From: Aquificota bacterium
Lineage (GTDB): Bacteria > Aquificota > Aquificia > Aquificales > Aquificaceae
Length of the DNA: 64,000 nucleotides
Direction of reading: 5' to 3'
NCBI GenBank assembly: GCA_018771605.1
Contig: CP076324.1
Coordinates: 1-64,000, forward strand
The first letter of the stretch is position 1, and every line of letters begins with the position of its first letter. Shown here piece by piece: positions 1-64,000 of the stretch. The position numbers and the translations under genes are program-made. The notes under the pieces were generated by a model, which was not told where the DNA came from, did no database searches, and saw only the letters and a list, made by a program, of their open reading frames with translations.

Positions 1-249
1 CATGAGACCATCCCTATATAGCATCTCTGGGCTTATGAGAATTGGATTTCCCGCAAAAAGGGATATGGAGTAGTAGGGAGAGTTTCCATGAGCTTGGTGG
101 GTTGGGTTTAAGGGTAGCACCTGCCATAAGCTTTGGCCAGAGGAGGTCATAAGGTCCACAAAGGCGTAGGCGTTCGGCCCAAGGTCCCCTATTCCAAAGT
201 CCGAAGGGAGTGAGCTTATATGAAGAAGTATGCCGGCCTTTCTTTCCAT
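1..249 (-). CDS. malQ: 4-alpha-glucanotransferase, N-terminal part (cut by window edge)
   Basis: Read leftward from the ATG at 249, the frame stays open to base 1 and encodes 83 residues. They match the start of family GH77 amylomaltase: KAGILLHISSLPS, then DFGIGDLGP, then WQVLPLNPT, then NSPYYSIS and FAGNPILISPE. This cytoplasmic enzyme transfers alpha-1,4-glucan segments and works on glycogen or maltodextrin. The catalytic residues lie beyond the window. The start is set by alignment to the family N-terminus. A TAAAAT box (262-267) lies 12 nt upstream and the right end of a tnpB element begins at 276, so the natural upstream promoter region has been interrupted. Confidence 0.9.
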   Translation of the reverse strand, partial: MERKAGILLHISSLPSDFGIGDLGPNAYAFVDLMTSSGQSLWQVLPLNPTHQAHGNSPYYSISLFAGNPILISPEMLYRDGLM

Positions 250-261
250 TTTGGATTTTTT

Positions 262-267
262 ATTTTA
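262..267 (-). promoter_or_regulatory. Candidate -10 box of malQ
   Basis: TAAAAT on the minus strand, 12 nt before the malQ ATG. The transposable element ends 8 bp further upstream, so any -35 must come from the element; TTGAAA in its terminal repeat is 14 bp away, which is short. Weak prediction. Confidence 0.35.
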
Positions 268-283
268 AGGCTCTCAGGGTGTT

Positions 284-1781
284 TCAAAAATAGCCTGTGT
301 TTTCACACAGACCACCGCCCCCGCCCCCTGCAGTAGGAGCTCGTGCCCTTTTCGGGTCTCCCCACAAGCCCCGAAAGAGAATATCTTTCAGGACAGAGAG
401 GTCCCTTATGACCCTCTCAGGAGAGAGTGCCGTTAGCACCACTACCTTGAGAACTCGCCATGGATTAAATCGGGTATCTAAGCTTGTTCCTTCCAGTGGC
501 TTAGATATCCTCCATGGCTCACTCCCAAGGCTTTTTATTAAATTCTCTATCTCCTTTATGTGTTTAGCTTTCAAATAGGCATTCTTTACCTTCTCTTTCA
601 CATACTCTTTTAACTCTTTCAACTCTTTTATGCTTAGCCTTTTTATAAGCTCCATATAATTCTTTGGCACCTTTTCTTTTAGTCCCAATCCTCTCCTTGC
701 TATCACATAGGCAGAAGCTACATCCTTGCTTACCATGTATTGTGGTGCATACTTTAACATACCTATGATAGATGTGTAAGCTGGATTTACTTCTATCACT
801 TCTATGCCATTCCTTTTGGCAAGTAGTTTTATCCTTTCTAAGAGCTTTTTGTAAGCAAAGCTGTGTTGTATTCTCCTTACCTTTCTCCCAGAGTAGTCCC
901 CTCTTTTGTTTTTCTTCATCTTTAACTTCTCTACCGCTATAGCCTTTCCTTTCTCTTTGGCTAAGCTTATAACTTTATGAGCGTATATCCATGTGTAGTA
1001 GTCTCTCTTATTGCTATTGCCACTTCCCAATTCTGGCATAGGTATTTCACCATAAGAAATAAGTCCGCCACGTTCATCCGTTTCTGTCCAAGCTATGTGG
1101 TTTGGATAGGCGTTTAGGTCTATGCCTATTACTCCATAAGCTTTGGTTATCTCTATCTGTGGATATTCTTCCTCTATGGTGAAGTAAGCATACACATTGC
1201 CATCTCTTAGCTTTAGCTCTACCGTATATGCTCTTCCAGAAAAGGCTATCTCTTTAATCTTCTCTATCCTATCCCCCGCACTTATCAAGGCATAAACATA
1301 TTGCCTTTCTCCTGTGTTTATTCTAAGATAGGTCCTATCCTCTTTTACTTCTATCCTTGTGTTTTGGTTTCCTTTTGAGTGTTTTTGTCCTATGGAGTAT
1401 AGATTGCCTTTTCTCCTCTCTTGGAATTGAATTTTTAATCCTTGATAGTCTTTTCCGTTTATATGTCTTTTTTGCAATTTTCTAAAATTATCTCTTCCAC
1501 CAAAGATTACCTTTTTTTAAGCTTTGTCCTTTTTCTTTTCTTAATTTCATCAAGGCTTGTGCTTTAACAATGGCTGAGTGTGAATATCTTGCGTTTAGTC
1601 CAAATACATCTTGGATTAACTTTCTTAGAGTGTTTATTTCCATACCTTCCAAAAATCTTTTATAAGCATATCTCATAGCTGAGGACCATATTCTCATGAG
1701 GTTTAGGACCTTTTCCTTGTCTTGATAGCTTGAGAATAAAAGCTTAGCGCTTATGGTTATCATCTCTTGGTATTTTAACAT
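284..1781 (-). pseudogene. tnpB: TnpB-like RuvC nuclease, split by a frameshift
   Basis: Two frames together make one TnpB. The first ORF (1488-1838; likely true start ATG 1781 or 1763) holds the N-terminal helical part and stops at 1488. The second (284-1477, 397 residues) holds the RuvC-like domain with D120 (VIGIDLNAYPN), E183 (AIAVEKLKMKK) and D252 (SKDVASAYVIARR). Dropping one base of the A7 run (T7 on the plus strand, 1512-1518) restores continuous TnpB sequence: SLKKVIFGGRDNF. The CxxC zinc knuckle usual between E and the last D is absent. It may be dead, or expressed by slippage on A7. TnpB proteins are RNA-guided nucleases of IS200/IS605 elements. The C-terminus carries a run of six glycines. 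Confidence 0.8.
295..310 (-). other. GAAA-tetraloop hairpin at the tnpB 3' end
   Basis: On the minus strand CTGTGT-GAAA-ACACAG forms a perfect 6-bp stem with a GNRA-type loop, 4 bp from the terminal repeat and inside the last tnpB codons. In IS200/IS605 elements the guide RNA (reRNA/omega RNA) overlaps the tnpB 3' end, so this could be part of its scaffold or an end structure. The RNA itself is inferred. Confidence 0.4.
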
Positions 1782-1818
1782 AACCGTAGGTAAGGTGGAT
1801 TTTTGAAACAGCCTCCTC

Positions 1819-1846
1819 TTGACATTGACAAAAATCATGTTATATT
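1819..1846 (+). promoter_or_regulatory. Promoter of the bd-type oxidase operon
   Basis: TTGACA (1819-1824), a 16-bp spacer, then TATATT (1841-1846). The start of transcription is expected near 1852, inside a 21-bp palindrome. A strong Shine-Dalgarno AGGAGGT (1871-1877) precedes the ATG at 1884. Confidence 0.65.
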
Positions 1847-1865
1847 AACTTTAAGTTAAAGTTAA
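1845..1865. promoter_or_regulatory. 21-bp perfect palindrome over the predicted transcription start (operator candidate)
   Basis: TTAACTTTAA-G-TTAAAGTTAA has 10-bp perfect arms around one base and begins at the end of the -10 box. Its position, directly over the expected +1, is that of a repressor site. The regulator is not identifiable here; it could also act as a small 5'-UTR hairpin, although an all A/T-rich stem would be unstable at high temperature. Confidence 0.5.
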
Positions 1866-1883
1866 ATTCAAGGAGGTGCAACG

Positions 1884-3293
1884 ATGGACATACTGGGCTT
1901 TTATCCCATGTGGTATGTGCCAACCTTTGGTAGTGCGTTTAGCATTGCCATCATAGCTACCATTCACGTGATGGCCTCCCACACATCCGTAGGAGCATCC
2001 ATACTTCTGGCCTACTTGGCCACAAAAGCCTATAAAGAGAACCTTCCACAAATTTACGACTACATCAAAAAGTATTTACTTGGCCTTTTGGTATTCTCCT
2101 ACGTTTCTGGTTCTATAACAGGTCCCGGTATATGGTTTTCCGCCACGGTGGCAAACCCAAGGGGTATATCGGCCCTTATTCACAACTTTGTTTGGGTTTG
2201 GGCTGCCGAATGGATATGGTTTATAGCCGAGGTCACCCTTGTCTATATCCTCTTTTACACCTTGGGTAAGATAGACCAAAGGAGTTGGCTAAGGCTTGCT
2301 TGGACCTTTGCCATAGGCTCTTGGGCAACCATGTACATAATAGTTGGCATCCTATCCTTTATGCTATCTCCGGGGCATGAAAAATGGTTTGCCACGGGCA
2401 ACATCCTTGATGCTTTTTATAACAAAAACTACTTTCCACACCTTCTTATGAGGTCCTCCTTTATGTTTGCCATAGCTGGAACCATAGGCATAGTGATAGC
2501 AAGCTTGATGAAAAAGGACCTTCCAGAAAATGTTTATAAGAGCATAGTCAAGACCATGTCCTATTGGGGCATAGCTGGCCTCATCTTTGGTAGCATGTTC
2601 TTTGCTTGGTATGTTTCCACCCTTCCAGAAAGAAGCCTTGTAATGCTCTCTGGCATAGTTCCCAAGTGGTATTATGCCCTCATCTTTACCATATTGGTAG
2701 TGCTTTTGGCACACTTTGTAATAACCGCCATAAGGCCCACGGTGGCAAAGCCCTATGTGGCTTATCCCATATACCTTCTCATCTTCTTCTTGGGTGTATA
2801 TCCAGAAGAGAAGATAAGGGAAACCATCCGCAAGCCCTACGTGGCCGGTGAGTTTGTATGGGTAAATCAGATTATCGCAAGGGATGTGCCCGCCAAAGGC
2901 ATAAAGGCAGAAACGGAAACCATAAAGGAAAAGGGCCTTCTACAGCTCAATCCTTTTGTGCCAGAGGGTCTAAGGACCATAACACCAGAGAACAAGATAA
3001 TGGCAGGAAAGGCTATAGCCATACTCCAATGCTCTGGATGCCACAACGTGACGGGAAGCTCTGGCCTTAGGCCCTTTGGGCAAAAGTTTGCAGGCATGAC
3101 CTCCGAGGATACAGTTTATAACTTCCTTGCCAACTACCTCACTCCTCAAAACCATCCCCCATACATGCCCTACTTTGTGGGAAAGGATGAGGAGCTTAGA
3201 GCCCTCTCTGCCTACATTGCGGACATGATCTCTAAGGGTGGTAGTGTTTCCGCCAAGATAGAGGTACCAAAGCAAGCATCTGCACAAAGATAA
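1884..3293 (+). CDS. Cytochrome bd-superfamily oxidase subunit I with fused C-terminal cytochrome c domain
   Basis: A 469-residue protein with eight or nine membrane segments followed by a soluble tail. The N-terminus (TIHVMASHTSVGAS, H28 and H33) and H186 resemble haem ligands of CydA. The quinol-binding Q-loop and the GRQPW stretch of true quinol oxidases are missing; IRETIRKPY (311-319) stands near that place. The tail holds one c-haem site, CSGCH (383-387), with a plausible Met ligand in PYMPYF (M428). This matches the bd-superfamily groups with a c-type haem described as OR-C by Murali, Gennis and Hemp. The likely role is O2 (or related) reduction in the membrane with electrons from a periplasmic c-type carrier; donor and activity are inferred. 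Eleven bp separate it from its partner. Confidence 0.75.
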   Translation: MDILGFYPMWYVPTFGSAFSIAIIATIHVMASHTSVGASILLAYLATKAYKENLPQIYDYIKKYLLGLLVFSYVSGSITGPGIWFSATVANPRGISALIHNFVWVWAAEWIWFIAEVTLVYILFYTLGKIDQRSWLRLAWTFAIGSWATMYIIVGILSFMLSPGHEKWFATGNILDAFYNKNYFPHLLMRSSFMFAIAGTIGIVIASLMKKDLPENVYKSIVKTMSYWGIAGLIFGSMFFAWYVSTLPERSLVMLSGIVPKWYYALIFTILVVLLAHFVITAIRPTVAKPYVAYPIYLLIFFLGVYPEEKIRETIRKPYVAGEFVWVNQIIARDVPAKGIKAETETIKEKGLLQLNPFVPEGLRTITPENKIMAGKAIAILQCSGCHNVTGSSGLRPFGQKFAGMTSEDTVYNFLANYLTPQNHPPYMPYFVGKDEELRALSAYIADMISKGGSVSAKIEVPKQASAQR

Positions 3294-3304
3294 GGAGGTT
3301 TGAC

Positions 3305-4627
3305 ATGAGCATGGTAGTGTACCAAAACCTTATAAGGTGGTTCCTTTTGGGTGTGCTTAGCTTTATGCTGGTGGCTGGCAAGCTTGCCTTTGCAGGCCAA
3401 TCCCCAGAACAAGTGGGCGCCATGCTAAAAGCCATGGCAGACCCCGCTGGCGCTCCCTTCTTCCCAGTGGTGATGCAAATACTCCAAGTTCTCACATGGG
3501 CCCTTCATATGCTCTTCGTTTGGACCTCTGTAGGTGGCCTTATCTACGCCATATACGGCTTTACACGCAAAGAGGAAAACCATCAAAGGCTTGCAAGGGC
3601 TATGCTTGAGCTTTCAAAGGTTTCTGTCTCCTTGGCCATAGTCTTGGGTGTGGCTCCCTTGCTCTTCTATCAGGTCATCTACGACCCCCTTTGGTATGCC
3701 TCCGCCAACCTATCCGCCTTCTGGTATATCATGTTTATAGTCTTCCTTCTCATAGGCTATTACCTCATATGGTTTGCCTACTTTAGCAGACAAAAATCTC
3801 AAATGTCCACCCTTTTCTCCATAGGTGGCCTTATATTCTTACTTTTGGTGGGGTTTATAATCCATGTGGTCAATTACCAAGCCCTATTCCCGGAGAAGTG
3901 GGTAGAGTGGTACACCTCCGGTGGCACCACCATGAACCATTCAGGATGGAACATATACGCCTTTAACCCCCTTAGGTATCTTTCCCTCCTTGTCTTTCCT
4001 TCCGTGGCCGTAACGGGTGTTTTTATGATGTTGTACGCTTGGTACTTTGGAAAGAGGGAGGACTTTGAGAAAGACTATGTGGAGTTTGTTGCAAGGCTTG
4101 GTACCAAGCTTGCCATCTTTGGTGGTGCGGGCTGGATAGTCTTCCATATTCTTCACATACTCACCTTGCCCTCCGATTGGAACGCAAAGGGTAGCATATT
4201 TACATTGCTCTCTGTGCTTGGCCTTTTGCTTGTGGCGGGCATGGTCTTTATAGCCCAAAAGAATCCCATAAAAATGGCCATACCGTCCCTTGTGGCTGGC
4301 GTTGTTGCCACTTTGCTTTTGGCCGTGTTTAGAGAGTACTTACGCGTGGCCTCCACAGCCAGGTTTGGCTACTCCATATACGACTACAAGCTGAACCTTG
4401 AGTGGCTTAGCCCCTTGCTCTTCTTTGGAACTACAGCCACAGGCCTTATACTCTATGCCTACGCTTGGTGGATGGCATACCAAGCAGGAAGAAGGCCAAA
4501 GGGACAGGTCTATGAAGCAAGCGAGGCCGAACACCACCTTGGAGATGTGTCCGTCTTTATAGTTGTCCTTTGGGCCATAGTCTTTGTAGGCACAGGCCTC
4601 ATCATCATAATAAAGAATTACACTTAA
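3305..4627 (+). CDS. Cytochrome bd-superfamily second subunit (CydA-paralogous, no haem c)
   Basis: A 440-residue polytopic membrane protein, cotranscribed with the preceding oxidase subunit. It is not CydB-like. Its segment LHMLFVWTSVGGLI aligns visibly with IHVMASHTSVGASI of subunit I, so both genes are paralogues of the CydA fold. The second histidine of subunit I is replaced here by tryptophan, which suggests loss of a haem site. The first 30 residues form a membrane anchor or signal (FLLGVLSFMLVAGKLAFAG). It probably forms the heterodimeric core with subunit I, in the place CydB takes in the quinol oxidase. Start: ATG 3305 is preceded by AAGGAGG. A GC-rich hairpin follows at 4635. Confidence 0.65.
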   Translation: MSMVVYQNLIRWFLLGVLSFMLVAGKLAFAGQSPEQVGAMLKAMADPAGAPFFPVVMQILQVLTWALHMLFVWTSVGGLIYAIYGFTRKEENHQRLARAMLELSKVSVSLAIVLGVAPLLFYQVIYDPLWYASANLSAFWYIMFIVFLLIGYYLIWFAYFSRQKSQMSTLFSIGGLIFLLLVGFIIHVVNYQALFPEKWVEWYTSGGTTMNHSGWNIYAFNPLRYLSLLVFPSVAVTGVFMMLYAWYFGKREDFEKDYVEFVARLGTKLAIFGGAGWIVFHILHILTLPSDWNAKGSIFTLLSVLGLLLVAGMVFIAQKNPIKMAIPSLVAGVVATLLLAVFREYLRVASTARFGYSIYDYKLNLEWLSPLLFFGTTATGLILYAYAWWMAYQAGRRPKGQVYEASEAEHHLGDVSVFIVVLWAIVFVGTGLIIIIKNYT

Positions 4628-4634
4628 GGCTTTT

Positions 4635-4653
4635 GGCGGGCCTTTGGCCCGCC
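4635..4653 (+). terminator. GC hairpin after the oxidase operon
   Basis: GGCGGGCC-TTT-GGCCCGCC, perfect 8-bp stem, 7 bp after the stop codon. The following bases (ATATTATAAT) are A/T-rich but not a T run, so termination efficiency is uncertain. Confidence 0.45.
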
Positions 4654-4704
4654 ATATTATAATCCTCTTTATACACCATGCTGGCTGGTTCTATCCCTGC
4701 ATTT

Positions 4705-4777
4705 TTTGTTTCATTTATTTTTAGCAGAGAAGATAGTAGCATGCCCATTCTTTTGTTAATTTCTCATCCTACGTGTT
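4705..4777 (+). repeat. Diverged direct repeat, copy 1 of 2
   Basis: This ~73-bp stretch (TTGTTTCATTTATTTT at its start, TTAATTTCTCATCC near its end) recurs at 4965-5037 with many mismatches in the middle. Bases 4758-4774 match the right inverted repeat of the IS at 36485-37450 in 14 of 17 positions. The stretch 4654-4870 around it holds no plausible gene; a partial third copy of the repeat's beginning is near 4847. Confidence 0.55.
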
Positions 4778-4870
4778 TAATTGTCTAATTTATTTTTTTC
4801 AAAGGTGCAAGTGATGGCAAGCCAATTTCTTCCATCCTCATCTTTTGTTTCAATTATTTTCAAAATATTT

Positions 4871-5034
4871 ACGTGGAGCGAGAAATTCGTCCTTTGTAGT
4901 GGCAGGTTTTAAACCTGCCAGATTATAAAACATTTGGCGAGCCCAAGACCCGCCACTACATTTCTTGTCTCATTTATTTTTAACAAAAAGGGATAATGGC
5001 ATCACCGTTGCTTGATTAATTTCTCATCCAGCGC
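4871..5034. mobile_element. MITE-like element related to the IS982-like IS at 36.5 kb
   Basis: Left end 4871-4887 and right end 5018-5034 are inverted relative to each other. Each matches the corresponding end of the IS at 36485-37450 in 14 of 17 positions (core GAGAAATT / AATTTCTCA). The 164-bp body has no ORF. It folds: TGGCAGGTTT-T-AAACCTGCCA (4900-4920) is a perfect hairpin, and GTAGTGGCAGG (4896-4906) pairs with CCCGCCACTAC (4949-4959) with one mismatch. It was presumably mobilised in trans by that transposase. Confidence 0.6.
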
Positions 5035-5037
5035 ATT
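4965..5037 (+). repeat. Diverged direct repeat, copy 2 of 2
   Basis: Second copy of the repeat at 4705-4777; its 3' part is the right end of the MITE-like element (5018-5034). Confidence 0.5.
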
Positions 5038-5048
5038 TGCCTTATAAT
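5021..5048 (+). promoter_or_regulatory. Hybrid promoter of mscS: element-borne -35, host -10
   Basis: TTCTCA (5021-5026) inside the MITE right end, 16-bp spacer, TATAAT (5043-5048), then only 8 nt to the ATG. No Shine-Dalgarno is present, so the transcript is probably leaderless. The same hexamer and spacing recur at both ends of the IS at 36.5 kb. Confidence 0.5.
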
Positions 5049-5056
5049 TCCCTCTT

Positions 5057-6043
5057 ATGATAAAGCAATACCTTCCTCTGATAGGCCTCCTCTTTGTCCC
5101 CTTGTTCGTCCTCTTTATAGAAAGGCTTTTCCTAAAGAGGCTAAGGTTCTACTGGGACATCTTCAAGTTTGTTCCAACCCTGTGGTCTTTTCTTTTTGTC
5201 CTATACATACTTTCAGAAGAATTAAAGCTTCCTGTAAGCCTTAGGCTCATAAAAGATAAGGCCCTTTGGGTGGTCTTTATCCTTTCTCTTTCCCTTCTTA
5301 CTTCTAGGCTTGTGGCCCTCCTTTTAAGAATGTATATGAACCGCTACCGTCAAGAGATGCCGGCCGTTTCCCTTGTGGTGCAAGCTTCTAAGGTTTTGGT
5401 GCTTTTGGTAGGTGTGATAATAGCCTTAGACAAGATAGGTATAGCCATAACCCCCATACTTACGGCCCTTGGTGTGGGAGGCTTGGCTGTGGCCTTGGCC
5501 CTCAGGGATACACTTGAAAACCTCTTTGCTGGCTTTTATGTGCTTGCCTCAGGACAGATAAAGGTGGGAGACTACATAAGGCTGGAAGGCGGTGAGGAGG
5601 GCTTTGTGGAAGATATTACATGGAGGAATACGGTCATAAGACAGCCCTCCGACAACCTTATAATCGTGCCAAACTCCAAGCTTTCCTCCTCCATAGTTAT
5701 AAACTTTCACAAGCCAGACAGCGAACTGGCAGTGATTGTCCCCGTGGGCGTCTCTTACGACAGCGACCTTGAAAAGGTAGAAAGGATAACCATAGAGGTG
5801 GCCAAGGAGGTGCAAAAGGAGGTGGAGGGTGCAGTGCCAGACTTTGAACCCTTCATAAGGTATACGGCCTTCGGCGACTTTTCCATAAACTTTAACGTGA
5901 TTCTAAGAGCAAAGGATGTTCCAAGCCAGCACATACTTAGGCATGAGTTTATAAAAAGATTGAAAAGAAGGTATGAAGAGGAAGGCATAAAGATACCCTT
6001 CCCCATAAGAGAGGTATATTTAAGATCTCTCTCCAAAGAGTAA
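5057..6043 (+). CDS. mscS: Small-conductance mechanosensitive channel, MscS family
   Basis: A 328-residue inner-membrane protein. Three or four hydrophobic segments fill the first ~150 residues, followed by the MscS pore helix ITPILTALGVGGLAVALALRD with its Gly/Ala packing pattern, then NLFAGFYVLASGQIKVGDYI and the beta domain (WRNTVIRQPSDNLIIVPNSKL). MscS channels release solutes on sudden osmotic downshift. Slightly longer than the 286-residue E. coli protein, with extra N-terminal membrane segments. The start directly follows a TATAAT box by 8 nt, with no ribosome-binding site. Its last 24 bases overlap the end of convergent yggS. Confidence 0.88.
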   Translation: MIKQYLPLIGLLFVPLFVLFIERLFLKRLRFYWDIFKFVPTLWSFLFVLYILSEELKLPVSLRLIKDKALWVVFILSLSLLTSRLVALLLRMYMNRYRQEMPAVSLVVQASKVLVLLVGVIIALDKIGIAITPILTALGVGGLAVALALRDTLENLFAGFYVLASGQIKVGDYIRLEGGEEGFVEDITWRNTVIRQPSDNLIIVPNSKLSSSIVINFHKPDSELAVIVPVGVSYDSDLEKVERITIEVAKEVQKEVEGAVPDFEPFIRYTAFGDFSINFNVILRAKDVPSQHILRHEFIKRLKRRYEEEGIKIPFPIREVYLRSLSKE

Positions 6044-6700
6044 AGTCCCTATCCTTACAATAGTGGCCCCTTCTTCAATTGCCACTTCAAAGTCATGGGA
6101 CATGCCCATGGAAAGGTGTGGCAAAGAAACTCCAAACTCCCTTTCAAGCTCCTCCTTTAGCCTTCTCAAAAGAGAGAAGTATGGCCTTACCTCCTGTGGG
6201 TCCTCTCTGTAGGGTGGTATGCACATAAGGCCAAGCACCTTTATATTTTCCGCCTTCAGGCACCTTTCAAAAAAGGCCTTTAGCTCTTTTGGCTCCACGC
6301 CCCCCTTTGTCTCTTCCCCTCCCACATTCACCTCTATAAGCACTTCCTGCACCTTTCCTATAGCCTTTGCCCTCTTTTCAATCTCCTCCAAAAGGCTATC
6401 TCTGTCCAAGGAGTGTATAAGGCTCACCTTGTCTATTATGTACTTTACCTTGTTGCTCTGTAGCCTTCCTATAAAGTGCCAATCTATAGACAGGTCCCTT
6501 AGGCTTTCCCACTTTTTCAAAAACTCCTGAACCCTGTTTTCACCAAAGGTAGAAAGGCCACAGTTAAAAAATTCCCTTAGCCTTTCTGGAGGGACGCCCT
6601 TTGATGCCCCCAAAAGTAAAACCTCTTCCCTTTTCCTTCCTGCACGCTCACAGGCAAGCCTTATCCTCTCTTCCACCTCCTTTAGCCTTTCGCAAGCCAT
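6020..6700 (-). CDS. yggS: Pyridoxal-phosphate homeostasis protein, YggS/PROSC family
   Basis: A 226-residue single-domain protein with the alanine-racemase N-terminal TIM-barrel fold. The PLP lysine is K34 in LGASKG. Other family marks are FGENRVQEF, WHFIGRLQSNK, IHSLD, GLMCIPP and LSMGMSHDFEVAIEEGAT. It binds PLP and buffers free vitamin B6; it is not a catalytic racemase. Last gene of mutL-hisF-maf-lipoprotein-yggS; the start lies 3 bp after the stop of the small lipoprotein. The 3' end overlaps mscS by 24 bp. Confidence 0.92.
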   Translation of the reverse strand: MACERLKEVEERIRLACERAGRKREEVLLLGASKGVPPERLREFFNCGLSTFGENRVQEFLKKWESLRDLSIDWHFIGRLQSNKVKYIIDKVSLIHSLDRDSLLEEIEKRAKAIGKVQEVLIEVNVGGEETKGGVEPKELKAFFERCLKAENIKVLGLMCIPPYREDPQEVRPYFSLLRRLKEELEREFGVSLPHLSMGMSHDFEVAIEEGATIVRIGTLLFGERS

Positions 6701-6703
6701 GGC

Positions 6704-6826
6704 TCAATAGTTTCTATGCTTTATCTGTATCTGCAAGCCACCACCCACATCCACTTTGTTGTCTTCTTGGCTCATCACAGAGGCACAACCGCTTATAAAA
6801 ACCAAAAGCAAACTAATCCAGAACAT
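6704..6826 (-). CDS. 40-residue small lipoprotein
   Basis: A short frame from ATG 6826 to TGA 6704, overlapping the 3' end of maf by 14 bp and ending 3 bp before the yggS start. It encodes a hydrophobic segment (FWISLLLVFI) directly followed by a lipobox, ISGCAS, then a short polar tail ending in a few basic residues. That is the shape of a lipoprotein signal with a ~26-residue mature peptide. No family recognised. Tight packing inside an operon and the clean lipobox support it as a gene. Function unknown. Confidence 0.6.
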   Translation of the reverse strand: MFWISLLLVFISGCASVMSQEDNKVDVGGGLQIQIKHRNY

Positions 6827-7367
6827 CCTTTAATACCCTATAAGTCTTGGAGGCTGGAAGGCCCATAACAGTGTAAAAGTCTCCTATTATCTTTTCTATA
6901 AACCTTGCTCCCATGCCTTGCACCGCATAGGCCCCCGCCTTGTCCATAGGCTCTTCACTGCTAACATACTCTTCTATTTCCTTTTCATCCATTTTTCTAA
7001 ACTTTACCCATGCTATATCATGAAAGCTTATCTTACCCTTGGGAGATATGACGCACACACCCGTTATGACCTTGTGCCACCTTCCAGAGAGGCTTCTTAG
7101 CATTTCCTTGGCTTCCTCCCTGTCCTTTGGCTTTCCAAGAACTCTTTTACCAAGGACCACTATGGTGTCTGCACCAAGAACGGTGGCAAACTTATAATCC
7201 TTCCAAACGGTGAAGGCCTTTTTGAAGGCAAGCCTTCTGGCAGTGAGAAGTGGATTACCCTCATGCCTTTCTTCCACATAGGAAGGTATAACAAGGAACT
7301 TAAAGCCAAGCATGCTAAGTATTTGAACTCTTCTTTTGGACTCAGAGGCAAGTATTAGCAGTCTCAT
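6813..7367 (-). CDS. maf: Maf-family nucleoside triphosphate pyrophosphatase
   Basis: A 184-residue cytoplasmic Maf/YceF/YhdE-type protein. The start ILASESKRR matches the LASxSPRR substrate motif with Pro replaced by Lys. GADTIVVL carries the conserved Asp, GKPKDREEAKEML follows, and DKAGAYAVQG is the C-terminal family signature. These enzymes hydrolyse non-canonical or canonical NTPs (dTTP, UTP and modified bases depending on subgroup), and some affect septum formation. The exact substrate cannot be read from sequence. Third in the mutL operon, 19 bp after hisF. Confidence 0.92.
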   Translation of the reverse strand: MRLLILASESKRRVQILSMLGFKFLVIPSYVEERHEGNPLLTARRLAFKKAFTVWKDYKFATVLGADTIVVLGKRVLGKPKDREEAKEMLRSLSGRWHKVITGVCVISPKGKISFHDIAWVKFRKMDEKEIEEYVSSEEPMDKAGAYAVQGMGARFIEKIIGDFYTVMGLPASKTYRVLKDVLD

Positions 7368-7386
7368 TTAACTAAATATTTTAAAC

Positions 7387-8142
7387 TTACATCCTTACCG
7401 TAATACCCCTTGAATATAGATAGGCTTTTAAAGCTGGGATCTCTATCTCCCTAAAGTGAAAGAGGGATGCGGCAAGGCAAGCGTCAGCCTTTCCAAAGGT
7501 AAAGGCTTCGTAAAAGTGTTCCATGCTCCCAGCTCCCCCGGAGGCTATGACGGGAATCCTAACGGCTTCTGCTATAGCCTTTGTTAGCTCTAAATCATAA
7601 CCAGATTTTGTCCCATCCTTATCCATAGAGGTAAGAAGGATTTCACCAGCTCCAAGGCTTTCTGCTTTTTTTGCCCATTCTATGGCATCAAGGCCAGTAG
7701 GAGTCCTTCCACCATGAATGTATACCTCCCATGAATCTCCTTTTCTTTTTGCATCTATGGCCACCACTATGCATTGAGAACCAAACCTTTTGGCACCTTC
7801 GTATATAAGCTCTGGGTTCTTAACGGCGGAGGTGTTTATGGATATCTTATCCGCACCAGCCTCAAGAAGTTTTCTCATATCCTCAAGGCTTGATATACCC
7901 CCACCTACGGTAAAGGGCATAAAGACTTCTTCCGCTACACGTCTTACCACCTCAAGGGTTGTCTTCCTTCCCTCTGCAGAGGCCGTAATGTCAAGAAAGA
8001 CAAGCTCGTCTGCTCCCTGTTCTTCGTAGACCTTTGCCACCTCTACAGGGTCTCCTGCATCCACCAAGTTTAAAAACCTTACACCCTTTACAACCCTTCC
8101 TCTATCCACGTCAAGGCAAGGTATTATCCTCTTTGCAAGCAT
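7387..8142 (-). CDS. hisF: Imidazole glycerol phosphate synthase, cyclase subunit
   Basis: A 251-residue (beta/alpha)8 barrel of normal length. Catalytic aspartates D11 ([13 protein letters not shown]) and D130 (VAIDAKRKG) are present, with phosphate-binding VGGGIS and [11 protein letters not shown]. With HisH it converts PRFAR and ammonia to imidazole glycerol phosphate and AICAR, joining histidine and purine synthesis. No other his genes are in the window, so the pathway is scattered. The start overlaps the mutL stop as TGATG, which implies translational coupling. Confidence 0.97.
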
Positions 8143-9416
8143 CAGTATTCCCTTCCAAGCTTTTTGTAAAGGTCGCCAAGGTATATTCTATGATATAAGG
8201 GTCTTCCATGAGGACATACCTCCTTGTTTTCAAAGCTAAGCCAACTTTTAATTAAATCTTTGGCCATCTTTTCATCAATCTTGTCCCCCGCTCTTATGGA
8301 TGCTTTGCAGGCTTTTTGTGCTGTCAAACCTCTAACCTCATAATTGTATCTTTCCGCCAAAAGGTGTTGGTCAAAAAAGTAAAGGTAGTCGCCATACTTT
8401 GCCACAATTAACGTGTTATCTATTATACCAATAAGCTCCGGCTCCAAGGCATATCCCTTGGTGCTTTGTTTAAGGCTTATACCAGTCCAGTTTCTATTCG
8501 GAAGAGTCCTTCCTATAAGCTCCTTTAGTTTACCTTCCCGTAGTATTTTTACTTCCGTCTTTTTCGGATGGATATTTACATCAAGAAGGTAAGGAGGTGT
8601 TTGAATATAACATACGCAGGCCTTCCACTTTCCAGTGGACCTTTTAATATATTCTGTAAGGCTCCTATTGCTGATCGGTCTATTGTTTACAAAAAGGAAA
8701 AGCCCTTTTGCTCCATCGGACAAAAACAGGTCAACTTTAAAGGGACCATCTTCTCCGCTTAGGTGTTCAAACCTTTCTTCAAAGACCTCTTCCACCCTAT
8801 CCTTTAGGTCCTTGACAGCTTTAAAATTAAAAACTTCTTTACCTTCTGCCTCAAGCCTAAAGGATACAGATGGATTGGCCAAGGCAAGTGCCTTAAAAAG
8901 GTTATAGATTCTTTTTCTTTCTACATCTTCCTTTTTCAAAAAGGCCCTCCTCAAAGGTAGATTGTAAAAAAGGTCATAAACCTCCGCATGCGTTCCTACA
9001 GGCATGCCCACTTCCCTTTCTGATACCACCTTTCCACCCTCCACCCTTATCTCCCTGCCTACCTCTTCTTGATAAAATCTGGACCTCAATATAAACCTAC
9101 TGACCAACGAAATGGCATGAAGCGCCTCACCCCTAAAGCCGTATGTGTTTATACTTTGCAAGTCTTCTAAGGATCGGATCTTACTTGTGGCACCACTTAG
9201 AATAGCTTTTTTTATATCCTCCGAAGGGATCCCAATACCGTTATCCCTTACGCCTATATACCTTTTTCCTCCTTTTACTATCTCCACTTCCACCTTGTTA
9301 GCCCTTGCATCAAGGGCATTTTCCATAAGCTCTTTTACACACTCTGCTGGGCCTTCTATCACCTCTCCAGATGCTATCCTACTTTTTACATCATCGGGAA
9401 GAAGGTTTATACGCAT
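8142..9416 (-). CDS. mutL: DNA mismatch repair protein MutL
   Basis: A compact 424-residue MutL. The GHKL ATPase has [10 protein letters not shown] (E32), DNGIG (58-62) and TYGFRGEAL, then the transducer domain. The short C-terminal domain has [12 protein letters not shown] (349-360), which fits the endonuclease motif DQHA(x2)E(x4)E apart from Ala to Leu, plus ACKASI (369-374) and CPHGRP (401-406). So it should be a nicking MutL of the MutH-less type. The linker is very short compared with ~600-residue homologues. First gene of its operon; ATG lies just after TATATT-like sequence, with 93 bp to the divergent gene at 9510. Confidence 0.93.
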
Positions 9417-9509
9417 AGGAATATAAGATACGCTTATTCATTTCTAAAATAAGTCTAATTGCTTCTTTAATTTCCATAGCTTAAGATTTACTTAAAGGAG
9501 GTAGGGAAA

Positions 9510-9977
9510 ATGATTAGATACCTGACCTATCTTTTTATCCTTTTAAGCCTTGCCTTTGCCCAAGAGGACAGCGTGCTTATCAAAACACCACTTACCAAAA
9601 AGCTAAAGGATTTTAACGTGAGCATTGGAATTGTTAGCATTGAAGAGTTAAAAAAGAGCTTTCCAAGAGCCTATGCACTATTGGAAAAGCACAACGGAAC
9701 ACCTCAAAGGTATGACACTCACCATCTTGCCGTAGCCATATGGAAGAAGGAAGGAGATAAGATAGTTTACCTGTCAAACTATAAGGTAGAGGCGGAGGTA
9801 AGGTCTCCCATATTGAGGGCTCAAAGAAGAGAGCTTCACAAGTATCCTCACCAGTACGGTGATAACTTTGGGGGATGGTTCCAGATGGGTGAAAGTGGTC
9901 TGTATTCTATCAACCTTTACATAAAGGATGACAGTGGAAAAACTTGGAAGGTAAACTTTGACTATATGCTTCAGTAA
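9510..9977 (+). CDS. Exported protein of unknown function
   Basis: 155 residues starting with a typical Sec signal peptide (YLTYLFILLSLAFA, likely cut before QED). The mature part is ~138 residues with a histidine pair in YDTHHLAVAIW, the stretch LHKYPHQYGDNFGGW and a beta-rich end. No cysteine remains in the mature protein. No family recognised; periplasmic or surface location is likely. A strong Shine-Dalgarno (AAAGGAGGT, 9494-9502) supports the start. First gene of a run with a lipoprotein, lgt and sppA. Confidence 0.75.
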   Translation: MIRYLTYLFILLSLAFAQEDSVLIKTPLTKKLKDFNVSIGIVSIEELKKSFPRAYALLEKHNGTPQRYDTHHLAVAIWKKEGDKIVYLSNYKVEAEVRSPILRAQRRELHKYPHQYGDNFGGWFQMGESGLYSINLYIKDDSGKTWKVNFDYMLQ

Positions 9978-9992
9978 GTTTATAATTGAAGC

Positions 9993-10550
9993 ATGGTTAG
10001 AAAAATAGCCTTTGGTGGGTTAGTTCTCTTCTTTTTGTCCGCCTGCGCTCCTACTGTATGTCCCGAGGGAGAAAGTATAAAGAAATCCTATTTAGAACAG
10101 TCCGCTCCCTCTTCTTACCAAGCCAGCCTTTCTCTAAGACAAGGCTTTTTGCGCATACCGGTGCAAGTTCAAAAGACGGAGGGTAAGTTTACCATAAGTG
10201 GGGAAGGTAGAGTTTTGGAGTTTAGCCTAAACAATCTGTGTTTGAGTGGTGTGTGCTTTGACCTTCCGATAAACCCAGATGGCCTTATCTTCGGCAAAGT
10301 AATAAGAGGTGATGAAAAGCTTAGCTGTGGGCTTTCCGGCGTTGCCTTTGAAAGGGATGATGGTGTGTATAAGACAAAGTATATATTCAAGGATGGGAAG
10401 TTAAGCCTTGTGGAATTCTACGATACAAAGAAAAACAGAACCTTAAAGCTCAATTACCTTGATTGGTCAAGGGAAGGCTATGCCAAGGCCATAAAGGTAG
10501 AGGGAGAAAGCTTTAGCCTTCTTCTTACGGTGGATAGTTTAAAATTTTAG
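9993..10550 (+). CDS. Outer-membrane-type lipoprotein, possibly LolB/DUF4292-like
   Basis: 185 residues; signal ends in lipobox LSAC (C18), so it is a lipid-anchored protein. The body is a series of amphipathic beta strands: [35 protein letters not shown], then a C-terminal stretch KLNYLDW and [11 protein letters not shown] ending [12 protein letters not shown]. That pattern resembles the half-barrel of LolB and DUF4292 lipoproteins, but the likeness is by eye only. Two extra cysteine pairs ([13 protein letters not shown]) are present. It lies 15 bp after the exported protein and 2 bp before lgt, the enzyme that would lipidate it. Confidence 0.7.
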
Positions 10551-10552
10551 CC

Positions 10553-11365
10553 ATGTATCCCATACTTATTGAAATATTCGGCATAAAGATATACACCTAT
10601 GGCGTGCTTGTGGCCCTTGGTGTCCTAATAGCCTACTGGCTCCTTCTTAGGCTTGCCAAAAGGGAAGGCCTAAACCCAAACCATGTGGAGAACACACTCC
10701 TCTTTGCTCTACTGCTTGGCATAGTGGGTGGAAGGCTATCTTATGTGATAGAGCATCCGGAACAGATAGAAGGCCTTATGGACGTGCTTAGTATATGGAA
10801 CGGTGGTATGGACTTTTTTGGTGGCCTTTTTGGTGGCATATTAGGCGCTCTCATAGGCATATTAAAATACAGACTACCCTTTTGGAAAACGGCGGACATG
10901 GCAGTGGTCGCATTGAGCATAGCCCACGCCATAGGAAGGCTCGGTTGCACCTCTGCAGGCTGTTGCTATGGGAAGCCCTTTCCTGTGGATGGCTCTACCT
11001 TGCCGGGCATTCACTTTACAGACAAATTTCCCTTCTTTTATGTGGTCTTTCCACCCGGTGCGGTAGCACCACCTTACATGCCCCTATACCCTACCCAGCT
11101 TATGGAGTTTATAGGCCTGCTTTTGATCTTTATACTTCTCCTATTGGCCTACAGGAAAAAGCCCTTTGACGGCTTTGTATTTGCCTTTTATACCCTTTTG
11201 TATGGCTCACTTAGGTTTTTCCTTGAGTTTTTCAGAGGTGTCACACCTCCCATTCCCGGCATAGGCCTAACATGGAACCAGTTGGTGGCCCTTGGTATGA
11301 TAATCTTCTCTGTAGTTCTTGCACTGTGGCTCTTTAAAGGTAAAAAGCATGAAAAAGTGGCTTAA
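10553..11365 (+). CDS. lgt: Prolipoprotein diacylglyceryl transferase
   Basis: A 270-residue polytopic inner-membrane protein. Family marks: [15 protein letters not shown], the Lgt segment [27 protein letters not shown] and [15 protein letters not shown], and the late RFFLEFFRG. It transfers diacylglyceryl from phosphatidylglycerol to the lipobox cysteine of prolipoproteins. The start is set by the family N-terminus, 2 bp after the lipoprotein stop. The sppA start lies inside its last 17 bases. Confidence 0.95.
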
Positions 11366-12194
11366 AAGGCTTTTTATCTTTGTAATAATATTAATGGTGC
11401 TTGGCTTTTTGAGTTCGGTTTTGTCAAGGCTTCCAGTTGGAGAACGGGTAGCAGTCATAAAGGTAAAGGGTGCCATAATAGAGCCGGATAAGATAGTGGA
11501 GAAGATTCAAAAGGTAAAAGAGGATGAAAGCGTTAAGGCCTTGGTGCTTAGGATAGATAGCCCTGGTGGGTCGGTAGGTGCCTCTCAGGAGATATACAGG
11601 GCCCTTGAGGACTTTAAAACTTCTGGAAAGCCCCTTGTGGTTTCTATGGGTAATGTGTGCGCCTCTGGGGGTTATTACATATCGGCGCCCGCGGATGTTA
11701 TCTTTGCCAACCCTGGCACCATTACAGGAAGCATAGGCGTCATAGTCCAGCACACAGAGCTAAAGGTCCTTCTTGAAAGGCTTGGTATAAAGACCACGGC
11801 CATAAAGACGGGCAAGTTTAAAGATACCCTATCACCTTTTAGAGAACTAACGGAAGAAGAAAAGGTTTATCTTCAGAACACCATACAGGATGCCTACAAC
11901 CAATTCCTACAAGCCATTTTAAAGTACAGGTCTAAAAAGATATCGGAAGAGAAGCTAAGAGAGATAGCCGACGGTAGAGTCTTTACGGGAAGGGTGGCAA
12001 AGGAGCTTGGCCTTGTGGATGAGCTTGGAAACCTTCAGGATGCTATAAAGAGGGCAAAGGAGCTGGCAGGCGTGCCAAAGGCAAGGGTCTTTTACATGGA
12101 GGAAAGAAGAGGCCTATTAAGAAGGCTTATGGAGGAAGACCTTCAGGGCTTTGGATTGGACTATCCTCTTATGCTTTATTACATTATGAAGTAA
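11349..12194 (+). CDS. sppA: Signal peptide peptidase SppA (short type)
   Basis: 281 residues from ATG 11349; an in-frame ATG at 11319 is upstream, but the family begins at the basic/hydrophobic anchor ([18 protein letters not shown]). One N-terminal membrane anchor is followed by a single ClpP-like domain: [12 protein letters not shown], the Ser nucleophile S106 in [17 protein letters not shown], and the Lys general base in the KTGKFKD stretch (153-159). It degrades cleaved signal peptides at the membrane. Its linkage to lgt and two exported proteins fits envelope protein maturation. Convergent overlap of 11 bp with the MEMO gene. Confidence 0.92.
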
Positions 12195-12951
12195 AAACAT
12201 AACCACCATAACCTACTACCCTTTTATCGTCCCCGCATGTCTCCGCAGATGTCTTATAGTCTACAAGTTTGGCCTTTAGGCCCTTTTCCTTGACGTAGAG
12301 CAAGGCACCTTCAATCCCTATCTTTCCACAGGCTTCACATCCTTTTTTAAGCTCCTCCTTTCCTTCAAGGATCCACCTGTGGCAATAGGCATCTATCCTT
12401 CTTGCAGTCTCATCGGCGTAGTAGTGGCTAAGGTCTGAGCTTATGACAAAGAGGGTGTTCTCATCACAGAGGGTATCCAAAAGTTCTTTTAACCTTTTTG
12501 CCTCAACCCTGCCGTAGACCACAGGCACAAGCAAAAAATCCTTTAGAGTTCTTTGGAGGAATGGAAGTTGGACCTCAAGGGAGTGTTCATACAGGTGTGG
12601 CATGTCCCAAAAGGCTTCTTCTGGAAAGTCCTTTAAGGCAAGATGGTCCACTTCTACCCTTCCAAGGGGAGTTTCAAAGGCATGAAAGCTTCCAAAGGAA
12701 TAGCCGTTAAAATCCACAAAGTGAGAAGGTCCCACAAGGACTACCCTTTTATAACTCCTGTTTTTCAAAAGGGCATAGACCTTGCCCGCCACAATCCCAG
12801 AACACTCATAGCCCGCATGAGGCACAATGAGGCCTCTAAGGCTTCCCTCTACCTCCACCTTTTCATCCATCAGCCTGTCCACATACTCCTCAAGCCTTTT
12901 TCTATCAGAAGGATAAAAGTAGCCTGCCACTGCTGGTTTTCTTACCCTCAT
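12184..12951 (-). CDS. amrB: MEMO1 family protein (AmmeMemoRadiSam system protein B)
   Basis: A 255-residue MEMO/LigB-like protein. Visible motifs: RKPAVAGYFYP at the N-terminus, VPHAGYECSG, VGPSHF, the long EHSLEVQLPFLQ helix start, and SSDLSHYY. These supply the His and Asp residues of the putative metal site of the family. Prokaryotic MEMO proteins occur with a radical-SAM enzyme and AMMECR1; the reaction is not established. Here the radical-SAM gene starts 18 bp away on the other strand; AMMECR1 is not in the window. Confidence 0.9.
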   Translation of the reverse strand: MRVRKPAVAGYFYPSDRKRLEEYVDRLMDEKVEVEGSLRGLIVPHAGYECSGIVAGKVYALLKNRSYKRVVLVGPSHFVDFNGYSFGSFHAFETPLGRVEVDHLALKDFPEEAFWDMPHLYEHSLEVQLPFLQRTLKDFLLVPVVYGRVEAKRLKELLDTLCDENTLFVISSDLSHYYADETARRIDAYCHRWILEGKEELKKGCEACGKIGIEGALLYVKEKGLKAKLVDYKTSAETCGDDKRVVGYGGYVFTS

Positions 12952-12954
12952 AGC

Positions 12955-12960
12955 TATAAA
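12955..12960 (+). promoter_or_regulatory. -10 box of the radical-SAM gene (leaderless)
   Basis: TATAAA followed by 9 nt and then ATG 12970. The whole gap between the divergent MEMO and radical-SAM starts is 18 bp, so any -35 lies inside the MEMO coding region. Confidence 0.45.
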
Positions 12961-12969
12961 TTTAACCCT

Positions 12970-13980
12970 ATGGAAGCCTTGGCTTGGCTAAGCGAAGAAA
13001 AGGAGGAAAAGGTCCTATGTAAGGCCTGCAGTCAGAGGTGTGTTTTGGGTGAGGGTGAGTATGGGAAGTGTGGTGTGAGGGTAAACAGGGGAGGAAAGCT
13101 TTACCTTACCGTATATGGCCTTGTTTCCGCCATAAACATAGACCCCATAGAGAAAAAGCCCCTCTATCACTTCCTTCCTGGCACCTATAGTCTCTCTATT
13201 GGCACGGTGGGTTGCAACTTCTCCTGCCAGTTTTGTCAAAACTGGGAGATCTCCCAATATCCTCAGAATAATAACTATAAAGTCTTTGGAGAGCCTATAA
13301 GCCCTCAGGAGCTTGTAAGACTGGCCCAGCTTTACAAAACACCCTCCATCTCTTACACCTACAATGAGCCTATCATATTCTTTGAGTTTGCCTTTGATGT
13401 GATGAAGCTTGCAAAGGAGAATGGCATAAGAAATGTCTTTGTAACCAGCGGTTATGAGACAGAAGAGGCCATAGACATAGCCCTTCCATACCTTGACGCC
13501 ATGAACATAGACCTAAAATCCTTTTCCGATGAGTTTTATAGAAAGGTGTGCGGAGCAAGGCTAAAGCCTGTATTGAAGATCATTGAGTATGCTTTCAAAA
13601 AAGGCATATGGATAGAGATAACCACACTTCTCATACCGGGCTATAACGACTCTGAGGAGGAAATAAAGGAAATAGCCCGATTTATAGCAAGCCTATCAAG
13701 GGATATACCATGGCACATATCCCGCTTCTTCCCAGCCTATAAGATGGCAGACCTTATGCCCACACCCATAGAAAAGCTAAAAAGGGCCTATGAGATAGGA
13801 AGGGAAGAGGGCCTAAACTTTGTCTATGTGGGCAACTACTGGCAAGAGGACCTTGAATCTACCTACTGTCCAAACTGTGGTAAAAAGGTGATAGAGAGAA
13901 TAGGCTACAGGACAAAGAACCACCTTAAAGAAGGCTCGTGTCCCCACTGTGGCTATAGGTTGCCCGGTGTGTGGGTATGA
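12970..13980 (+). CDS. amrS: AmmeMemoRadiSam system radical SAM enzyme
   Basis: 336 residues. The N-terminal cysteine cluster (C17, C20, C24, C34: VLCKACSQRC, YGKCGVR) precedes the radical SAM motif CNFSCQFC (C82, C86, C89). This order is typical of the PflA-like AmrS family. SYTYNEPIIFFEF and NIDLKSFSDEFY are also characteristic. A C-terminal rubredoxin-like pair, CPNCG and CPHCG, follows. It would bind a 4Fe-4S cluster and S-adenosylmethionine; the substrate is unknown. A longer frame begins at 12643, but that extension lies antisense to MEMO. The start follows a -10 box by 9 nt. The stop lies 1 bp from the 3' end of the tRNA. Confidence 0.9.
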   Translation: MEALAWLSEEKEEKVLCKACSQRCVLGEGEYGKCGVRVNRGGKLYLTVYGLVSAINIDPIEKKPLYHFLPGTYSLSIGTVGCNFSCQFCQNWEISQYPQNNNYKVFGEPISPQELVRLAQLYKTPSISYTYNEPIIFFEFAFDVMKLAKENGIRNVFVTSGYETEEAIDIALPYLDAMNIDLKSFSDEFYRKVCGARLKPVLKIIEYAFKKGIWIEITTLLIPGYNDSEEEIKEIARFIASLSRDIPWHISRFFPAYKMADLMPTPIEKLKRAYEIGREEGLNFVYVGNYWQEDLESTYCPNCGKKVIERIGYRTKNHLKEGSCPHCGYRLPGVWV

Positions 13981-13981
13981 T

Positions 13982-14055
13982 CGTGTCCGGGGGGACTCGA
14001 ACCCCCGACCTTGGGTTCCGGAGACCCACGCTCTATCCAGCTGAGCTACGGACAC
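13982..14055 (-). tRNA. tRNA-Arg (anticodon CCG)
   Basis: A 74-nt cloverleaf on the minus strand. Acceptor GTGTCCG/CGGACAC pairs fully. The D arm is GCTC-AGCTGGATA-GAGC, the anticodon stem is TGGGT/ACCCA with loop CTCCGGA (anticodon CCG), and the T arm is GGGGG-TTCGAGT-CCCCC. The discriminator is G. CCA is not encoded and must be added. It decodes CGG. It is divergent from murC, with 23 bp between them. Confidence 0.96.
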
Positions 14056-14078
14056 TGCCAAAGTATATAATATACCCA
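14056..14078. promoter_or_regulatory. Compact divergent promoter: tRNA-Arg / murC
   Basis: The 23-bp gap contains TATAAT for murC (14066-14071), 7 nt before its ATG, with no Shine-Dalgarno, and TATACT-like sequence on the minus strand at the right distance for the tRNA 5' end. The -35 of murC must lie inside the tRNA gene and vice versa. murC is therefore probably translated from a leaderless mRNA. Confidence 0.55.
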
Positions 14079-15437
14079 ATGTTCAGGGAAAGGGTCAGGA
14101 GCTTCCACTTTGTGGGTATAGGTGGCATAGGCATGAGCGGTATAGCCCAAATACTCCTTGATATGGGCTATGAGGTCTCCGGTTCGGACATAAGAGAAAA
14201 CAAAAACATTGAGCTTTTGAGAAAAAAAGGTGCAAAGGTCTTTATAGGGCATAAGGAAGAGAACGTGATGGGTGCGCAGGTTTTGGTCTATTCTTCCGCC
14301 GTCTCGGAGGATAACCCAGAGGTAAAAAAGGCAAAGGAGCTTGGCATACCTGTAATACCGAGGGGAGAGATGCTTGCAGAACTTTTTAGGCTTGGTGAGG
14401 GCATAGCCGTATGCGGGTCCCATGGGAAGACCACAACCACCTCCATGATAGCCCATGTGTTCCATTGGGCTGGTTATGACCCTACCGTTCTTATAGGCGG
14501 TGTGCTTCAAAGCCTTGGCTCCAACGCCAAGCTGGGCAAAGATAAGCTAATTATCTCTGAAGCAGATGAGAGCGATGGTAGCTTTCTAAAGCTTTTGCCC
14601 ACGGTGGCCGTCATAACCAACATAGATAAAGAACACATAGGCTTTTATAGGGACCTTGAGGACATAAAGGAAGCCTTTTTGAAGTTTGCCAACGCAGTCC
14701 CCTTTTATGGCTTTGTGGTCCTAAACATGGATGACCCAAGCTGTAGAGAGATTGCCCAAAGGACCCACAGGAGGGTTATAGGTTATGGCATAGAAAGAGA
14801 AACAAATGTAGCTGCAAAAAGCCTTAGGCTCTTGGATGGCAGGTATATCTTTGAAGTTTGGCATGAGGGAAAGTCCTTAGGAGAAGTGCATCTTGGCGTG
14901 CCGGGAAGGCACAATGTATACAATGCTCTTGCTTGCATTGGTGTTTGCCTTGAAGCAAATATAGATTTTAAGAGCATAAAGGGGGCCCTTGAAAGCTTTA
15001 AGAATGCAGAAAGGAGGCTTGAACTAAAGGGCTACTTCAAAGGAATTCCCGTTTACGATGACTACGGACATCATCCAACGGAGATAAGGGCTGTTTTGAA
15101 AGCCATTAAAGAAATGTACCCAGATAAAAATATCCTTCTCGTATTCCAACCGCATAGGTATTCTAGGACCTATCATCTTTTTGAGGACTTTGTGGACGTA
15201 CTAAGGGAAGCGGACCAATGCCTTCTTACTGATATATACCCGGCGGGCGAAGAGAATATCTATGATATAAAAGCTGAAGACCTTGCTCAAAAAGCAGGCT
15301 GTGCCTATTTACCTACAAAGGAAGAACTCTTTGAAGCAATAGAAGAAATAGCTTCTGAAGATAAGGTAGTTCTATTTATGGGTGCTGGGAGTATTTCCAA
15401 ATGGTGTGAGGAGTTTTTAGCTTTAAAGAGAGTATGA
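14079..15437 (+). CDS. murC: UDP-N-acetylmuramate--L-alanine ligase
   Basis: 452 residues from ATG 14079 (an upstream in-frame start at 13971 would read through the tRNA). The N-terminus HFVGIGGIGMSGIAQIL is the UDP-binding Rossmann motif. The ATP loop is CGSHGKTTT, followed by ISEADESDGSFL, DKEHIGFY and the ligase C-terminal motif YDDYGHHPTE and FQPHRYSRT. It adds L-alanine to UDP-MurNAc in the first amino-acid step of peptidoglycan synthesis. Its stop overlaps the recJ start as ATGA. Confidence 0.96.
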   Translation: MFRERVRSFHFVGIGGIGMSGIAQILLDMGYEVSGSDIRENKNIELLRKKGAKVFIGHKEENVMGAQVLVYSSAVSEDNPEVKKAKELGIPVIPRGEMLAELFRLGEGIAVCGSHGKTTTTSMIAHVFHWAGYDPTVLIGGVLQSLGSNAKLGKDKLIISEADESDGSFLKLLPTVAVITNIDKEHIGFYRDLEDIKEAFLKFANAVPFYGFVVLNMDDPSCREIAQRTHRRVIGYGIERETNVAAKSLRLLDGRYIFEVWHEGKSLGEVHLGVPGRHNVYNALACIGVCLEANIDFKSIKGALESFKNAERRLELKGYFKGIPVYDDYGHHPTEIRAVLKAIKEMYPDKNILLVFQPHRYSRTYHLFEDFVDVLREADQCLLTDIYPAGEENIYDIKAEDLAQKAGCAYLPTKEELFEAIEEIASEDKVVLFMGAGSISKWCEEFLALKRV

Positions 15438-17059
15438 GAGGACTTTCTGGTAAGGAATGGGTTTTACTTAGTGAAGTTGTAAAGCCCAATGAGGACCTTA
15501 TAAGGGCCTTTGGCCCTTTAAAAGCTCAAATACTCACAAACAGAAATGCAGTTGTTCAAAGATTGGATAGTAAATTAAAGAACTTGGCGCCACCCTTTGA
15601 CATACCAAACATACAAGAAGCGGTAGAAATCATAAGGACTTTTGTTATACAGGGCAAAAGGATAGTGCTTTTTGGAGATTACGACGTGGATGGAATAACA
15701 GGCACTGCCATACTTTACGACCTTTTAAAAAAGGCTGGAGCCAAAGTTCTACCCATACTTCCCACCAGGAAGAGAGGTTATGGGCTAACGCCAGACCTCA
15801 TTTACAAATTGAAGGGCTATGCGGACCTACTTATAACCATAGACAATGGCACAACGGCTATAGAAGAGCTAAGCCTTGCTAAAATACCCACCATAGTCCT
15901 TGACCACCACAACCCTGGAGAAAGATTGCCACCAGCTCTAATAGTTAATCCCAAATTAAGCTCACCAAGGGTGAGCGAGTTAAAAGAAATATCTTCTTCT
16001 GGCTTGGCCTTCTATATGGCTGCCCTTCTAAGAAGGGCCTTGGAGATTGATGTTGATGTGCGGGACTATTTACATCTTGCCTGCCTTGGAACGGTGGCGG
16101 ATGTGATGCCTATGAACTCTATAAATAGAATAATAGTGTCCAATGGTATGAAGCTTCTTAACTATATACTTAAAGGAGGCTTTGAAGCACCTGGTATAAG
16201 GCTTCTTATGGAGAAATCTGGTATAAGAGAAGTAACTTCAAAGGATATAGCCTTTTCTCTTGCACCAAGGCTAAACGCCCCCGGCAGGGTATCTACACCT
16301 TACCCTTCTTTAAAAATCCTTCTTGAAAAAAAGGAAGAGAAAGCAAAGCTTTTAGCAGAAAAGATAGAAAGGTTCAACCAAGAAAGAAGGCAACTAAGCC
16401 AGTGGGCTTTTGAAGTCTCCTTGGAACAGGCAGAGCATCAAAAAGAACATAGCCTTATCATTGTAAAACTGGAAGAAGGAGCTGGTGGTGTGGCTGGTAT
16501 AGTGGCTGGAAGGCTTGCCAGTTCCTTTTCTAAGCCTGTTATTGTGCTGTCCGTAGGAAAGGAATACACCACTGCTTCAGTTAGAGGTATAGATGGCATG
16601 GATGTATACACTCCTTTAAAGAAGTTATCCCACTTCTTTATAAAATGGGGAGGGCATTCAAGCGCAGCAGGTTTTACTATAAAGACAGATAAAATTCAAG
16701 ACTTTGAAAAAGAAGCAAAAGCAGTTTTTGTAGAGATGCCTATAAGCGAAGGAAAAGTTTATATAGATATGGAGCTGCCTTTAGGAAAGATTGGGCAGGA
16801 AATCTACCAAACTTTGGCAGAGCTTGAACCTTTTGGTGAAGGTTTTCCGGAACCATACTTCTTGTCTGAACCATTAAACTTAAACATACTAAGCGATAGG
16901 GATAGGATGCGATTGAAGGCTGGAGATTTTTATTTCCTTTCTTGGGACACTGCGCTTAATAACAAGCTTTTGACAATGGAGAACAAACCAAGGAGAGTTG
17001 TCTATCAGTTGGACAGAAGAAGGTCAAAAACACTTCTGTTAGTAGATGTGGAGGAGTAA
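15434..17059 (+). CDS. recJ: Single-stranded-DNA-specific exonuclease RecJ
   Basis: 541 residues, near the family's usual length. DHH-superfamily motifs: GDYDVDGITG (81-90), ITIDNGTT, LDHHNPG (DHH at 157-159), ACLGTVADVMPM. The DHHA1 domain is marked by GGVAGIVAGRLA and the nucleotide/DNA motif GGHSSAAG, and the RecJ OB part LAELEPFGEGFPEP follows. It degrades 5'-ended single-stranded DNA in recombination and mismatch repair, with Mn or Mg ions. The start overlaps the murC stop (ATGA); the next gene begins directly at its stop codon. Confidence 0.95.
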   Translation: MRGLSGKEWVLLSEVVKPNEDLIRAFGPLKAQILTNRNAVVQRLDSKLKNLAPPFDIPNIQEAVEIIRTFVIQGKRIVLFGDYDVDGITGTAILYDLLKKAGAKVLPILPTRKRGYGLTPDLIYKLKGYADLLITIDNGTTAIEELSLAKIPTIVLDHHNPGERLPPALIVNPKLSSPRVSELKEISSSGLAFYMAALLRRALEIDVDVRDYLHLACLGTVADVMPMNSINRIIVSNGMKLLNYILKGGFEAPGIRLLMEKSGIREVTSKDIAFSLAPRLNAPGRVSTPYPSLKILLEKKEEKAKLLAEKIERFNQERRQLSQWAFEVSLEQAEHQKEHSLIIVKLEEGAGGVAGIVAGRLASSFSKPVIVLSVGKEYTTASVRGIDGMDVYTPLKKLSHFFIKWGGHSSAAGFTIKTDKIQDFEKEAKAVFVEMPISEGKVYIDMELPLGKIGQEIYQTLAELEPFGEGFPEPYFLSEPLNLNILSDRDRMRLKAGDFYFLSWDTALNNKLLTMENKPRRVVYQLDRRRSKTLLLVDVEE

Positions 17060-17551
17060 ATGGCTCTTGGAAAAAGCCACGATTATATCAACCTCTTGGC
17101 TTTGCCCTTATGCCTATACTATACACCAAAAGAGTTTTATATTCCCTTTACCCTTGGTTATATCTTTGGCACCTTCCTTTTATCGCCAGACCTGGACCTT
17201 CCACAATCCAAACCCTCAAAAAGATGGAGAAAACTAAGGCTTATATGGAAGCCATATCAATCCTTTTCAAAACACAGAGGTTCTTCTCATATTCCAGTTT
17301 TGGGTACATTGCTTAGGTTTGGCTACCTAGTGATGGTTTTTATATTCTTATACTTTGTGCTTTTAGGCCTATCATCCAAGTATATTCCTCACATAAAAGA
17401 CCTGCTTTTGGCCTTCGATCCTTTTAACCTTTTATCTTACTTTGCTAAAAGAGAAGAAACCTTTTATTTTGCCCTTGGTGTGCTTATATCAGAAATTTTC
17501 CACATTTCCTTGGATATACTTACTACGCTGCTAAAAAAGCTTAAAATTTGA
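17060..17551 (+). CDS. DUF2227-like membrane protein (YdjM-type, putative metal-dependent)
   Basis: 163 residues with several hydrophobic segments. Conserved polar motifs near the N-terminus: GKSHDYIN, LLSPDLDLPQSKP, KLRLIWKPYQ and KHRGSSHIP. Histidines and aspartates at these places are the hallmark of the DUF2227/YdjM membrane proteins, thought to bind metal, with distant likeness to phospholipase-C-like or CAAX-type membrane hydrolases. Function not established. ATG follows the recJ TAA with no gap. The family name is from memory of motifs. Confidence 0.65.
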   Translation: MALGKSHDYINLLALPLCLYYTPKEFYIPFTLGYIFGTFLLSPDLDLPQSKPSKRWRKLRLIWKPYQSFSKHRGSSHIPVLGTLLRFGYLVMVFIFLYFVLLGLSSKYIPHIKDLLLAFDPFNLLSYFAKREETFYFALGVLISEIFHISLDILTTLLKKLKI

Positions 17552-17576
17552 AAAAATTAAAAGGGGCAGAAGCCCC
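17551..17576 (-). terminator. Intrinsic terminator of the oxidoreductase operon
   Basis: On the minus strand GGGGC-TTCT-GCCCC is followed by TTTTAATTTTTTC. The 5-bp all-G/C stem plus T-rich tail lies directly after the stop of the gamma subunit (17579). Confidence 0.8.
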
Positions 17577-17578
17577 GA

Positions 17579-18292
17579 TTAAACTGCCACCTTTTTAGGA
17601 GGTGGTGGTAAGAAGGGCTCTAAGCCTTGCTCTTGGGCCCATTTTTGGGCAAGCTCATAGGCAGCCTTTGCCGTGTTAAGGTTCTTTTCTATAAGCTCAA
17701 GCTTTTTCTTAAACTTTCTTTCCAAGGCGGAGTCCAGAGAGGCCGTTCCACCGGAGGCCACAAACTTCTTTAAGAACCTTGACTTTATACCCTCTTCTAT
17801 GGCTTCTATTCCTACTGCACCTATGCTACCAAAGAGGGCTCCTATCATTGCCATGTTGGTAGAAAGCTCTGTGCCTGCTATGTCTATGGCGAACTTAGTG
17901 GCTGGGAAGTTAAATACCTTAACCTCAAGCTCTTCAAGCCTTTCTCTATCTTCTTCTGTAAGAAGGTCCTCTTCCGTGTTTATGATAATAAGGCCCTTTC
18001 TCTTTATGCCAGAGTAGAAGGGCATGGTGTAGGACTTGCCCATGGTGATAACCTGTGGATGGAAGACCATTATCACATCTGGATAGACAACCTCACCTCT
18101 GTCGTATATGGGCTCCACACCTATACGGGCGTAGCTTTCTGCTGGTGCCATCCTCTTTTCCGCTCCAAAGAAGGGGTTAGAGACGGCGTAATAGCCTTCA
18201 TAGTCTGCAGCGGTAGCTATTATGTGGGCTGCAGTGACCGCACCCTGCCCACCAAGGGCTGGCATACGTATATTGACCCTTTTTCTTATCAT
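17579..18292 (-). CDS. porG: 2-oxoacid:ferredoxin oxidoreductase, gamma subunit
   Basis: 237 residues, with the gamma-domain start RMPALGGQGAVTAAHIIA and the following NPFFGAEKRMAPAESY. It has a long extra C-terminal helix and a proline-rich end (FLPPPPKK). With alpha and beta it forms the catalytic core that reductively carboxylates acetyl-CoA to pyruvate (or succinyl-CoA to 2-oxoglutarate) with reduced ferredoxin. Last gene of the operon, overlapping beta by 4 bp; a terminator follows. Which 2-oxoacid is used cannot be decided from sequence alone. Confidence 0.88.
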   Translation of the reverse strand: MIRKRVNIRMPALGGQGAVTAAHIIATAADYEGYYAVSNPFFGAEKRMAPAESYARIGVEPIYDRGEVVYPDVIMVFHPQVITMGKSYTMPFYSGIKRKGLIIINTEEDLLTEEDRERLEELEVKVFNFPATKFAIDIAGTELSTNMAMIGALFGSIGAVGIEAIEEGIKSRFLKKFVASGGTASLDSALERKFKKKLELIEKNLNTAKAAYELAQKWAQEQGLEPFLPPPPKKVAV

Positions 18293-19149
18293 AGTAAGCC
18301 CTCCTCTTTTTTGCGCTCAATGACCTCCTTTGCTGCATCCGTCATATACTCAAAGAAGGCAAACCTTTCCTTATCCCTCTGCCTCATCTCATCAAGGCCA
18401 TCATCGGAGTTAAGGCCTATTTCAAGTATGCAAGGAGTATAAAGATGCACGTAGGTTGGTCCCACCTCTCTTGCCACATATATGGCCTTCTTTATTACCG
18501 TTTCTACCCTTTTGGGAGAAGACACAGTCAGCCTTGCCACATAGTGGCAGCCAGAGTCTATGGCAAGTTGCCACATGGGAACTTTGTCCCATTGTTTACC
18601 TTTTGGAGCCATCTTAAAAACGTGGCCCTTTACGGTCATACCACTTTCCTGACCGCCCGTGTTGGCATAGACCTCGTTGTCAAAGCAGATGGTTGTAATC
18701 TTTTCTTGCCTAAAGAAGGATTGAAGGGTGCAATCCAAACCTATATCAACGGTGGCACCGTCTCCTGCAAGCACCACCACATCCTTTACCTTGTCCGGAA
18801 ATCTCCACTCAAGGACCCTTTTTATGCCAGAGGCTACCGCATTCTGGTTTCCAAAGAGGGAGTGAACTGTGTGAAGGGCTATGTGAGGAAAGACCAAAGA
18901 GGTACATCCCGTAGAGTTTACTATTATGGTGTCCTCTGGATTTGGCAAAGAGGCAAGAATATACCTCAAAGCCATAGATTCTGGACATCCCGCACAAAGT
19001 GAGTGCTCTTCTATGAGCTCCTTGGAGTAAGGGAGGTCCATAACTCCCCTTTTGGGATTGCCCCATGTGGCCTTAAACTGGAGGTCCTTAATTTCTTGGG
19101 GCATCACATCCAAAAATTCCTCGTTTATTTCGTAAATCTTATATGACAT
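18289..19149 (-). CDS. porB: 2-oxoacid:ferredoxin oxidoreductase, beta (TPP-binding) subunit
   Basis: 286 residues. LCAGCPESMALRYIL holds two of the cluster cysteines of beta subunits. The thiamine diphosphate motif spans LAGDGATVDIGLDCT to FDNEVYANTGGQES, with the GDG start and a conserved Asn. GHVFKMAPKGKQW and VPMWQLAIDSGCHYVAR also fit the family. It catalyses decarboxylation or carboxylation at TPP, with nearby 4Fe-4S electron transfer. Overlaps alpha by 11 bp and gamma by 4 bp, so the three are translated together. Confidence 0.9.
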   Translation of the reverse strand: MSYKIYEINEEFLDVMPQEIKDLQFKATWGNPKRGVMDLPYSKELIEEHSLCAGCPESMALRYILASLPNPEDTIIVNSTGCTSLVFPHIALHTVHSLFGNQNAVASGIKRVLEWRFPDKVKDVVVLAGDGATVDIGLDCTLQSFFRQEKITTICFDNEVYANTGGQESGMTVKGHVFKMAPKGKQWDKVPMWQLAIDSGCHYVARLTVSSPKRVETVIKKAIYVAREVGPTYVHLYTPCILEIGLNSDDGLDEMRQRDKERFAFFEYMTDAAKEVIERKKEEGLL

Positions 19150-20347
19150 GTTTTACCTCCTTTCCAGTTAGTTTGAGAACTTCTTTTACTATCACTTCCG
19201 CTGGCATGGTCATACCACCTGCAACCCTTGGAGAACCTATTATCTCCGCATCAGAATGCCCGTAGAGATACCTTCTTACCTCTCTCTCAAGCCAGCCAAC
19301 CACGTTAAACTCTGGAACGAATATATACTTGGCACCCTTTACGGCCTGCCTTAGTTCTTCTATGGGGAAGGGCCTTATGGTCTTTAGTTTAACCACCCTT
19401 GCCTTTACTCCTTCATCCTCAAGAAGCCTTACCGCCTCCTTTGACTGCGCTGCCGCAGTACCGCATGCCACAAATACGATGTCTGCCTCTGGGTCCCCAA
19501 ACTCCTCCGTGAGGCCTCTCAAGTAGTGTTTCGCAAAAGGCCTTGACCTTTCAATGGCAGCCCTTACCTCCCATTGCCAGCTGGCATGAGTGGCGTAGGA
19601 TATATAGTTAGACTTCATTACAAAGGGGTCTCTTAAAAACCTTCCCGGTGGTACTTCCGCATCTATAACTGGCATGGGAGCCCTGTAAGGATTGTATGGT
19701 GGGAGAGCTATATCGTCTGGAGGAAGCATTATGGCTTCCCTTGTGTGAGATACAAAGAAGCCGTCAACGGCTGTTATAATTGGCACATGCACGGAAGGCT
19801 GTTCTGCCACTACAAAGCCTGCCAGTATCATGTCAAAGAGGTCTTGAGCGTTTTCCGCATACCATATCATACAACCTGTATCAAGGAGAAAGCCTACCTC
19901 AAGGTTATCTGGCTGTATAGAAAGGGGAGCATTTACACCTCTTGCCATAAGGACCAGCTGAACTGGTATTCTTGTACCGGCCCACATGGGAAAGTTTTCA
20001 AAGGCTCTTAGGGTACCAGGTCCAGAGGTGGTTGTTATGGTCCTTGCGCCAGCCAAGGCACAGCCTGCCACTTCGGACATAACACCAAACTCCGACTCGC
20101 CTCTAAAGTAAACGCCTACATAACCTTCAACCCATAACTCGCCTATAAGGTGTGCAGCTTCTGACTGTGGAGTAATTGGGTATGAAACGGATGCGTCCAC
20201 AGAGGCCCTCTTTACCGCCTCTTTAACCGCCTCTGAACCTGTCATAAAGTGTTTTGTCCTTGGTGCTTCAAAAAGCAGATAATCTGGCGAAACTACTCTT
20301 TGCCCTGCCCTGTTGTATATTATGCCTTGCTCCTTAACTGTTTGCAT
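19139..20347 (-). CDS. porA: 2-oxoacid:ferredoxin oxidoreductase, alpha subunit
   Basis: 402 residues with the pyrimidine-binding domain: HFMTGSEAVKEAVKRA, SYPITPQSEAAHLIGE, FRGESEFGVMSEVAGCALAGART and TTTSGPGTLRAFEN. The C-terminal transketolase-like domain has IVFVACGTAA and KLKTIRPFP. Preceded by a clear AAGGAGGTA Shine-Dalgarno. A 66-bp gap separates it from the Uma2 gene upstream, the largest in the operon; no hairpin terminator is visible there. It is expected in the reductive TCA cycle. Confidence 0.92.
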   Translation of the reverse strand: MQTVKEQGIIYNRAGQRVVSPDYLLFEAPRTKHFMTGSEAVKEAVKRASVDASVSYPITPQSEAAHLIGELWVEGYVGVYFRGESEFGVMSEVAGCALAGARTITTTSGPGTLRAFENFPMWAGTRIPVQLVLMARGVNAPLSIQPDNLEVGFLLDTGCMIWYAENAQDLFDMILAGFVVAEQPSVHVPIITAVDGFFVSHTREAIMLPPDDIALPPYNPYRAPMPVIDAEVPPGRFLRDPFVMKSNYISYATHASWQWEVRAAIERSRPFAKHYLRGLTEEFGDPEADIVFVACGTAAAQSKEAVRLLEDEGVKARVVKLKTIRPFPIEELRQAVKGAKYIFVPEFNVVGWLEREVRRYLYGHSDAEIIGSPRVAGGMTMPAEVIVKEVLKLTGKEVKHVI

Positions 20348-20413
20348 AGCTACCTCCTTGCAGGATTTTTAAATAAGATGTGAAAAATACTATAAAAAAC
20401 AAGCTGAGAAAGG

Positions 20414-20953
20414 TCATAGGAAAACCTCCTCAAGCTCTATGCAAAGACCTTCCAAAATCTTAGAACATACCTTGCCCTTTTCAAAGGCGTAGGAAACAAC
20501 CTCATACACACCATTTTTTAACTCCAAGACCTCAATGCCCCTTTCCTCTGGAAAGACAAGCCAAAACTCTTTAATGCCAAACTGGGCGTATATCCTTCTT
20601 TTGTCTTCTGTATCCTTTTTAAAGGTGCTTGGAGATACCACTTCCACCACAAGGTCTGGAGCTCCAAATATGCCTTTATCTTTGACTATATCAAGCCTAT
20701 CCTTTGATATGAAAACTATATCTGGCTGGACCACCACATCCTCAGCAAGGATAACATCCACGGGAGAGAGATAAAAATCTCCAAGGCCTTTTTCCTCTTG
20801 ATAAACCATAAAAAAGCGGGAAAGCTTCCAAATGATTTTTTGATGTACAGTACTAGGTGCGGGCATTTCTATAAGCTCCCCTTCCAAAACCTCATACCTT
20901 TTGTCTTCTTCAAGGTTCAGGTAGTCTTGGTAGGTAAAGAGTGTGGCCTTCAT
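20414..20953 (-). CDS. Uma2 family (DUF820) PD-(D/E)XK nuclease-like protein
   Basis: 179 residues. N-terminal LFTYQDYLNLEEDKRYEVLEGE and MPAPSTVHQ, then the nuclease core VVQPDIVFIS and APDLVVEVVSPST. The Asp and Glu residues match the PD-(D/E)XK metal site of Uma2 proteins. This family is abundant in cyanobacteria and thermophiles and mostly uncharacterised. It sits inside the oxidoreductase operon, its ATG overlapping the stop of the epsilon gene as ATGA, between E and A. That position suggests insertion into the operon, or at least coexpression. No link to the enzyme is known. Confidence 0.85.
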   Translation of the reverse strand: MKATLFTYQDYLNLEEDKRYEVLEGELIEMPAPSTVHQKIIWKLSRFFMVYQEEKGLGDFYLSPVDVILAEDVVVQPDIVFISKDRLDIVKDKGIFGAPDLVVEVVSPSTFKKDTEDKRRIYAQFGIKEFWLVFPEERGIEVLELKNGVYEVVSYAFEKGKVCSKILEGLCIELEEVFL

Positions 20954-21519
20954 TTCCCCAGCTCTTTCTTTACCTCTTGGGCTATTTTTATAAACCTTTC
21001 AAGCTCTTCTAAATGCTGGTCTCTCAAGGTTATCATGGCATCTTCATGCCCGTCCATACCACACATAGCTATGGTAAAGCAATCCGTTTCTGCCCTTATT
21101 ATCTTGAGGGCTACATTGGCATAGTGGCAATGAACTCCTATGAATATACAGGCTTTTATGTTGTTATGCCAAATGGTTAGGTTTGGATGGTTAGGGTTTA
21201 TTTCAACAGCTGGGTTTATCTTTGGATACTTGGGCCTGTAGTCATACATGGGAATAATCTTTGCATCAAGAACTTCTGCCATCTTTTTAACTAGTCTTGC
21301 TTTTTCTTTTGCCTCCTCGTTCCATGCATAAAGCACCTGAGGTCCTGGGAATATAGTGGGGTTTTCTCTTATTAGCATAGCCTTTGCGGCCTCTCTCATA
21401 GCTATTTCTTCATCAACCACTTCATTGAAAAGAAGTGCCTTTCCTGGTGGCGGGTTCAAAACACCTTCGTAAACTGCCACAGGATAAGGTGAAAAACCGC
21501 TTGGTCCTAAGGTTGCCAT
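20950..21519 (-). CDS. porE: 2-oxoacid:ferredoxin oxidoreductase, epsilon-type accessory subunit
   Basis: 189 residues. Starts GPSGFSPYPVAVYEGV, then GPQVLYAWNEEAK, IWHNNIKACIFIGVHCHYAN and FTIAMCGMDGHEDAMITL. This resembles the Rossmann-like CO-dehydrogenase epsilon/beta fold described as an extra subunit in five-subunit 2-oxoacid:ferredoxin oxidoreductases of Hydrogenobacter. Its exact role in the complex is not known. Good Shine-Dalgarno (GGAGGTAAGGC). Assignment rests on operon context plus overall appearance. Confidence 0.7.
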   Translation of the reverse strand: MATLGPSGFSPYPVAVYEGVLNPPPGKALLFNEVVDEEIAMREAAKAMLIRENPTIFPGPQVLYAWNEEAKEKARLVKKMAEVLDAKIIPMYDYRPKYPKINPAVEINPNHPNLTIWHNNIKACIFIGVHCHYANVALKIIRAETDCFTIAMCGMDGHEDAMITLRDQHLEELERFIKIAQEVKKELGK

Positions 21520-21537
21520 GCCTTACCTCCTTAAATT

Positions 21538-21768
21538 TTATCTTTCTGCATGTACTTCGGGCATTACCATGTGTATGGCGTTTCTTTTTAAGAGGTTCAC
21601 GCATACATAAACACACAAGGCACAGCCCTTACACCTATCTTGGACAACGTATGCATGATGTTCCTCATCTGTGTACATGAGGGTGTTGGGCTCTGGGCAG
21701 AAAAGGGTACACTGCTTACAATTATACTTGGTGCATTCCTCGTTTATGACCTCCGCCACATAGTACAT
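21538..21768 (-). CDS. porD: 2-oxoacid:ferredoxin oxidoreductase, delta (2x4Fe-4S ferredoxin) subunit
   Basis: 76 residues with two cluster motifs: CTKYNCKQCTLFCP (Cx4Cx2Cx3CP) and CKGCALCVYVC (Cx2Cx2Cx3C). The usual Pro after the last cysteine of the second motif is Val. It would pass electrons between the catalytic core and free ferredoxin. First gene of the operon. Here the order is D-E-A-B-G, unlike the E-D-A-B-G or D-A-B-G-E orders I recall from Hydrogenobacter thermophilus. Confidence 0.88.
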   Translation of the reverse strand: MYYVAEVINEECTKYNCKQCTLFCPEPNTLMYTDEEHHAYVVQDRCKGCALCVYVCVNLLKRNAIHMVMPEVHAER

Positions 21769-21798
21769 GCCATGCCTCCTGAAAAGGTAATTGAGTGT

Positions 21799-21830
21799 TT
21801 ATAAGTTATAACTATTAAAGAATTTGTCAA
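21799..21830 (-). promoter_or_regulatory. Promoter region of the oxidoreductase operon
   Basis: TTGACA (minus strand, 21830-21825) with two possible -10 boxes: TATAAC (21810-21805, 14-bp spacer) or TTATAA (21804-21799, 20-bp spacer). Neither spacer is ideal. The end of the miniature element at 21839 lies 8 bp upstream of the -35. Confidence 0.4.
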
Positions 21831-21838
21831 TATGTTGT

Positions 21839-21976
21839 GAGGCTGTTTCAAAAATCCGAAAAATAACAAGCCATGATGACAATAAGTGCTAAGCTCACGT
21901 TCCCAAGCCTTTAGACCAAAAGATAAAATCTTAGACCTCATAGGAGGGGTGCTTCTCTCTTTAGCTTTTTGAAATA
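21839..21976 (+). mobile_element. Miniature, decayed copy of the tnpB element
   Basis: Bases 21839-21857 repeat the left end of the element at 276-1814 exactly (19 bp, inverted orientation in the window). ATGATGACAATAAGTGCTAAG (21873-21893) matches the tnpB start, encoding MTISAKL versus MITISAKL; PKDKILDLI (from 21915) matches DKEKVLNLM after a frame change. The rest of tnpB is missing. CTTTTTGAAATA (21965-21976) matches the right repeat ATTTTTGAAACA at 10 of 12. So this is an internally deleted, ~138-bp derivative lying between the oxidoreductase operon and mtnA. Confidence 0.7.
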
Positions 21977-21980
21977 TATG

Positions 21981-21986
21981 TAAAAT
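21981..21986 (+). promoter_or_regulatory. Candidate -10 box of mtnA (leaderless)
   Basis: TAAAAT followed by 8 nt and ATG 21995; no Shine-Dalgarno. The miniature element ends 4 bp upstream, so any -35 lies in the element. Confidence 0.4.
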
Positions 21987-21994
21987 ATTTAACG

Positions 21995-22945
21995 ATGGAA
22001 GTAAAGGCCTTTCAATGGGAAGGTGATGCTATTTTACTGCTCGATCAAAGAAAACTACCAGAAAGGGAAGTGTGGCTTAGGCTTGATAATTACAAAGATG
22101 TGGCAAAAGCTATCAAGGATATGGCAGTCAGAGGTGCTCCTGCCATAGGTTGTGTGGCTGCCTACGGCTTTCTTTTGGGGGTCAAAGCCGGTGAGGATCC
22201 TTATGTGGTATATGAAACACTTAAAAATACGAGGCCTACGGCCTATAATCTCTTTTGGGCTTTGGATAGGATGAAAAGGGCTTTAGAAGAAGGTAAAGAC
22301 TTGGAGGCGGAAGCGAGGGCAATAGAGGAAGAAGACTACAAAGCAAACAAGAGGATGGGTGAGATAGGCCAGCAGTTAATACATAAAGGGGCAAGAATAC
22401 TTACTCATTGTAATACTGGAGCATTGGCCACCGCAGGATGGGGTACAGCTTTAGGAGTCATAAGGTCTGCCTACTATGCCAATAAGGATATCTTTGTTTG
22501 GGTGGATGAAACAAGGCCATATCTTCAAGGTTCAAGGCTTACAGCTTGGGAGCTTTCAAAGGAAGGTATACCACATAAGATAATAACCGATTCTACCGCA
22601 GGCTTTCTTATGAAAAAAGGGCTTGTGGATTATGTTATTGTAGGTGCAGATAGAATAACAAAAGATTACTATGTGGCTAACAAGATAGGCACTTATGCTC
22701 TTTCTGTGTTGGCGAAAGCCCATGGTATACCCTTTTATGTGGTTGCTCCAAAATCTACCTTTGATATGAACCTTATCGGAGAGGAAAGCATAGAGATAGA
22801 AGAAAGGAGTGAAGAAGAAATAAAGTTTTTAAGAGGTATCCCTATAGCTCCAGAGAATTCTCCAGCCCTTCATCTTGCTTTTGATATAACTCCACCAGAA
22901 AATATAACGGCAATAATAACAGAGGAGGGCATAATAAAACCATGA
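21995..22945 (+). CDS. mtnA: S-methyl-5-thioribose-1-phosphate isomerase
   Basis: 316 residues, slightly shorter than the usual ~345. Motifs: VRGAPAIGCVAAYG, THCNTGALATAGWG (catalytic Cys), VDETRPYLQGSRLTAWEL and the catalytic Asp in VGADRI. It isomerises methylthioribose 1-phosphate to methylthioribulose 1-phosphate in methionine salvage; thermophile members may also take other aldose phosphates. First gene of a nine-gene run to comF. Its stop overlaps the next start (ATGA). Confidence 0.93.
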   Translation: MEVKAFQWEGDAILLLDQRKLPEREVWLRLDNYKDVAKAIKDMAVRGAPAIGCVAAYGFLLGVKAGEDPYVVYETLKNTRPTAYNLFWALDRMKRALEEGKDLEAEARAIEEEDYKANKRMGEIGQQLIHKGARILTHCNTGALATAGWGTALGVIRSAYYANKDIFVWVDETRPYLQGSRLTAWELSKEGIPHKIITDSTAGFLMKKGLVDYVIVGADRITKDYYVANKIGTYALSVLAKAHGIPFYVVAPKSTFDMNLIGEESIEIEERSEEEIKFLRGIPIAPENSPALHLAFDITPPENITAIITEEGIIKP

Positions 22946-23634
22946 CGCTTGCAGAGATTTTATACGATATTAAAAGCGGGAAAGAGTATGAAGTCATAAC
23001 CTCTTGGAAAGAAATACCAATAAGGCTCAAGCTTAAAGTAAGATGGGTATCCCCCCAAGAGAGGTATATAAGCTTTGATTTTAAAGAGTGCAAATTCAAG
23101 CAAGTTTTTTCCGAAAAAGACCCAGTTTATATAAAAATAGGCGAGCTGTTCCTTTTGTGTAAGGTCTTTAGTAATATAAGGGATGAGTTAGTTTTAGAGG
23201 TTGATTCTCCAGTGCCTGCACCACCTATAGTTCTAAGAGAATTTATAAGGGTACAGCCTACGGAGAGGGAGCCTGTTTATGTATCTTTTTGCTTGGGAGA
23301 TGACTGTGTTTTAAAGGTGGAGGCTGTAGATATAAGCGAGTCCGGCGTGGGTGTTTTGCTTCACAAGGAGGAAGCAAACAGGATAATGGAAAATCTTATG
23401 CAGATAGTTTCTGATGTACAAAGGATGCACACAGTCTTTGATATAGAAGTAGAACTCCCAAAGGAGGGAGTTGTTAAGGCTCAAGGTGAGCTTAAAAATA
23501 TAATAGGAAGACAAGAAGATGTTTATATAAGGCTTGGTTTTAAAATAAACCTTGAAGAAAGTCAAAAGAAAAAGATAAGGCAATACATTATGAGAAGGCA
23601 AAGGGAAATTTTGGACCAACTAAAAAGGCTATGA
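22942..23634 (+). CDS. PilZ-domain protein
   Basis: 230 residues. The N-terminal ~85 residues form a beta-rich YcgR-N-like part. The PilZ domain begins at REFIRVQPTER, with the RxxxR motif, and continues to VDISESGVGVLL, with the D/NxSxxG motif. Both c-di-GMP-binding elements are thus intact. It probably couples c-di-GMP to motility or surface behaviour; the partner is unknown. The C-terminal helix (QKKKIRQYIMRRQREILDQL) is basic and coiled. Overlaps mtnA and the LolC/E gene by 4 bp each. Confidence 0.82.
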   Translation: MTLAEILYDIKSGKEYEVITSWKEIPIRLKLKVRWVSPQERYISFDFKECKFKQVFSEKDPVYIKIGELFLLCKVFSNIRDELVLEVDSPVPAPPIVLREFIRVQPTEREPVYVSFCLGDDCVLKVEAVDISESGVGVLLHKEEANRIMENLMQIVSDVQRMHTVFDIEVELPKEGVVKAQGELKNIIGRQEDVYIRLGFKINLEESQKKKIRQYIMRRQREILDQLKRL

Positions 23635-24791
23635 AATCAATTCTTAAGATTTCTATTAGGTTTTTACTATCTGGCAAAGGTTCAACCCAACTTGTATCCT
23701 TTATAGCCCTATTGGGTGTATCCCTTGGAGTGTCTGCCCTGCTTCTTACCATGGGAGTGTTTGCCGGCTTCCAGCATGAGCTAAAAGAAAAAATACTATC
23801 CGCATCACCCCATATAATTGTTAGCCTACTTGATGCCAATAAGGATTACAAAGATAAAATAGAGAATATTGAAGGCATAAAAAATGTTTACTCTGTAGCC
23901 TTATACCAAGGTCTTGTATCAAGGGAAGGCAGGATTTCCAGCGTAAGCGTAAAAGCCTTAACTCCAGAAGATGCTTATAGGATATACGGTGTAAAGCTAA
24001 GGGAAGGTGTGGCCGTTGGCGCAGGGTTGGCAGACATTTTAGGGCTTAAAAAGGATGAGGAAATTCTCCTTCTTTCTCCCATGGGACAGAGAACACCCTT
24101 TGGCTTTTTGCCAAGGGCGAGGAGCTATGTAGTGGAAGGCATATTTCAAAAGGGTGTTTTTGACCAAGACTATGCGACAGTTGTAATGGATATAAAAAGG
24201 GCAAGGGATTTTTTTGGTGATTCATACCAACTTTCTGGCTATGAGATATACCTAAGGGACCCCTACAAGGCGCAGGAGATAAGAAACAAAATAGAAAGGC
24301 TTTTGGGCCCAGGTGCCATAGTGCGTTCTTGGATAGACCTTAACAAGCCCCTTTTTAACGCCCTTCAGGTGGAAAAGGTAGGCATATTTTTTGTCCTAAT
24401 GCTTATGATAGTGATAGCTTCTTTTAACATTACAAGCCTGCTTTTTATGAAGGCAAGGGACAAGATGAAAGATATTGCCGTGTTAAGGACCTTTGGGTTA
24501 AAAAGTAGGCAGGTTATTTTTATCTTTCTACTACAGGGCCTTATGCTGGGTTCTCTTGGAACTCTTATAGGTCTTATACTTTCCCTTGTGGGAGCCTACT
24601 TTATAAACGAATACAAGCTAATAAGAGTGCCCGCGGATGTTTATCTTATGGACCATGTGCCTGTTTATTTTGAGATGAGGGATGTAATATCCACCTTGTT
24701 GGGTGCTCTGTTTCTTTCCTTGCTATCCAGCTTATTACCTGCCTATAGGGCAAGTAGGGAAGGTATAGTTAGGGTTTTGAGGAATGAATAG
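23631..24791 (+). CDS. Lipoprotein-releasing ABC transporter permease, LolC/LolE family
   Basis: 386 residues. One membrane helix near the start (FIALLGVSLGVSALLLTMGVF), a periplasmic MacB-like domain (~45-260), and three C-terminal helices around VLMLMIVIASFNI, LLQGLMLGSLGTLIGLILS and a final one before SSLLPAYRASR. This is the FtsX/MacB topology of LolC/E. The motif AVLRTFGLKSRQ is typical of the ATPase coupling helix. It extracts outer-membrane lipoproteins from the inner membrane together with the next gene product. A single LolC/E (LolF-like) rather than two is present here. Confidence 0.87.
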   Translation: MKSILKISIRFLLSGKGSTQLVSFIALLGVSLGVSALLLTMGVFAGFQHELKEKILSASPHIIVSLLDANKDYKDKIENIEGIKNVYSVALYQGLVSREGRISSVSVKALTPEDAYRIYGVKLREGVAVGAGLADILGLKKDEEILLLSPMGQRTPFGFLPRARSYVVEGIFQKGVFDQDYATVVMDIKRARDFFGDSYQLSGYEIYLRDPYKAQEIRNKIERLLGPGAIVRSWIDLNKPLFNALQVEKVGIFFVLMLMIVIASFNITSLLFMKARDKMKDIAVLRTFGLKSRQVIFIFLLQGLMLGSLGTLIGLILSLVGAYFINEYKLIRVPADVYLMDHVPVYFEMRDVISTLLGALFLSLLSSLLPAYRASREGIVRVLRNE

Positions 24792-25443
24792 GGTTCTTTA
24801 TACTAATGACCTTTGGAAGGTTTATCCTGGAGGGGTGGAAGCGCTAAAGGGTGTTGGCGTTGAGGTGTTTGAGGGAGAAGTTGTAGGCCTTATGGGGCCT
24901 TCTGGTTCTGGTAAAAGCACTCTACTACACCTTATAGCTGGCCTTGAAAAGCCCACAAAAGGTGAGATATACCTTTTTGGTAAAAACATCACGCATATGG
25001 ACGAGGATGGGTTGGCGGAGTTAAGGCAGAGGCATATAGGCTTTATATTCCAGTTTTATTACCTGTTGGAAGACTTTGATGTTTTAGAAAACCTTACCCT
25101 TGTAGGTGAGCTTGCTGGCGTGGAAAGGCCAAAGGAAAGGGCCATGGAGATTTTGGAATACTTGAGGCTTACCCATAGGTTAAAACATAGACCAAGCCAG
25201 CTTTCTGGTGGAGAACAGCAAAGAGTAGCTATAGGAAGAGCCTTGATGCTTAACCCAAAACTTCTTTTGGCGGATGAGCCAACGGGTAATCTGGACCTTG
25301 CGGAAGGCAAGAGGATCTTTGACCTCTTTTTAAGGCTAAGGGAAGAGAAAGGCCTCACCCTTTTGGTAGCCACACACAACGAGGAGCTAAAAACTTACTT
25401 TGACCGTATATACAGACTAAGGGACGGAAGGTTGGAGTTATAA
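24784..25443 (+). CDS. lolD: Lipoprotein-releasing ABC transporter ATPase, LolD family
   Basis: 219 residues. Walker [11 protein letters not shown]-loop [18 protein letters not shown], signature [14 protein letters not shown], Walker [13 protein letters not shown] and switch His in VATHNEE. The length and the FQ(F/H)xxLL Q-loop fit the LolD/MacB-ATPase subgroup. It starts inside the last 8 bases of the permease gene, so the pair is translationally coupled. Confidence 0.9.
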
Positions 25444-25451
25444 TTATAGAT

Positions 25452-25778
25452 ATGTATTACCTTTTTCTTACACTTTTTATTATAGTGGCCCTTTTGCTTA
25501 TAGCGGTTGTGCTTATGCAAAGGAGCAGGGGGGATGTGGGCAGTGCCTTTGGCGGTATGGGACAAGGTGTTTTTGGTCCTGGCGGTGTGGATACCATACT
25601 TACAAAGATTACCTATTGGCTTGGTTTTACCCTCATGGCTTTGGCCATTATCCTTGCCCTAACCCATCCGTCCAAAAAGGGTTCCCTTATAAAGGATGAA
25701 GGTCAAAGAACTCCTATCCAAACCCAGCAAAACAACCCTCAGGGACAAAGCCCTACTCCTAGCACACATGCTAAATAA
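25452..25778 (+). CDS. secG: Protein translocase subunit SecG
   Basis: 108 residues with two membrane segments: LFLTLFIIVALLLIAVVLMQ and ITYWLGFTLMALAIILAL, separated by the conserved loop RSRGDVGSAFGG. The tail is hydrophilic and rich in Gln, Pro and Ser. It stimulates SecYEG-dependent export. The last 83 bases are shared with prmC in another frame. Confidence 0.92.
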   Translation: MYYLFLTLFIIVALLLIAVVLMQRSRGDVGSAFGGMGQGVFGPGGVDTILTKITYWLGFTLMALAIILALTHPSKKGSLIKDEGQRTPIQTQQNNPQGQSPTPSTHAK

Positions 25779-26511
25779 GGACCACAAAGACCTTTACCTT
25801 ATGGAAAGCCTTGAAGTGCCAATAGAAGTAGAAAGGGCCTTTTTTGAAGGTTTGGAGGCCTTAGAAAAAGGCTATCCCCTTCAGTATCTTCTTGGAGAGT
25901 GGGAGTTTTATGGGAAGAGCTTTTATGTAGAAGAAGGTGTTTTAATACCAAGGCCAGAAACAGAAGTGCTTGTGGAGGAGGTGTTAAAGAGGCTTCCAAA
26001 GGACAAAAGGCTTAGGGGTTTTGAAATAGGCGTGGGAACTGGATGCATAAGCATAAGCCTTTTGCTTCATTGTGAAAACCTTACCATGATAGCCAACGAC
26101 ATAAACATAAAAGCCCTAAGGCTTGCAAAAAGGAATGCCCAAAGGCATGGAGTTTATGATAGACTACTGCTTTTTGCTGGAGACCTCTTTGAGGCTTTAA
26201 AGCCTATCACCTTTGACTTTATAGTTTCAAACCCACCCTATATACCCAAAGAAAGGTGGGAAAGTTTGCCAGAAGGCGTAAAAAGGGAAGGTTATAATTC
26301 TCTTATTGGTGGGTTAAAAGGATGGGAGGTTTATGAAAAGGTGGCAGAAAGCTTAGACATTTATCTCAAAAGAGAAGGCTTTTTTGCCTTTGAAATAGGT
26401 CATGATCAAGGCGGAGTATTAAAAGAGCTTTTTGAAAGCAAGGGTTATAAGGTCCTTGTCCTAAAGGATTATTCTAACCAAGACAGGGTAATAGTAGGAT
26501 GGAGGTCTTAG
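25696..26511 (+). CDS. prmC: Peptide chain release factor N5-glutamine methyltransferase
   Basis: 271 residues. The N-terminal helical domain (MKVKELLSKPS, LLLAHMLNK) matches PrmC. LIPRPETEVLVEEVL is followed by the SAM motif EIGVGTGCISI (110-120) and the catalytic NPPY (179-182). It methylates the GGQ glutamine of RF1/RF2. Because the N-terminal domain aligns with the family from ATG 25696, the 83-bp overlap with secG appears real. Its 3' end overlaps the next gene by 13 bp. Confidence 0.92.
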   Translation: MKVKELLSKPSKTTLRDKALLLAHMLNKDHKDLYLMESLEVPIEVERAFFEGLEALEKGYPLQYLLGEWEFYGKSFYVEEGVLIPRPETEVLVEEVLKRLPKDKRLRGFEIGVGTGCISISLLLHCENLTMIANDINIKALRLAKRNAQRHGVYDRLLLFAGDLFEALKPITFDFIVSNPPYIPKERWESLPEGVKREGYNSLIGGLKGWEVYEKVAESLDIYLKREGFFAFEIGHDQGGVLKELFESKGYKVLVLKDYSNQDRVIVGWRS

Positions 26512-27731
26512 GTTTTCTCTTAGGGACCCTTTTTTTCATACTGCTTGAGGCCTTTTTTGCAGGCTCAGAAATAGCCCTTGTAAGCGTAGATAAAGGAAAA
26601 GTTTTGAGCCTGTACAGAAGAACCAAACAAGACTTTTTAAAGGACTTTCATGATAATCCAGAAGAGTATATAACCCTAACTATGCTTGGCTATACCATAA
26701 GCATAGTTTTTGCTTCCACCTTTTATACTCTGGCAGTGCTACAGCTTTCGGAGTATTTCCCCATTATTAAGGGCTTTGAAGTAATACTTTCTTCCACCCT
26801 TGTAATTTTTACCCTGCTTCTTGGAGAAATATTACCAAAAAGCTTATATCAAAAACACGCAGAAAGGCTTTTCTTCCCATCCCTATGGATACTCAGCAAG
26901 CTAAGAATTTTTACAAAACCTCTACTTGTTTTTGCAAGGGTCATAAGCAGGTTTATAACGGACCTTCTAAAGGATAAATACAAGGAAAAGCTTGAAAAAG
27001 AAGACCTAATTAAACTAATGGAGGAAATATCTTCAAAAGAAGAAAGCCTTCGTATAGCCATGCGTATTATTTCCTCAAAGTACATTTTTATAACAGAAGA
27101 AATAAAGCCCATACAAGAGGTGGTTATGGTAGAAGAAAACACAAATATAGAGCGGGTAATGGAAATTATGAAAAAGAACAAATACAGAAGATTGCCCGTA
27201 TATAGCGGAAAGATGGACAATATTGTTGGGTATGTGGACCTTTTTGACTTAATTCAAAGCAAACATGCTACTTCTATAAAAGAATTAACAAGACCTATAC
27301 ACTTCTTTTCCGAGTTTACCACCATTGAAAAGGCCTTTGAAGTTTTCAAGAAGAGTAAGGAACAGATGGCTGTGGTTGTGGATGAAAGGGGCAATCTTTT
27401 GGGAATAATTACATGGGACGACTTACAAGGATACATTATTGGTGGTCTATCGGAAGGAACAAAGGAGGAAGAAGAGGACTTTGTTGAAATAGAGAAGGGC
27501 AAATGGATAGTGGATGGAGGTGTGGAAAGGGAAAAGTTTGAAAGGTTTTTCAACCTTAAGCTTCCAGAGGGACCCTACAACACCCTGGGCGGCTTTTTGT
27601 GCTTTTACCTTGGCAGGATACCAGAAAAGGGTTATACCATAGACTACGAAGGCTATCGCTTTAAGGTAGTTCAAAGGGACAATAAAAGGGTTATAAAGGT
27701 AATGGTGGAGAGCCATGTACCACAGGACTAA
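26499..27731 (+). CDS. CNNM/CorC (HlyC-CorC) family membrane protein with CBS pair
   Basis: 410 residues. DUF21 membrane domain (1-~170): FILLEAFFAGSEIALVSVD, then ILGEILPK-type LLLGEILPKSLYQ. Two CBS domains follow (EEIKPIQEVVMVEENT to VDLFDLIQ; TTIEKAFEVFKK to GIITWDDLQG), then a CorC/HlyC C-terminal domain (GGVEREKFERFFNLKLP, YNTLGGFLCFYLGRIP). The family is tied to Mg2+ or Co2+ efflux and Mg2+ homeostasis, with CBS domains sensing ATP-Mg. The ion is not known here. It overlaps radC by 17 bp. Confidence 0.87.
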   Translation: MEVLGFLLGTLFFILLEAFFAGSEIALVSVDKGKVLSLYRRTKQDFLKDFHDNPEEYITLTMLGYTISIVFASTFYTLAVLQLSEYFPIIKGFEVILSSTLVIFTLLLGEILPKSLYQKHAERLFFPSLWILSKLRIFTKPLLVFARVISRFITDLLKDKYKEKLEKEDLIKLMEEISSKEESLRIAMRIISSKYIFITEEIKPIQEVVMVEENTNIERVMEIMKKNKYRRLPVYSGKMDNIVGYVDLFDLIQSKHATSIKELTRPIHFFSEFTTIEKAFEVFKKSKEQMAVVVDERGNLLGIITWDDLQGYIIGGLSEGTKEEEEDFVEIEKGKWIVDGGVEREKFERFFNLKLPEGPYNTLGGFLCFYLGRIPEKGYTIDYEGYRFKVVQRDNKRVIKVMVESHVPQD

Positions 27732-28392
27732 GAGCTTACGGGATATGCCAGAGGACCTCAAACCAAGGGAAAAGATGCTTAGCCTTGGTGCAGAAAAGCT
27801 ATCGGAAGAGGAGCTTTTGGCCATAGTGTTGGGTTCTGGCACAAAGGATATGGATGTGCTATCCCTATCAAAAGAAATAGTTAAGATGGGCTGGAAGGAG
27901 CTTTCTCAACTTTCTCCACAAGAGCTTATGAAGAGGTTTAAGGGCATCGGTGAGGCAAAGGCTTGTCAGATAAAGGCCATATTGGAGCTGGCAAAAAGGA
28001 TAAGCGACCCCTATGAGGGTGTTTTTATAAACAACCCGGAGGATGCCTACGGCTTTTTAAAAAGTAAGGTGGATGAAAGAAGAGAGCATTTAATCTGTCT
28101 TTACCTTAGCCCTACCAACAGACTTATATCTTATGAGATAATAGCCATAGGGAGGATGAACGCCTTGCACGCAGAGCCAAAGGAGATACTCTACCACGCC
28201 ATAAACACAGCCTGTTATGGCATAATACTTGCCCATAACCACCCCAAGGGTGAGCTAAAGCCTTCAAGGGAAGACATAGAATTTACCAAAAGGGTTAAAA
28301 AGGCTTGTGAGCTTATGGGCTTTGAGCTTCTTGACCATTTGATAATAAACAGCAAGGGTTATTTTTCTATGAAAAGGGAGGGCTACCTTTGA
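27715..28392 (+). CDS. radC: RadC family JAB-domain protein
   Basis: 225 residues. N-terminal UPF0758 domain with RDMPEDLKPREKML and helix-hairpin-helix-like FKGIGEAKACQIKA. The MPN/JAB domain carries the metal motif AHNHPKGELKPSREDIEFT (HxHx7Sx2D). The ancient radC link to DNA repair is doubtful, and the biochemical role is unknown. It is embedded in the mtnA-comF operon, overlapping both neighbours. Confidence 0.9.
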   Translation: MYHRTKSLRDMPEDLKPREKMLSLGAEKLSEEELLAIVLGSGTKDMDVLSLSKEIVKMGWKELSQLSPQELMKRFKGIGEAKACQIKAILELAKRISDPYEGVFINNPEDAYGFLKSKVDERREHLICLYLSPTNRLISYEIIAIGRMNALHAEPKEILYHAINTACYGIILAHNHPKGELKPSREDIEFTKRVKKACELMGFELLDHLIINSKGYFSMKREGYL

Positions 28393-29042
28393 TAAGCCTT
28401 TTACAGGTTTTTGGCCTTGCTAAGGGGGATTGCAAGGTCTGTGGCTCAAGCTTTAGAGGAAGGAACCAAGGCTTTATATGTGAAGAATGTCTAAGCAACC
28501 TAAGGCCTTACCATCCTATGGATTACAGCCACAGGCTTGATTATGTGTTTTCCTATAGGGTCTTTGGCCTTTATGAAGGCACTCTCAAGGAGATGATACA
28601 CTGTATAAAGTTTGATAACTCAAAAAGCCTTGCCTTAAGGCTTGGAAAGATAATAAAAGAACACTTATGGGAATACATAAGGGAGATAGAGCCAGACCTT
28701 ATAACCTTTCCGCCCTTGAATTTAAGAAGGTTTTGGAACAGGGGCTTTAATCATATGGAGTATATCTTAAAGGGTGCAGAAGTGCCATACCTTAAAGCCT
28801 TCAAAAGGACCGATATGGCCCCGCCCCTTGCCCTTTTGGATAAAGAAGAAAGAAGTAAGGCAGTTTTGGGACACAAACTAAGAGAAGAGCTTACTGACCA
28901 CTTTGAAGACAAAAAAGTTCTAATCGTGGATGACCTTCTTACTACCGGCTCAACCATAAAAAGGCTTGCCTACCTTCTTATGTCTGTGGGAGCCAAGGAA
29001 GTGCATGCCTACTTTGTGGCAAGGGCTAAACCTTCTGCATAA
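28389..29042 (+). CDS. comF: ComF family phosphoribosyltransferase-like protein
   Basis: 217 residues. An N-terminal zinc-type cysteine set (CKVCG, CEECL), [10 protein letters not shown], then [11 protein letters not shown] and the PRPP motif [14 protein letters not shown]. ComF is required for DNA uptake in naturally transforming bacteria; thermophilic Aquificales are plausibly competent. Last gene of its operon. Its 3' end overlaps the convergent aminotransferase by 17 bp with no terminator visible. Confidence 0.9.
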
Positions 29043-30237
29043 ATTTCTCAAAAGCTTTTTTTATGCCCCTTATGGCCTGCCTTATTCGGTGTTCGTTTTC
29101 TACAAGGGCAAACCTTACATAGCCTTCCCCATACTCTCCAAAACCTATGCCGGGAGAGACTGCCACCTTTGCCTCTCTCAAAAGGAAAAGTGAAAAGTCA
29201 AGGGAGTTCATGCCTATCTCACGAGGGATTTTTGCCCAAACAAACATGCTACCTTTTGGCTTTTCCACCTGCCAACCTACGCGGTTAAGACCCTCCACAA
29301 GCACATCCCTCCTTTTTCTATACACTTCCCTGTTTTTTTCCACTATCTCATATGGACTATCAAGAGCTATTATAGATGCTACTTGTATGGGTGTAAACAC
29401 TCCATAGTCTAAATAGCTTTTAAGGTGCGCCAAGTTCTTTATAAGCACCTCATTACCCACCATAAAGGCTACCCTCCAGCCCGCCATAGAAAAGCCTTTG
29501 GACATGGAATAGATTTCCACGGCCACATCCTTAGCGCCTTCTACTTGGAGTATGCTTGGCGGTTCATAACCATCAAAGCCAAGGTCTGCGTAAGCAAAGT
29601 CGTGTATTATCCATACCCCTTCCCTTTTTGCAAGACTTACTACCTCTTTGAAAAAGTCAAGGCCTACGCAAAGGGTGGTAGGATTGTGAGGAAAGCTCAA
29701 CACAATAGCCTTTGGCTTTCTAAAAGAAGCCCTCAAAATATCATGTATCTTTTTGAGAAAGCTTTCTTCAAAATCTTCTCCTTCCTCTGGCATTATGGGA
29801 ACTGATATGGCATCCCCACCCGCTATAATGGGTGCATAGTAGTGGATCGGATAGGTGGGGTTGGGAACGATTACCGTATCACCCGGTTCAAGAAGGGCAA
29901 GCATTAGGTGAGAATAGCCTTCTTTTGCCCCTATGGTGAGTATGGCTTCCCTTTCTGGGTCCAACTCCACTCCATATCGCCTTTTGTAAAAATCGCATAT
30001 GGCCTTCCTTAGCCTTGGTATGCCCTTTGAGGCAGAATATCCATGCACATTGTCCCTTTTTGCTACTTCACATAGTTTTTCTACTATATGGGGAGCTGGT
30101 GGAAGGTCTGGATTTCCCATACCAAGGTCCACAATATCTTCACCCTCCCTTCTTAGCTTATACTTCAGTTCATTTACCATGGCAAACACATACTTGGGCA
30201 ACCTGCTAACCCTTGGAAACATCCAACTTTCACTCAT
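29026..30237 (-). CDS. Class I/II PLP aminotransferase, AlaC-like
   Basis: 403 residues of the fold-type I family. Visible: [51 protein letters not shown] and the PLP lysine in [12 protein letters not shown], plus [15 protein letters not shown] at the end. This pattern matches AlaC/AspC-type enzymes that make alanine from pyruvate and glutamate, a plausible exit from reductive TCA-derived pyruvate. The substrate is inferred. Its start overlaps the DksA-like gene by 8 bp, so they form an operon. Confidence 0.88.
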
Positions 30238-30595
30238 TTTCCCTTTCCTCTTCCAATTCTTTGCAGTTTATACACATAGTAGTTACAGGCCTTGCCTTTA
30301 ACCTTTCAAAGGGTATGGTGGCACCGCAGTTTTCACATATGCCGTAGGTGCCTTGTTCTATCTTCATAAGGGCATAATCAATCTTTCTAAGCAGCTTCAA
30401 TTCCCTTGTCTTTATTCTTTGAAGGTTAAGGTATCTGCCCGCTTCTATATTGGCCCTGTCTATCTCATCTCCACCCTCAAAGGCCACGTTGGAAGGGTCC
30501 TTTATCTGCTCCTCCGCATGTTTTATTATCTTTTCCCTAAGCCTTAATAGGTCTTCCCTCAGCTCCGCTATCTGTTCAGGAGAAAGATGATGCAT
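30230..30595 (-). CDS. dksA: DksA/TraR family transcription factor
   Basis: 121 residues from ATG 30595, the first start after the shared promoter; an upstream start at 30628 would run into the divergent gene. A coiled coil carries DEIDRA, equivalent to the DxxDxA tip of DksA that enters the RNA polymerase secondary channel. The C4 zinc finger is CENCG...CINCKE, with [10 protein letters not shown] between. It probably modulates rRNA or ribosomal-gene promoters with ppGpp. It is divergent from a DUF1122-like gene, with 19 bp between starts. Confidence 0.87.
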
Positions 30596-30598
30596 AAT

Positions 30599-30612
30599 CT
30601 TATAATTATAAG
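30599..30612. promoter_or_regulatory. Symmetric divergent promoter with back-to-back -10 boxes
   Basis: CTTATAATTATAAG is a perfect 14-bp palindrome. It supplies TATAAT on the plus strand (30601-30606, 8 nt before ATG 30615) and TATAAT on the minus strand (30610-30605, 9 nt before ATG 30595). Neither gene has a Shine-Dalgarno, so both mRNAs should be leaderless and the two promoters should compete for RNA polymerase. Confidence 0.6.
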
Positions 30613-30614
30613 CC

Positions 30615-31037
30615 ATGGAAGACTTCAAGAAGGAGTTAAGCCAGTATTTTTACCTACATAAAGTGGAAGTTGGTAGGTTCGTAGAGGAAGAAAACATAAC
30701 CCTTGCAAAGGATGGGAAAAGACTTATGTACATAAAAGCCTTTTACGGTAGGAAGCCCTACTGGAAGGAATGGGTAGAGCTATTTCATATAGACCCAAGC
30801 TTCTTTGGGTCCAACTTTGAAGATAAGCTTTATCAGATCATATCAAAATACTTTAGAAGGGTCTTTGTAGAATACTACGAAGACAAGCAAACCCTTGAGG
30901 AATTGAAATCAGGTAAGCCAGCAGAAGAAACAAGACTGGGTTCAAAGCTCAAAGCATTGGGCTACAAATACTTTAGAGATTGGTATTATCCAGAGGGTTG
31001 GATGGAAGGGGGCTATAAGTTGCAGGCGGAAAGATGA
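30615..31037 (+). CDS. DUF1122-like protein of unknown function
   Basis: 140 residues, soluble, rich in aromatic and charged residues. The C-terminal stretch GSKLKALGYKYFRDWYYPEG followed by WMEGGYKLQAE recalls DUF1122, a family of archaeal and Aquificales proteins of unknown role. No membrane segment or signal peptide. It shares a symmetric promoter with the DksA-like gene and precedes rplM, suggesting a link to growth control; that is inference. Confidence 0.6.
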   Translation: MEDFKKELSQYFYLHKVEVGRFVEEENITLAKDGKRLMYIKAFYGRKPYWKEWVELFHIDPSFFGSNFEDKLYQIISKYFRRVFVEYYEDKQTLEELKSGKPAEETRLGSKLKALGYKYFRDWYYPEGWMEGGYKLQAER

Positions 31038-31045
31038 AAATATGT

Positions 31046-31051
31046 TATAAT
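31046..31051 (+). promoter_or_regulatory. Extended -10 promoter of rplM-rpsI-argC
   Basis: TGTTATAAT gives an extended -10 box 37 bp before the rplM ATG. Unlike nearby genes, this one has a leader with Shine-Dalgarno (GGAAGGAG, ~31075-31082). A TTGCAG at 31020 is 20 bp away, too far for a standard -35. Confidence 0.5.
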
Positions 31052-31088
31052 AAGTTTTTCTGAATAAAGCTTTGGAAGGAGAAGAAGG

Positions 31089-31523
31089 ATGAAGACCTAC
31101 CATGTTAGGAAAGAAGATGTTGTAAGAGATTGGTGGGTAGTAGATGCAGAAGGGAAAGTTTTGGGAAGGCTTGCTTCCCAGATAGCAAAGGTGCTTATGG
31201 GAAAGCATAAACCTTACTATCAGCCAGATGTAGACTGTGGCGACTTTGTAATAGTCCTTAATGCGGACAAGGTGGTTGTCACTGGTAAAAAGATGGAGCA
31301 GAAGAAATACCAATTCCATTCCAACTATCCCGGAGGGCTAAAGGAAAGAAGTTTGGCATGGATGCTTCAAAACAAGCCAGAAGAGGTAATAAGGCTTGCG
31401 GTAAAAAGGATGCTACCTAAAAACAGACTGGGCCACAGGATGTTAAAGAGATTAAAGATATACAGCGGCCCAAACCACCCGCACATTGCACAACAGCCTA
31501 AAAACTTGGAGGTTGAGGCATGA
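31089..31523 (+). CDS. rplM: Ribosomal protein uL13
   Basis: 144 residues of normal length. Family marks: [57 protein letters not shown] and [18 protein letters not shown]. Large-subunit protein bound early to 23S rRNA. Paired with rpsI as usual; their ends overlap by 4 bp. Confidence 0.97.
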
Positions 31524-31963
31524 CCTTGGTAAGGCTTAAAGACTTTAAAATAGGCTTTGACAACTCCTACTATGGCACTGGCAGGAGAAAAGAAAGCGTA
31601 GCAAGAGTGTGGCTTGTAAGAGGCACAGACAAGCAGATAGTTAAAGTAAAAGAAAGCGGTAAAGAGTATGACCTAAAACAATACGTTCAAAGGGAAACTC
31701 TCTACAATAAGGTCCTCTATCCTCTAAGGCTAACAGGCCTTGAAGGGCGTTTTGGGATATATGCAACCGTTAGCGGTGGTGGTATAAGCGGTCAGGCGGA
31801 AGCCATTATGTATGGTATTGCCAAAGCCCTTCTTAAATACAACCCAGATTTGAGAACAACCCTCAAAAAGGCTGGACTTCTTAAGAGGGATGCAAGAGAG
31901 AAGGAAAGAAAGAAGTATGGACTCATGAAGGCAAGAAAAGCTTACAGATGGAGCAAGAGATAA
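31520..31963 (+). CDS. rpsI: Ribosomal protein uS9
   Basis: 147 residues. [16 protein letters not shown] near the start, [22 protein letters not shown] and the C-terminal [17 protein letters not shown] whose basic tail reaches the P-site tRNA. The first ~15 residues are a short extension compared with E. coli. Translationally coupled to rplM; its last 16 bases overlap argC, joining ribosomal and arginine genes in one transcript. Confidence 0.97.
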
Positions 31964-32970
31964 AAGTATGTGTATATGGTGCCACCGGTTATACCGGTGT
32001 TGAGCTTTTAAGACTGCTTTTGAACCACCCCCATGTGAAGGTTTCTTCCCTTACATCTCAATCCTATTTTGGTAAAAAGCTTTATGATGTTTTCCCCCAC
32101 TTTGGAGCGAGTCCTATAGGCCATATGCACCTTCTACAAGAACCAGAAGAGGATTTTGATGTGGCCTTTTTGTGCCTTCCTCATGAGGCTTCCCTTGAGC
32201 TTGTACCACAGCTTTTAAAAAAAGGTAAAAAGGTTATAGACCTTTCTGGCGCCTACAGGATAAAGGACCTCAAAAGTTATCCAGAGTATTATGGCTTTGA
32301 GCATACATACCCAGAGGTGTTGCAAAGGGCAGTATACGGATTGCCAGAGGTCTTTAGAGAAGATATAAAAAAGTCCTACCTTGTGGCAAACCCGGGCTGT
32401 TATCCAACGGCTACCTTACTTGCCCTATACCCACTGCTAAAAGAGAAGATAGGCTTAGAATTGGTTATAGTAGACGCTCTTTCTGGCGTCTCTGGTGCTG
32501 GTAGGAAAACCACTCAAAAGTTTCATTATCCCGAAATGGAAGCCAACGCCTTTGCCTATTCCGTAGAAAAGCACAGACACACGCCAGAGATGGAAGATGT
32601 GATAAAAAGGATAGCCAATAGGGAAATAAAGGTAAGGTTCACTCCTCAGGTTATACCCTTAGTAAGGGGCATGATGGCAAAGGTATATGTGAAAGCCGAA
32701 AAAATTAACTATGAGGAGCTTTATAGAGAAACGTACAAGGAAGAGCCTTTTATAGTGCTATCTAAGGAACCGCCCCACATAAAGCATGCGTTGGGAACCA
32801 ATTTCTGTTTTATATACCACCATTATGATGAAAAAAGCTCTATACTTGAGATAATAAGCGTTATAGATAACCTCGGAAAGGGTGCCTCATCCCAGGCTGT
32901 GCAGAACTTTAATCTTTTAATGGGTATTGAAGAAACATGTGCTTTGAAACACACATCCATATATCCCTAA
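31948..32970 (+). CDS. argC: N-acetyl-gamma-glutamyl-phosphate reductase
   Basis: 340 residues. NADP-binding [18 protein letters not shown], the dehydrogenase motif [15 protein letters not shown] with the catalytic Cys, and the His-bearing [10 protein letters not shown] region. It reduces N-acetylglutamyl phosphate to the semialdehyde in arginine synthesis. The start lies in the rpsI 3' end. The 3' end overlaps the convergent GTPase gene by 4 bp. Confidence 0.95.
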
Positions 32971-33515
32971 GAGGTTAGTTCTGCTTTTATTATTTCAAGG
33001 AGTGTCAAAAGGACTTTTTTTACACTCTCTTTATCAATGGCGGATACAGGAAGCACAGGTATGCCTTCTTCTTCGCTTATGTCAAGAGCAGTTGCCACAT
33101 CCTCCGGTGGCCATGCATTGGGAAGGTCTTGTTTGTTTGCACCGATCACCATTGGTACGGGAAAACGAGAACTAAAGAAGTTTATTATCTTTCTTGCCTC
33201 ATGAAAGGTGGAAGGGTCTGTGCTATCCACAAGTATTATTATTCCAAGGGCGCCCTCTCCCAATATTTCCCACATAAAATCAAACCTGGACTGCCCCGGA
33301 GTTCCAAAAAGGTAAAGCTCATGTTCATCATCTATGCGTATTTTTCCAAAATCCATAGCAACGGTGGTATAGTCTTTTACATTCTTTTCCCCCGCTGCCT
33401 GGGTTCTCCTTTCTGTCTTTACCGTTTTTATCTCACTTACTGTATTTATAAACTGGGTCTTTCCTGCAGCAAAGGGTCCAGCTACAACTATCTTAATCTT
33501 CTTTATGGTCTTCAT
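32967..33515 (-). CDS. Small Ras-like GTPase of the MglA/roadblock-associated type
   Basis: 182 residues, one G domain. P-loop GPFAAGKTQF, G3 FGTPGQSRFDFMW (Gly-Thr-Pro-Gly-Gln in place of DxxG), G4 GANKQD, and a G5-like VSAIDKES. Such GTPases occur with roadblock/LC7 and DUF4388 genes and regulate polarity or motility in the way of MglA-MglB; here all three are consecutive. The cellular process is not known. Overlaps the DUF4388 gene by 4 bp. Confidence 0.85.
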   Translation of the reverse strand: MKTIKKIKIVVAGPFAAGKTQFINTVSEIKTVKTERRTQAAGEKNVKDYTTVAMDFGKIRIDDEHELYLFGTPGQSRFDFMWEILGEGALGIIILVDSTDPSTFHEARKIINFFSSRFPVPMVIGANKQDLPNAWPPEDVATALDISEEEGIPVLPVSAIDKESVKKVLLTLLEIIKAELTS

Positions 33516-34207
33516 AGCTCTTTTATCCTTTCTATTATCTTCATCAAAAGGTCAAGGGCTATAGAAGGTTTTTGTTTTTTTTCTTTCTTCTTCCGCTTTA
33601 TTACACCAAGAGCAAGAAGACCATATAAAGCTCTGTCTACTGTAAGGCTATCAAGCCCAGAATCTCTTCTTATATCGGAAACAGTCCTCTCACCGTTTAC
33701 AAGGGAAAGAACTTTTTGTTCTTCTGGAGTAAGCTCTGCCTTGCTTATTATCTCTTGTGCATTTTCCGCCAATTCAAAAATCAACATCTCATCAGATATT
33801 TTCCTTTCTACTTCTTCTGGAAGTAAGCTACGAGAAGCTATCATAATAATCTTTTCTATGGGAAACGGCTCTCCATAGTTATCTGAAGCATACTTAACGA
33901 AACCAGGTGTAAAAGAAAAAACACCCTCTTTTATGTTTAACCTGTTGATAAGGAACCTCTCAATCGTCTTAGAAAGGTTCTCTTTTGGGATGCGAAGCTT
34001 TTCTATAAGTAAGTCAAAATCCCTCTCCGCATAAACCCTAAATACCCTATCTACTGGCCTTGCAAAGATTATCTGACCATCTTTAACATAATACGCAACC
34101 GTTATATCCGCCCACTCAACCAAAAGGATACCACTTTTCCTATCCTTGAATATTATCTGGAAAATGTCCACAAAATTAAAGGTCTTAAGGTCCCCAGTTA
34201 GAGCCAT
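33512..34207 (-). CDS. DUF4388 (PATAN-type) domain protein
   Basis: 231 residues. The N-terminal domain starts ALTGDLKTFNFVDIFQIIF, then RKSGILLVEW and YYVKDGQIIFARP, the typical DUF4388/PATAN pattern. A middle helical part is followed by a winged-helix-like segment (LTPEEQKVLSLVNGERTVSDI to LYGLLALGVIKRKKK). PATAN domains act in response-regulator and GTPase signalling. Located between the roadblock gene and the GTPase, it is probably an effector or adaptor of the module. Confidence 0.8.
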   Translation of the reverse strand: MALTGDLKTFNFVDIFQIIFKDRKSGILLVEWADITVAYYVKDGQIIFARPVDRVFRVYAERDFDLLIEKLRIPKENLSKTIERFLINRLNIKEGVFSFTPGFVKYASDNYGEPFPIEKIIMIASRSLLPEEVERKISDEMLIFELAENAQEIISKAELTPEEQKVLSLVNGERTVSDIRRDSGLDSLTVDRALYGLLALGVIKRKKKEKKQKPSIALDLLMKIIERIKEL

Positions 34208-34213
34208 ATATCC

Positions 34214-34567
34214 TTATAGCATTCCCTTAAGCTTGTCTTGTGCTTTTTTAATCTCCATAAGCAAAAGCCCAAGCTTTGCATTATCATCAGCAAGCACCAC
34301 CATTACCGCATCTTTCCCCACCCCAGTGAGTATAACATAACCATTATGCCCCTTTATGGTTATCTGCTCCAAGCTGCCCTTTGCCAATTCTTCAGAGACC
34401 CTTTCACCTAAGGAAAGTATGGCTGCGCTCATGGCTGCTATACGGTCCTCTTCCATGCCTGGCTTTAGCACAGAAGCTATGGGTAAACCATCAGCAGATA
34501 CCAATGAGGCACCTTCAAGACCTGTATTTCTTATAAGCTCTTGTAAAACCTGTGTATATCTATCCAT
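34214..34567 (-). CDS. Roadblock/LC7 domain protein (MglB-like)
   Basis: 117 residues, a single roadblock/LC7 domain: GLEGASLVSADGLPIAS, AAMSAAILSLGERVSEEL and GYVILTGVGKDAVMVVLAD. MglB-type roadblock proteins dimerise and act as GTPase-activating proteins for MglA-like GTPases; the partner is two genes downstream. Preceded by Shine-Dalgarno GGAGGG. First gene of the three-gene module. Confidence 0.88.
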   Translation of the reverse strand: MDRYTQVLQELIRNTGLEGASLVSADGLPIASVLKPGMEEDRIAAMSAAILSLGERVSEELAKGSLEQITIKGHNGYVILTGVGKDAVMVVLADDNAKLGLLLMEIKKAQDKLKGML

Positions 34568-34586
34568 CTGTCCCTCCTCTGTATAA

Positions 34587-34592
34587 ATTATA
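34587..34592 (-). promoter_or_regulatory. -10 box of the roadblock/GTPase operon
   Basis: TATAAT on the minus strand, 19 nt before the roadblock ATG with AGGAGGG between. No convincing -35 was found; the upstream gene ends at 34602. Confidence 0.45.
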
Positions 34593-34601
34593 CTAAAAAA
34601 T

Positions 34602-35462
34602 TTAACTCCAAAATATAATATCGTACAGAATGCCCATTACCATGGAAAAGATAAGCCAAAAGACCACATAGGCAAAGACCAAAGCCTTTGGAAGGAACTT
34701 CATAACTGCCAGTATGGTAGGCATACATATGCCTGTGCCACCCAGCATAAAGGTAAGTGCATTACCCCATGTAAAACCTACTTCTTTAAGAGCTTTGGCA
34801 ATTGGAACCTCCTCCCCAGAACATACGTATATAGGAACAGACATAAAAGATATAAGAGGATAGGAAAAAATGCTGCCTGCTATAGGCTTTATTAAGCTGG
34901 CTGGCACAAATACCTTTATAAGAGAGGCTATAAATATGCCCAAAAACAGATACTTCCCTATACCGAAAAGGTTATCCTTCAAAATATAGAAGAAAAACTT
35001 TGAATTTTTACTTTGCCCATCTCCGCCCATCATTATGGGTAGGGTTTTGGGTTTAGCAAAGAAAAAGTTCATAAGGTAAGCAAAAGAAAGAGCAAAAATA
35101 AATGTGCCTATCAACCTAACTAAGGTCATGCTAAGGCCAAAGTATCCATAGGTAAGCAAAAGTGTTACTGGGGAAATTACGGGGGCTATAATCAGAAAGG
35201 AAAGAACAGAGGCATAGCTTTTTGACATACTATTTATAAGGTTTGCCACTGGAAGCATGGAACAGGAACACAAGGGAAGAAGGCCACCCAAAATACCTGT
35301 ATATACGGGGGCTACCTTTTCTTTTTTGAGGATGACTTTAAGCCAGCTCAGTTTGGTAAAGCTTTGTAGAAGGGAGGTTATAACAAGGGCTATAAGGAAG
35401 TAAGGAATTATATCTACGGTGTAATCGTAAAAGCTTTTTAAAAAGTCGGTTAAAAGGTTCAT
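34602..35462 (-). CDS. Permease of the ArsP / SO_0444 metal efflux family
   Basis: 286 residues, about eight membrane segments. Two cysteine motifs lie in or near the membrane: LPLCSCSMLPVANLI and YVCSGEEVPIAKALKE, the hallmark of the DUF318/ArsP-like permeases implicated in export of metals or organoarsenicals (Cu/Zn efflux for SO_0444). It lies between pgpA and the roadblock operon on the same strand. Substrate unknown. Confidence 0.78.
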   Translation of the reverse strand: MNLLTDFLKSFYDYTVDIIPYFLIALVITSLLQSFTKLSWLKVILKKEKVAPVYTGILGGLLPLCSCSMLPVANLINSMSKSYASVLSFLIIAPVISPVTLLLTYGYFGLSMTLVRLIGTFIFALSFAYLMNFFFAKPKTLPIMMGGDGQSKNSKFFFYILKDNLFGIGKYLFLGIFIASLIKVFVPASLIKPIAGSIFSYPLISFMSVPIYVCSGEEVPIAKALKEVGFTWGNALTFMLGGTGICMPTILAVMKFLPKALVFAYVVFWLIFSMVMGILYDIIFWS

Positions 35463-35474
35463 GAGAAAAATATA

Positions 35475-35906
35475 TCAATTAAAAAGCAAATAAAGTATGA
35501 CTGCATTCATAAGGCCAGCCACCATATCATCCGCAACCACACCATGACCATTTGGCAGTTTTTCAAATAACCTTATGGGGTATGGCTTTAATATATCAAG
35601 GATTCTGAAGGTTATAAAGCCTACTGCAAGAGCCTTTAAACTTGGTACTAAAAACAGGAAAGAAAAGAAATATCCTACTACTTCGTCTATAACCACCTCT
35701 TCTGGATCCTTTTCCTTTGTAAGTTCAACCATATAGTTTGCAGACCATACTGCCACTGCATAGAGTAAAACTCCAAATATAAGCGTTAGCCACCATTTAT
35801 GAACCAAGATATATACTAATGGAACTCCCAAAAGAGTACCTATGGTGCCAGGTGCATACCTAAACCTTCCCAAATAAAAGCCAGTGGCTATAAGCTCACG
35901 CCACAT
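35475..35906 (-). CDS. pgpA: Phosphatidylglycerophosphatase A
   Basis: 143 residues, a multi-pass membrane enzyme. RYAPGTIGTLLGVPL at the N-terminus, VIDEVVGYF, RILDILKPYPIRLFEKLP and VVADDMVAGL match the PgpA family's conserved acidic residues. It dephosphorylates phosphatidylglycerophosphate to phosphatidylglycerol, the lipid donor for Lgt. Its ATG overlaps the fumarase stop (TAATG). Confidence 0.92.
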   Translation of the reverse strand: MWRELIATGFYLGRFRYAPGTIGTLLGVPLVYILVHKWWLTLIFGVLLYAVAVWSANYMVELTKEKDPEEVVIDEVVGYFFSFLFLVPSLKALAVGFITFRILDILKPYPIRLFEKLPNGHGVVADDMVAGLMNAVILYLLFN

Positions 35907-36463
35907 TAGATATCTATCCTTGCAAACCTTTTTCTACCTTCTTCAAAAATATCACCGCCGTATATATCGTTGGCAACTATAACGGGAAAGTCTTCCACGT
36001 ATAGCCTTCTTATAGCCTCTGTGCCAAGGTCCTCGTAGGCAACCACCTCTGAGGATTTAATACACTTTGATAGAAGCACAGCCACACCTCCTACGGCGGC
36101 AAAGTATACGGCCTTATACTTTTTTAAAAGTTCCCTTACATGTGGGGACCTATAACCCTTTCCTATCATACCCTTTAGGCCAAGCTTAAGTAGTTCTTCC
36201 ACATACTTGTCCATCCTTATAGATGTGGTTGGACCCGCAGACCCTATTACCTGTCCAGGTTTTGGTGGTGTGGGACCCACATAGTAGATGATTTGCCCTT
36301 TCACATCAATGGGTAAAGGTTCTCCCCTTTGAAGAGCTTCTACCATCCTTTTATGTGCTGCGTCCCTTGCAGTATAGATGTAGCCTGTGATCAAAACCTT
36401 ATCACCCACTCTAAGGCTCTCTACCACTTCATCGGTTAAAGGAGTGTATATTCTCTTCTCCAT
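35906..36463 (-). CDS. fumB: Fumarate hydratase class I, beta subunit
   Basis: 185 residues from ATG 36463 (a frame from 36481 would begin before the promoter box). Motifs: SLRVGDKVLITGYIYTARDAAHKR, GPTPPKPGQVIGSAGPTTS with the family's GPTTSxRMD, and IGKGYRSPHV. It pairs with a separately encoded alpha subunit carrying the 4Fe-4S cluster; none is in the window. It hydrates fumarate to malate, or the reverse in the reductive TCA cycle. The IS at 36485 lies 21 bp upstream of its start. Confidence 0.88.
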   Translation of the reverse strand: MEKRIYTPLTDEVVESLRVGDKVLITGYIYTARDAAHKRMVEALQRGEPLPIDVKGQIIYYVGPTPPKPGQVIGSAGPTTSIRMDKYVEELLKLGLKGMIGKGYRSPHVRELLKKYKAVYFAAVGGVAVLLSKCIKSSEVVAYEDLGTEAIRRLYVEDFPVIVANDIYGGDIFEEGRKRFARIDI

Positions 36464-36470
36464 TCTAAAG

Positions 36471-36498
36471 ATTATAAACAATCTACGCCGAGTGAGAA
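36471..36498 (-). promoter_or_regulatory. Hybrid promoter of fumB: IS-borne -35, host -10
   Basis: On the minus strand TTCTCA (36498-36493, inside the IS left repeat), 16 bp, TATAAT (36476-36471), then 7 nt to the ATG at 36463. No Shine-Dalgarno; leaderless start expected. Confidence 0.5.
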
Positions 36499-36540
36499 AT
36501 TCCCTTTAAGCTAAACCTTCCATATCAATAAAAAGACAGC

Positions 36541-36583
36541 AGGGCTACTATAATAGTAGCCCTAAAAACCATCGGAGGTTTTT
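36541..36583 (+). promoter_or_regulatory. Two tandem hairpins controlling transposase expression
   Basis: First, AGGGCTACTAT-A-ATAGTAGCCCT (36541-36563), a perfect 11-bp stem that contains the element's TATAAT. Second, AAAAACC-ATCGGA-GGTTTTT (36564-36583), a 7-bp stem that takes up part of the GGAGG ribosome site 4 nt before the ATG. Transcripts entering from outside would fold both and hide the site; transcripts starting at the TATAAT would lack the first stem. This is a known way for IS elements to limit transposase. Confidence 0.55.
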
Positions 36584-36586
36584 ACC

Positions 36587-37435
36587 ATGGAAATTATACC
36601 ACCTTACCTACGCATCTACCAACAAATCCTAAAAGACCTTGAAAATGCCTTGCCATTCCTTAATGTGCCAAAAGCTAAAGCAGGCAGAAAGCCTAAACTC
36701 ACAGACATCCATATAGCAGCCATCTTTATACTCTCCTACATAACCAATACAAAAGTCCTCACCTTAGCTAAACTACTTATTGACCCATCCATACAATCAT
36801 GGCATATCTTCAGAAGATACAGACTCAAGAGAGTATACAGGATATTGAGAGAATACAAGCTTCACAAGCTGAGGCTTATGATTTTAGCAAGGCTTTTGTA
36901 TGGTAAGAAGATAGAACTTGTAATAGATGGAACCATAGTGGACATAGCCAATGTAAACAGGGCGAGGACACAGAAGATAAGGAGGGTAAGAGGGAAGGTA
37001 TGGTGGGCAAAGAGGAGAAGGAAGATAGTTCGGAGAGACAATGGAAAGGTGGTGGAGTTTGAGGAGGTAAGATATGGCATGTTGATGATGGTGTTATGTG
37101 ATAGGTGGGGAAGAGTTTATGATGTGTGGATAAGCTTTGGAAGTGTGCATGAGGTTAGGGCATTTAGGGAAAGGAAGAGAAGGAGTTTATGGTTTAGGAA
37201 GCTTGTGGAGAGTTGTGTGGTGTATGGAGATAGGGGTTATAGGGGTTGTGAAGGTGTGATTGTGTGTGGTAGTAGGGAGATGAGGGCAAAAAGGCAGGTA
37301 GTGGAAGGTGTTATAAGTCAGATAAAGCTTTTTAATGCTGGTAGTGGGTGGAGGACTTTAACTTGTGTGCTTGTGTATGTATATGCTTATGCTATTGGAT
37401 ATAGCTATTATAGGAGGGGTGAACTTGAGGTCTAA
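36587..37435 (+). CDS. DDE transposase, IS982/IS5-like
   Basis: 282 residues. N-terminal helical part with AGRKPKLTDIHIAAIF; catalytic domain with D114 (LVIDGTIVDI), D215 (VYGDRGYRG) and E240 (QVVEGVISQIK), an intact DDE triad. A basic stretch (KVWWAKRRRKIVRR) lies between. The second half of the gene is strongly G/T-rich and C-poor on the coding strand, unlike neighbouring genes, which fits recent arrival. Its TAA overlaps the right inverted repeat. Confidence 0.87.
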   Translation: MEIIPPYLRIYQQILKDLENALPFLNVPKAKAGRKPKLTDIHIAAIFILSYITNTKVLTLAKLLIDPSIQSWHIFRRYRLKRVYRILREYKLHKLRLMILARLLYGKKIELVIDGTIVDIANVNRARTQKIRRVRGKVWWAKRRRKIVRRDNGKVVEFEEVRYGMLMMVLCDRWGRVYDVWISFGSVHEVRAFRERKRRSLWFRKLVESCVVYGDRGYRGCEGVIVCGSREMRAKRQVVEGVISQIKLFNAGSGWRTLTCVLVYVYAYAIGYSYYRRGELEV

Positions 37436-37436
37436 T

Positions 37437-37466
37437 TTCTCACCCGGCGTTTAGCTGTGCTATAAT
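37437..37466 (+). promoter_or_regulatory. Hybrid promoter of the SDH-hom-rpe operon: IS-borne -35, host -10
   Basis: TTCTCA (37437-37442, inside the IS right repeat), 18 bp, TATAAT (37461-37466), then 9 nt to ATG 37476. No Shine-Dalgarno. Confidence 0.5.
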
Positions 37467-37475
37467 CTAAAAATT

Positions 37476-38342
37476 ATGGAGCCTATTTATTACAATCCTT
37501 TTTATGGCCTTTTCAACTTTCTTTGGATGCTTCTTCTCTTTGTTTTTGTGTTTATGCCCTTCTGGCGAAGGTATATTCTATCAAGAACAAGGGAAGCTCT
37601 CATAAGACAGCTGGAAGAAAAGCGTCAAAGCCGGGTAATAACTCTAATACACAGGCAAGAAGCCTTAGGCCTTTTTGGCATACCCATCTTTAGGTATATC
37701 AACATAGAGGATTCAGAACAGGTGTTAAGGGCAATAAGGATGACGCCACCGGATATGCCTATAGACCTAATAGTGCATACGCCAGGGGGTCTTGCCCTTG
37801 CTGCCACTCAGATAGCCAACGCTTTGGTAAGGCATAGGGGCCCTGTAAGGGTTATTGTGCCACATTATGCTATGTCCGGTGGGACCCTTTTGGCCTTGGC
37901 CGCAGATGAGATAATCATGGACCCAAACGCAGTGCTTGGACCTGTGGACCCCCAAATAGGACAAATGCCTGCGGCTTCTATTCTAAAGGTCCTTGAAAAA
38001 AAAGACCTAAAGGATGTAGATGACCAAACACTAATACTGGCGGATGTGGCTCAAAAGGCTATAGACCAGATGAAATCTTACTTGGTATGGCTTTTAACAC
38101 AAAACGGTATGGAAAAAGAAAAAGCTGAAAGCATTGCAGAGGGGCTGGCAACTGGAAAATACACCCATGACTATCCTCTAACCGTTGAGTATTTAAAAAA
38201 GCTTGGTCTAAATGTTAACACAGATGTGCCGGAAGAAGTTTATGAGCTTATGGAACTTTTCCCTCAACCTATGGGGTCGCAGGTGCCTTCCGTGCAATAT
38301 ATTCCCATACCCTACAGAACAAACCATGGAGGAGGGCATTGA
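37476..38342 (+). CDS. SDH-family (ClpP-fold) membrane serine protease
   Basis: 288 residues. One N-terminal membrane anchor (LFNFLWMLLLFVFVFMPFW), a coiled stretch, and a crotonase/ClpP-like domain: DLIVHTPGGLALAATQIANAL, the probable nucleophile S134 in HYAMSGGTLLALAADEIIMD and LGPVDPQIG. This is the serine dehydrogenase proteinase family (PF01972), related to SppA. Substrates unknown; membrane quality control is plausible. Its stop overlaps the TTG start of hom. Confidence 0.85.
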   Translation: MEPIYYNPFYGLFNFLWMLLLFVFVFMPFWRRYILSRTREALIRQLEEKRQSRVITLIHRQEALGLFGIPIFRYINIEDSEQVLRAIRMTPPDMPIDLIVHTPGGLALAATQIANALVRHRGPVRVIVPHYAMSGGTLLALAADEIIMDPNAVLGPVDPQIGQMPAASILKVLEKKDLKDVDDQTLILADVAQKAIDQMKSYLVWLLTQNGMEKEKAESIAEGLATGKYTHDYPLTVEYLKKLGLNVNTDVPEEVYELMELFPQPMGSQVPSVQYIPIPYRTNHGGGH

Positions 38343-39643
38343 AGGTAAAAGTTGGCATAGTGGGGTGTGGTGTGGTAGGCACGGGCGTAGTGGAATTGCT
38401 TTTGAAAAACTCTGACACAATAAGAAAGAAAACGGGCATAGACCTTCAAATATCAAAAGTGGCGGACAAGGATTGGAAGAGGCCAAGGCCCTTCTATGTA
38501 CCAGAGGAATTAAGAACTACGGATTACAAAGAAGTGATTGATAGTTCTCACATAGTTGTAGAGCTGGTGGGTGGTAAGGGCTTTGCAAAGGAGCTTATAA
38601 AGGAGGCATTGCAAAAGGGAAGGCATGTGGTCAGCGCCAACAAACACCTTCTTGCGGAAGAAGGTGCCGAACTTTTTCAAATGGCGGAGGAAAATGGTTT
38701 ATGCATTGGCTTTGAGGCCTCTGTGGGTGGTGGCATACCCATTATAAAGGCTCTTAGAGAATCCTTAGTGGGCAATAATATAGGTGCAGTATACGGCATA
38801 CTCAACGGAACTACCAATTATATCCTTACCAGAATGTTTCAGGAAGATGTGGAGTTTGATACAGCCTTAAAGGAGGCACAAGAAAAGGGTTATGCCGAAG
38901 CAGACCCAAGCCTTGATATTGATGGTTGGGACTCTGCCCATAAGATAGCCATCCTTTCCTTCATAGCCTTTGGCGTTTTCTTTCCCTTTTCCCGTGTTTA
39001 TGTGGAGGGTATAAGGCAGGTGGACCTTTTGGATGTAGAGCTTGGAAAAGAATTGGGGTATACACTTAAACTCTTGGCCATAGCCAAAAGAAGGGAAGGA
39101 GAGCTTGAGGTAAGGGTCCATCCTACCTTTCTACCAGAGGAAAACCCACTGGCAAAAGTGTCCGATGTTTTTAATGCCATAATGGTAGAAGGAGACTTTG
39201 TAGGTAAAACCATGTTTTATGGAAGGGGCGCAGGTGCGCACCCCACTGCTTCTGCAGTAGTTTCGGACATAGTGGATATAGCTCAAAAGATGGCTTTGAA
39301 TACAACCTGCAGGCAAAAGATAAACTGGGAAGAAAAAGAATATTCTCTTACGGAGAACTTCTATGGCAGGTACTATTTAAGGTTTGATGTGCCAGACAGG
39401 CCCGGAGTCCTTGCCAGCATAGCCAGAGTGCTTGCAGACCATCACATCAGCATTGCAAGCGTGCTTCAAAAGGAAAAAGTATGTAAGCTGGCGGGAAGGG
39501 AAGGCGAGCATATAGTACCCCTTGTTATCCTTACCCATAAGGCTTATGAGATAAACATGAGGAGAGCTTTGGAAGAGATAAAGGGCCTACCGGTTGTGGT
39601 AGGGAAGCCTGTGCTTATAAGGGTTGAGGAAGAGGCAGAATGA
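38339..39643 (+). CDS. hom: Homoserine dehydrogenase
   Basis: 434 residues, starting with TTG (TTGA overlap with the upstream stop). NAD(P)-binding VGIVGCGVVGTGVVELL, VELVGG, VSANKHLLA, GFEASVGGGIPIIKAL, GILNGTTNYILT and YAEADPSLDIDGWD are all canonical. A C-terminal ACT domain (RFDVPDRPGVLASIARVL) implies feedback control, probably by threonine. It reduces aspartate semialdehyde to homoserine. Confidence 0.95.
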   Translation: MKVKVGIVGCGVVGTGVVELLLKNSDTIRKKTGIDLQISKVADKDWKRPRPFYVPEELRTTDYKEVIDSSHIVVELVGGKGFAKELIKEALQKGRHVVSANKHLLAEEGAELFQMAEENGLCIGFEASVGGGIPIIKALRESLVGNNIGAVYGILNGTTNYILTRMFQEDVEFDTALKEAQEKGYAEADPSLDIDGWDSAHKIAILSFIAFGVFFPFSRVYVEGIRQVDLLDVELGKELGYTLKLLAIAKRREGELEVRVHPTFLPEENPLAKVSDVFNAIMVEGDFVGKTMFYGRGAGAHPTASAVVSDIVDIAQKMALNTTCRQKINWEEKEYSLTENFYGRYYLRFDVPDRPGVLASIARVLADHHISIASVLQKEKVCKLAGREGEHIVPLVILTHKAYEINMRRALEEIKGLPVVVGKPVLIRVEEEAE

Positions 39644-40308
39644 AGCTTTTGGCGCCTTCCATACTCTCTGCAGACTTTTGGAGGCTTGGAGAGCAAATAC
39701 AGGAATGCATAGAAGGTGGAGCGGATATTATACACTTTGATGTAATGGATGGGCATTTTGTGCCAAATATAACCTTTGGCCCTGTGCTTTTGGAAAGCAT
39801 AAAAAAACACTGCCCCTTGCCCTTGGATGCTCACCTTATGATAGAAAACCCAGACAGGTATATACCGGACTTTATAAAGGCTGGTGCGGATATGGTGAGC
39901 GTGCATGTGGAAAACACACCACACCTTCATAGGACCATTGACCTTATAAAAAGCCTTGGAGCAAAGGCGGGTGTAGTAATTAACCCTGCCACGCCTCTTT
40001 CTTCCCTTGAGGAGATAATCTATTATGTGGACTTTGTGCTTCTTATGTCTGTAAACCCTGGCTTTGGGGGTCAAAAGTTTATAGATAGGTCTCTTATAAA
40101 GCTTAGAAGGCTCAAAGCTATGGTAGAAAGCATGAATCCAAACGTACTTATAGAGGTGGATGGTGGCATAAAGGAGGACAATATTTTGGAAGTGGCGAGG
40201 GCTGGCGCGGACATTTTCGTTGTAGGTTCTGGCATATTTGGGACAAAAGATATAAAAGCTCAAACTAAAAAGTTAAAAGAGATTATTATCTCTTCAGAGG
40301 CACTGTAA
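39640..40308 (+). CDS. rpe: Ribulose-phosphate 3-epimerase
   Basis: 222 residues. LAPSILSADFWRLG, the metal-binding HFDVMDGHFVPNITFGP, DAHLMIENPDRYI, MSVNPGFGGQKF and EVDGGIKEDN are standard. It interconverts ribulose 5-phosphate and xylulose 5-phosphate. Coupled to hom by ATGA. The last 23 bases overlap convergent lptD. Confidence 0.96.
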   Translation: MKLLAPSILSADFWRLGEQIQECIEGGADIIHFDVMDGHFVPNITFGPVLLESIKKHCPLPLDAHLMIENPDRYIPDFIKAGADMVSVHVENTPHLHRTIDLIKSLGAKAGVVINPATPLSSLEEIIYYVDFVLLMSVNPGFGGQKFIDRSLIKLRRLKAMVESMNPNVLIEVDGGIKEDNILEVARAGADIFVVGSGIFGTKDIKAQTKKLKEIIISSEAL

Positions 40309-42274
40309 ATTTCTGCAGGTCAAATATGTTAAAGGTCAAAAAGATTTCTTTCATATACTTTTGCTTTGTTCCATCATAAATATCTCTTAGCATAAGCCCG
40401 AAGCTCCAACATGCTCCCCTATAATCAAGGTTTAACTGCCTTTGAATGTCTTTATTTATCTTATTATCCCTTATCATACCTATGGATACCTTTAAAGGTC
40501 CATAGGAGCTAAAAGCCGAAAGGCTATACTGATCGTTTATCCTCAATCCATCATAATTTCTTTCAAGAACCTTGCCAAGGCTTAAACTACTGTTCCTATA
40601 ACTAAGGGTAAGATTGCCTATGGTTCTAAGAAATCTTCCATGGGTTGGGTCAAAAGTGCTATCTGTGGTAAGGTTTAAATTCTTTACAGGATAAAGCTGA
40701 AAAATGGACCTTATGGGCAATACTTTGCCTTTTGCTTCCTGCCCCAGATAAGTGAATTTTCCAAGGTAATTATAACCACCTTCTAAAAATAGCGTATATA
40801 AGGGTCTTTCTTGGTAATAGCCGTAGCTTTTAAAGGTATAAGACATCAAGCTTTCTTTGTTTAACATATCAATATTATCAAAACTTGGATTCCCGTAATC
40901 TTTTGGCCTATAGGAGTATGAAAACTCTACAAGGTTATTCGTTCTAAAACCACCATAGTTTAAATTAAAAAAGTAAGGCACTCTTTCCACATACTTCACA
41001 GAACCGATAACTTTTTTATTTTTAAAATCTCCACCCTTTACGTCAAGGTAAAGCAAGTTTTCTATGGTTATTGTTGATAGGAAGTTTAGCCCTAAAATAT
41101 TCTTTGGCACAGAAAATTCGGGGAAGATTAATATACGGTGGGCTTTTGAGCCTTCCTCTCTATAAAAGTTTGTATAAGCTGTGCTAAGGTTAAAGTAGAG
41201 AAAATCAAAAAGCCTTTGATCCTTCAGATAAAGGCCAATTTCTGGAAGTCTCTGAAGTGTATTTTTGTTATTGGATGATGTGGTATCGTAGAACCTTCTT
41301 AAATCAAAGGTAAAAAGGAATCTATCCCATTCTTTTGTATAGTTTATATAAGAAGTCAAGTAGGGAACAGTCCTTTCTTTTGTGGTTAGATAAACATCTT
41401 CCAAAAAGTATGGGTCGGAGATAAGGTCTATGCCTGCTTTTAGATTATTCAGGTCAATGTCTCCCTTTATTCTATATCTGTTTTCCCTAAGGGTTGTTAT
41501 ATCCCTGCCTTGCCACCATTTGCCAGGTGGTGTGGGCTCCTTGTAAAAGGAAAATAAGCCTACAAGGTCAAGCTCCTTTCTCATAGATTGACGGTACTCA
41601 AGGCTAATACCCTTAGCTTGCTTATCTCTTAAATCAAGGGTTAAGGTGGCATCTTTATCTGGCGATATGGCCCAATAGATGGGTTGTTGGTATATGAAGC
41701 TGTTGTATATGTTTGACCCAATTGTTGGTGGTAAAAGGCCAGACCTCCTTTCTCCCACGGGAAATATACTTATGGGAAGGTAAGCAAGAGGCACTTTAAA
41801 CAGTCTAAGCGTGTTATTCTGACTGAATACATACCTTTGAGATATATGAGCCTTTGAGAAGCATAAATTCATTTCTTTTTTATCTGGTGGACATGTGCTT
41901 ATGGAGCCTTCTTGAACTATATAGTTTTCTCCCTCCTTATCCACCCTTTTTGCTGTAAAGTTAAATCTCTCAAACCTTCCTTCTGTGTCTAAAAAATAGC
42001 CCGTATCCTTTTCAAGGTCCAAAAGGGCTTCCCTTCCTTTTGCCTCAAACCTACCATCAAAGGACCTTATGTAAACATTTCCCTTTGCATAAACTATTCT
42101 TTTTTGTGGGTCGTAGGTCATAAGGTCTGCTTTTATATAGTAATCCCTATAGTAAGCTTCCACATCCCCCTCTGCTTTGTATGTGCCATCCGGTAGCTTC
42201 TCAAGGTTTTCAGAGAAAACCTCCACAGGAAAGGAAAAGGAGAAGAGGAGAGCAAGAATCAAAAAGAGAAGCAT
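40286..42274 (-). CDS. lptD: LPS-assembly protein LptD
   Basis: 662 residues with a signal peptide (MLLFLILALLFSFSFPVEVFS). The OstA/jelly-roll part follows (GTYKAEGDVEAYYRDYYIKAD, VYAKGNVYIRS), then the barrel domain (LAYLPISIFPVGERRSGLL and many amphipathic strands rich in aromatic residues). It inserts lipopolysaccharide into the outer leaflet, showing a true LPS-type outer membrane. Shorter than E. coli LptD (784). It lies 9 bp after rpsQ, at the tail of the ribosomal block. Confidence 0.87.
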   Translation of the reverse strand: MLLFLILALLFSFSFPVEVFSENLEKLPDGTYKAEGDVEAYYRDYYIKADLMTYDPQKRIVYAKGNVYIRSFDGRFEAKGREALLDLEKDTGYFLDTEGRFERFNFTAKRVDKEGENYIVQEGSISTCPPDKKEMNLCFSKAHISQRYVFSQNNTLRLFKVPLAYLPISIFPVGERRSGLLPPTIGSNIYNSFIYQQPIYWAISPDKDATLTLDLRDKQAKGISLEYRQSMRKELDLVGLFSFYKEPTPPGKWWQGRDITTLRENRYRIKGDIDLNNLKAGIDLISDPYFLEDVYLTTKERTVPYLTSYINYTKEWDRFLFTFDLRRFYDTTSSNNKNTLQRLPEIGLYLKDQRLFDFLYFNLSTAYTNFYREEGSKAHRILIFPEFSVPKNILGLNFLSTITIENLLYLDVKGGDFKNKKVIGSVKYVERVPYFFNLNYGGFRTNNLVEFSYSYRPKDYGNPSFDNIDMLNKESLMSYTFKSYGYYQERPLYTLFLEGGYNYLGKFTYLGQEAKGKVLPIRSIFQLYPVKNLNLTTDSTFDPTHGRFLRTIGNLTLSYRNSSLSLGKVLERNYDGLRINDQYSLSAFSSYGPLKVSIGMIRDNKINKDIQRQLNLDYRGACWSFGLMLRDIYDGTKQKYMKEIFLTFNIFDLQKFTVPLKR

Positions 42275-42283
42275 AAGGATATT

Positions 42284-42580
42284 TTACTTTTGTTCGTTTA
42301 AAACCTCCTCTGGAGATTTTGCCCTTTGAAGGATTTTGACTACTACCCACCTTTTAGTTTTTGAAAGTGGTCTTGTTTCTCTTATAACCACAAGGTCACC
42401 TACTTTGCACTCATTCTTTGGATCATGAGCATGGTACTTTTTGCTCTTTATTATGTGCTTTTTGTATAGTGGGTGGGCTTCCTTCCTGTCTACTTTGACC
42501 ACTACAGTTTTATCCATTTTATCGCTTACTACCACACCTACCAGCTCTTTCCTTTTAAGATGCCATGCCTTTTCCATCAT
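42284..42580 (-). CDS. rpsQ: Ribosomal protein uS17
   Basis: 98 residues. [31 protein letters not shown] region and [19 protein letters not shown] are diagnostic. The C-terminus is slightly longer than in E. coli. It is the last ribosomal gene of the S10 cluster here: rplN and the spc genes do not follow. Overlaps rpmC by 4 bp. Confidence 0.96.
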
Positions 42581-42777
42581 GCCTCACCTCTCAGTTCCTT
42601 TTCTCTTATAAGGGTCAAAACCCTTGCTAAGTACCTTCTTGTATTCCTTATTTGCATAGGGTTGGGAAGGCCTTCCACCTTTTTCTTAAACCTTAGCCTT
42701 AAAAGCTCTTCCCTTAATTCTTCTTCCTTCTTTTTAAGGTCCTGAAGGCTAAGCTTCCTTAGCTCCTTCGCCTTCAT
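42577..42777 (-). CDS. rpmC: Ribosomal protein uL29
   Basis: 66 residues. [20 protein letters not shown] and [20 protein letters not shown] followed by [15 protein letters not shown] match L29, a helical hairpin at the peptide exit tunnel. Overlaps rplP and rpsQ by 4 bp each. Confidence 0.96.
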
Positions 42778-43199
42778 GTCTTTATACCTCCAGCCTTTAC
42801 AAGCCTTGTCTTTATAGGCAACTTTGCATCTACAAGCCTGTGGGCTTCCTCTGCCACTTCTTCTGGAACTCCGGAAAACTCATAGAGTATCCTACCAGGC
42901 CTGACCACAGCTACAAAGCCCTCTGGGTCTCCCTTTCCTCCACCCATCCTTACCTCATTGGGCTTTCTGGTGTAGGACTTATCAGGAAAGACCTGTATCC
43001 ATACCTTTGCACCCTTTCTGAGGGCCCTTACCAAGGCTATCCTTCCTGCCTCTATCTGTCTTTGGGTGAGCCAACAAGATTCAAGAGCTTGTATACCATA
43101 CTCACCAAAGGCAAGCTTATTGCCTCTAAAGGCTTTGCCTTTTAGCGTACCTCTTTGACTTTTCCTAAACTTTGTCTTTTTTGGAGCAAGGAAAGACAT
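42774..43199 (-). CDS. rplP: Ribosomal protein uL16
   Basis: 141 residues. [43 protein letters not shown] and [26 protein letters not shown], ending in [16 protein letters not shown]. It helps form the A-site region of the 50S subunit. Three bp after rpsC. Confidence 0.97.
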
Positions 43200-43202
43200 C
43201 TC

Positions 43203-43898
43203 TTATACCTCCTTTTCTGCCTTTTTAAGGTCTTCTTCTATCTTTTTGACTATCTCTTCTTTACCACCTTTTAGCACATCGCCTTTGTATATCCATACCT
43301 TAATACCAAGCACACCGTACTTTGTTTGAGCTACCGCAAAGCCATAATCTATATCCGCCCTTAATGTTTGAAGTGGCATTCTGCCCACAAGGAACCACTC
43401 GGCCCTTGCCAACTCTGCACCACCTATACGACCCTTTACCTGAACCTTTACACCTTTTGCGCCAGCCTTAAAGGCGTTATCTATGGCCCTTTTCATAGCC
43501 CTTCTATGGGAAACCCTTCTCTCTATCTGAAGGGCTATCTCTTCCGCTACCAGCTGGGCATCCAATTCTGGCACCCTTACCTCGTCCACGGTAATGACCA
43601 CATCCTTACCGCCGGTTATATACTCAATATCCTTTTTGAGCTGTTCTACCTCTGCACCCTTCCTTCCTATGATTATGCCAGGCCTTGCGGCGAACACTCT
43701 TACCTTTACCTTATCGGCCATCCTTTCCACTACAACCTTTGATATGCCTGCGGAAGCATACCTTTTCTTTATATAATCCTTTATTCTTATATCCTCGTGG
43801 AGAAGCTGGGTATAGTCCCTTTTGCTTGCAAACCACTTGGAGTTCCAGTCCCTTATAACTCCTATTCTAAAACCTATAGGATGTGTCTTTTGACCCAT
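43203..43898 (-). CDS. rpsC: Ribosomal protein uS3
   Basis: 231 residues. [23 protein letters not shown] at the start, the KH domain with [20 protein letters not shown] and the C-terminal [14 protein letters not shown] and [22 protein letters not shown]. It lines the mRNA entry site. Stop and start overlap with rplV by one base. Confidence 0.97.
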
Positions 43899-44236
43899 TA
43901 GCCTTCCTCCTTCTCTTCAAGTACAAGGGTTATATGAGAGGTCCTTTTTCTTATCATAGTTGCCCTTCCATGGGCCCTTGGGAACCACTTTTTGTACATA
44001 GGTCCCTCGTCTGCCACAGCCTTTTTTATATACAGCTTGTCAAGGTCCATACCCTTTTGTTCTGCATTTGCCAGAGCGCTTTTTAATACACCTTCTACAA
44101 TCCTGGCAGACTTTTTGGGTATGAACCTGAGCTGATAAAGGGCATCTCCAGCTTTCATACCGCTTATTACCCTCAATACCTGTCTTACTTTAGTAGGAGA
44201 AATCTTTGCATACCTAAGAACAGCCCTTGCTTCCAT
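43898..44236 (-). CDS. rplV: Ribosomal protein uL22
   Basis: 112 residues from ATG 44236, which is preceded by GAGGTG; a longer frame from 44320 lies inside rpsS and has no family match. [40 protein letters not shown] and the tunnel loop region [21 protein letters not shown] are conserved. Confidence 0.95.
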
Positions 44237-44246
44237 CTTTAACACC

Positions 44247-44702
44247 TCACTTTTTCTTTGTAGCCTTTGCTGACTTGTCTGGGTGTCCTTTAAAGGTTCT
44301 GGTTGGGGCAAACTCACCAAGCTTATGCCCTACCATATCCGAAGTTATATAAACAGGCACAAAGGTTTTCCCATTATGGACTGCTATTGTGTGTCCCACA
44401 AACTCGGGTATTATGGTTGTATCCCTGCTGTATGTTTTTACCACCTTCCTATCGCCTGTTTGGTTCATTTTCCTAATGGTGGCCCATAGCTTTGGGTCCA
44501 CCCAGGCCTTTTTATTCACAATCTTCCTGTATTCATCCCATACCTGTTGGTACTTTTCAAGGGCCTTTTGATAAAGCTCTGGTATATGTTGCACTGCACG
44601 TACTTTTTTGTATATCCTCTGAGTCTTTTTGTAAAGCTTTAAAAAGGCATCAAGGTCCTCTATAAGCTTATTCCTTTTGTTCCACGCACCTTTAAAACCC
44701 AT
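44247..44702 (-). CDS. rpsS: Ribosomal protein uS19 with ~60-residue N-terminal extension
   Basis: 151 residues versus ~90 usual. The S19 core begins near residue 64: [20 protein letters not shown] replaces the normal LKKGPFVDxxL, then [19 protein letters not shown] and [17 protein letters not shown]. Residues 1-63 are helical, basic and Tyr-rich ([31 protein letters not shown]). The frame is continuous and the start lies at the rplB stop (TAATG), so the extension appears genuine. It would project near the 30S head. Confidence 0.93.
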
Positions 44703-45580
44703 TATTTGACACCTCCTTTGAGAGGCTTACCCTTCCTTGAAACAAGGATGAACTTGTCAGAGTACTTTTTGCCTCTTCTGGTCTTATAACCTTTTGTCTT
44801 CCAACCCCAAGGTGATTCTGGGTGCTTTCCTTTGGTTTTTCCTTCACCACCACCATGGGGATGGTCCACTGGGTTCATAGCCGTACCTCTTGTTATAGGC
44901 CTCCAACCAAGCCATCTACGCCTTCCAGCTTTTCCATACTTTACAAGCTCATGTTCGGCAAGGCCCACTGCACCTACGGTAGCCATACACCTTTGATGCA
45001 CAAGCCTTATTTCACCGGAGGGCATTCTGAGTTGTACGTAATCGCCTACCTTACCCAATATTTGAGCAGACATACCAGCAGCCCTGGCTATTTGGCCACC
45101 TTTTCCAGGATGTAGTTCTACGTTGTGAACGATCGTACCCACCGGGATGTATTTTAGAGGTAAAGCGTTGCCTACCTTTATCTCTGGCAGTTCTTTGCCT
45201 GCTTCAGCATCTTCATAGGATATGGAGAGGACCGTATCTCCAACCTTAAGGCCTTCTGGCCAGAGTATATACCTCTTTTCTCCATCTGCATAATGAAGCA
45301 AAGCTATGCGTGCAGACCTGTTGGGGTCATACTCAATGGCTACCACCTTTGCTGGCACAAGGCTTTTGTCTCTTTTAAAGTCTATTAGCCTATAGCGCCT
45401 TTTATTGCCACCACCTCTACCTCTTGAGGTTATCTTTCCTTGTTGCCTTGACCTTCCCTTTGCCCTATGGTGATATACAAGGAGAGATTTTTCCGGCTCA
45501 CTCTTTGTTATCTCGGAAAAGTCGTAAAGTATGGCATGCCTTTGGCCGTTAGTTACTGGTTTTAGCTTTCTCACACCCAT
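44702..45580 (-). CDS. rplB: Ribosomal protein uL2
   Basis: 292 residues, slightly longer than 273 in E. coli. [54 protein letters not shown] and the peptidyl-transferase-near [19 protein letters not shown] are conserved. It binds 23S rRNA near the catalytic centre. Two bp after rplW. Confidence 0.97.
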
Positions 45581-45582
45581 GC

Positions 45583-45879
45583 TTACACTCCTGTAAGGTC
45601 TATTTCCTTATCTGGGGGTATGGTCACTATGGCCTTTTTGTAGGCCCTTGTATAACCATACCTTCTAAACTTGCCTATAACCCTCTTTTTCCTTGGCTTT
45701 ACTATCATAGTGTTTACCTTTAGAACCTTTACACCAAAGAGCTTTTCTATTGCGTGCTTTATCTCGTGTTTTGTGGCGTCAATGGCCACTTCAAAGGTAT
45801 ACTTTTTGTAGTCCTCCATAAGCCTGTTGCTCTTTTCTGTAATTATGGGTCTTATAATTATTTCCTCAGGCCTTCTCAT
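45583..45879 (-). CDS. rplW: Ribosomal protein uL23
   Basis: 98 residues. [37 protein letters not shown] and [20 protein letters not shown] are typical. It forms the exit-tunnel docking site for trigger factor and SRP. Overlaps rplD by 4 bp. Confidence 0.96.
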
Positions 45880-46475
45880 GATGCCAACCTCTCATAGACT
45901 TTTTCAAGGGCTTGGGCTGTCATAAGCACCTTATCGGCCCATAGGATTGAATAAACGTTTAGGCCTTCTACTGGCAACACGCTAACCTTGGGCAGGTTCC
46001 TAAAGGATTTGTATATTACCTCATCCTTTTGAGGTACAACTACAAGCACCTTATCCTTGTCTATGTTTAGCTCCTTTAGTATTTCAAGGGCCTTTTTTGT
46101 CTTAGGAACATCGCCTATCTGTATGTCATCTACCACAAGGAGGTTATTTTCCTTTGCCTTTAGGCTAAGAGCCATCTTAAGCCCAAGCTTTCTTACCTTC
46201 TTTGGCAGGCTGTAGTAGTAATCCCTTGGTTTTGGACCGTGGGCCACTCCACCGCCCACAAAAATGTTGGCTCCTCTGTCGCCGTGTCTGGCATTGCCCG
46301 TTCCCTTCTGGGGAAGGAGCTTTCTACCGCTGTATGCTACTTCACCTCTTGTTTTTGTGCTGTGGGTTCCTTGCCTTCTGCTGGCAAGCTGCCATTTTAC
46401 CACTTCCCACAAAAGGTGTCTATTTACTTCTACTCCAAATACTTCTGGTTTTAGTACTACTTCAAGCACTTTCAT
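45876..46475 (-). CDS. rplD: Ribosomal protein uL4
   Basis: 199 residues. [42 protein letters not shown] and [22 protein letters not shown] form the tunnel loop typical of L4. In E. coli L4 regulates the S10 operon; the leader needed for that is not visible here because rpsJ follows tuf directly. Overlaps rplC by 14 bp. Confidence 0.96.
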
Positions 46476-47178
46476 CCTTTGCCACCTCTTTAATGAGGTT
46501 ATCTACCATAGGCTTTATTCTATTGAGCTTAAGCCTTTGGGACTTTCTGTTGGCTATCCTACTCTTCTCCACAAAGACTATTCCGCCGTTGGGTCCCGGA
46601 ACAGAACCCTTCACCAAAAGAGCGTTATGCTCTGGTAGAACATCAAGAACCAAAAGGGACTGAACTCTTATAGGTTCATTTCCCCAGTGTCCTGCCATCC
46701 TTTTACCCTTCCATACTCTTCCTGGGTCGGACCTATTTCCTATGGAACCAACAGCCCTGTGGTATCTATGTCCGTGGGACTTGGGAAAACCACCAAAATC
46801 CCATCTTTTCATAGTTCCCGCAAAGCCTCTTCCTTTGCTTCTGCCTACCACATCCACCAAGTCCCCTGGCTGGAACACCGTTTCAACCTTTAGCTCCTGT
46901 CCAATTTCAAAGCCCTCTACTGAATCTACCCTAAACTCTTTGAGCCTTCTGAGTATCTTTCCACATTTTTTGAGATGGCCCAGCTGAGGTTTTGTGAGGT
47001 GCTTTTCTTTGTCTTCAAAGGCACCTACCTGAATGGCCGTATAGCCATCCTTTTCTTGAGTCTTTATGGCTGTTACATAGTTGGGCCTTATCTCTATAAT
47101 GGTTGCTGGCACAGCCGTGCCATCCTTTAGGAAAACCCTTGTCATTCCTATCTTTTTACCAATAAGACCTATTGCCAT
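46462..47178 (-). CDS. rplC: Ribosomal protein uL3
   Basis: 238 residues. [60 protein letters not shown] and [14 protein letters not shown] are canonical. The C-terminus is ~25 residues longer than in E. coli ([20 protein letters not shown]). Two bp after rpsJ. Confidence 0.97.
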
Positions 47179-47180
47179 GG

Positions 47181-47495
47181 CTATCTCCCAATTATTAACT
47201 CTACATCTACACCGGCTGGCAGTGTAAGGTCCCTCAAAGACTCTATGGTTTGTGAAGTAGCCCTTGTTATATCAAGTATCCTTCTGTGCTCTCTTATTTC
47301 AAAATGCTCCCTTGATTGGTCAAACTTGTGAGGAGACCTTAATACAACCCATCTTCTCCTTCTAACGGGAAGTGGGATGGGCCCCTTTACCACACCACCA
47401 GTCCTTTTTACCGTATCTATAATCTGTTTCACATACTGGTCAAGGAGCCTATGATCGTAAGACCTTAGCTTTATCCTTATAAGTTCCTGCTCCAT
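47181..47495 (-). CDS. rpsJ: Ribosomal protein uS10 / NusE
   Basis: 104 residues. [41 protein letters not shown] and [16 protein letters not shown] are diagnostic. It acts in the 30S head and, as NusE, in antitermination with NusG, which is encoded in the same block. Ten bp after tuf. Confidence 0.97.
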
Positions 47496-47505
47496 CCCTT
47501 ACACC

Positions 47506-48723
47506 TCATTCTATAATTTTTGTGACGACGCCAGCGCCCACAGTTCTACCACCTTCTCTAATAGCGAATCTAAGGCCTTCCTCCATAGCCACAGGTTTAA
47601 CGAGCTCCACTTCTATTTCCACATTATCTCCTGGCATTACCATTTCCTGACCTTCTGGAAGCTTCACCACCGTACCGGTAACGTCCGCAGTTCTGAAGTA
47701 AAACTGTGGTCTGTAATTTACGAAGAAGGGCGTATGCCTTCCACCTTCTTCCTTACTAAGCACATACACCTGAGCTCTAAACTTTTTATGAGGCTTAACC
47801 GTTCCAGGCTTAGCCAAGACCTGACCTCTTTCCACATCATCCTTACCCACACCTCTAAGAAGCACACCCACATTATCACCAGGCAAGGCCTCATCTAGGA
47901 TTTTTCTAAACATTTCTATAGAAGTAGCCACAGTTTTAAGAGGCTCTTCTCTTAGGCCCACTATTTCCACTTCTTCACCAGGCTTTAACACACCCCTTTC
48001 CACCCTACCAGTCACAACCGTACCACGACCAGATATAGTAAACACATCTTCTATAGGCATAAGGAAAGGCTTATCCACTTCTCTTTGCGGAGTAGGTATA
48101 TACTGATCCAAGGCTTCCAACAACTGCACCACAGCATTACACCATTTATCGGGCTTACCAGCTTCAAGCTCTTGGAGAGCACCCAAGGCAGAGCCTCTAA
48201 TTACGGGCACATCATCACCAGGGAACTCATATTTATTCAAGAGTTCTCTCACTTCCAGCTCTACGAGGTCAAGGAGTTCTGGGTCATCCACCATATCACA
48301 CTTATTCATAAAGACCACTATATAAGGCACATTAACCTGACGAGCCAACAGGACATGCTCTCTTGTTTGTGGCATAGGGCCATCGGCGGCGGAGACCACG
48401 AGTATGGCACCATCCATTTGAGCTGCGCCAGTTATCATATTTTTGATGTAGTCAGCGTGGCCTGGGCAATCCACGTGTGCGTAGTGTCTTTTAGGCGTTT
48501 CATATTCCACGTGGGTAATGTTTATGGTTATACCTCTTTCCTTTTCTTCTGGTGCTTTGTCAATTTCTTCATATTTCATACATTTGGCTTTACCACCTGG
48601 CATAACACCAGCGCCAAGGACACAGGTGATAGCAGAGGTCAATGTGGACTTACCATGGTCAACGTGTCCAATGGTGCCCACGTTAACGTGTTCCTTCTCT
48701 CTTACAAACTTCTCCTTCGCCAT
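47506..48723 (-). CDS. tuf: Elongation factor Tu
   Basis: 405 residues. G1 [10 protein letters not shown], switch I with [18 protein letters not shown]3 DCPGHADY, G4 NKCD, followed by GSALGALQ and domains II/III ([13 protein letters not shown]). An insert relative to E. coli is seen around [21 protein letters not shown]. It delivers aminoacyl-tRNA to the ribosome. Located after fusA as in the str operon. Confidence 0.98.
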
Positions 48724-48735
48724 AGTCTTACCTCC

Positions 48736-50820
48736 TTATTTTGCTGTTGCCATACGTTCCCCTATTATCTGCTCCGCTATATGCTGGGGAACCTCATCAT
48801 AATGAGAAAATTTCATTATAAATGTTCCTCTTCCTTGTGTCAAGCTCCTAAGTGTGGTAGCATAACCAAACATTTCAGCGAGTGGCACATAAGCCTTTAT
48901 AGCAGTTATAACTCCTTTATTTTCCATACCTACTATCCTTCCCCTTCTTGAATTAAGGTCTCCTATAACATCTCCCACATAATCTTCTGGTGTTTCCACT
49001 TCCACTTCCATTATGGGTTCAAGCAGTACAAGCCCTGCCTTTTTGGCGGCTTCTTTAAAGGCCATTGAACCTGCTATCTTAAAGGCCATTTCTGAAGAGT
49101 CTACTTCGTGGTAAGATCCATCAAATAGCTTAACCTTTACATCAACCACAGGATAACCCGCCAAAACGCCGTTTTGCATTGCTTCTTTTACACCTTCTTC
49201 CACGGCAGGTATAAACTCTTTGGGTATTATTCCACCCACTATAGCGTTTTCAAAGATAAAACCTTGACCTCTTTCTAAGGGCTCTACTTCTATAACCGCG
49301 TGGCCATATTGACCTCTACCACCAGTTTGACGTATAAACTTGCCCTCTGCTACGGCCTTACCCTTTATAGTTTCTTTATAAGCCACTTGAGGCTTGCCCA
49401 CATTAACCTCTATGCCGTACTCTCGTTTCATCCTATCTACTATAATTTCAAGGTGAAGCTCTCCCATACCGTGGATAAGGGTTTGTCCCGTTTCTGGGTC
49501 CACGCTGGCCTTAAAGGTTGGGTCCTCTTTCATGAACTTATTGAGCACCTGTGAAAGCTTCTCTTGGTCCTTTTTTGTCTTTGGTTCTATAGCCATTGAT
49601 ATAACTGGCTCGGGGAATTCAAGCTTCTCAAGTAGTATGGGGTACTTTTCATCACAGAGAGTATCTCCCGTGGCTGCATCCATACCCACGGCTGCCACTA
49701 TCTCACCAGCCGCAGCTTCTTGCACATCTTCCCTTGAGTTGGCGTGCATAAGGAGAAGCCTTCCTACCCTTTCCTTCTTGTCCTTTGTAGCGTTATACAC
49801 ATAAGAACCAGCGGTGACTTTCCCGGAGAAGACTCTAAAGTAGGTAAGCTGGCCTGCATAGGGGTCGCTCATTACCTTAAAGGCATAAGCACAGAAGGGT
49901 TCATCATCAAAAGGTTTTCTTTCTTCTTCTTGCCCTGTCTTTGGATTTATACCACGCACTGGTGGTACATCCAAGGGAGATGGTAGATAGTCAAGCACAG
50001 CATCAAGGAGTGGTTGAACACCCTTATTTTTAAATGCTGAACCACATAAAACCGGCACCAGCTCTTTATTTATAGTGGCCTTTCTCAATACCCTTTTTAG
50101 GTCTTCCTTGGGGATCTCTTCACCCTCTAAGTACTTCATCATAAGCTCATCATCCTTTTCCACTATGGCTTCTACCATCTTGGCATGCCATTCCTGAGCC
50201 TTATCCACATACTCCTCTGGAATATCTACTATCTCATACCTTGCCCCCAAGGTTTCTTCAAGCCATATGATGGCCTTCATTTCCATTAGGTCTACCACAC
50301 CCTTAAAGTTATCTTCCGCGCCTATGGGTATTTGAATGGCCACTGGCTTTATGCTTAATTTCTTTTCAATCTCGTTAAAAACCCTATAAAAGTCTGCACC
50401 CAACCTATCCAGCTTATTAATAAAGGCTATTCTTGGAACACCAAACCTGTCTGCCCACCTCCAGTTTGCCTCCGATTGGGGCTGAACGCCTTCCACCGCG
50501 GAGAAGATGAAGATTATTCCATCCAAAACCTTCATAGAACGAACCACTTCCACAGAGAAGTCCACGTGTCCTGGTGTGTCTATTATGTTTATCTGATGGT
50601 CCTTCCAGTAGCAGGCAGTGGTTGCAGCTGTGATGGTTATACCCCTTTCCCTTTCTTGAGGCATCCAGTCCATAGTGGCAGCGCCTTCATGCACTTCGCC
50701 TATTTTATAGGTTTTTTCTGTGTAATACAGTATCCTTTCTGTGGTGGTGGTCTTTCCAGCGTCTATGTGGGCAACTATTCCTATATTTCTTAGCCTTTCT
50801 ATTGGTACTAATCTTGGCAT
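48736..50820 (-). CDS. fusA: Elongation factor G
   Basis: 694 residues from ATG 50820 ([14 protein letters not shown] matches the family start; a frame from 50850 lies in rpsG). G1 [24 protein letters not shown]3 DTPGHVDF, G4 NKLD, and domain IV with [15 protein letters not shown]. It drives translocation and, with RRF, ribosome recycling. Confidence 0.97.
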
Positions 50821-50830
50821 GGTATCCTCC

Positions 50831-51313
50831 TTACCATCTAAAGTGGGCAAAAACTTTATTAGCTTCTGCCATCTTGTGGGTATCTTCCTTCCTCTTTATG
50901 GCGCCACCCTTATCCTGAAGAACATCAAGCATCTCCGCCTTTAGCCTTTCCACCATGGTATAGCTTCCTCTGTGCCTTGCCCTTTCTCTTGCTGCCTCAA
51001 CCAGCCACTTGAGAGCCAAGCTTATCTGTCTTCTTGGTGGTACTTCTACGGGCACCTGATAGGTGGCACCACCTACCCTTCTGGGGCGCACCTCAAACTC
51101 GGGTTTTAGCTTTTCCACCACTTTATGTAGCAGTTCCACTGGATGCATATTAACTTCCTTTGCAGCAGATTCAAGGGCTGTATAGACTATCCATTCGGCT
51201 ACCGATTTTTTACCATCCTTCATTACCTTGTTTATAAGCTTATGCACTATTACATCGCCGTATTTAGGGTCTGGAAGTATCTCTCTTGGAGGAACTGGTC
51301 CCTTTCTTGGCAT
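50831..51313 (-). CDS. rpsG: Ribosomal protein uS7
   Basis: 160 residues. [42 protein letters not shown] and [21 protein letters not shown] are conserved. It nucleates assembly of the 30S head and is the usual str-operon autoregulator. Stop/start overlap with rpsL by one base. Confidence 0.97.
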
Positions 51314-51720
51314 TACTTCTTACCTCCCTTTGCCTGTGCTTGTTGGCCAGCCTTTGGCCTCTTTGTACCATACTTGGACCTGGACTGTCTTCTGTTGGCA
51401 ACGCCAGCTGTATCAAGGGCTCCTCTTACCACCTTGTACCTCACACCCGGTAGGTCCTTAACCCTTCCGCCTCTTACAAGCACCAAGGAGTGTTCTTGAA
51501 GGTTATGGCCTTCCCCAGGTATGTAGGCGGTAACCTCTATACCGTTTGAGAGCCTTACCCTGGCAACCTTCCTAAGGGCGGAGTTTGGTTTTTTGGGGGT
51601 TACTGTATATACCCTAACGCAGACTCCCCTCTTTTGAGGGTTGCCCTGTAGGGCGGGTGCCTTACTCTTCTTCTTCTTCTTTTCCCTACCGTACTTTACA
51701 AGCTGGTTTATGGTAGGCAT
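51313..51720 (-). CDS. rpsL: Ribosomal protein uS12
   Basis: 135 residues. [40 protein letters not shown] (the streptomycin-site lysines) and [20 protein letters not shown] are conserved. It carries wild-type-like residues at the usual streptomycin positions. It lies 25 bp after rpoC with no terminator between, so rpoBC and the str genes are probably cotranscribed. Confidence 0.97.
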
Positions 51721-51745
51721 ACCTTAAAACCTCCTAAGCTATTTA

Positions 51746-54700
51746 TTATAGCATATCTTTGAATACTTTTGCCTTCTCTTCTTCTATCACTTCCACTTCC
51801 GTATACTCTCCCAAGCCCGTTCCTGCAGGTATGAGGTTTCCTATAATAACGTTCTCCTTTATACCCCTTAGGTCATCCACCTTACCTTCGCAGGCAGCAT
51901 CGGTAAGCACCTTTGTGGTCTCTTGGAAAGAAGCGGCCGATATCCAGCTTCTGGAAGTTAAAGCTGCCTTTGATATTCCAACCAATATGGGTTCTGCCTT
52001 TGGTATTTTGCCACCTTCTTCCTTTATCCTTTCTATCTCTTTTTGAAGCTCTTCTATTTCAACCTCCTCGTTTACTAAGAACCTGCTATCTCCTGGGTCC
52101 ACTATGCGCCTGCGCCTTAACATCTGACGTATGATTATCTCAAAGTGTTTGTCGTTTATATCCACACCCTGGAGCCTGTATACCATTTGAACCTCTTTAA
52201 GCAGGAACTTTTGGAGTTCTTCCATGCCTTTTATCCTTAATATCTCCTCTGGCACGGGCGTTCCATCGGTAAGCGGGTCTCCAGCTTTTACTGTATCTCC
52301 ATTCTTCACAAGCAGGTGTTTGCCTTTTGGCACAAAGTACTCTTTTTGTAGCCCAGTTTCCTTGTTATAGACCACAACCCTATAACCCTTACCCTTAATC
52401 CTTACCTGTCCTTCCACCTCTGCCTTTATGCTTTCCGTTATGTTTGCACCCTTTTGAATATACTGTCCGTGGCTTACAAGTATGTATTCATCCTTCTTTA
52501 TGTCATACTTCCTTGTCTCGCCAGTTTTTGGATTAAAGACTATGACCTCGTCCGCATCCTCAAAGATTCTCACCGTACCATCTATTTCTGTAAGTATGGC
52601 AGGATTCTTTGGCCTCCTTGCTTCAAAAAGCTCCTCAACCCTTGGGAGACCACCCACTATATCACGCACCTTTGCCATTTCTTTTGGTATGCGTGCCAGT
52701 ATGTCTCCCGGTTGGACAAAGTAGTCTTTTACCACGTAGTATTTGTGCTGTATCTCCGTGCCTTCCGATTCACTGCAAGTGGGGCAAACCATCCATTCAA
52801 AGCTGATCTTATCCGCTGGTATGTTTATGATGGAGTTGACTGGAAGGTCGTAAGATACTTCTCTTCCATCCTCCGTATGGACCACTATCTTTGGTGTGTG
52901 GAGCATGGCATCTTTGGGCCTTGTGAAGGATACTATGGTGGAAGTCTTACCGGTAAGCGGGTCTCTTTCTTCCTTAACCGTTATGTCAAGGGCTATGTCT
53001 TTAAACTCTACCCTTCCGGGCTCTTCGGCTATGATAAAGGTGTTGAATGGGTCCCATTCTGCCAGTATGGTGTTTTCTTGAACTTCTTTGCCTTCTTCTA
53101 CCAGTATGCTGGCACCGTAAGGCACTGCGTGGCGTTCTACCATCCTGCCTTCCTTATCCAGAATGCCTATGGCACCATCCTTGGATATGTTTATCTTCTT
53201 CCCTTCTCTGTTGGTTATAAGCTTTATGTTGTAGTACTTTACCTTTCCTGCCGTCTCATTGGAAAGCTCACCCTTTACCCTTTCCGCCACAGTCGCACCA
53301 CCTATGTGGAAGGTTCTCATGGTGAGCTGTGTTCCGGGCTCTCCTATGGACTGGGCAGCTATAATACCAACGGCCTCTCCTATATCCACAAGCTTCCTCT
53401 GTGATAGATCCCATCCGTAGCACATGGCACATATGCCATACTGGGACTCACAGGTAAGTGGCGACCTTACCACAACCCTTTCTATACCAGCATGCACTAT
53501 CTTGTCCGCAAGGGCTTCATCTACTATTTGATTTCTTTGGGCTATAACCTCGCCCGTGTATGGGTCTATCACATCCTCCGCCAAGGTCCTTCCTATTATC
53601 CTTTCTTTGAGAGATACCTTCTCTTCTCCACCCTCCACAATAGGCTCCATAACTATACCCTTGTAGGTGCCGCAGTCTTTTTCCACTATGGTAATGTCTT
53701 GGGCCACATCCACAAGCCTTCTTGTAAGGTATCCTGCAAAGGCTGTCTTTAGAGCAGTGTCCGCAAGACCTTTCCTTGCTCCGTAGGTGGATATGAAGTA
53801 TTCAAGCACAGAAAGACCTTCTCTGAAGTTGGAAACTATGGGCGTTTCTATAAACTCGCCCGTGTGCTTTGCCATGAGGCCTCTCATGGCTGCGAGCTGT
53901 CTTATCTGGTCCCTGTTTCCACGGGCTCCAGAGTTTGCCATCATGTATATGGGGTTGAATATGCCCGTGTATGTTTTGTCCCCTTCCTTCCTCTCGCTCT
54001 TTTCTATCTCATCAAACATAGCCTTGGATACCTTGTCCGTTATCTCGGACCAAAGGTCTATTATCCTGTTGTATCTTTCTTTGGCCGTGATTATACCGTT
54101 TCTGTGTAGTTCTGCTATTTCATCCGTTTGTTCAAAGGCTTGCAGTAGTATATCCTTTTTAACCTTTGGTATTTGTAGGTCCTCTATACCTATGGAAACG
54201 GCAGCCTTTGTTGCTAGATTAAAACCAAGCTCTTTTAGGTCGTCAAGGAATTTTGCAGTCCTTTCCACACCGTATTTGTTGTATATGTTAGCTATGAGCT
54301 TGGATACCTTTTTCTTATCCATAGGCTCGTTTACAAAGGGGTAATCCTCTGGGAGTATGCTGTTAAATAGCACCCTTCCTGGTGTGGTCTCTATAAGCTT
54401 TCCATCTTCAAGTCTTAGCTTTATGCGAGCGTGGATGTCGACCCTTTTGTTTTCAAGGGCAAGTATTACATCCTCTTTACTAAAGAATAGCTTACCCTCT
54501 CCCTTTACGTTGGGAAGTTCTTGTGTTATGTAATAAACTCCCAATATCATATCTTGGGAGGGCATGGTGATAGGCTTTCCGTGGGCTGGTGAGAGTATGT
54601 TTTGGGTGGAGAGCATAAGGATGTAGGCCTCAAGCTGTGCAGTTATTCCCAGTGGCACATGCACGGCCATTTGGTCTCCGTCAAAGTCCGCGTTAAAGGG

Positions 54701-56443
54701 TGGACAAACCAAGGGATGAAGTTGTATAGCCTTCCCGTCTACAAGCACAGGTTCAAAGGCCTGTATGGACATTCTGTGAAGGGTTGGTGCACGGTTGAGA
54801 AGCACTGGGTGCTGTTTTACCACTTCTTCCAGGCATTCCCAAACCTCTGGTGTCTTTTGCTCTACCAGCTTCTTGGCGTTCTTTATGGAAGTGGCATAGC
54901 CTTTTTCTTCCAATCTTCTATAGACAAAGGGCTTGAATAGTTCAAGGGCCATTATCCTTGGAAGGCCACATTGATGCATCTTAAGCTCGGGACCTACCAC
55001 TATAACAGACCTTCCAGAATAGTCTACCCTTTTTCCAAGTAGGTTCTGCCTAAACCTTCCCTGCTTACCACGTAGATAGTCCGATAGAGACTTTAAGGCC
55101 CTTCCGTTCTGGGTGACCACCCTTCCACGCTTACCGTTGTCTATGAGGGCCGATACCACCTCCTGGAGCATCCTCTTTTCGTTCCTTATGATGATCTCTG
55201 GAGCATCCAGTTCTATAAGCCTCTTTAGCCTGTTGTTCCTGTTTATTATCCTTCTATAGAGGTCGTTGAGGTCTGAGGTGGCAAACCTGCCACCATCAAG
55301 GGCCACAAGAGGTCTAAGCTCTGGAGGCAATACGGGAAGCACTTCTATAATCATCCACTCGGGCCTGTTTCCACTCTTTATAAAGTCTTCTACAAGCTTT
55401 AGCACTCTGAGAAGCTTTTTGACCTTTGTCTCTGATACTTCCTTTAGCACTGCGTTTCTAATATCTGCCTTTATCTTCTCAAAGACAGGCAGGTCTTTCT
55501 TTTTCTGACGTAGCCTTTCGTAGTAGGCTTGTATGGCTTCTTTGCCCGTTTGATAGCCTTCAAGGGCTTCTTCTGATAATTCTCCGGTATCTACGTTTAG
55601 ATATAACTTGTTGCATATTATTCCATGTAGGGCGTCCGCTAAGCTCATGCCCTCTGGCACCTTTATATCCACACCATAGAGGCTAAAGTCCTCCACCAAA
55701 ACCCTTATCATACGTTCATAGAGCTTTTTGTATTTGTTATAAAGCTCTTCTGAGAGGTCCTCGTATCCAAGACTATAGGGCTTTACCTCTTCTCTTAGCT
55801 TTTTGGCGTAGGTTTCCAGGTCCAAAGAAGCCAAAACCTTCTTTATTATCTCCGCACCCATCCCTCCTTCATACTTATGCTCAAGGTTTATGGCGAACTC
55901 TGCATTGTATGTGTCCTCATCTACCACATGGAGCTTAACAAACTTGACGTTGCCCATTTCATCCCTTAGAGGGATGGTATCTTCCTGTTCCCTAAAGGCT
56001 TTTTCTTCCTCCTCATCCATTGGATATTCTATGACTAAGTAGGATTCAAAGTATATTACCCTTTCTACGTCCCTGACAGAAAGTCCCATAAGGGTGGCTA
56101 TCTTGGATGGGGTGCTTTTCAAAAACCATATGTGGGCCACTGGCGCTGCAAGTTCTATATGCCCAAACCTTTGACGCCTTACGTAGGACCTTGTCACCTC
56201 TACACCACAACGGTCGCATATAGTTCCTTCAAAGCGCTTACCCCTATACTTTCCACAAAGGCACTCATAATCCTTTATGGGACCAAAGATCTTTGCACAG
56301 AAGAGTCCATCCTTTTCAGGTTTGTGTGTCCTGTAGTTTATTGTCTCTGGCTTTTTTACCTCCCCATAGCTCCAGCTTCTTATCTCCTCCGGAGAGGCAA
56401 GCATAAGTTTTATTCTTTCAAAGGGTAAAAGCCCTTTCTTCAT
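51746..56443 (-). CDS. rpoC: RNA polymerase subunit beta'
   Basis: 1565 residues, long for the family (E. coli 1407). Zinc site [20 protein letters not shown], the catalytic [15 protein letters not shown], bridge-helix region with [16 protein letters not shown], and second zinc site [15 protein letters not shown] lineage-specific insertion occurs in the jaw/trigger-loop half, including a CPTC motif ([11 protein letters not shown]). Its start overlaps the rpoB stop by 4 bp. Confidence 0.98.
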
Positions 56444-59400
56444 GATTGCTCCTCCTCAATTTCTACCTGGTCGCAGGGCATGTTAGCCCCGTTTTCACAC
56501 CTTACATCAAGGCAAAGAGCTTTAAGCTCACGCACAAGAACCCTAAAGGATTCTGGTATTCCGGGCTGGTAGATGTATTTACCCTTAACGATAGATTCAT
56601 AAACCCTTGTCCTTCCCTCTATGTCGTCGGACTTGACGGTGAGCATCTCTTGGAGAGTGTGTGCCGCACCATGGGCTTCCAATGCCCACACTTCCATCTC
56701 TCCAAGCCTTTGGCCTCCAAACTGTGCCCTTCCACCAAGGGGTTGTTGTGTAACCAAGGAGTAAGGACCTGTGCTTCTTGCGTGTATCTTATCATCTACC
56801 ATGTGTATGAGCTTGAGCATGTGCATGTATCCTACGGTCACCCTCATATCAAAGGGTTCTCCAGTCCTGCCATCGTATAGCACCGTTTTGCCATCTTCCG
56901 GAAGCCCAGCCATTCTTAAAAGCTCCTTTATGTGTTCTTCGCTGGCTCCTTCAAAGGCGGGAGTTGCCATAGGTATGCCCTTCTCTGCGTAAAGGCTTAC
57001 AACCTCTTTAAAGCTTTCTTCATCCAGGCTGTTTAGAAACTCTTCTATATACTTTTGGTTTTCACCCTTTATATCGCCTACGGCGTATATCTGCTTGAGG
57101 AACTCCAATATTTCCTGTTTGTCCGCCTCATCCTCCAAAAGCTCCTTCAATCTTTTGCCGAGTTCCTTTGAAGCCCAGCCCAGGTGGGTTTCAAGTATCT
57201 GTCCTACGTTCATACGTGATGGAACGCCAAGTGGGTTAAGCACAATATCCACTGGTGTGCCATCCTCAAGGAAAGGCATATCCTCCACAGGAAGCACTAC
57301 GGATATCACACCCTTATTTCCGTGCCTACCAGCCATCTTATCGCCCACTTTTATCTTTCTCTTTTGGGCTATATACACCTTAACAAGAGTGTTCACGCCC
57401 GGTGGTAGCTCGCTCTTTTTGCCAATGGATTCCATTCTTTCCTCATATATCTTTGAGAGCATATCCACCTGGAACCTGGTTCTTTCCCTTATATCGCTGA
57501 TCTTCTGACAGAGTTCCTCGTCCTCAAAGAAGTTTTCTGGCTTGGTTATTATGTAGTTAAGAAGGGCTTCAAAGGTCTGTTCATCTATCACGCTTCCCTG
57601 CTTGTAAACCTTTTTCCTTACTGTTACTTCCTTATCCAGCTTCCTTCCAAGCACAAGGCTTTTGATAACTCGGTTTCTACCTTCCACTATGAGTTTCTTC
57701 TTCTTCTCGAGCTCCCTTTCAAGCTCCTCCCTTTCCATCCTTTCCACATGCTCCGCCAGGTAGTTCCTCCTTTCTCCTGTCTTTCTCACAAAGACCTTTA
57801 CATCAACCACTACTCCTTCCACGCCAGGTGGGCATCTTAGAGAAGAGTCCTTCACATCCCTTGACTTTTCACCAAATATGGCTTGTAAGAGCTTTTCCTC
57901 TGGAGTTAGCTGGGCTTCTCCCTTGGGAGTGACCTTTCCTACCAATATGTCTCCAGGCTTAACATAGGTGCCTAGCTTTACAATGCCAAACTCATCAAGG
58001 TGAGAAAGGGCCCTTTCGGGCACTCCTGGTATCTGACGGGTTATCTCCTCATTGCCTATCTTGGTTTCCCTTGCTTCCACTTCAAGCTCTTCTATGTGTA
58101 TGGAAGTATAAACATCTTCTTTGACAAGCCTTTCGGATATGACTATGGCGTCCTCAAAGTTGTATCCCCTCCAAGGCATAAAGGCTACTAACACATCCTT
58201 TCCAAGGGCAAGCTCACCCCTTTCGGTAGATTGGCCATCGGCCAATAGGTCTCCCCTTTTGACTTCCTGTCCTTTTACTACCAAGGGCCTTTGGTTTACG
58301 CAGGTATTTTGGTTTGTTCTCTCAAACTTTTTGAGTTCATATATATCAATCCCTATGTCCGTTGGGTCTGCAAGGTTTATCTCCTCTGGGTTAACCCTGA
58401 CTATTATCCTCTTTGAATCCACCTCTTCTACCACGCCACCCCTCTTTGCAAAGACAACTGCACCACTGTCAAAGGCCACCTTCCTTTCCATTCCTGTGCC
58501 AACGAGGGGTGAGGAGGTAAACATAAGAGGGACTGCCTGCCTTTGCATGTTGGAACCCATCAAAGCTCTGTTGGCGTCGTCGTGTTCAAGGAAGGGTATG
58601 AGAGAGGCCGATACAGATATAACCTGTCTTGGAGATACATCCATATAGTGAACCTGCTGGGACCTAACTATCTGTATGTCATTTTTATACCTTGCATAAA
58701 CCCTGTCGCTGAGTATGTTGCCTTCTTCATCGGTGGGCGTGTATTGAGCTATTACGTAGTTTTCCTCCTCGTATGCGGCTAAATATTCCACCTTATCTGT
58801 AACCTTACCATTTTCTACTTTTCTGTATGGTGTTACTATAAAGCCATACTCGTTGGTTTGGGCGTATACGGTTAAAGAGGTAACCAATCCTATGTTTTGA
58901 CCTTCTGGCGTTTCTATGGGACATATCCTTCCGTAGTGAGATGGGTGAACGTCTCTTATTTCAAACTTAGCGCTTTCTCTTGTTAGACCTCCTGGACCAA
59001 GGGCAGAAAGCCTTCTTTTGTGCGTGAGTGCAGAAAGTGGATTTGTGTTATCCAAGTATTGGGAGCGCATACCGCCTTTTAAAAACTCATAAAGGGCGCT
59101 TGTCAAGTACCTTGGGTTCAAAAGATCTTGGGCCTTTAGGTTGGGGTCCTCTGGGTTTGCCACTGTGCATCTGTCTCTGAAGAACTTTTCCATACGAGCT
59201 ATGCCTATGCGAGCCTGGTTTTCCAAAAGCTCTCCTACAGCCCTTATCCTTCTGTTGCCCAAGTAAGCAATATCGTCTTTTTTCTCCCTTCCATACCTTA
59301 GGTTTATCAGATACTTTATTGTGTTTACCAGGTCAAGGGCGCTCAAAAACCTTGCTTCATCCTCCGTATAGTCCTTCACTTTAACCGATTCCCTACCCTT

Positions 59401-60846
59401 GAATATCTCGGAGAGCATTTCCTTTGTAAGTAGGGCACCAGACTTAAAGCCATCCACATCCTCAGCAAGGGCTAGGGGTGGAAGTTGGGATAACCTTTCA
59501 AGGTCTGCTGGCTTTAGCTCTTTTGGAATTCTATGAACCTTGGCGTTGAGTTTTACCCTTCCTACTTTGGAAAGGTCGTACCTGGTAAGATCCTTAAAGT
59601 AAAGGTCAAAGTGGGACCTTGCCCTGCTTATAAGGTGCTCCAATTCCATAACCATGGGCTCAACAGCCCTTAGCTTTTTGTATATATCCACAAGGGCATA
59701 GTCCCTCAGAGTGAACCTAGCAGGTATTTTAAGGGGGCTTTTCTTGTCTTGGTCCTTGGGGGCTGTTTCTGAAATAAGGGTCTCTATTATGATTTTTCCA
59801 TAGGGGCTTTTTACTGCGCTTTCCTTTGGCACTGCGGATATAAGGTCTATCTTTATCCTATCGTCCTTGAGGAGCCTTTCCAGTTGATCTAACTCCTCTA
59901 CATACCTCTCTTCAATTATTTCTTCCTCAACACCCTTCTCTTCTATCTTTGCCTTATATCTCAAAATGGCAAATAAGTAAAACCCTTCAAGATCTTCAAG
60001 CCCATACTCCTCTCCAGTTTCTCTATCAAAGACCTTGCCATCTTGTGAAAAGAAGGCCTTTGCGTCTGGATAGAAATACTTGAGTATATCGTAGGCTGTT
60101 TCCAAGCCAAGTGCTCTAAGTATAAAGGTGGATCCAACCTTCTTTCTATCTATTCTGGAAGATAACACATCTGTGGTGCTGGAAAGCTCGAACTCAACTC
60201 TTGGGCCCTTGTCGGGTATGATGCTGGCCCTGTATATCATCCTTATAATGGTTGTTTCCTTTTGACGCTCTTCCTTTTCTTCAAAGAATACACCGGGAGA
60301 CCTTATAAGCTGGCTTACCACTATCCTTTCGCTTCCGTTTATGATAAAGGAGCCTGTTTTGGTCATCATAGGCACTTCGCCAAAGTAAACCTTCTTTGGC
60401 TCGCCCACCTTTTCACCCTTTTTGGTCTTCGTCCTTAGCCTTACCATAACCCTTAGAGGCACGGCGTAGGTGAAGCCTTTTATTTTACATTCCTCTTCTG
60501 TGTATTTTTCCCTATGCACTAAAAGGGTTCCGCACTTAGGACAATTGACACCATAGCCAGCCAAAAAGCTTTGGTCCGTATAGGCCTTATATCCACACTT
60601 ATTACATTCCCAATCTCCCACCTCATAGCCCAAGTATTCCACCACTATTTTTTCATCGGGGTCTTTGAAAGGAAAAGAAGTAGATAAAACATACTCCAAG
60701 CCCTTCTTTTCTCTCTCTTGAGGCTTTACATGGAATTGTAAAAAGGATTCAAAGGATTCCTTAGGTAGGAATAGTAGGTGAGGCGGACTGATAAACTCTT
60801 CCCTTCTACCAAAGAACTTTCTTGGCAAGGGTATATTTTTCCTCAT
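56440..60846 (-). CDS. rpoB: RNA polymerase subunit beta, with zinc-ribbon insertion
   Basis: 1468 residues from ATG 60846, behind GTGAGGG. A GTG at 60861 in frame is less likely. Universal motifs include [15 protein letters not shown]-type [46 protein letters not shown] and HGNKGV. Between GYEVGD and [15 protein letters not shown] there is a ~40-residue insert with C81, C84, C102 and C105 (CNKCG, CPKCG), a zinc-ribbon pattern absent from E. coli beta. It lies behind its own terminator-promoter pair. Confidence 0.97.
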
Positions 60847-60890
60847 GCTTTCAACCCTCACTTAATTTATGTGATTTGCATAAACTTGTA

Positions 60891-60919
60891 ATTGTATACC
60901 ATTTATGGTCATTTGTCAA
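60891..60919 (-). promoter_or_regulatory. Promoter of rpoBC
   Basis: Minus strand TTGACA (60919-60914), 17-bp spacer, TACAAT (60896-60891). The spacer holds ACCAT-AA-ATGGT, a short inverted repeat that could bind a regulator. About 38 nt of leader precede the ATG. Confidence 0.7.
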
Positions 60920-60921
60920 GC

Positions 60922-60958
60922 TATAAAAACAAAATACCCCCTGTATGCACAGGGGGTA
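60922..60958 (-). terminator. Terminator/attenuator between rplL and rpoB
   Basis: TACCCCCTGT-GCAT-ACAGGGGGTA, perfect 10-bp stem on the minus strand, followed by TTTTGTTTTTATA. It ends most rplKAJL transcripts or attenuates read-through into rpoBC, which has its own promoter directly after. Confidence 0.85.
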
Positions 60959-60988
60959 GGAAGCCCACGAAGTTTTATAAGCATGCCT

Positions 60989-61378
60989 TCACTTTATTTC
61001 TACTTCTGCGCCAGCCTCCTTTAGCTTTGCAGCTATCTTTTCTGCCTCTTCCTTGGATACTCCTTCCTTTACTGGCTTTGGAGCGCCTTCCACAAGGTCC
61101 TTAGCCTCTTTTAGACCAAGGCCTGTGATCTCCCTTACAACCTTTATCACGTTTATCTTGTTGGCACCGGCGGACTTGAGGATTACGTCAAACTCTGTCT
61201 TCTCTTCTGCTGCAGGCGCTCCGGCTGCGGGCGCTCCAGCCACTGCTGCAGGTGCTGCAGCCACCATGGCTGCAGAAACGCCAAACTTTTCCTCCAGCTT
61301 CTTTACAAGCTCGGAGACCTCAAGAAGGGTCATGTTGCCTATGGCCTCTACAATTTCGTCAATGGTAAGTGTTGCCAT
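60989..61378 (-). CDS. rplL: Ribosomal protein bL12 (L7/L12)
   Basis: 129 residues. N-terminal dimer part ([21 protein letters not shown]), an Ala/Pro/Gly hinge ([18 protein letters not shown]) and the C-terminal domain ([37 protein letters not shown]). It forms the stalk that recruits translational GTPases, including EF-Tu and EF-G encoded nearby. A terminator follows. Confidence 0.98.
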
Positions 61379-61393
61379 CTTTATACCTCCTTT

Positions 61394-61927
61394 TTAAGAT
61401 TTCTTCTCTTCTATAGCTTTTAATGTAAGCACAAGCTTTTGAGGTGCAGATTTGAGAGCCATAACAAGGGCGTAAATTGGGCCTTGAATGGCACCCATAA
61501 GCTTGGAGATCAGCACCTCTTTTGGTGGTAGTTCTGCAAGAGCTTGAACCTCTGCAGGTTTTAAAAACCTGCCTTGCATAAAGCCACCCTTTATTTTAGA
61601 AAGAGGCTTTTCTTTGTCTATCTCCTTTACAAAGTCAAATACTATTTTGGCGATCTTTACAGGGTCTCCGTAGGCAAAGAAAAGGGCTGTGGGACCAGTA
61701 AGTACCTCTCTGTGGTCCGACATAACCGTGTCCATAAAGGCCCTATAAAAGAGGGTATTCTTACCCACAAGCATCTCACCTTCTGCATCCTTTACATCGG
61801 CCCTAAGCTTTGTTATAGCCTGTGCATCTATGCCTGTAAAATCAAAGAATATAACAAGGCTTGACCTGTTTATCCTTTCTTTGTAGCTGTTTATTATCTG
61901 TCCCTTTCTTTCCCAACTCTTTCTCAT
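61394..61927 (-). CDS. rplJ: Ribosomal protein uL10
   Basis: 177 residues. LVIFFDFTGIDAQAITKLRA, VGKNTLFYRA and LTGPTALFFAYGDPVKIAKI fit L10; the C-terminal helix anchors L7/L12 dimers. Only 12 bp separate it from rplA, so the L10 leader structure used for autoregulation in E. coli is not present here. Confidence 0.96.
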   Translation of the reverse strand: MRKSWERKGQIINSYKERINRSSLVIFFDFTGIDAQAITKLRADVKDAEGEMLVGKNTLFYRAFMDTVMSDHREVLTGPTALFFAYGDPVKIAKIVFDFVKEIDKEKPLSKIKGGFMQGRFLKPAEVQALAELPPKEVLISKLMGAIQGPIYALVMALKSAPQKLVLTLKAIEEKKS

Positions 61928-61939
61928 AACAAACCTCCC

Positions 61940-62665
61940 TTAGGCTACCAGTTCCTGGAGTCTTCTTAGTGTGGTGGATACATCCACCTTTACAGAGGGG
62001 CTCATAGTTAGGCTAAGGCTTATGCCTTTTACATATTGACCTTTGGCGCCTGGTGGCTTTGCCTTTACTACCGCGTCTATGGCTGTGTAGATGTTCTCAA
62101 TTAGCTTTTGGTTATCAAAGGATATTTTGCCCACGGGCATATGCACGTTTCCTGTCTTGTCTACCCTAAACTCAACCCTTCCCTTTTTGGCTTCCTCTAT
62201 GGCTTGCTTTAGGTTTGTGGTTACCGTTCCCGTCTTTGGATTGGGCATTAGACCCTTTGGACCCAATATCTTACCAAGCTTTGCCACTTTGGGCATTATC
62301 TCCGGTGTGGCTATAACCACGTCATAGTCTACCCACTCTTCCTTTGCTATCTTGTTTATGAGGTCCTCACCGCCCACATAATCCGCTCCTGCTTCCTTTG
62401 CTATCTTTTGGTATTCGCCTTCGGCAAGCACAAGCACCTTTAGCTCTCTACCAAGCCCGTGAGGCAAGACTACCGAACCCCTTACCATCTGGTCCGCATA
62501 CTTGGGGTCCACACCCAGCCTCATGGCAAGCTCCACCGTTTGGTCAAACTTTGGACCACATTCTTGATGGAGCTTTTTGAGAATATCCACTGCACCCTCC
62601 ACCGAGTAGAGGGCATTCCTATCGTATAGCTCTAAGCACTTCTTGTATTTCTTTCCTCTTACCAT
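61940..62665 (-). CDS. rplA: Ribosomal protein uL1
   Basis: 241 residues. [53 protein letters not shown] and [15 protein letters not shown] are the L1 signatures. It binds the mobile L1 stalk and often represses its own operon. Four bp after rplK. Confidence 0.97.
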
Positions 62666-62669
62666 GGCC

Positions 62670-63104
62670 TTACTCCTTCCATCCTTCTACTTCTATACCC
62701 ATGCTTCTGGCAGTACCTACAATCTGCCTAATGGCTGCCTTTATATCCCTTGTGTTCATATCTTTTATCTTCATTTTGGCTATCTCTTCTACCTGTTGAA
62801 GAGTTACCTTCCCTACCTTTTGCCTTTTGGGGTCGGATGAACCCTTTTGGACCTTGGCCGCTTTCTTTAGAAGGTAAGACACAGGTGGAGTTTTGAGTAT
62901 AAAACTAAAGCTCCTGTCTTGGTATATGGTTATAACCACAGGCACCACAGTGCCAGGTTCAAAGTCCTTGCTGGCTGCGTTAAACTGCTTTACGAATTCC
63001 ATTATGTTTACACCATGCTGACCAAGGGCAGGTCCTACAGGTGGAGCAGGCGTTGCCTGTTGAGCTGGCAACATAAGCTCAACCTTGGCTGTTACCTTCT
63101 TCAT
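62670..63104 (-). CDS. rplK: Ribosomal protein uL11
   Basis: 144 residues. [58 protein letters not shown] and [19 protein letters not shown] are canonical. It forms the GTPase-associated centre. Twelve bp after nusG. Confidence 0.98.
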
Positions 63105-63116
63105 CTTATGCCTCCT

Positions 63117-63842
63117 TTATAACTTCTCCACTTGAGAATAGTCTAATTCTACAGGCGTTAACCTTCCAAATATGCTAACAAGCACAACTACCTTTTCTTT
63201 TTCTGGATGTACTTCTTCTACCGTTCCAGTAAAGTTCATAAAGGGTCCTTCTATTACCCTAACCTGGTCGCCCTTCTCAAAGAGAATTCGGACAGGCTTT
63301 ACACCCTTCTTAACAAAGGCTATTATCCTTTCCACTTCCTTTTCATCAAGGGGCGCAACCTTCCCACCTACCAATACGGGCTTATAAACGTGAGGGGTCT
63401 TTTCTATGGCACGCATAAGGGCATCGTTCATTATAGCCTTTATAAGGAGATAGCCGGGAAACATCTTTGACTCCAATATTATCTTTGCCTCAGTTTTGTT
63501 TTCCTTGCAGGTTATCTTCTGCCCGGGTTTGGATATGGGCGGAGCTTCCACACATAAGTCTCCTTCTACACTTTCTACTACCTTAACCTCTCCGTTTTCT
63601 ATCCTAAAGGTGGTCACACCCTTTTTGCCAAGCACGCTTATATCTCTGTTGTTTCCACGCAAAGATAGCCTATATTTTTCCTTTCCCATGGTTTTAATAA
63701 CCACCTTTTCCTCTGCAGGCACCACCACATCCTCTACCTGATGGAGAAGTCCTTCCAGCTCCAAAACCTTCAAAAGGTTCTCTCTTGCCGTGGCCTCCTT
63801 TCCAGCCTCAACCTGCAAAGCGTACCATTTAAACTCTTCCAT
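63117..63842 (-). CDS. nusG: Transcription factor NusG with domain II insertion
   Basis: 241 residues versus ~180 in E. coli. NGN domain starts [18 protein letters not shown]. It is interrupted after [12 protein letters not shown] (~residue 50) by ~80 residues, resuming at [16 protein letters not shown] (~125). The KOW domain is [21 protein letters not shown]. The insertion corresponds to the extra domain known in Aquifex NusG. It links RNA polymerase to Rho or to ribosomal S10. One bp after secE. Confidence 0.96.
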
Positions 63843-63843
63843 T

Positions 63844-64000
63844 TTAGCCCCTCAAAGAAAGCAAAAAGTGTATAAGCCTAGTAAATATAAGGTCAAAAAT
63901 CCACAAGCTTATACCAAAAGCCAAAGAAAATATTATAACACTAATCGTCGCTTTTATGACCAAATCTCTCCCTGGCCAAGAAACCTTATCAAGCTCCTTC
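63844..64000 (-). CDS. secE: Preprotein translocase subunit SecE, C-terminal part (cut by window edge)
   Basis: The frame from base 63999 to the TAA at 63844 encodes 51 residues: [20 protein letters not shown], then a membrane helix ([19 protein letters not shown]) and a short basic end. ELDKVSWP(s/g)R is the SecE signature. Its N-terminus lies outside the window. secE-nusG adjacency is the usual order. Confidence 0.92.

Follow-up and report, generated by a model that had tools for sequence, protein, structure and literature searches.

Feder and Bujnicki proposed in 2005 that the Uma2 family (COG4636/DUF820, PF05685) spreads selfishly, in a homing-like manner, and found no preferred gene neighborhood for its members (PMC551604). 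The catalytic lysine of these proteins has been described as migrated (PMC551604), and their genes, like those examined here, occur as cassettes of paralogs (PMC551604, PMC2701414). The literature that we searched reports nuclease activity for no member of the family. Members have also been noted in operons for redox enzymes: sll1222, a DUF820 gene in the hoxEFUYH operon of Synechocystis, was interpreted as toxin-antitoxin associated (PMC4963859), and the Uma2 homolog aq_1194, in the pyruvate:ferredoxin oxidoreductase (PFOR) cluster of Aquifex aeolicus, was reported in 2023 as a single puzzling ORF (PMC10052474).

Here we describe a Uma2 gene that shares both operon and junction with aq_1194, in a 64,000-nt stretch (the window) of the genome of an Aquificaceae bacterium (G000). 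Whereas aq_1194 was described as a single ORF, the window gene belongs to a set that extends through the genus and whose members change slots, form tandem copies and are lost. In contrast to the family picture of 2005, the slots of this set are fixed, coupled junctions of core operons, and its members exchange a central module. sll1222 is likewise a Uma2-family gene within a redox-enzyme operon, but in another lineage.

A first-pass annotation, made from the sequence alone, had placed the gene within a 2-oxoacid:ferredoxin oxidoreductase operon, with its ATG overlapping the stop of the preceding subunit gene as ATGA and the alpha gene downstream. The overlap and the alpha gene, which follows beyond a leader, are both where it put them (Table 1). 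The operon assignment also stands, and the operon most likely encodes PFOR: the gene order (ferredoxin, CO_dh-like, alpha, beta, gamma) agrees with the PFOR cluster of A. aeolicus, and a paralogous operon with a different order (delta-alpha-beta-gamma-epsilon) lies elsewhere in the genome, at 532 kb (L088). The subunit name needs correction, as the CO_dh-like protein that had been called epsilon is delta in the Aquifex nomenclature, in which epsilon is the ferredoxin (PMC10052474). Terminator-like sites are absent from the junctions between the CO_dh-like, Uma2 and alpha genes on their strand, the first good one lying 3' of gamma, and we saw neither a promoter nor a terminator belonging to the window Uma2 gene itself.

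Table 1. Features of the por operon and its Uma2 gene, in window coordinates
Feature	Position	Strand	Remark
Small 2x[4Fe-4S] ferredoxin subunit gene	21538..21768	-	first gene of the operon
CO_dh-like subunit gene (PF02552, 1.3e-56)	20950..21519	-	epsilon in the first-pass annotation; delta in Aquifex nomenclature
ATGA overlap	20950..20953	-	stop of CO_dh-like gene overlapping Uma2 start
Uma2 (PF05685/COG4636) gene, predicted PD-(D/E)XK nuclease	20414..20953	-	179 aa, ATG start, TGA stop
Central module, codons 37-95	20669..20845	-	exchanged between paralogs in relatives
Catalytic Asp78 codon	20720..20722	-	D78 invariant in 45 diverse copies
Catalytic Glu104 codon	20642..20644	-	E104 invariant in 45 diverse copies
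Migrated catalytic Lys118 codon	20600..20602	-	K118 in 105/105 Aquificales copies
Uma2 3' end CTTGAGGAGGTTTTCCTATGA, ending in ATGA	20414..20434	-	Shine-Dalgarno-like GAGGAGGT within C-terminal codons
Leader of alpha gene	20348..20413	-	66 nt, own strong Shine-Dalgarno (aaggaggt)
PFOR alpha subunit gene (POR_N, 6.2e-64)	19139..20347	-	profile match
PFOR beta subunit gene	18289..19149	-	follows alpha
PFOR gamma subunit gene	17579..18292	-	follows beta
Terminator-like hairpin	17563..17576	-	ends the operon

ATGA coupling is common in the window, where 10 of the 68 neighboring ORF pairs overlap by exactly 4 nt and 48 run in the same direction with no more than 35 nt between them; we therefore rejected coupling by itself as evidence. 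Elsewhere in the window, the long ORF reading that uses a GTG start, at 13971 ahead of murC, passes antisense through a tRNA-Arg (CCG) gene (13982-14055, minus strand), and the true murC start is therefore further in.

The identification as a Uma2 nuclease-like gene proved sound: the ORF is intact and matches the Uma2 profile with E=5.9e-34 (117.5 bits against a cut-off of 27; Pfam profile search). Modeled by alignment-based prediction (pLDDT 93.8; single-sequence prediction gave 40), the window protein is predicted to have the PD-(D/E)XK fold of the known Uma2 structures, with TM-scores of 0.95 to 6okh (38% identical), 0.80 to 3ot2, 0.79 to 1wdj and 0.78 to 9y1l, and it shares with them the D, the E and the migrated Lys. 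Beyond the catalytic residues D78, E104 and K118, P99, S107 and W131 are invariant among 45 diverse Uma2 copies. The first-pass annotation had singled out conservation of the DxE residues as informative, and 104 of the 105 Aquificales copies retain D, E and K together. The sole copy without the catalytic D and E, in por slot B of the draft genome G001 (L086:126-572), has lost ~35 codons spanning them in frame while retaining the frame and both ends, which could be an assembly error.

Between matched Aquificales copies, omega ranges from 0.07 to 0.23, indicating purifying selection at about 0.1, and comparison of the window gene with its nearest complete relative gives about 0.16. Because the catalytic residues are kept, omega is low and the predicted structure matches known Uma2 structures, we conclude that the activity of the window gene is itself what maintains it and that no decay is under way; its product presumably cuts DNA. 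That the gene is an inert, decaying leftover of a mobile element is scarcely credible: some slots do hold scars only, and the G001 copy lacks the catalytic D and E codons, but the window gene has its full length and every catalytic residue, and the selection test largely refutes the idea.

We compared the por junctions across related Aquificales (some represented by draft genomes), labeling the junction that precedes the CO_dh-like gene slot A and the one that follows it slot B. Of the 13 same-genus genomes that yielded the locus, 11 have Uma2 in slot A, slot B or both, and a slot holds at most two copies in tandem. Among the remaining genomes of the family it occupies por slots in two of nine, namely Aquifex G016, which from its gene order we take to be A. 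aeolicus VF5, and G021, from one further genus; two further Aquificota MAGs from a named collection (L234 and L238) carry it in slot B. In nine related genomes (G004, G008, G014, G015, G018, G019, G022, G023 and G024) the por operon is intact and contains no Uma2 gene. G002 carries the closest ortholog of the window gene (77% over residues 1-103); it lies in slot B and is split by a contig end. Far from being absent from all relatives and decaying, the gene is thus mostly present within its genus, catalytically intact and under purifying selection, and the recurrence of Uma2 genes at these two por junctions in most relatives is beyond chance. The trait needs five changes on the PFOR-subunit tree, and in the Uma2 tree the por-slot copies form one group except for a single long-branch row. 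Since the empty slot B of G004 keeps the apparent last codons of a Uma2 gene, absence there is probably a loss.

The retention of a position between subunit genes in several genera, together with relatives in other redox operons, might suggest that the protein has PFOR or the PFOR mRNA as its target and serves as an assembly factor, a regulator or a redox-linked nuclease. We regard this as very improbable, given the nine genomes with intact operons and no Uma2, the presence of the same family in the purH, hemB, argG, serA and tpx operons, and the absence of the Aquifex homolog from the PFOR activity band (PMC10052474). On the same grounds, the new role in the enzyme that the first-pass annotation had raised is not upheld. 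A place as a PFOR subunit or accessory protein was also rejected, as the gene is not found wherever the enzyme is.

The same annotation had alternatively suggested a cargo insertion tolerated by a highly expressed operon, and this comes near to the reading that we find best supported, with members of the one family in many unrelated operons. Besides the por junctions, Uma2 genes fill about 15 other fixed core-operon junctions as one to five coupled tandem copies. Near relatives of G000 carry up to about 26 Uma2 genes per genome, distributed over a common set of junctions: in the molybdopterin operon, at three junctions in two nuo operons, and beside serA, tpx, purH-moaD, hemB, argG and suhB; a sucCD slot was found in a more distant genus. 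Most copies at these slots overlap their neighbors by 1-34 nt. In a quick tree the copies group by slot (31 changes versus 79.7 when shuffled), although slots nonetheless mix. We found no obvious target motif common to the slots and identified no cut site in them.

The window genome itself has just two Uma2 genes. The second (C1:457750-458268; L087:5730-6281) is ATGA-coupled in a molybdopterin oxidoreductase operon, between the genes for the catalytic and iron-sulfur subunits, with a small CZB-domain gene next. The 4.5-kb block that contains it is 93% identical between G000 and G010; because their por operons are only 80% identical, this suggests that the molybdopterin/Uma2 block was transferred laterally.

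More distant Uma2 genes occur in other phyla: a Sumerlaeota MAG has one flanked by mvhD and a hydrogenase subunit gene, in Clostridia tpiA and gpmI are the flanking genes, and in Brocadia-type Planctomycetota the gene lies 3' of atpC. In the last group (L277, L281, L283, L285 and L287), the gene follows an apparent atpC and precedes a sugar-nucleotide dehydratase-like gene. WOR-3 MAGs (L244, L248, L249, L254 and L255) carry long tandem arrays of up to six copies, which usually overlap by 4 or 14 nt and are about 50-55% identical to the window protein.

The ends of these genes would leave their downstream neighbors translatable. In many slots the ribosome site of the next gene is encoded by the last Uma2 codons: the nuo1 slot gene ends in ...TGGAGGTAG, that of the serA/tpx slot in ...TTTGGAGG..TGATG, and the last copy of the molybdopterin arrays in ...AAGGAGGTATAA. 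The Shine-Dalgarno sequences at Uma2 starts are weaker (mean -6.3 versus -10.6 to -12.9 kcal/mol for por genes), in line with a protein that was hardly detected in Aquifex (PMC10052474). Similarity between copies from different slots ends at or near the ends of the ORF, and no repeats were found flanking the window gene; an insertion sequence or transposon is not supported on these grounds.

Junctions in por and elsewhere are seen empty, filled and scarred, which amounts to presence/absence polymorphism at a fixed site. G007 retains a 31-codon remnant at nuo1 with its coupled start and ribosome-site end, G005 an N-terminal remnant at nuo2, and G006 two C-terminal ends at tpx, where its sister G013 holds five copies. 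One alternative is a solo toxin or addiction gene, a toxic nuclease that would be costly to lose because it is coupled to an essential operon and would so stabilize itself or the operon. Against it stand the clean losses and scars, which are frequent in healthy lineages, and the nine related por operons without Uma2. A toxin has been proposed both for the Uma2 family (PMC2701414) and for the DUF820 gene of the Synechocystis hox operon (PMC4963859), but in the por operon enzyme subunits stand on both sides with no antitoxin candidate adjoining, and we consider this explanation improbable. A type II toxin-antitoxin pair is likewise not supported at this operon, where no antitoxin adjoins the gene.

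Comparison of paralogs revealed exchange within the gene. In mosaic pairs, codons about 1-36 and 96-179 are near-identical and codons 37-95 differ strongly, and these borders recur in slot groups independent of one another (por, molybdopterin, serA/tpx, purH and hemB/suhB). According to predicted secondary structure, the exchanged module spans the core helix, the first strands and the catalytic D78. Between slots A and B of G012, for example, the C-terminal part is 97% identical in nucleotide sequence and the center 46%. The center was less similar than the flanks in 90 of 95 within-genome pairs, and fourfold sites show the same contrast (0.49 for the center versus 0.61 for the flanks). Between the sisters G006 and G013, several orthologous centers match their flanks in similarity or exceed them. 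The center type of the window gene occurs in slot B in G000 and G002 and in slot A in G006 and G013.

For the G012 pair, the flanks form a clade with support of 98/94 that the center rejects (p-AU 0.013, an optimistic value because the pair was picked after its mosaic was noticed). Because the center tree of five porA genes from G003, G006 and G013 did not significantly reject one clade (p-AU 0.155), the G012 pair is the strongest single test, alongside the pooled comparison. The WOR-3 arrays show the same divergent-center contrast. Specificity genes of type I restriction systems (hsdS) also have constant ends and exchanged recognition segments; unlike these, the exchanged part of Uma2 lies inside the nuclease core, and no methyltransferase accompanies it. 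We infer that the central module sets target specificity. A related observation comes from an evolved strain of T. saccharolyticum, in which a single Uma2 gene, Tsac_2318, carries twenty linked variants (PMC6997586); these may reflect gene conversion between paralogs or read mis-mapping.

Together, these results lead us to favor, by a modest measure, the view that the window gene is a selfish or semi-selfish nuclease passenger, one of a family at translation-coupled core-operon junctions of Aquificaceae. The simplest account is a nuclease that rides on host transcription and reinitiation and multiplies by recombination. Termination-reinitiation at ATGA would sustain a low level of Uma2 synthesis, and the downstream host genes would stay translatable through a ribosome site of their own, as for alpha here, or one encoded by the end of the Uma2 ORF. 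Copies would multiply in tandem, move or convert between slots, swap the central module and be deleted, and recombination induced by cutting at cognate junctions or paralogs may drive their spread, much as in homing. Recurrent slots, ORF-limited homology, mosaicism, scars, the retained D/E/K and low omega all speak for the passenger. Free-standing homing endonucleases resemble it in being nuclease ORFs between conserved genes, with presence/absence polymorphism and ORF-limited homology, but Uma2 shows tandem arrays and middle-module exchange. Homing endonucleases do not usually occur as tandem arrays, and this counts against the passenger, as do the failure to identify a cut site or an obvious shared target motif at the slots, the abundance of such junctions in compact genomes and the fact that lasting purifying selection is also expected of a useful host gene.

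The main rival of a selfish passenger is an antiviral role, in which these nucleases would serve the host at low constant expression, with the swappable center setting the target and phages or plasmids selecting for diversity. Fast changes in copy number, tandem arrays, the shuffled module, conserved catalytic residues and low omega would all fit, and the window protein matches the PADLOC candidate-defense profile PDC-S03 (1.2e-39). That profile is itself a prediction, however, and we found no paper naming it; nor do partner methyltransferases or defense genes stand next to the slots, whose neighbors are metabolic. We therefore hold host defense to be possible but rather unlikely. Type II restriction-modification is not supported: no cognate methyltransferase stands beside the slots, where the neighbors are PFOR or metabolic genes.

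Within the Aquificaceae, and with the WOR-3 arrays, the genes might also be described, tentatively, as a distributed, recombining nuclease repertoire with constant ends and an interchangeable specificity module. Parked at translation-coupled junctions of essential operons, such a repertoire would be expressed by the host, costly to delete imprecisely and harmless to downstream translation, in many slots by virtue of a ribosome site that the C-terminus of the copy itself encodes. The proposed selfishness of the family (2005) and aq_1194 (2023) were already known; in the literature searched, neither fixed slots nor coupling-neutral ends nor a swapped module turned up.

The pattern accounts for the ORF left unassigned in the Aquifex PFOR cluster, and it cautions against inferring what such genes do from the operon in which they lie. 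Uma2 is a large bacterial family, and its fixed slots, coupling-neutral ends and exchangeable center give testable handles on what it does: which junctions are cut, whether the center sets the target, and whether these genes act for themselves or for their host.
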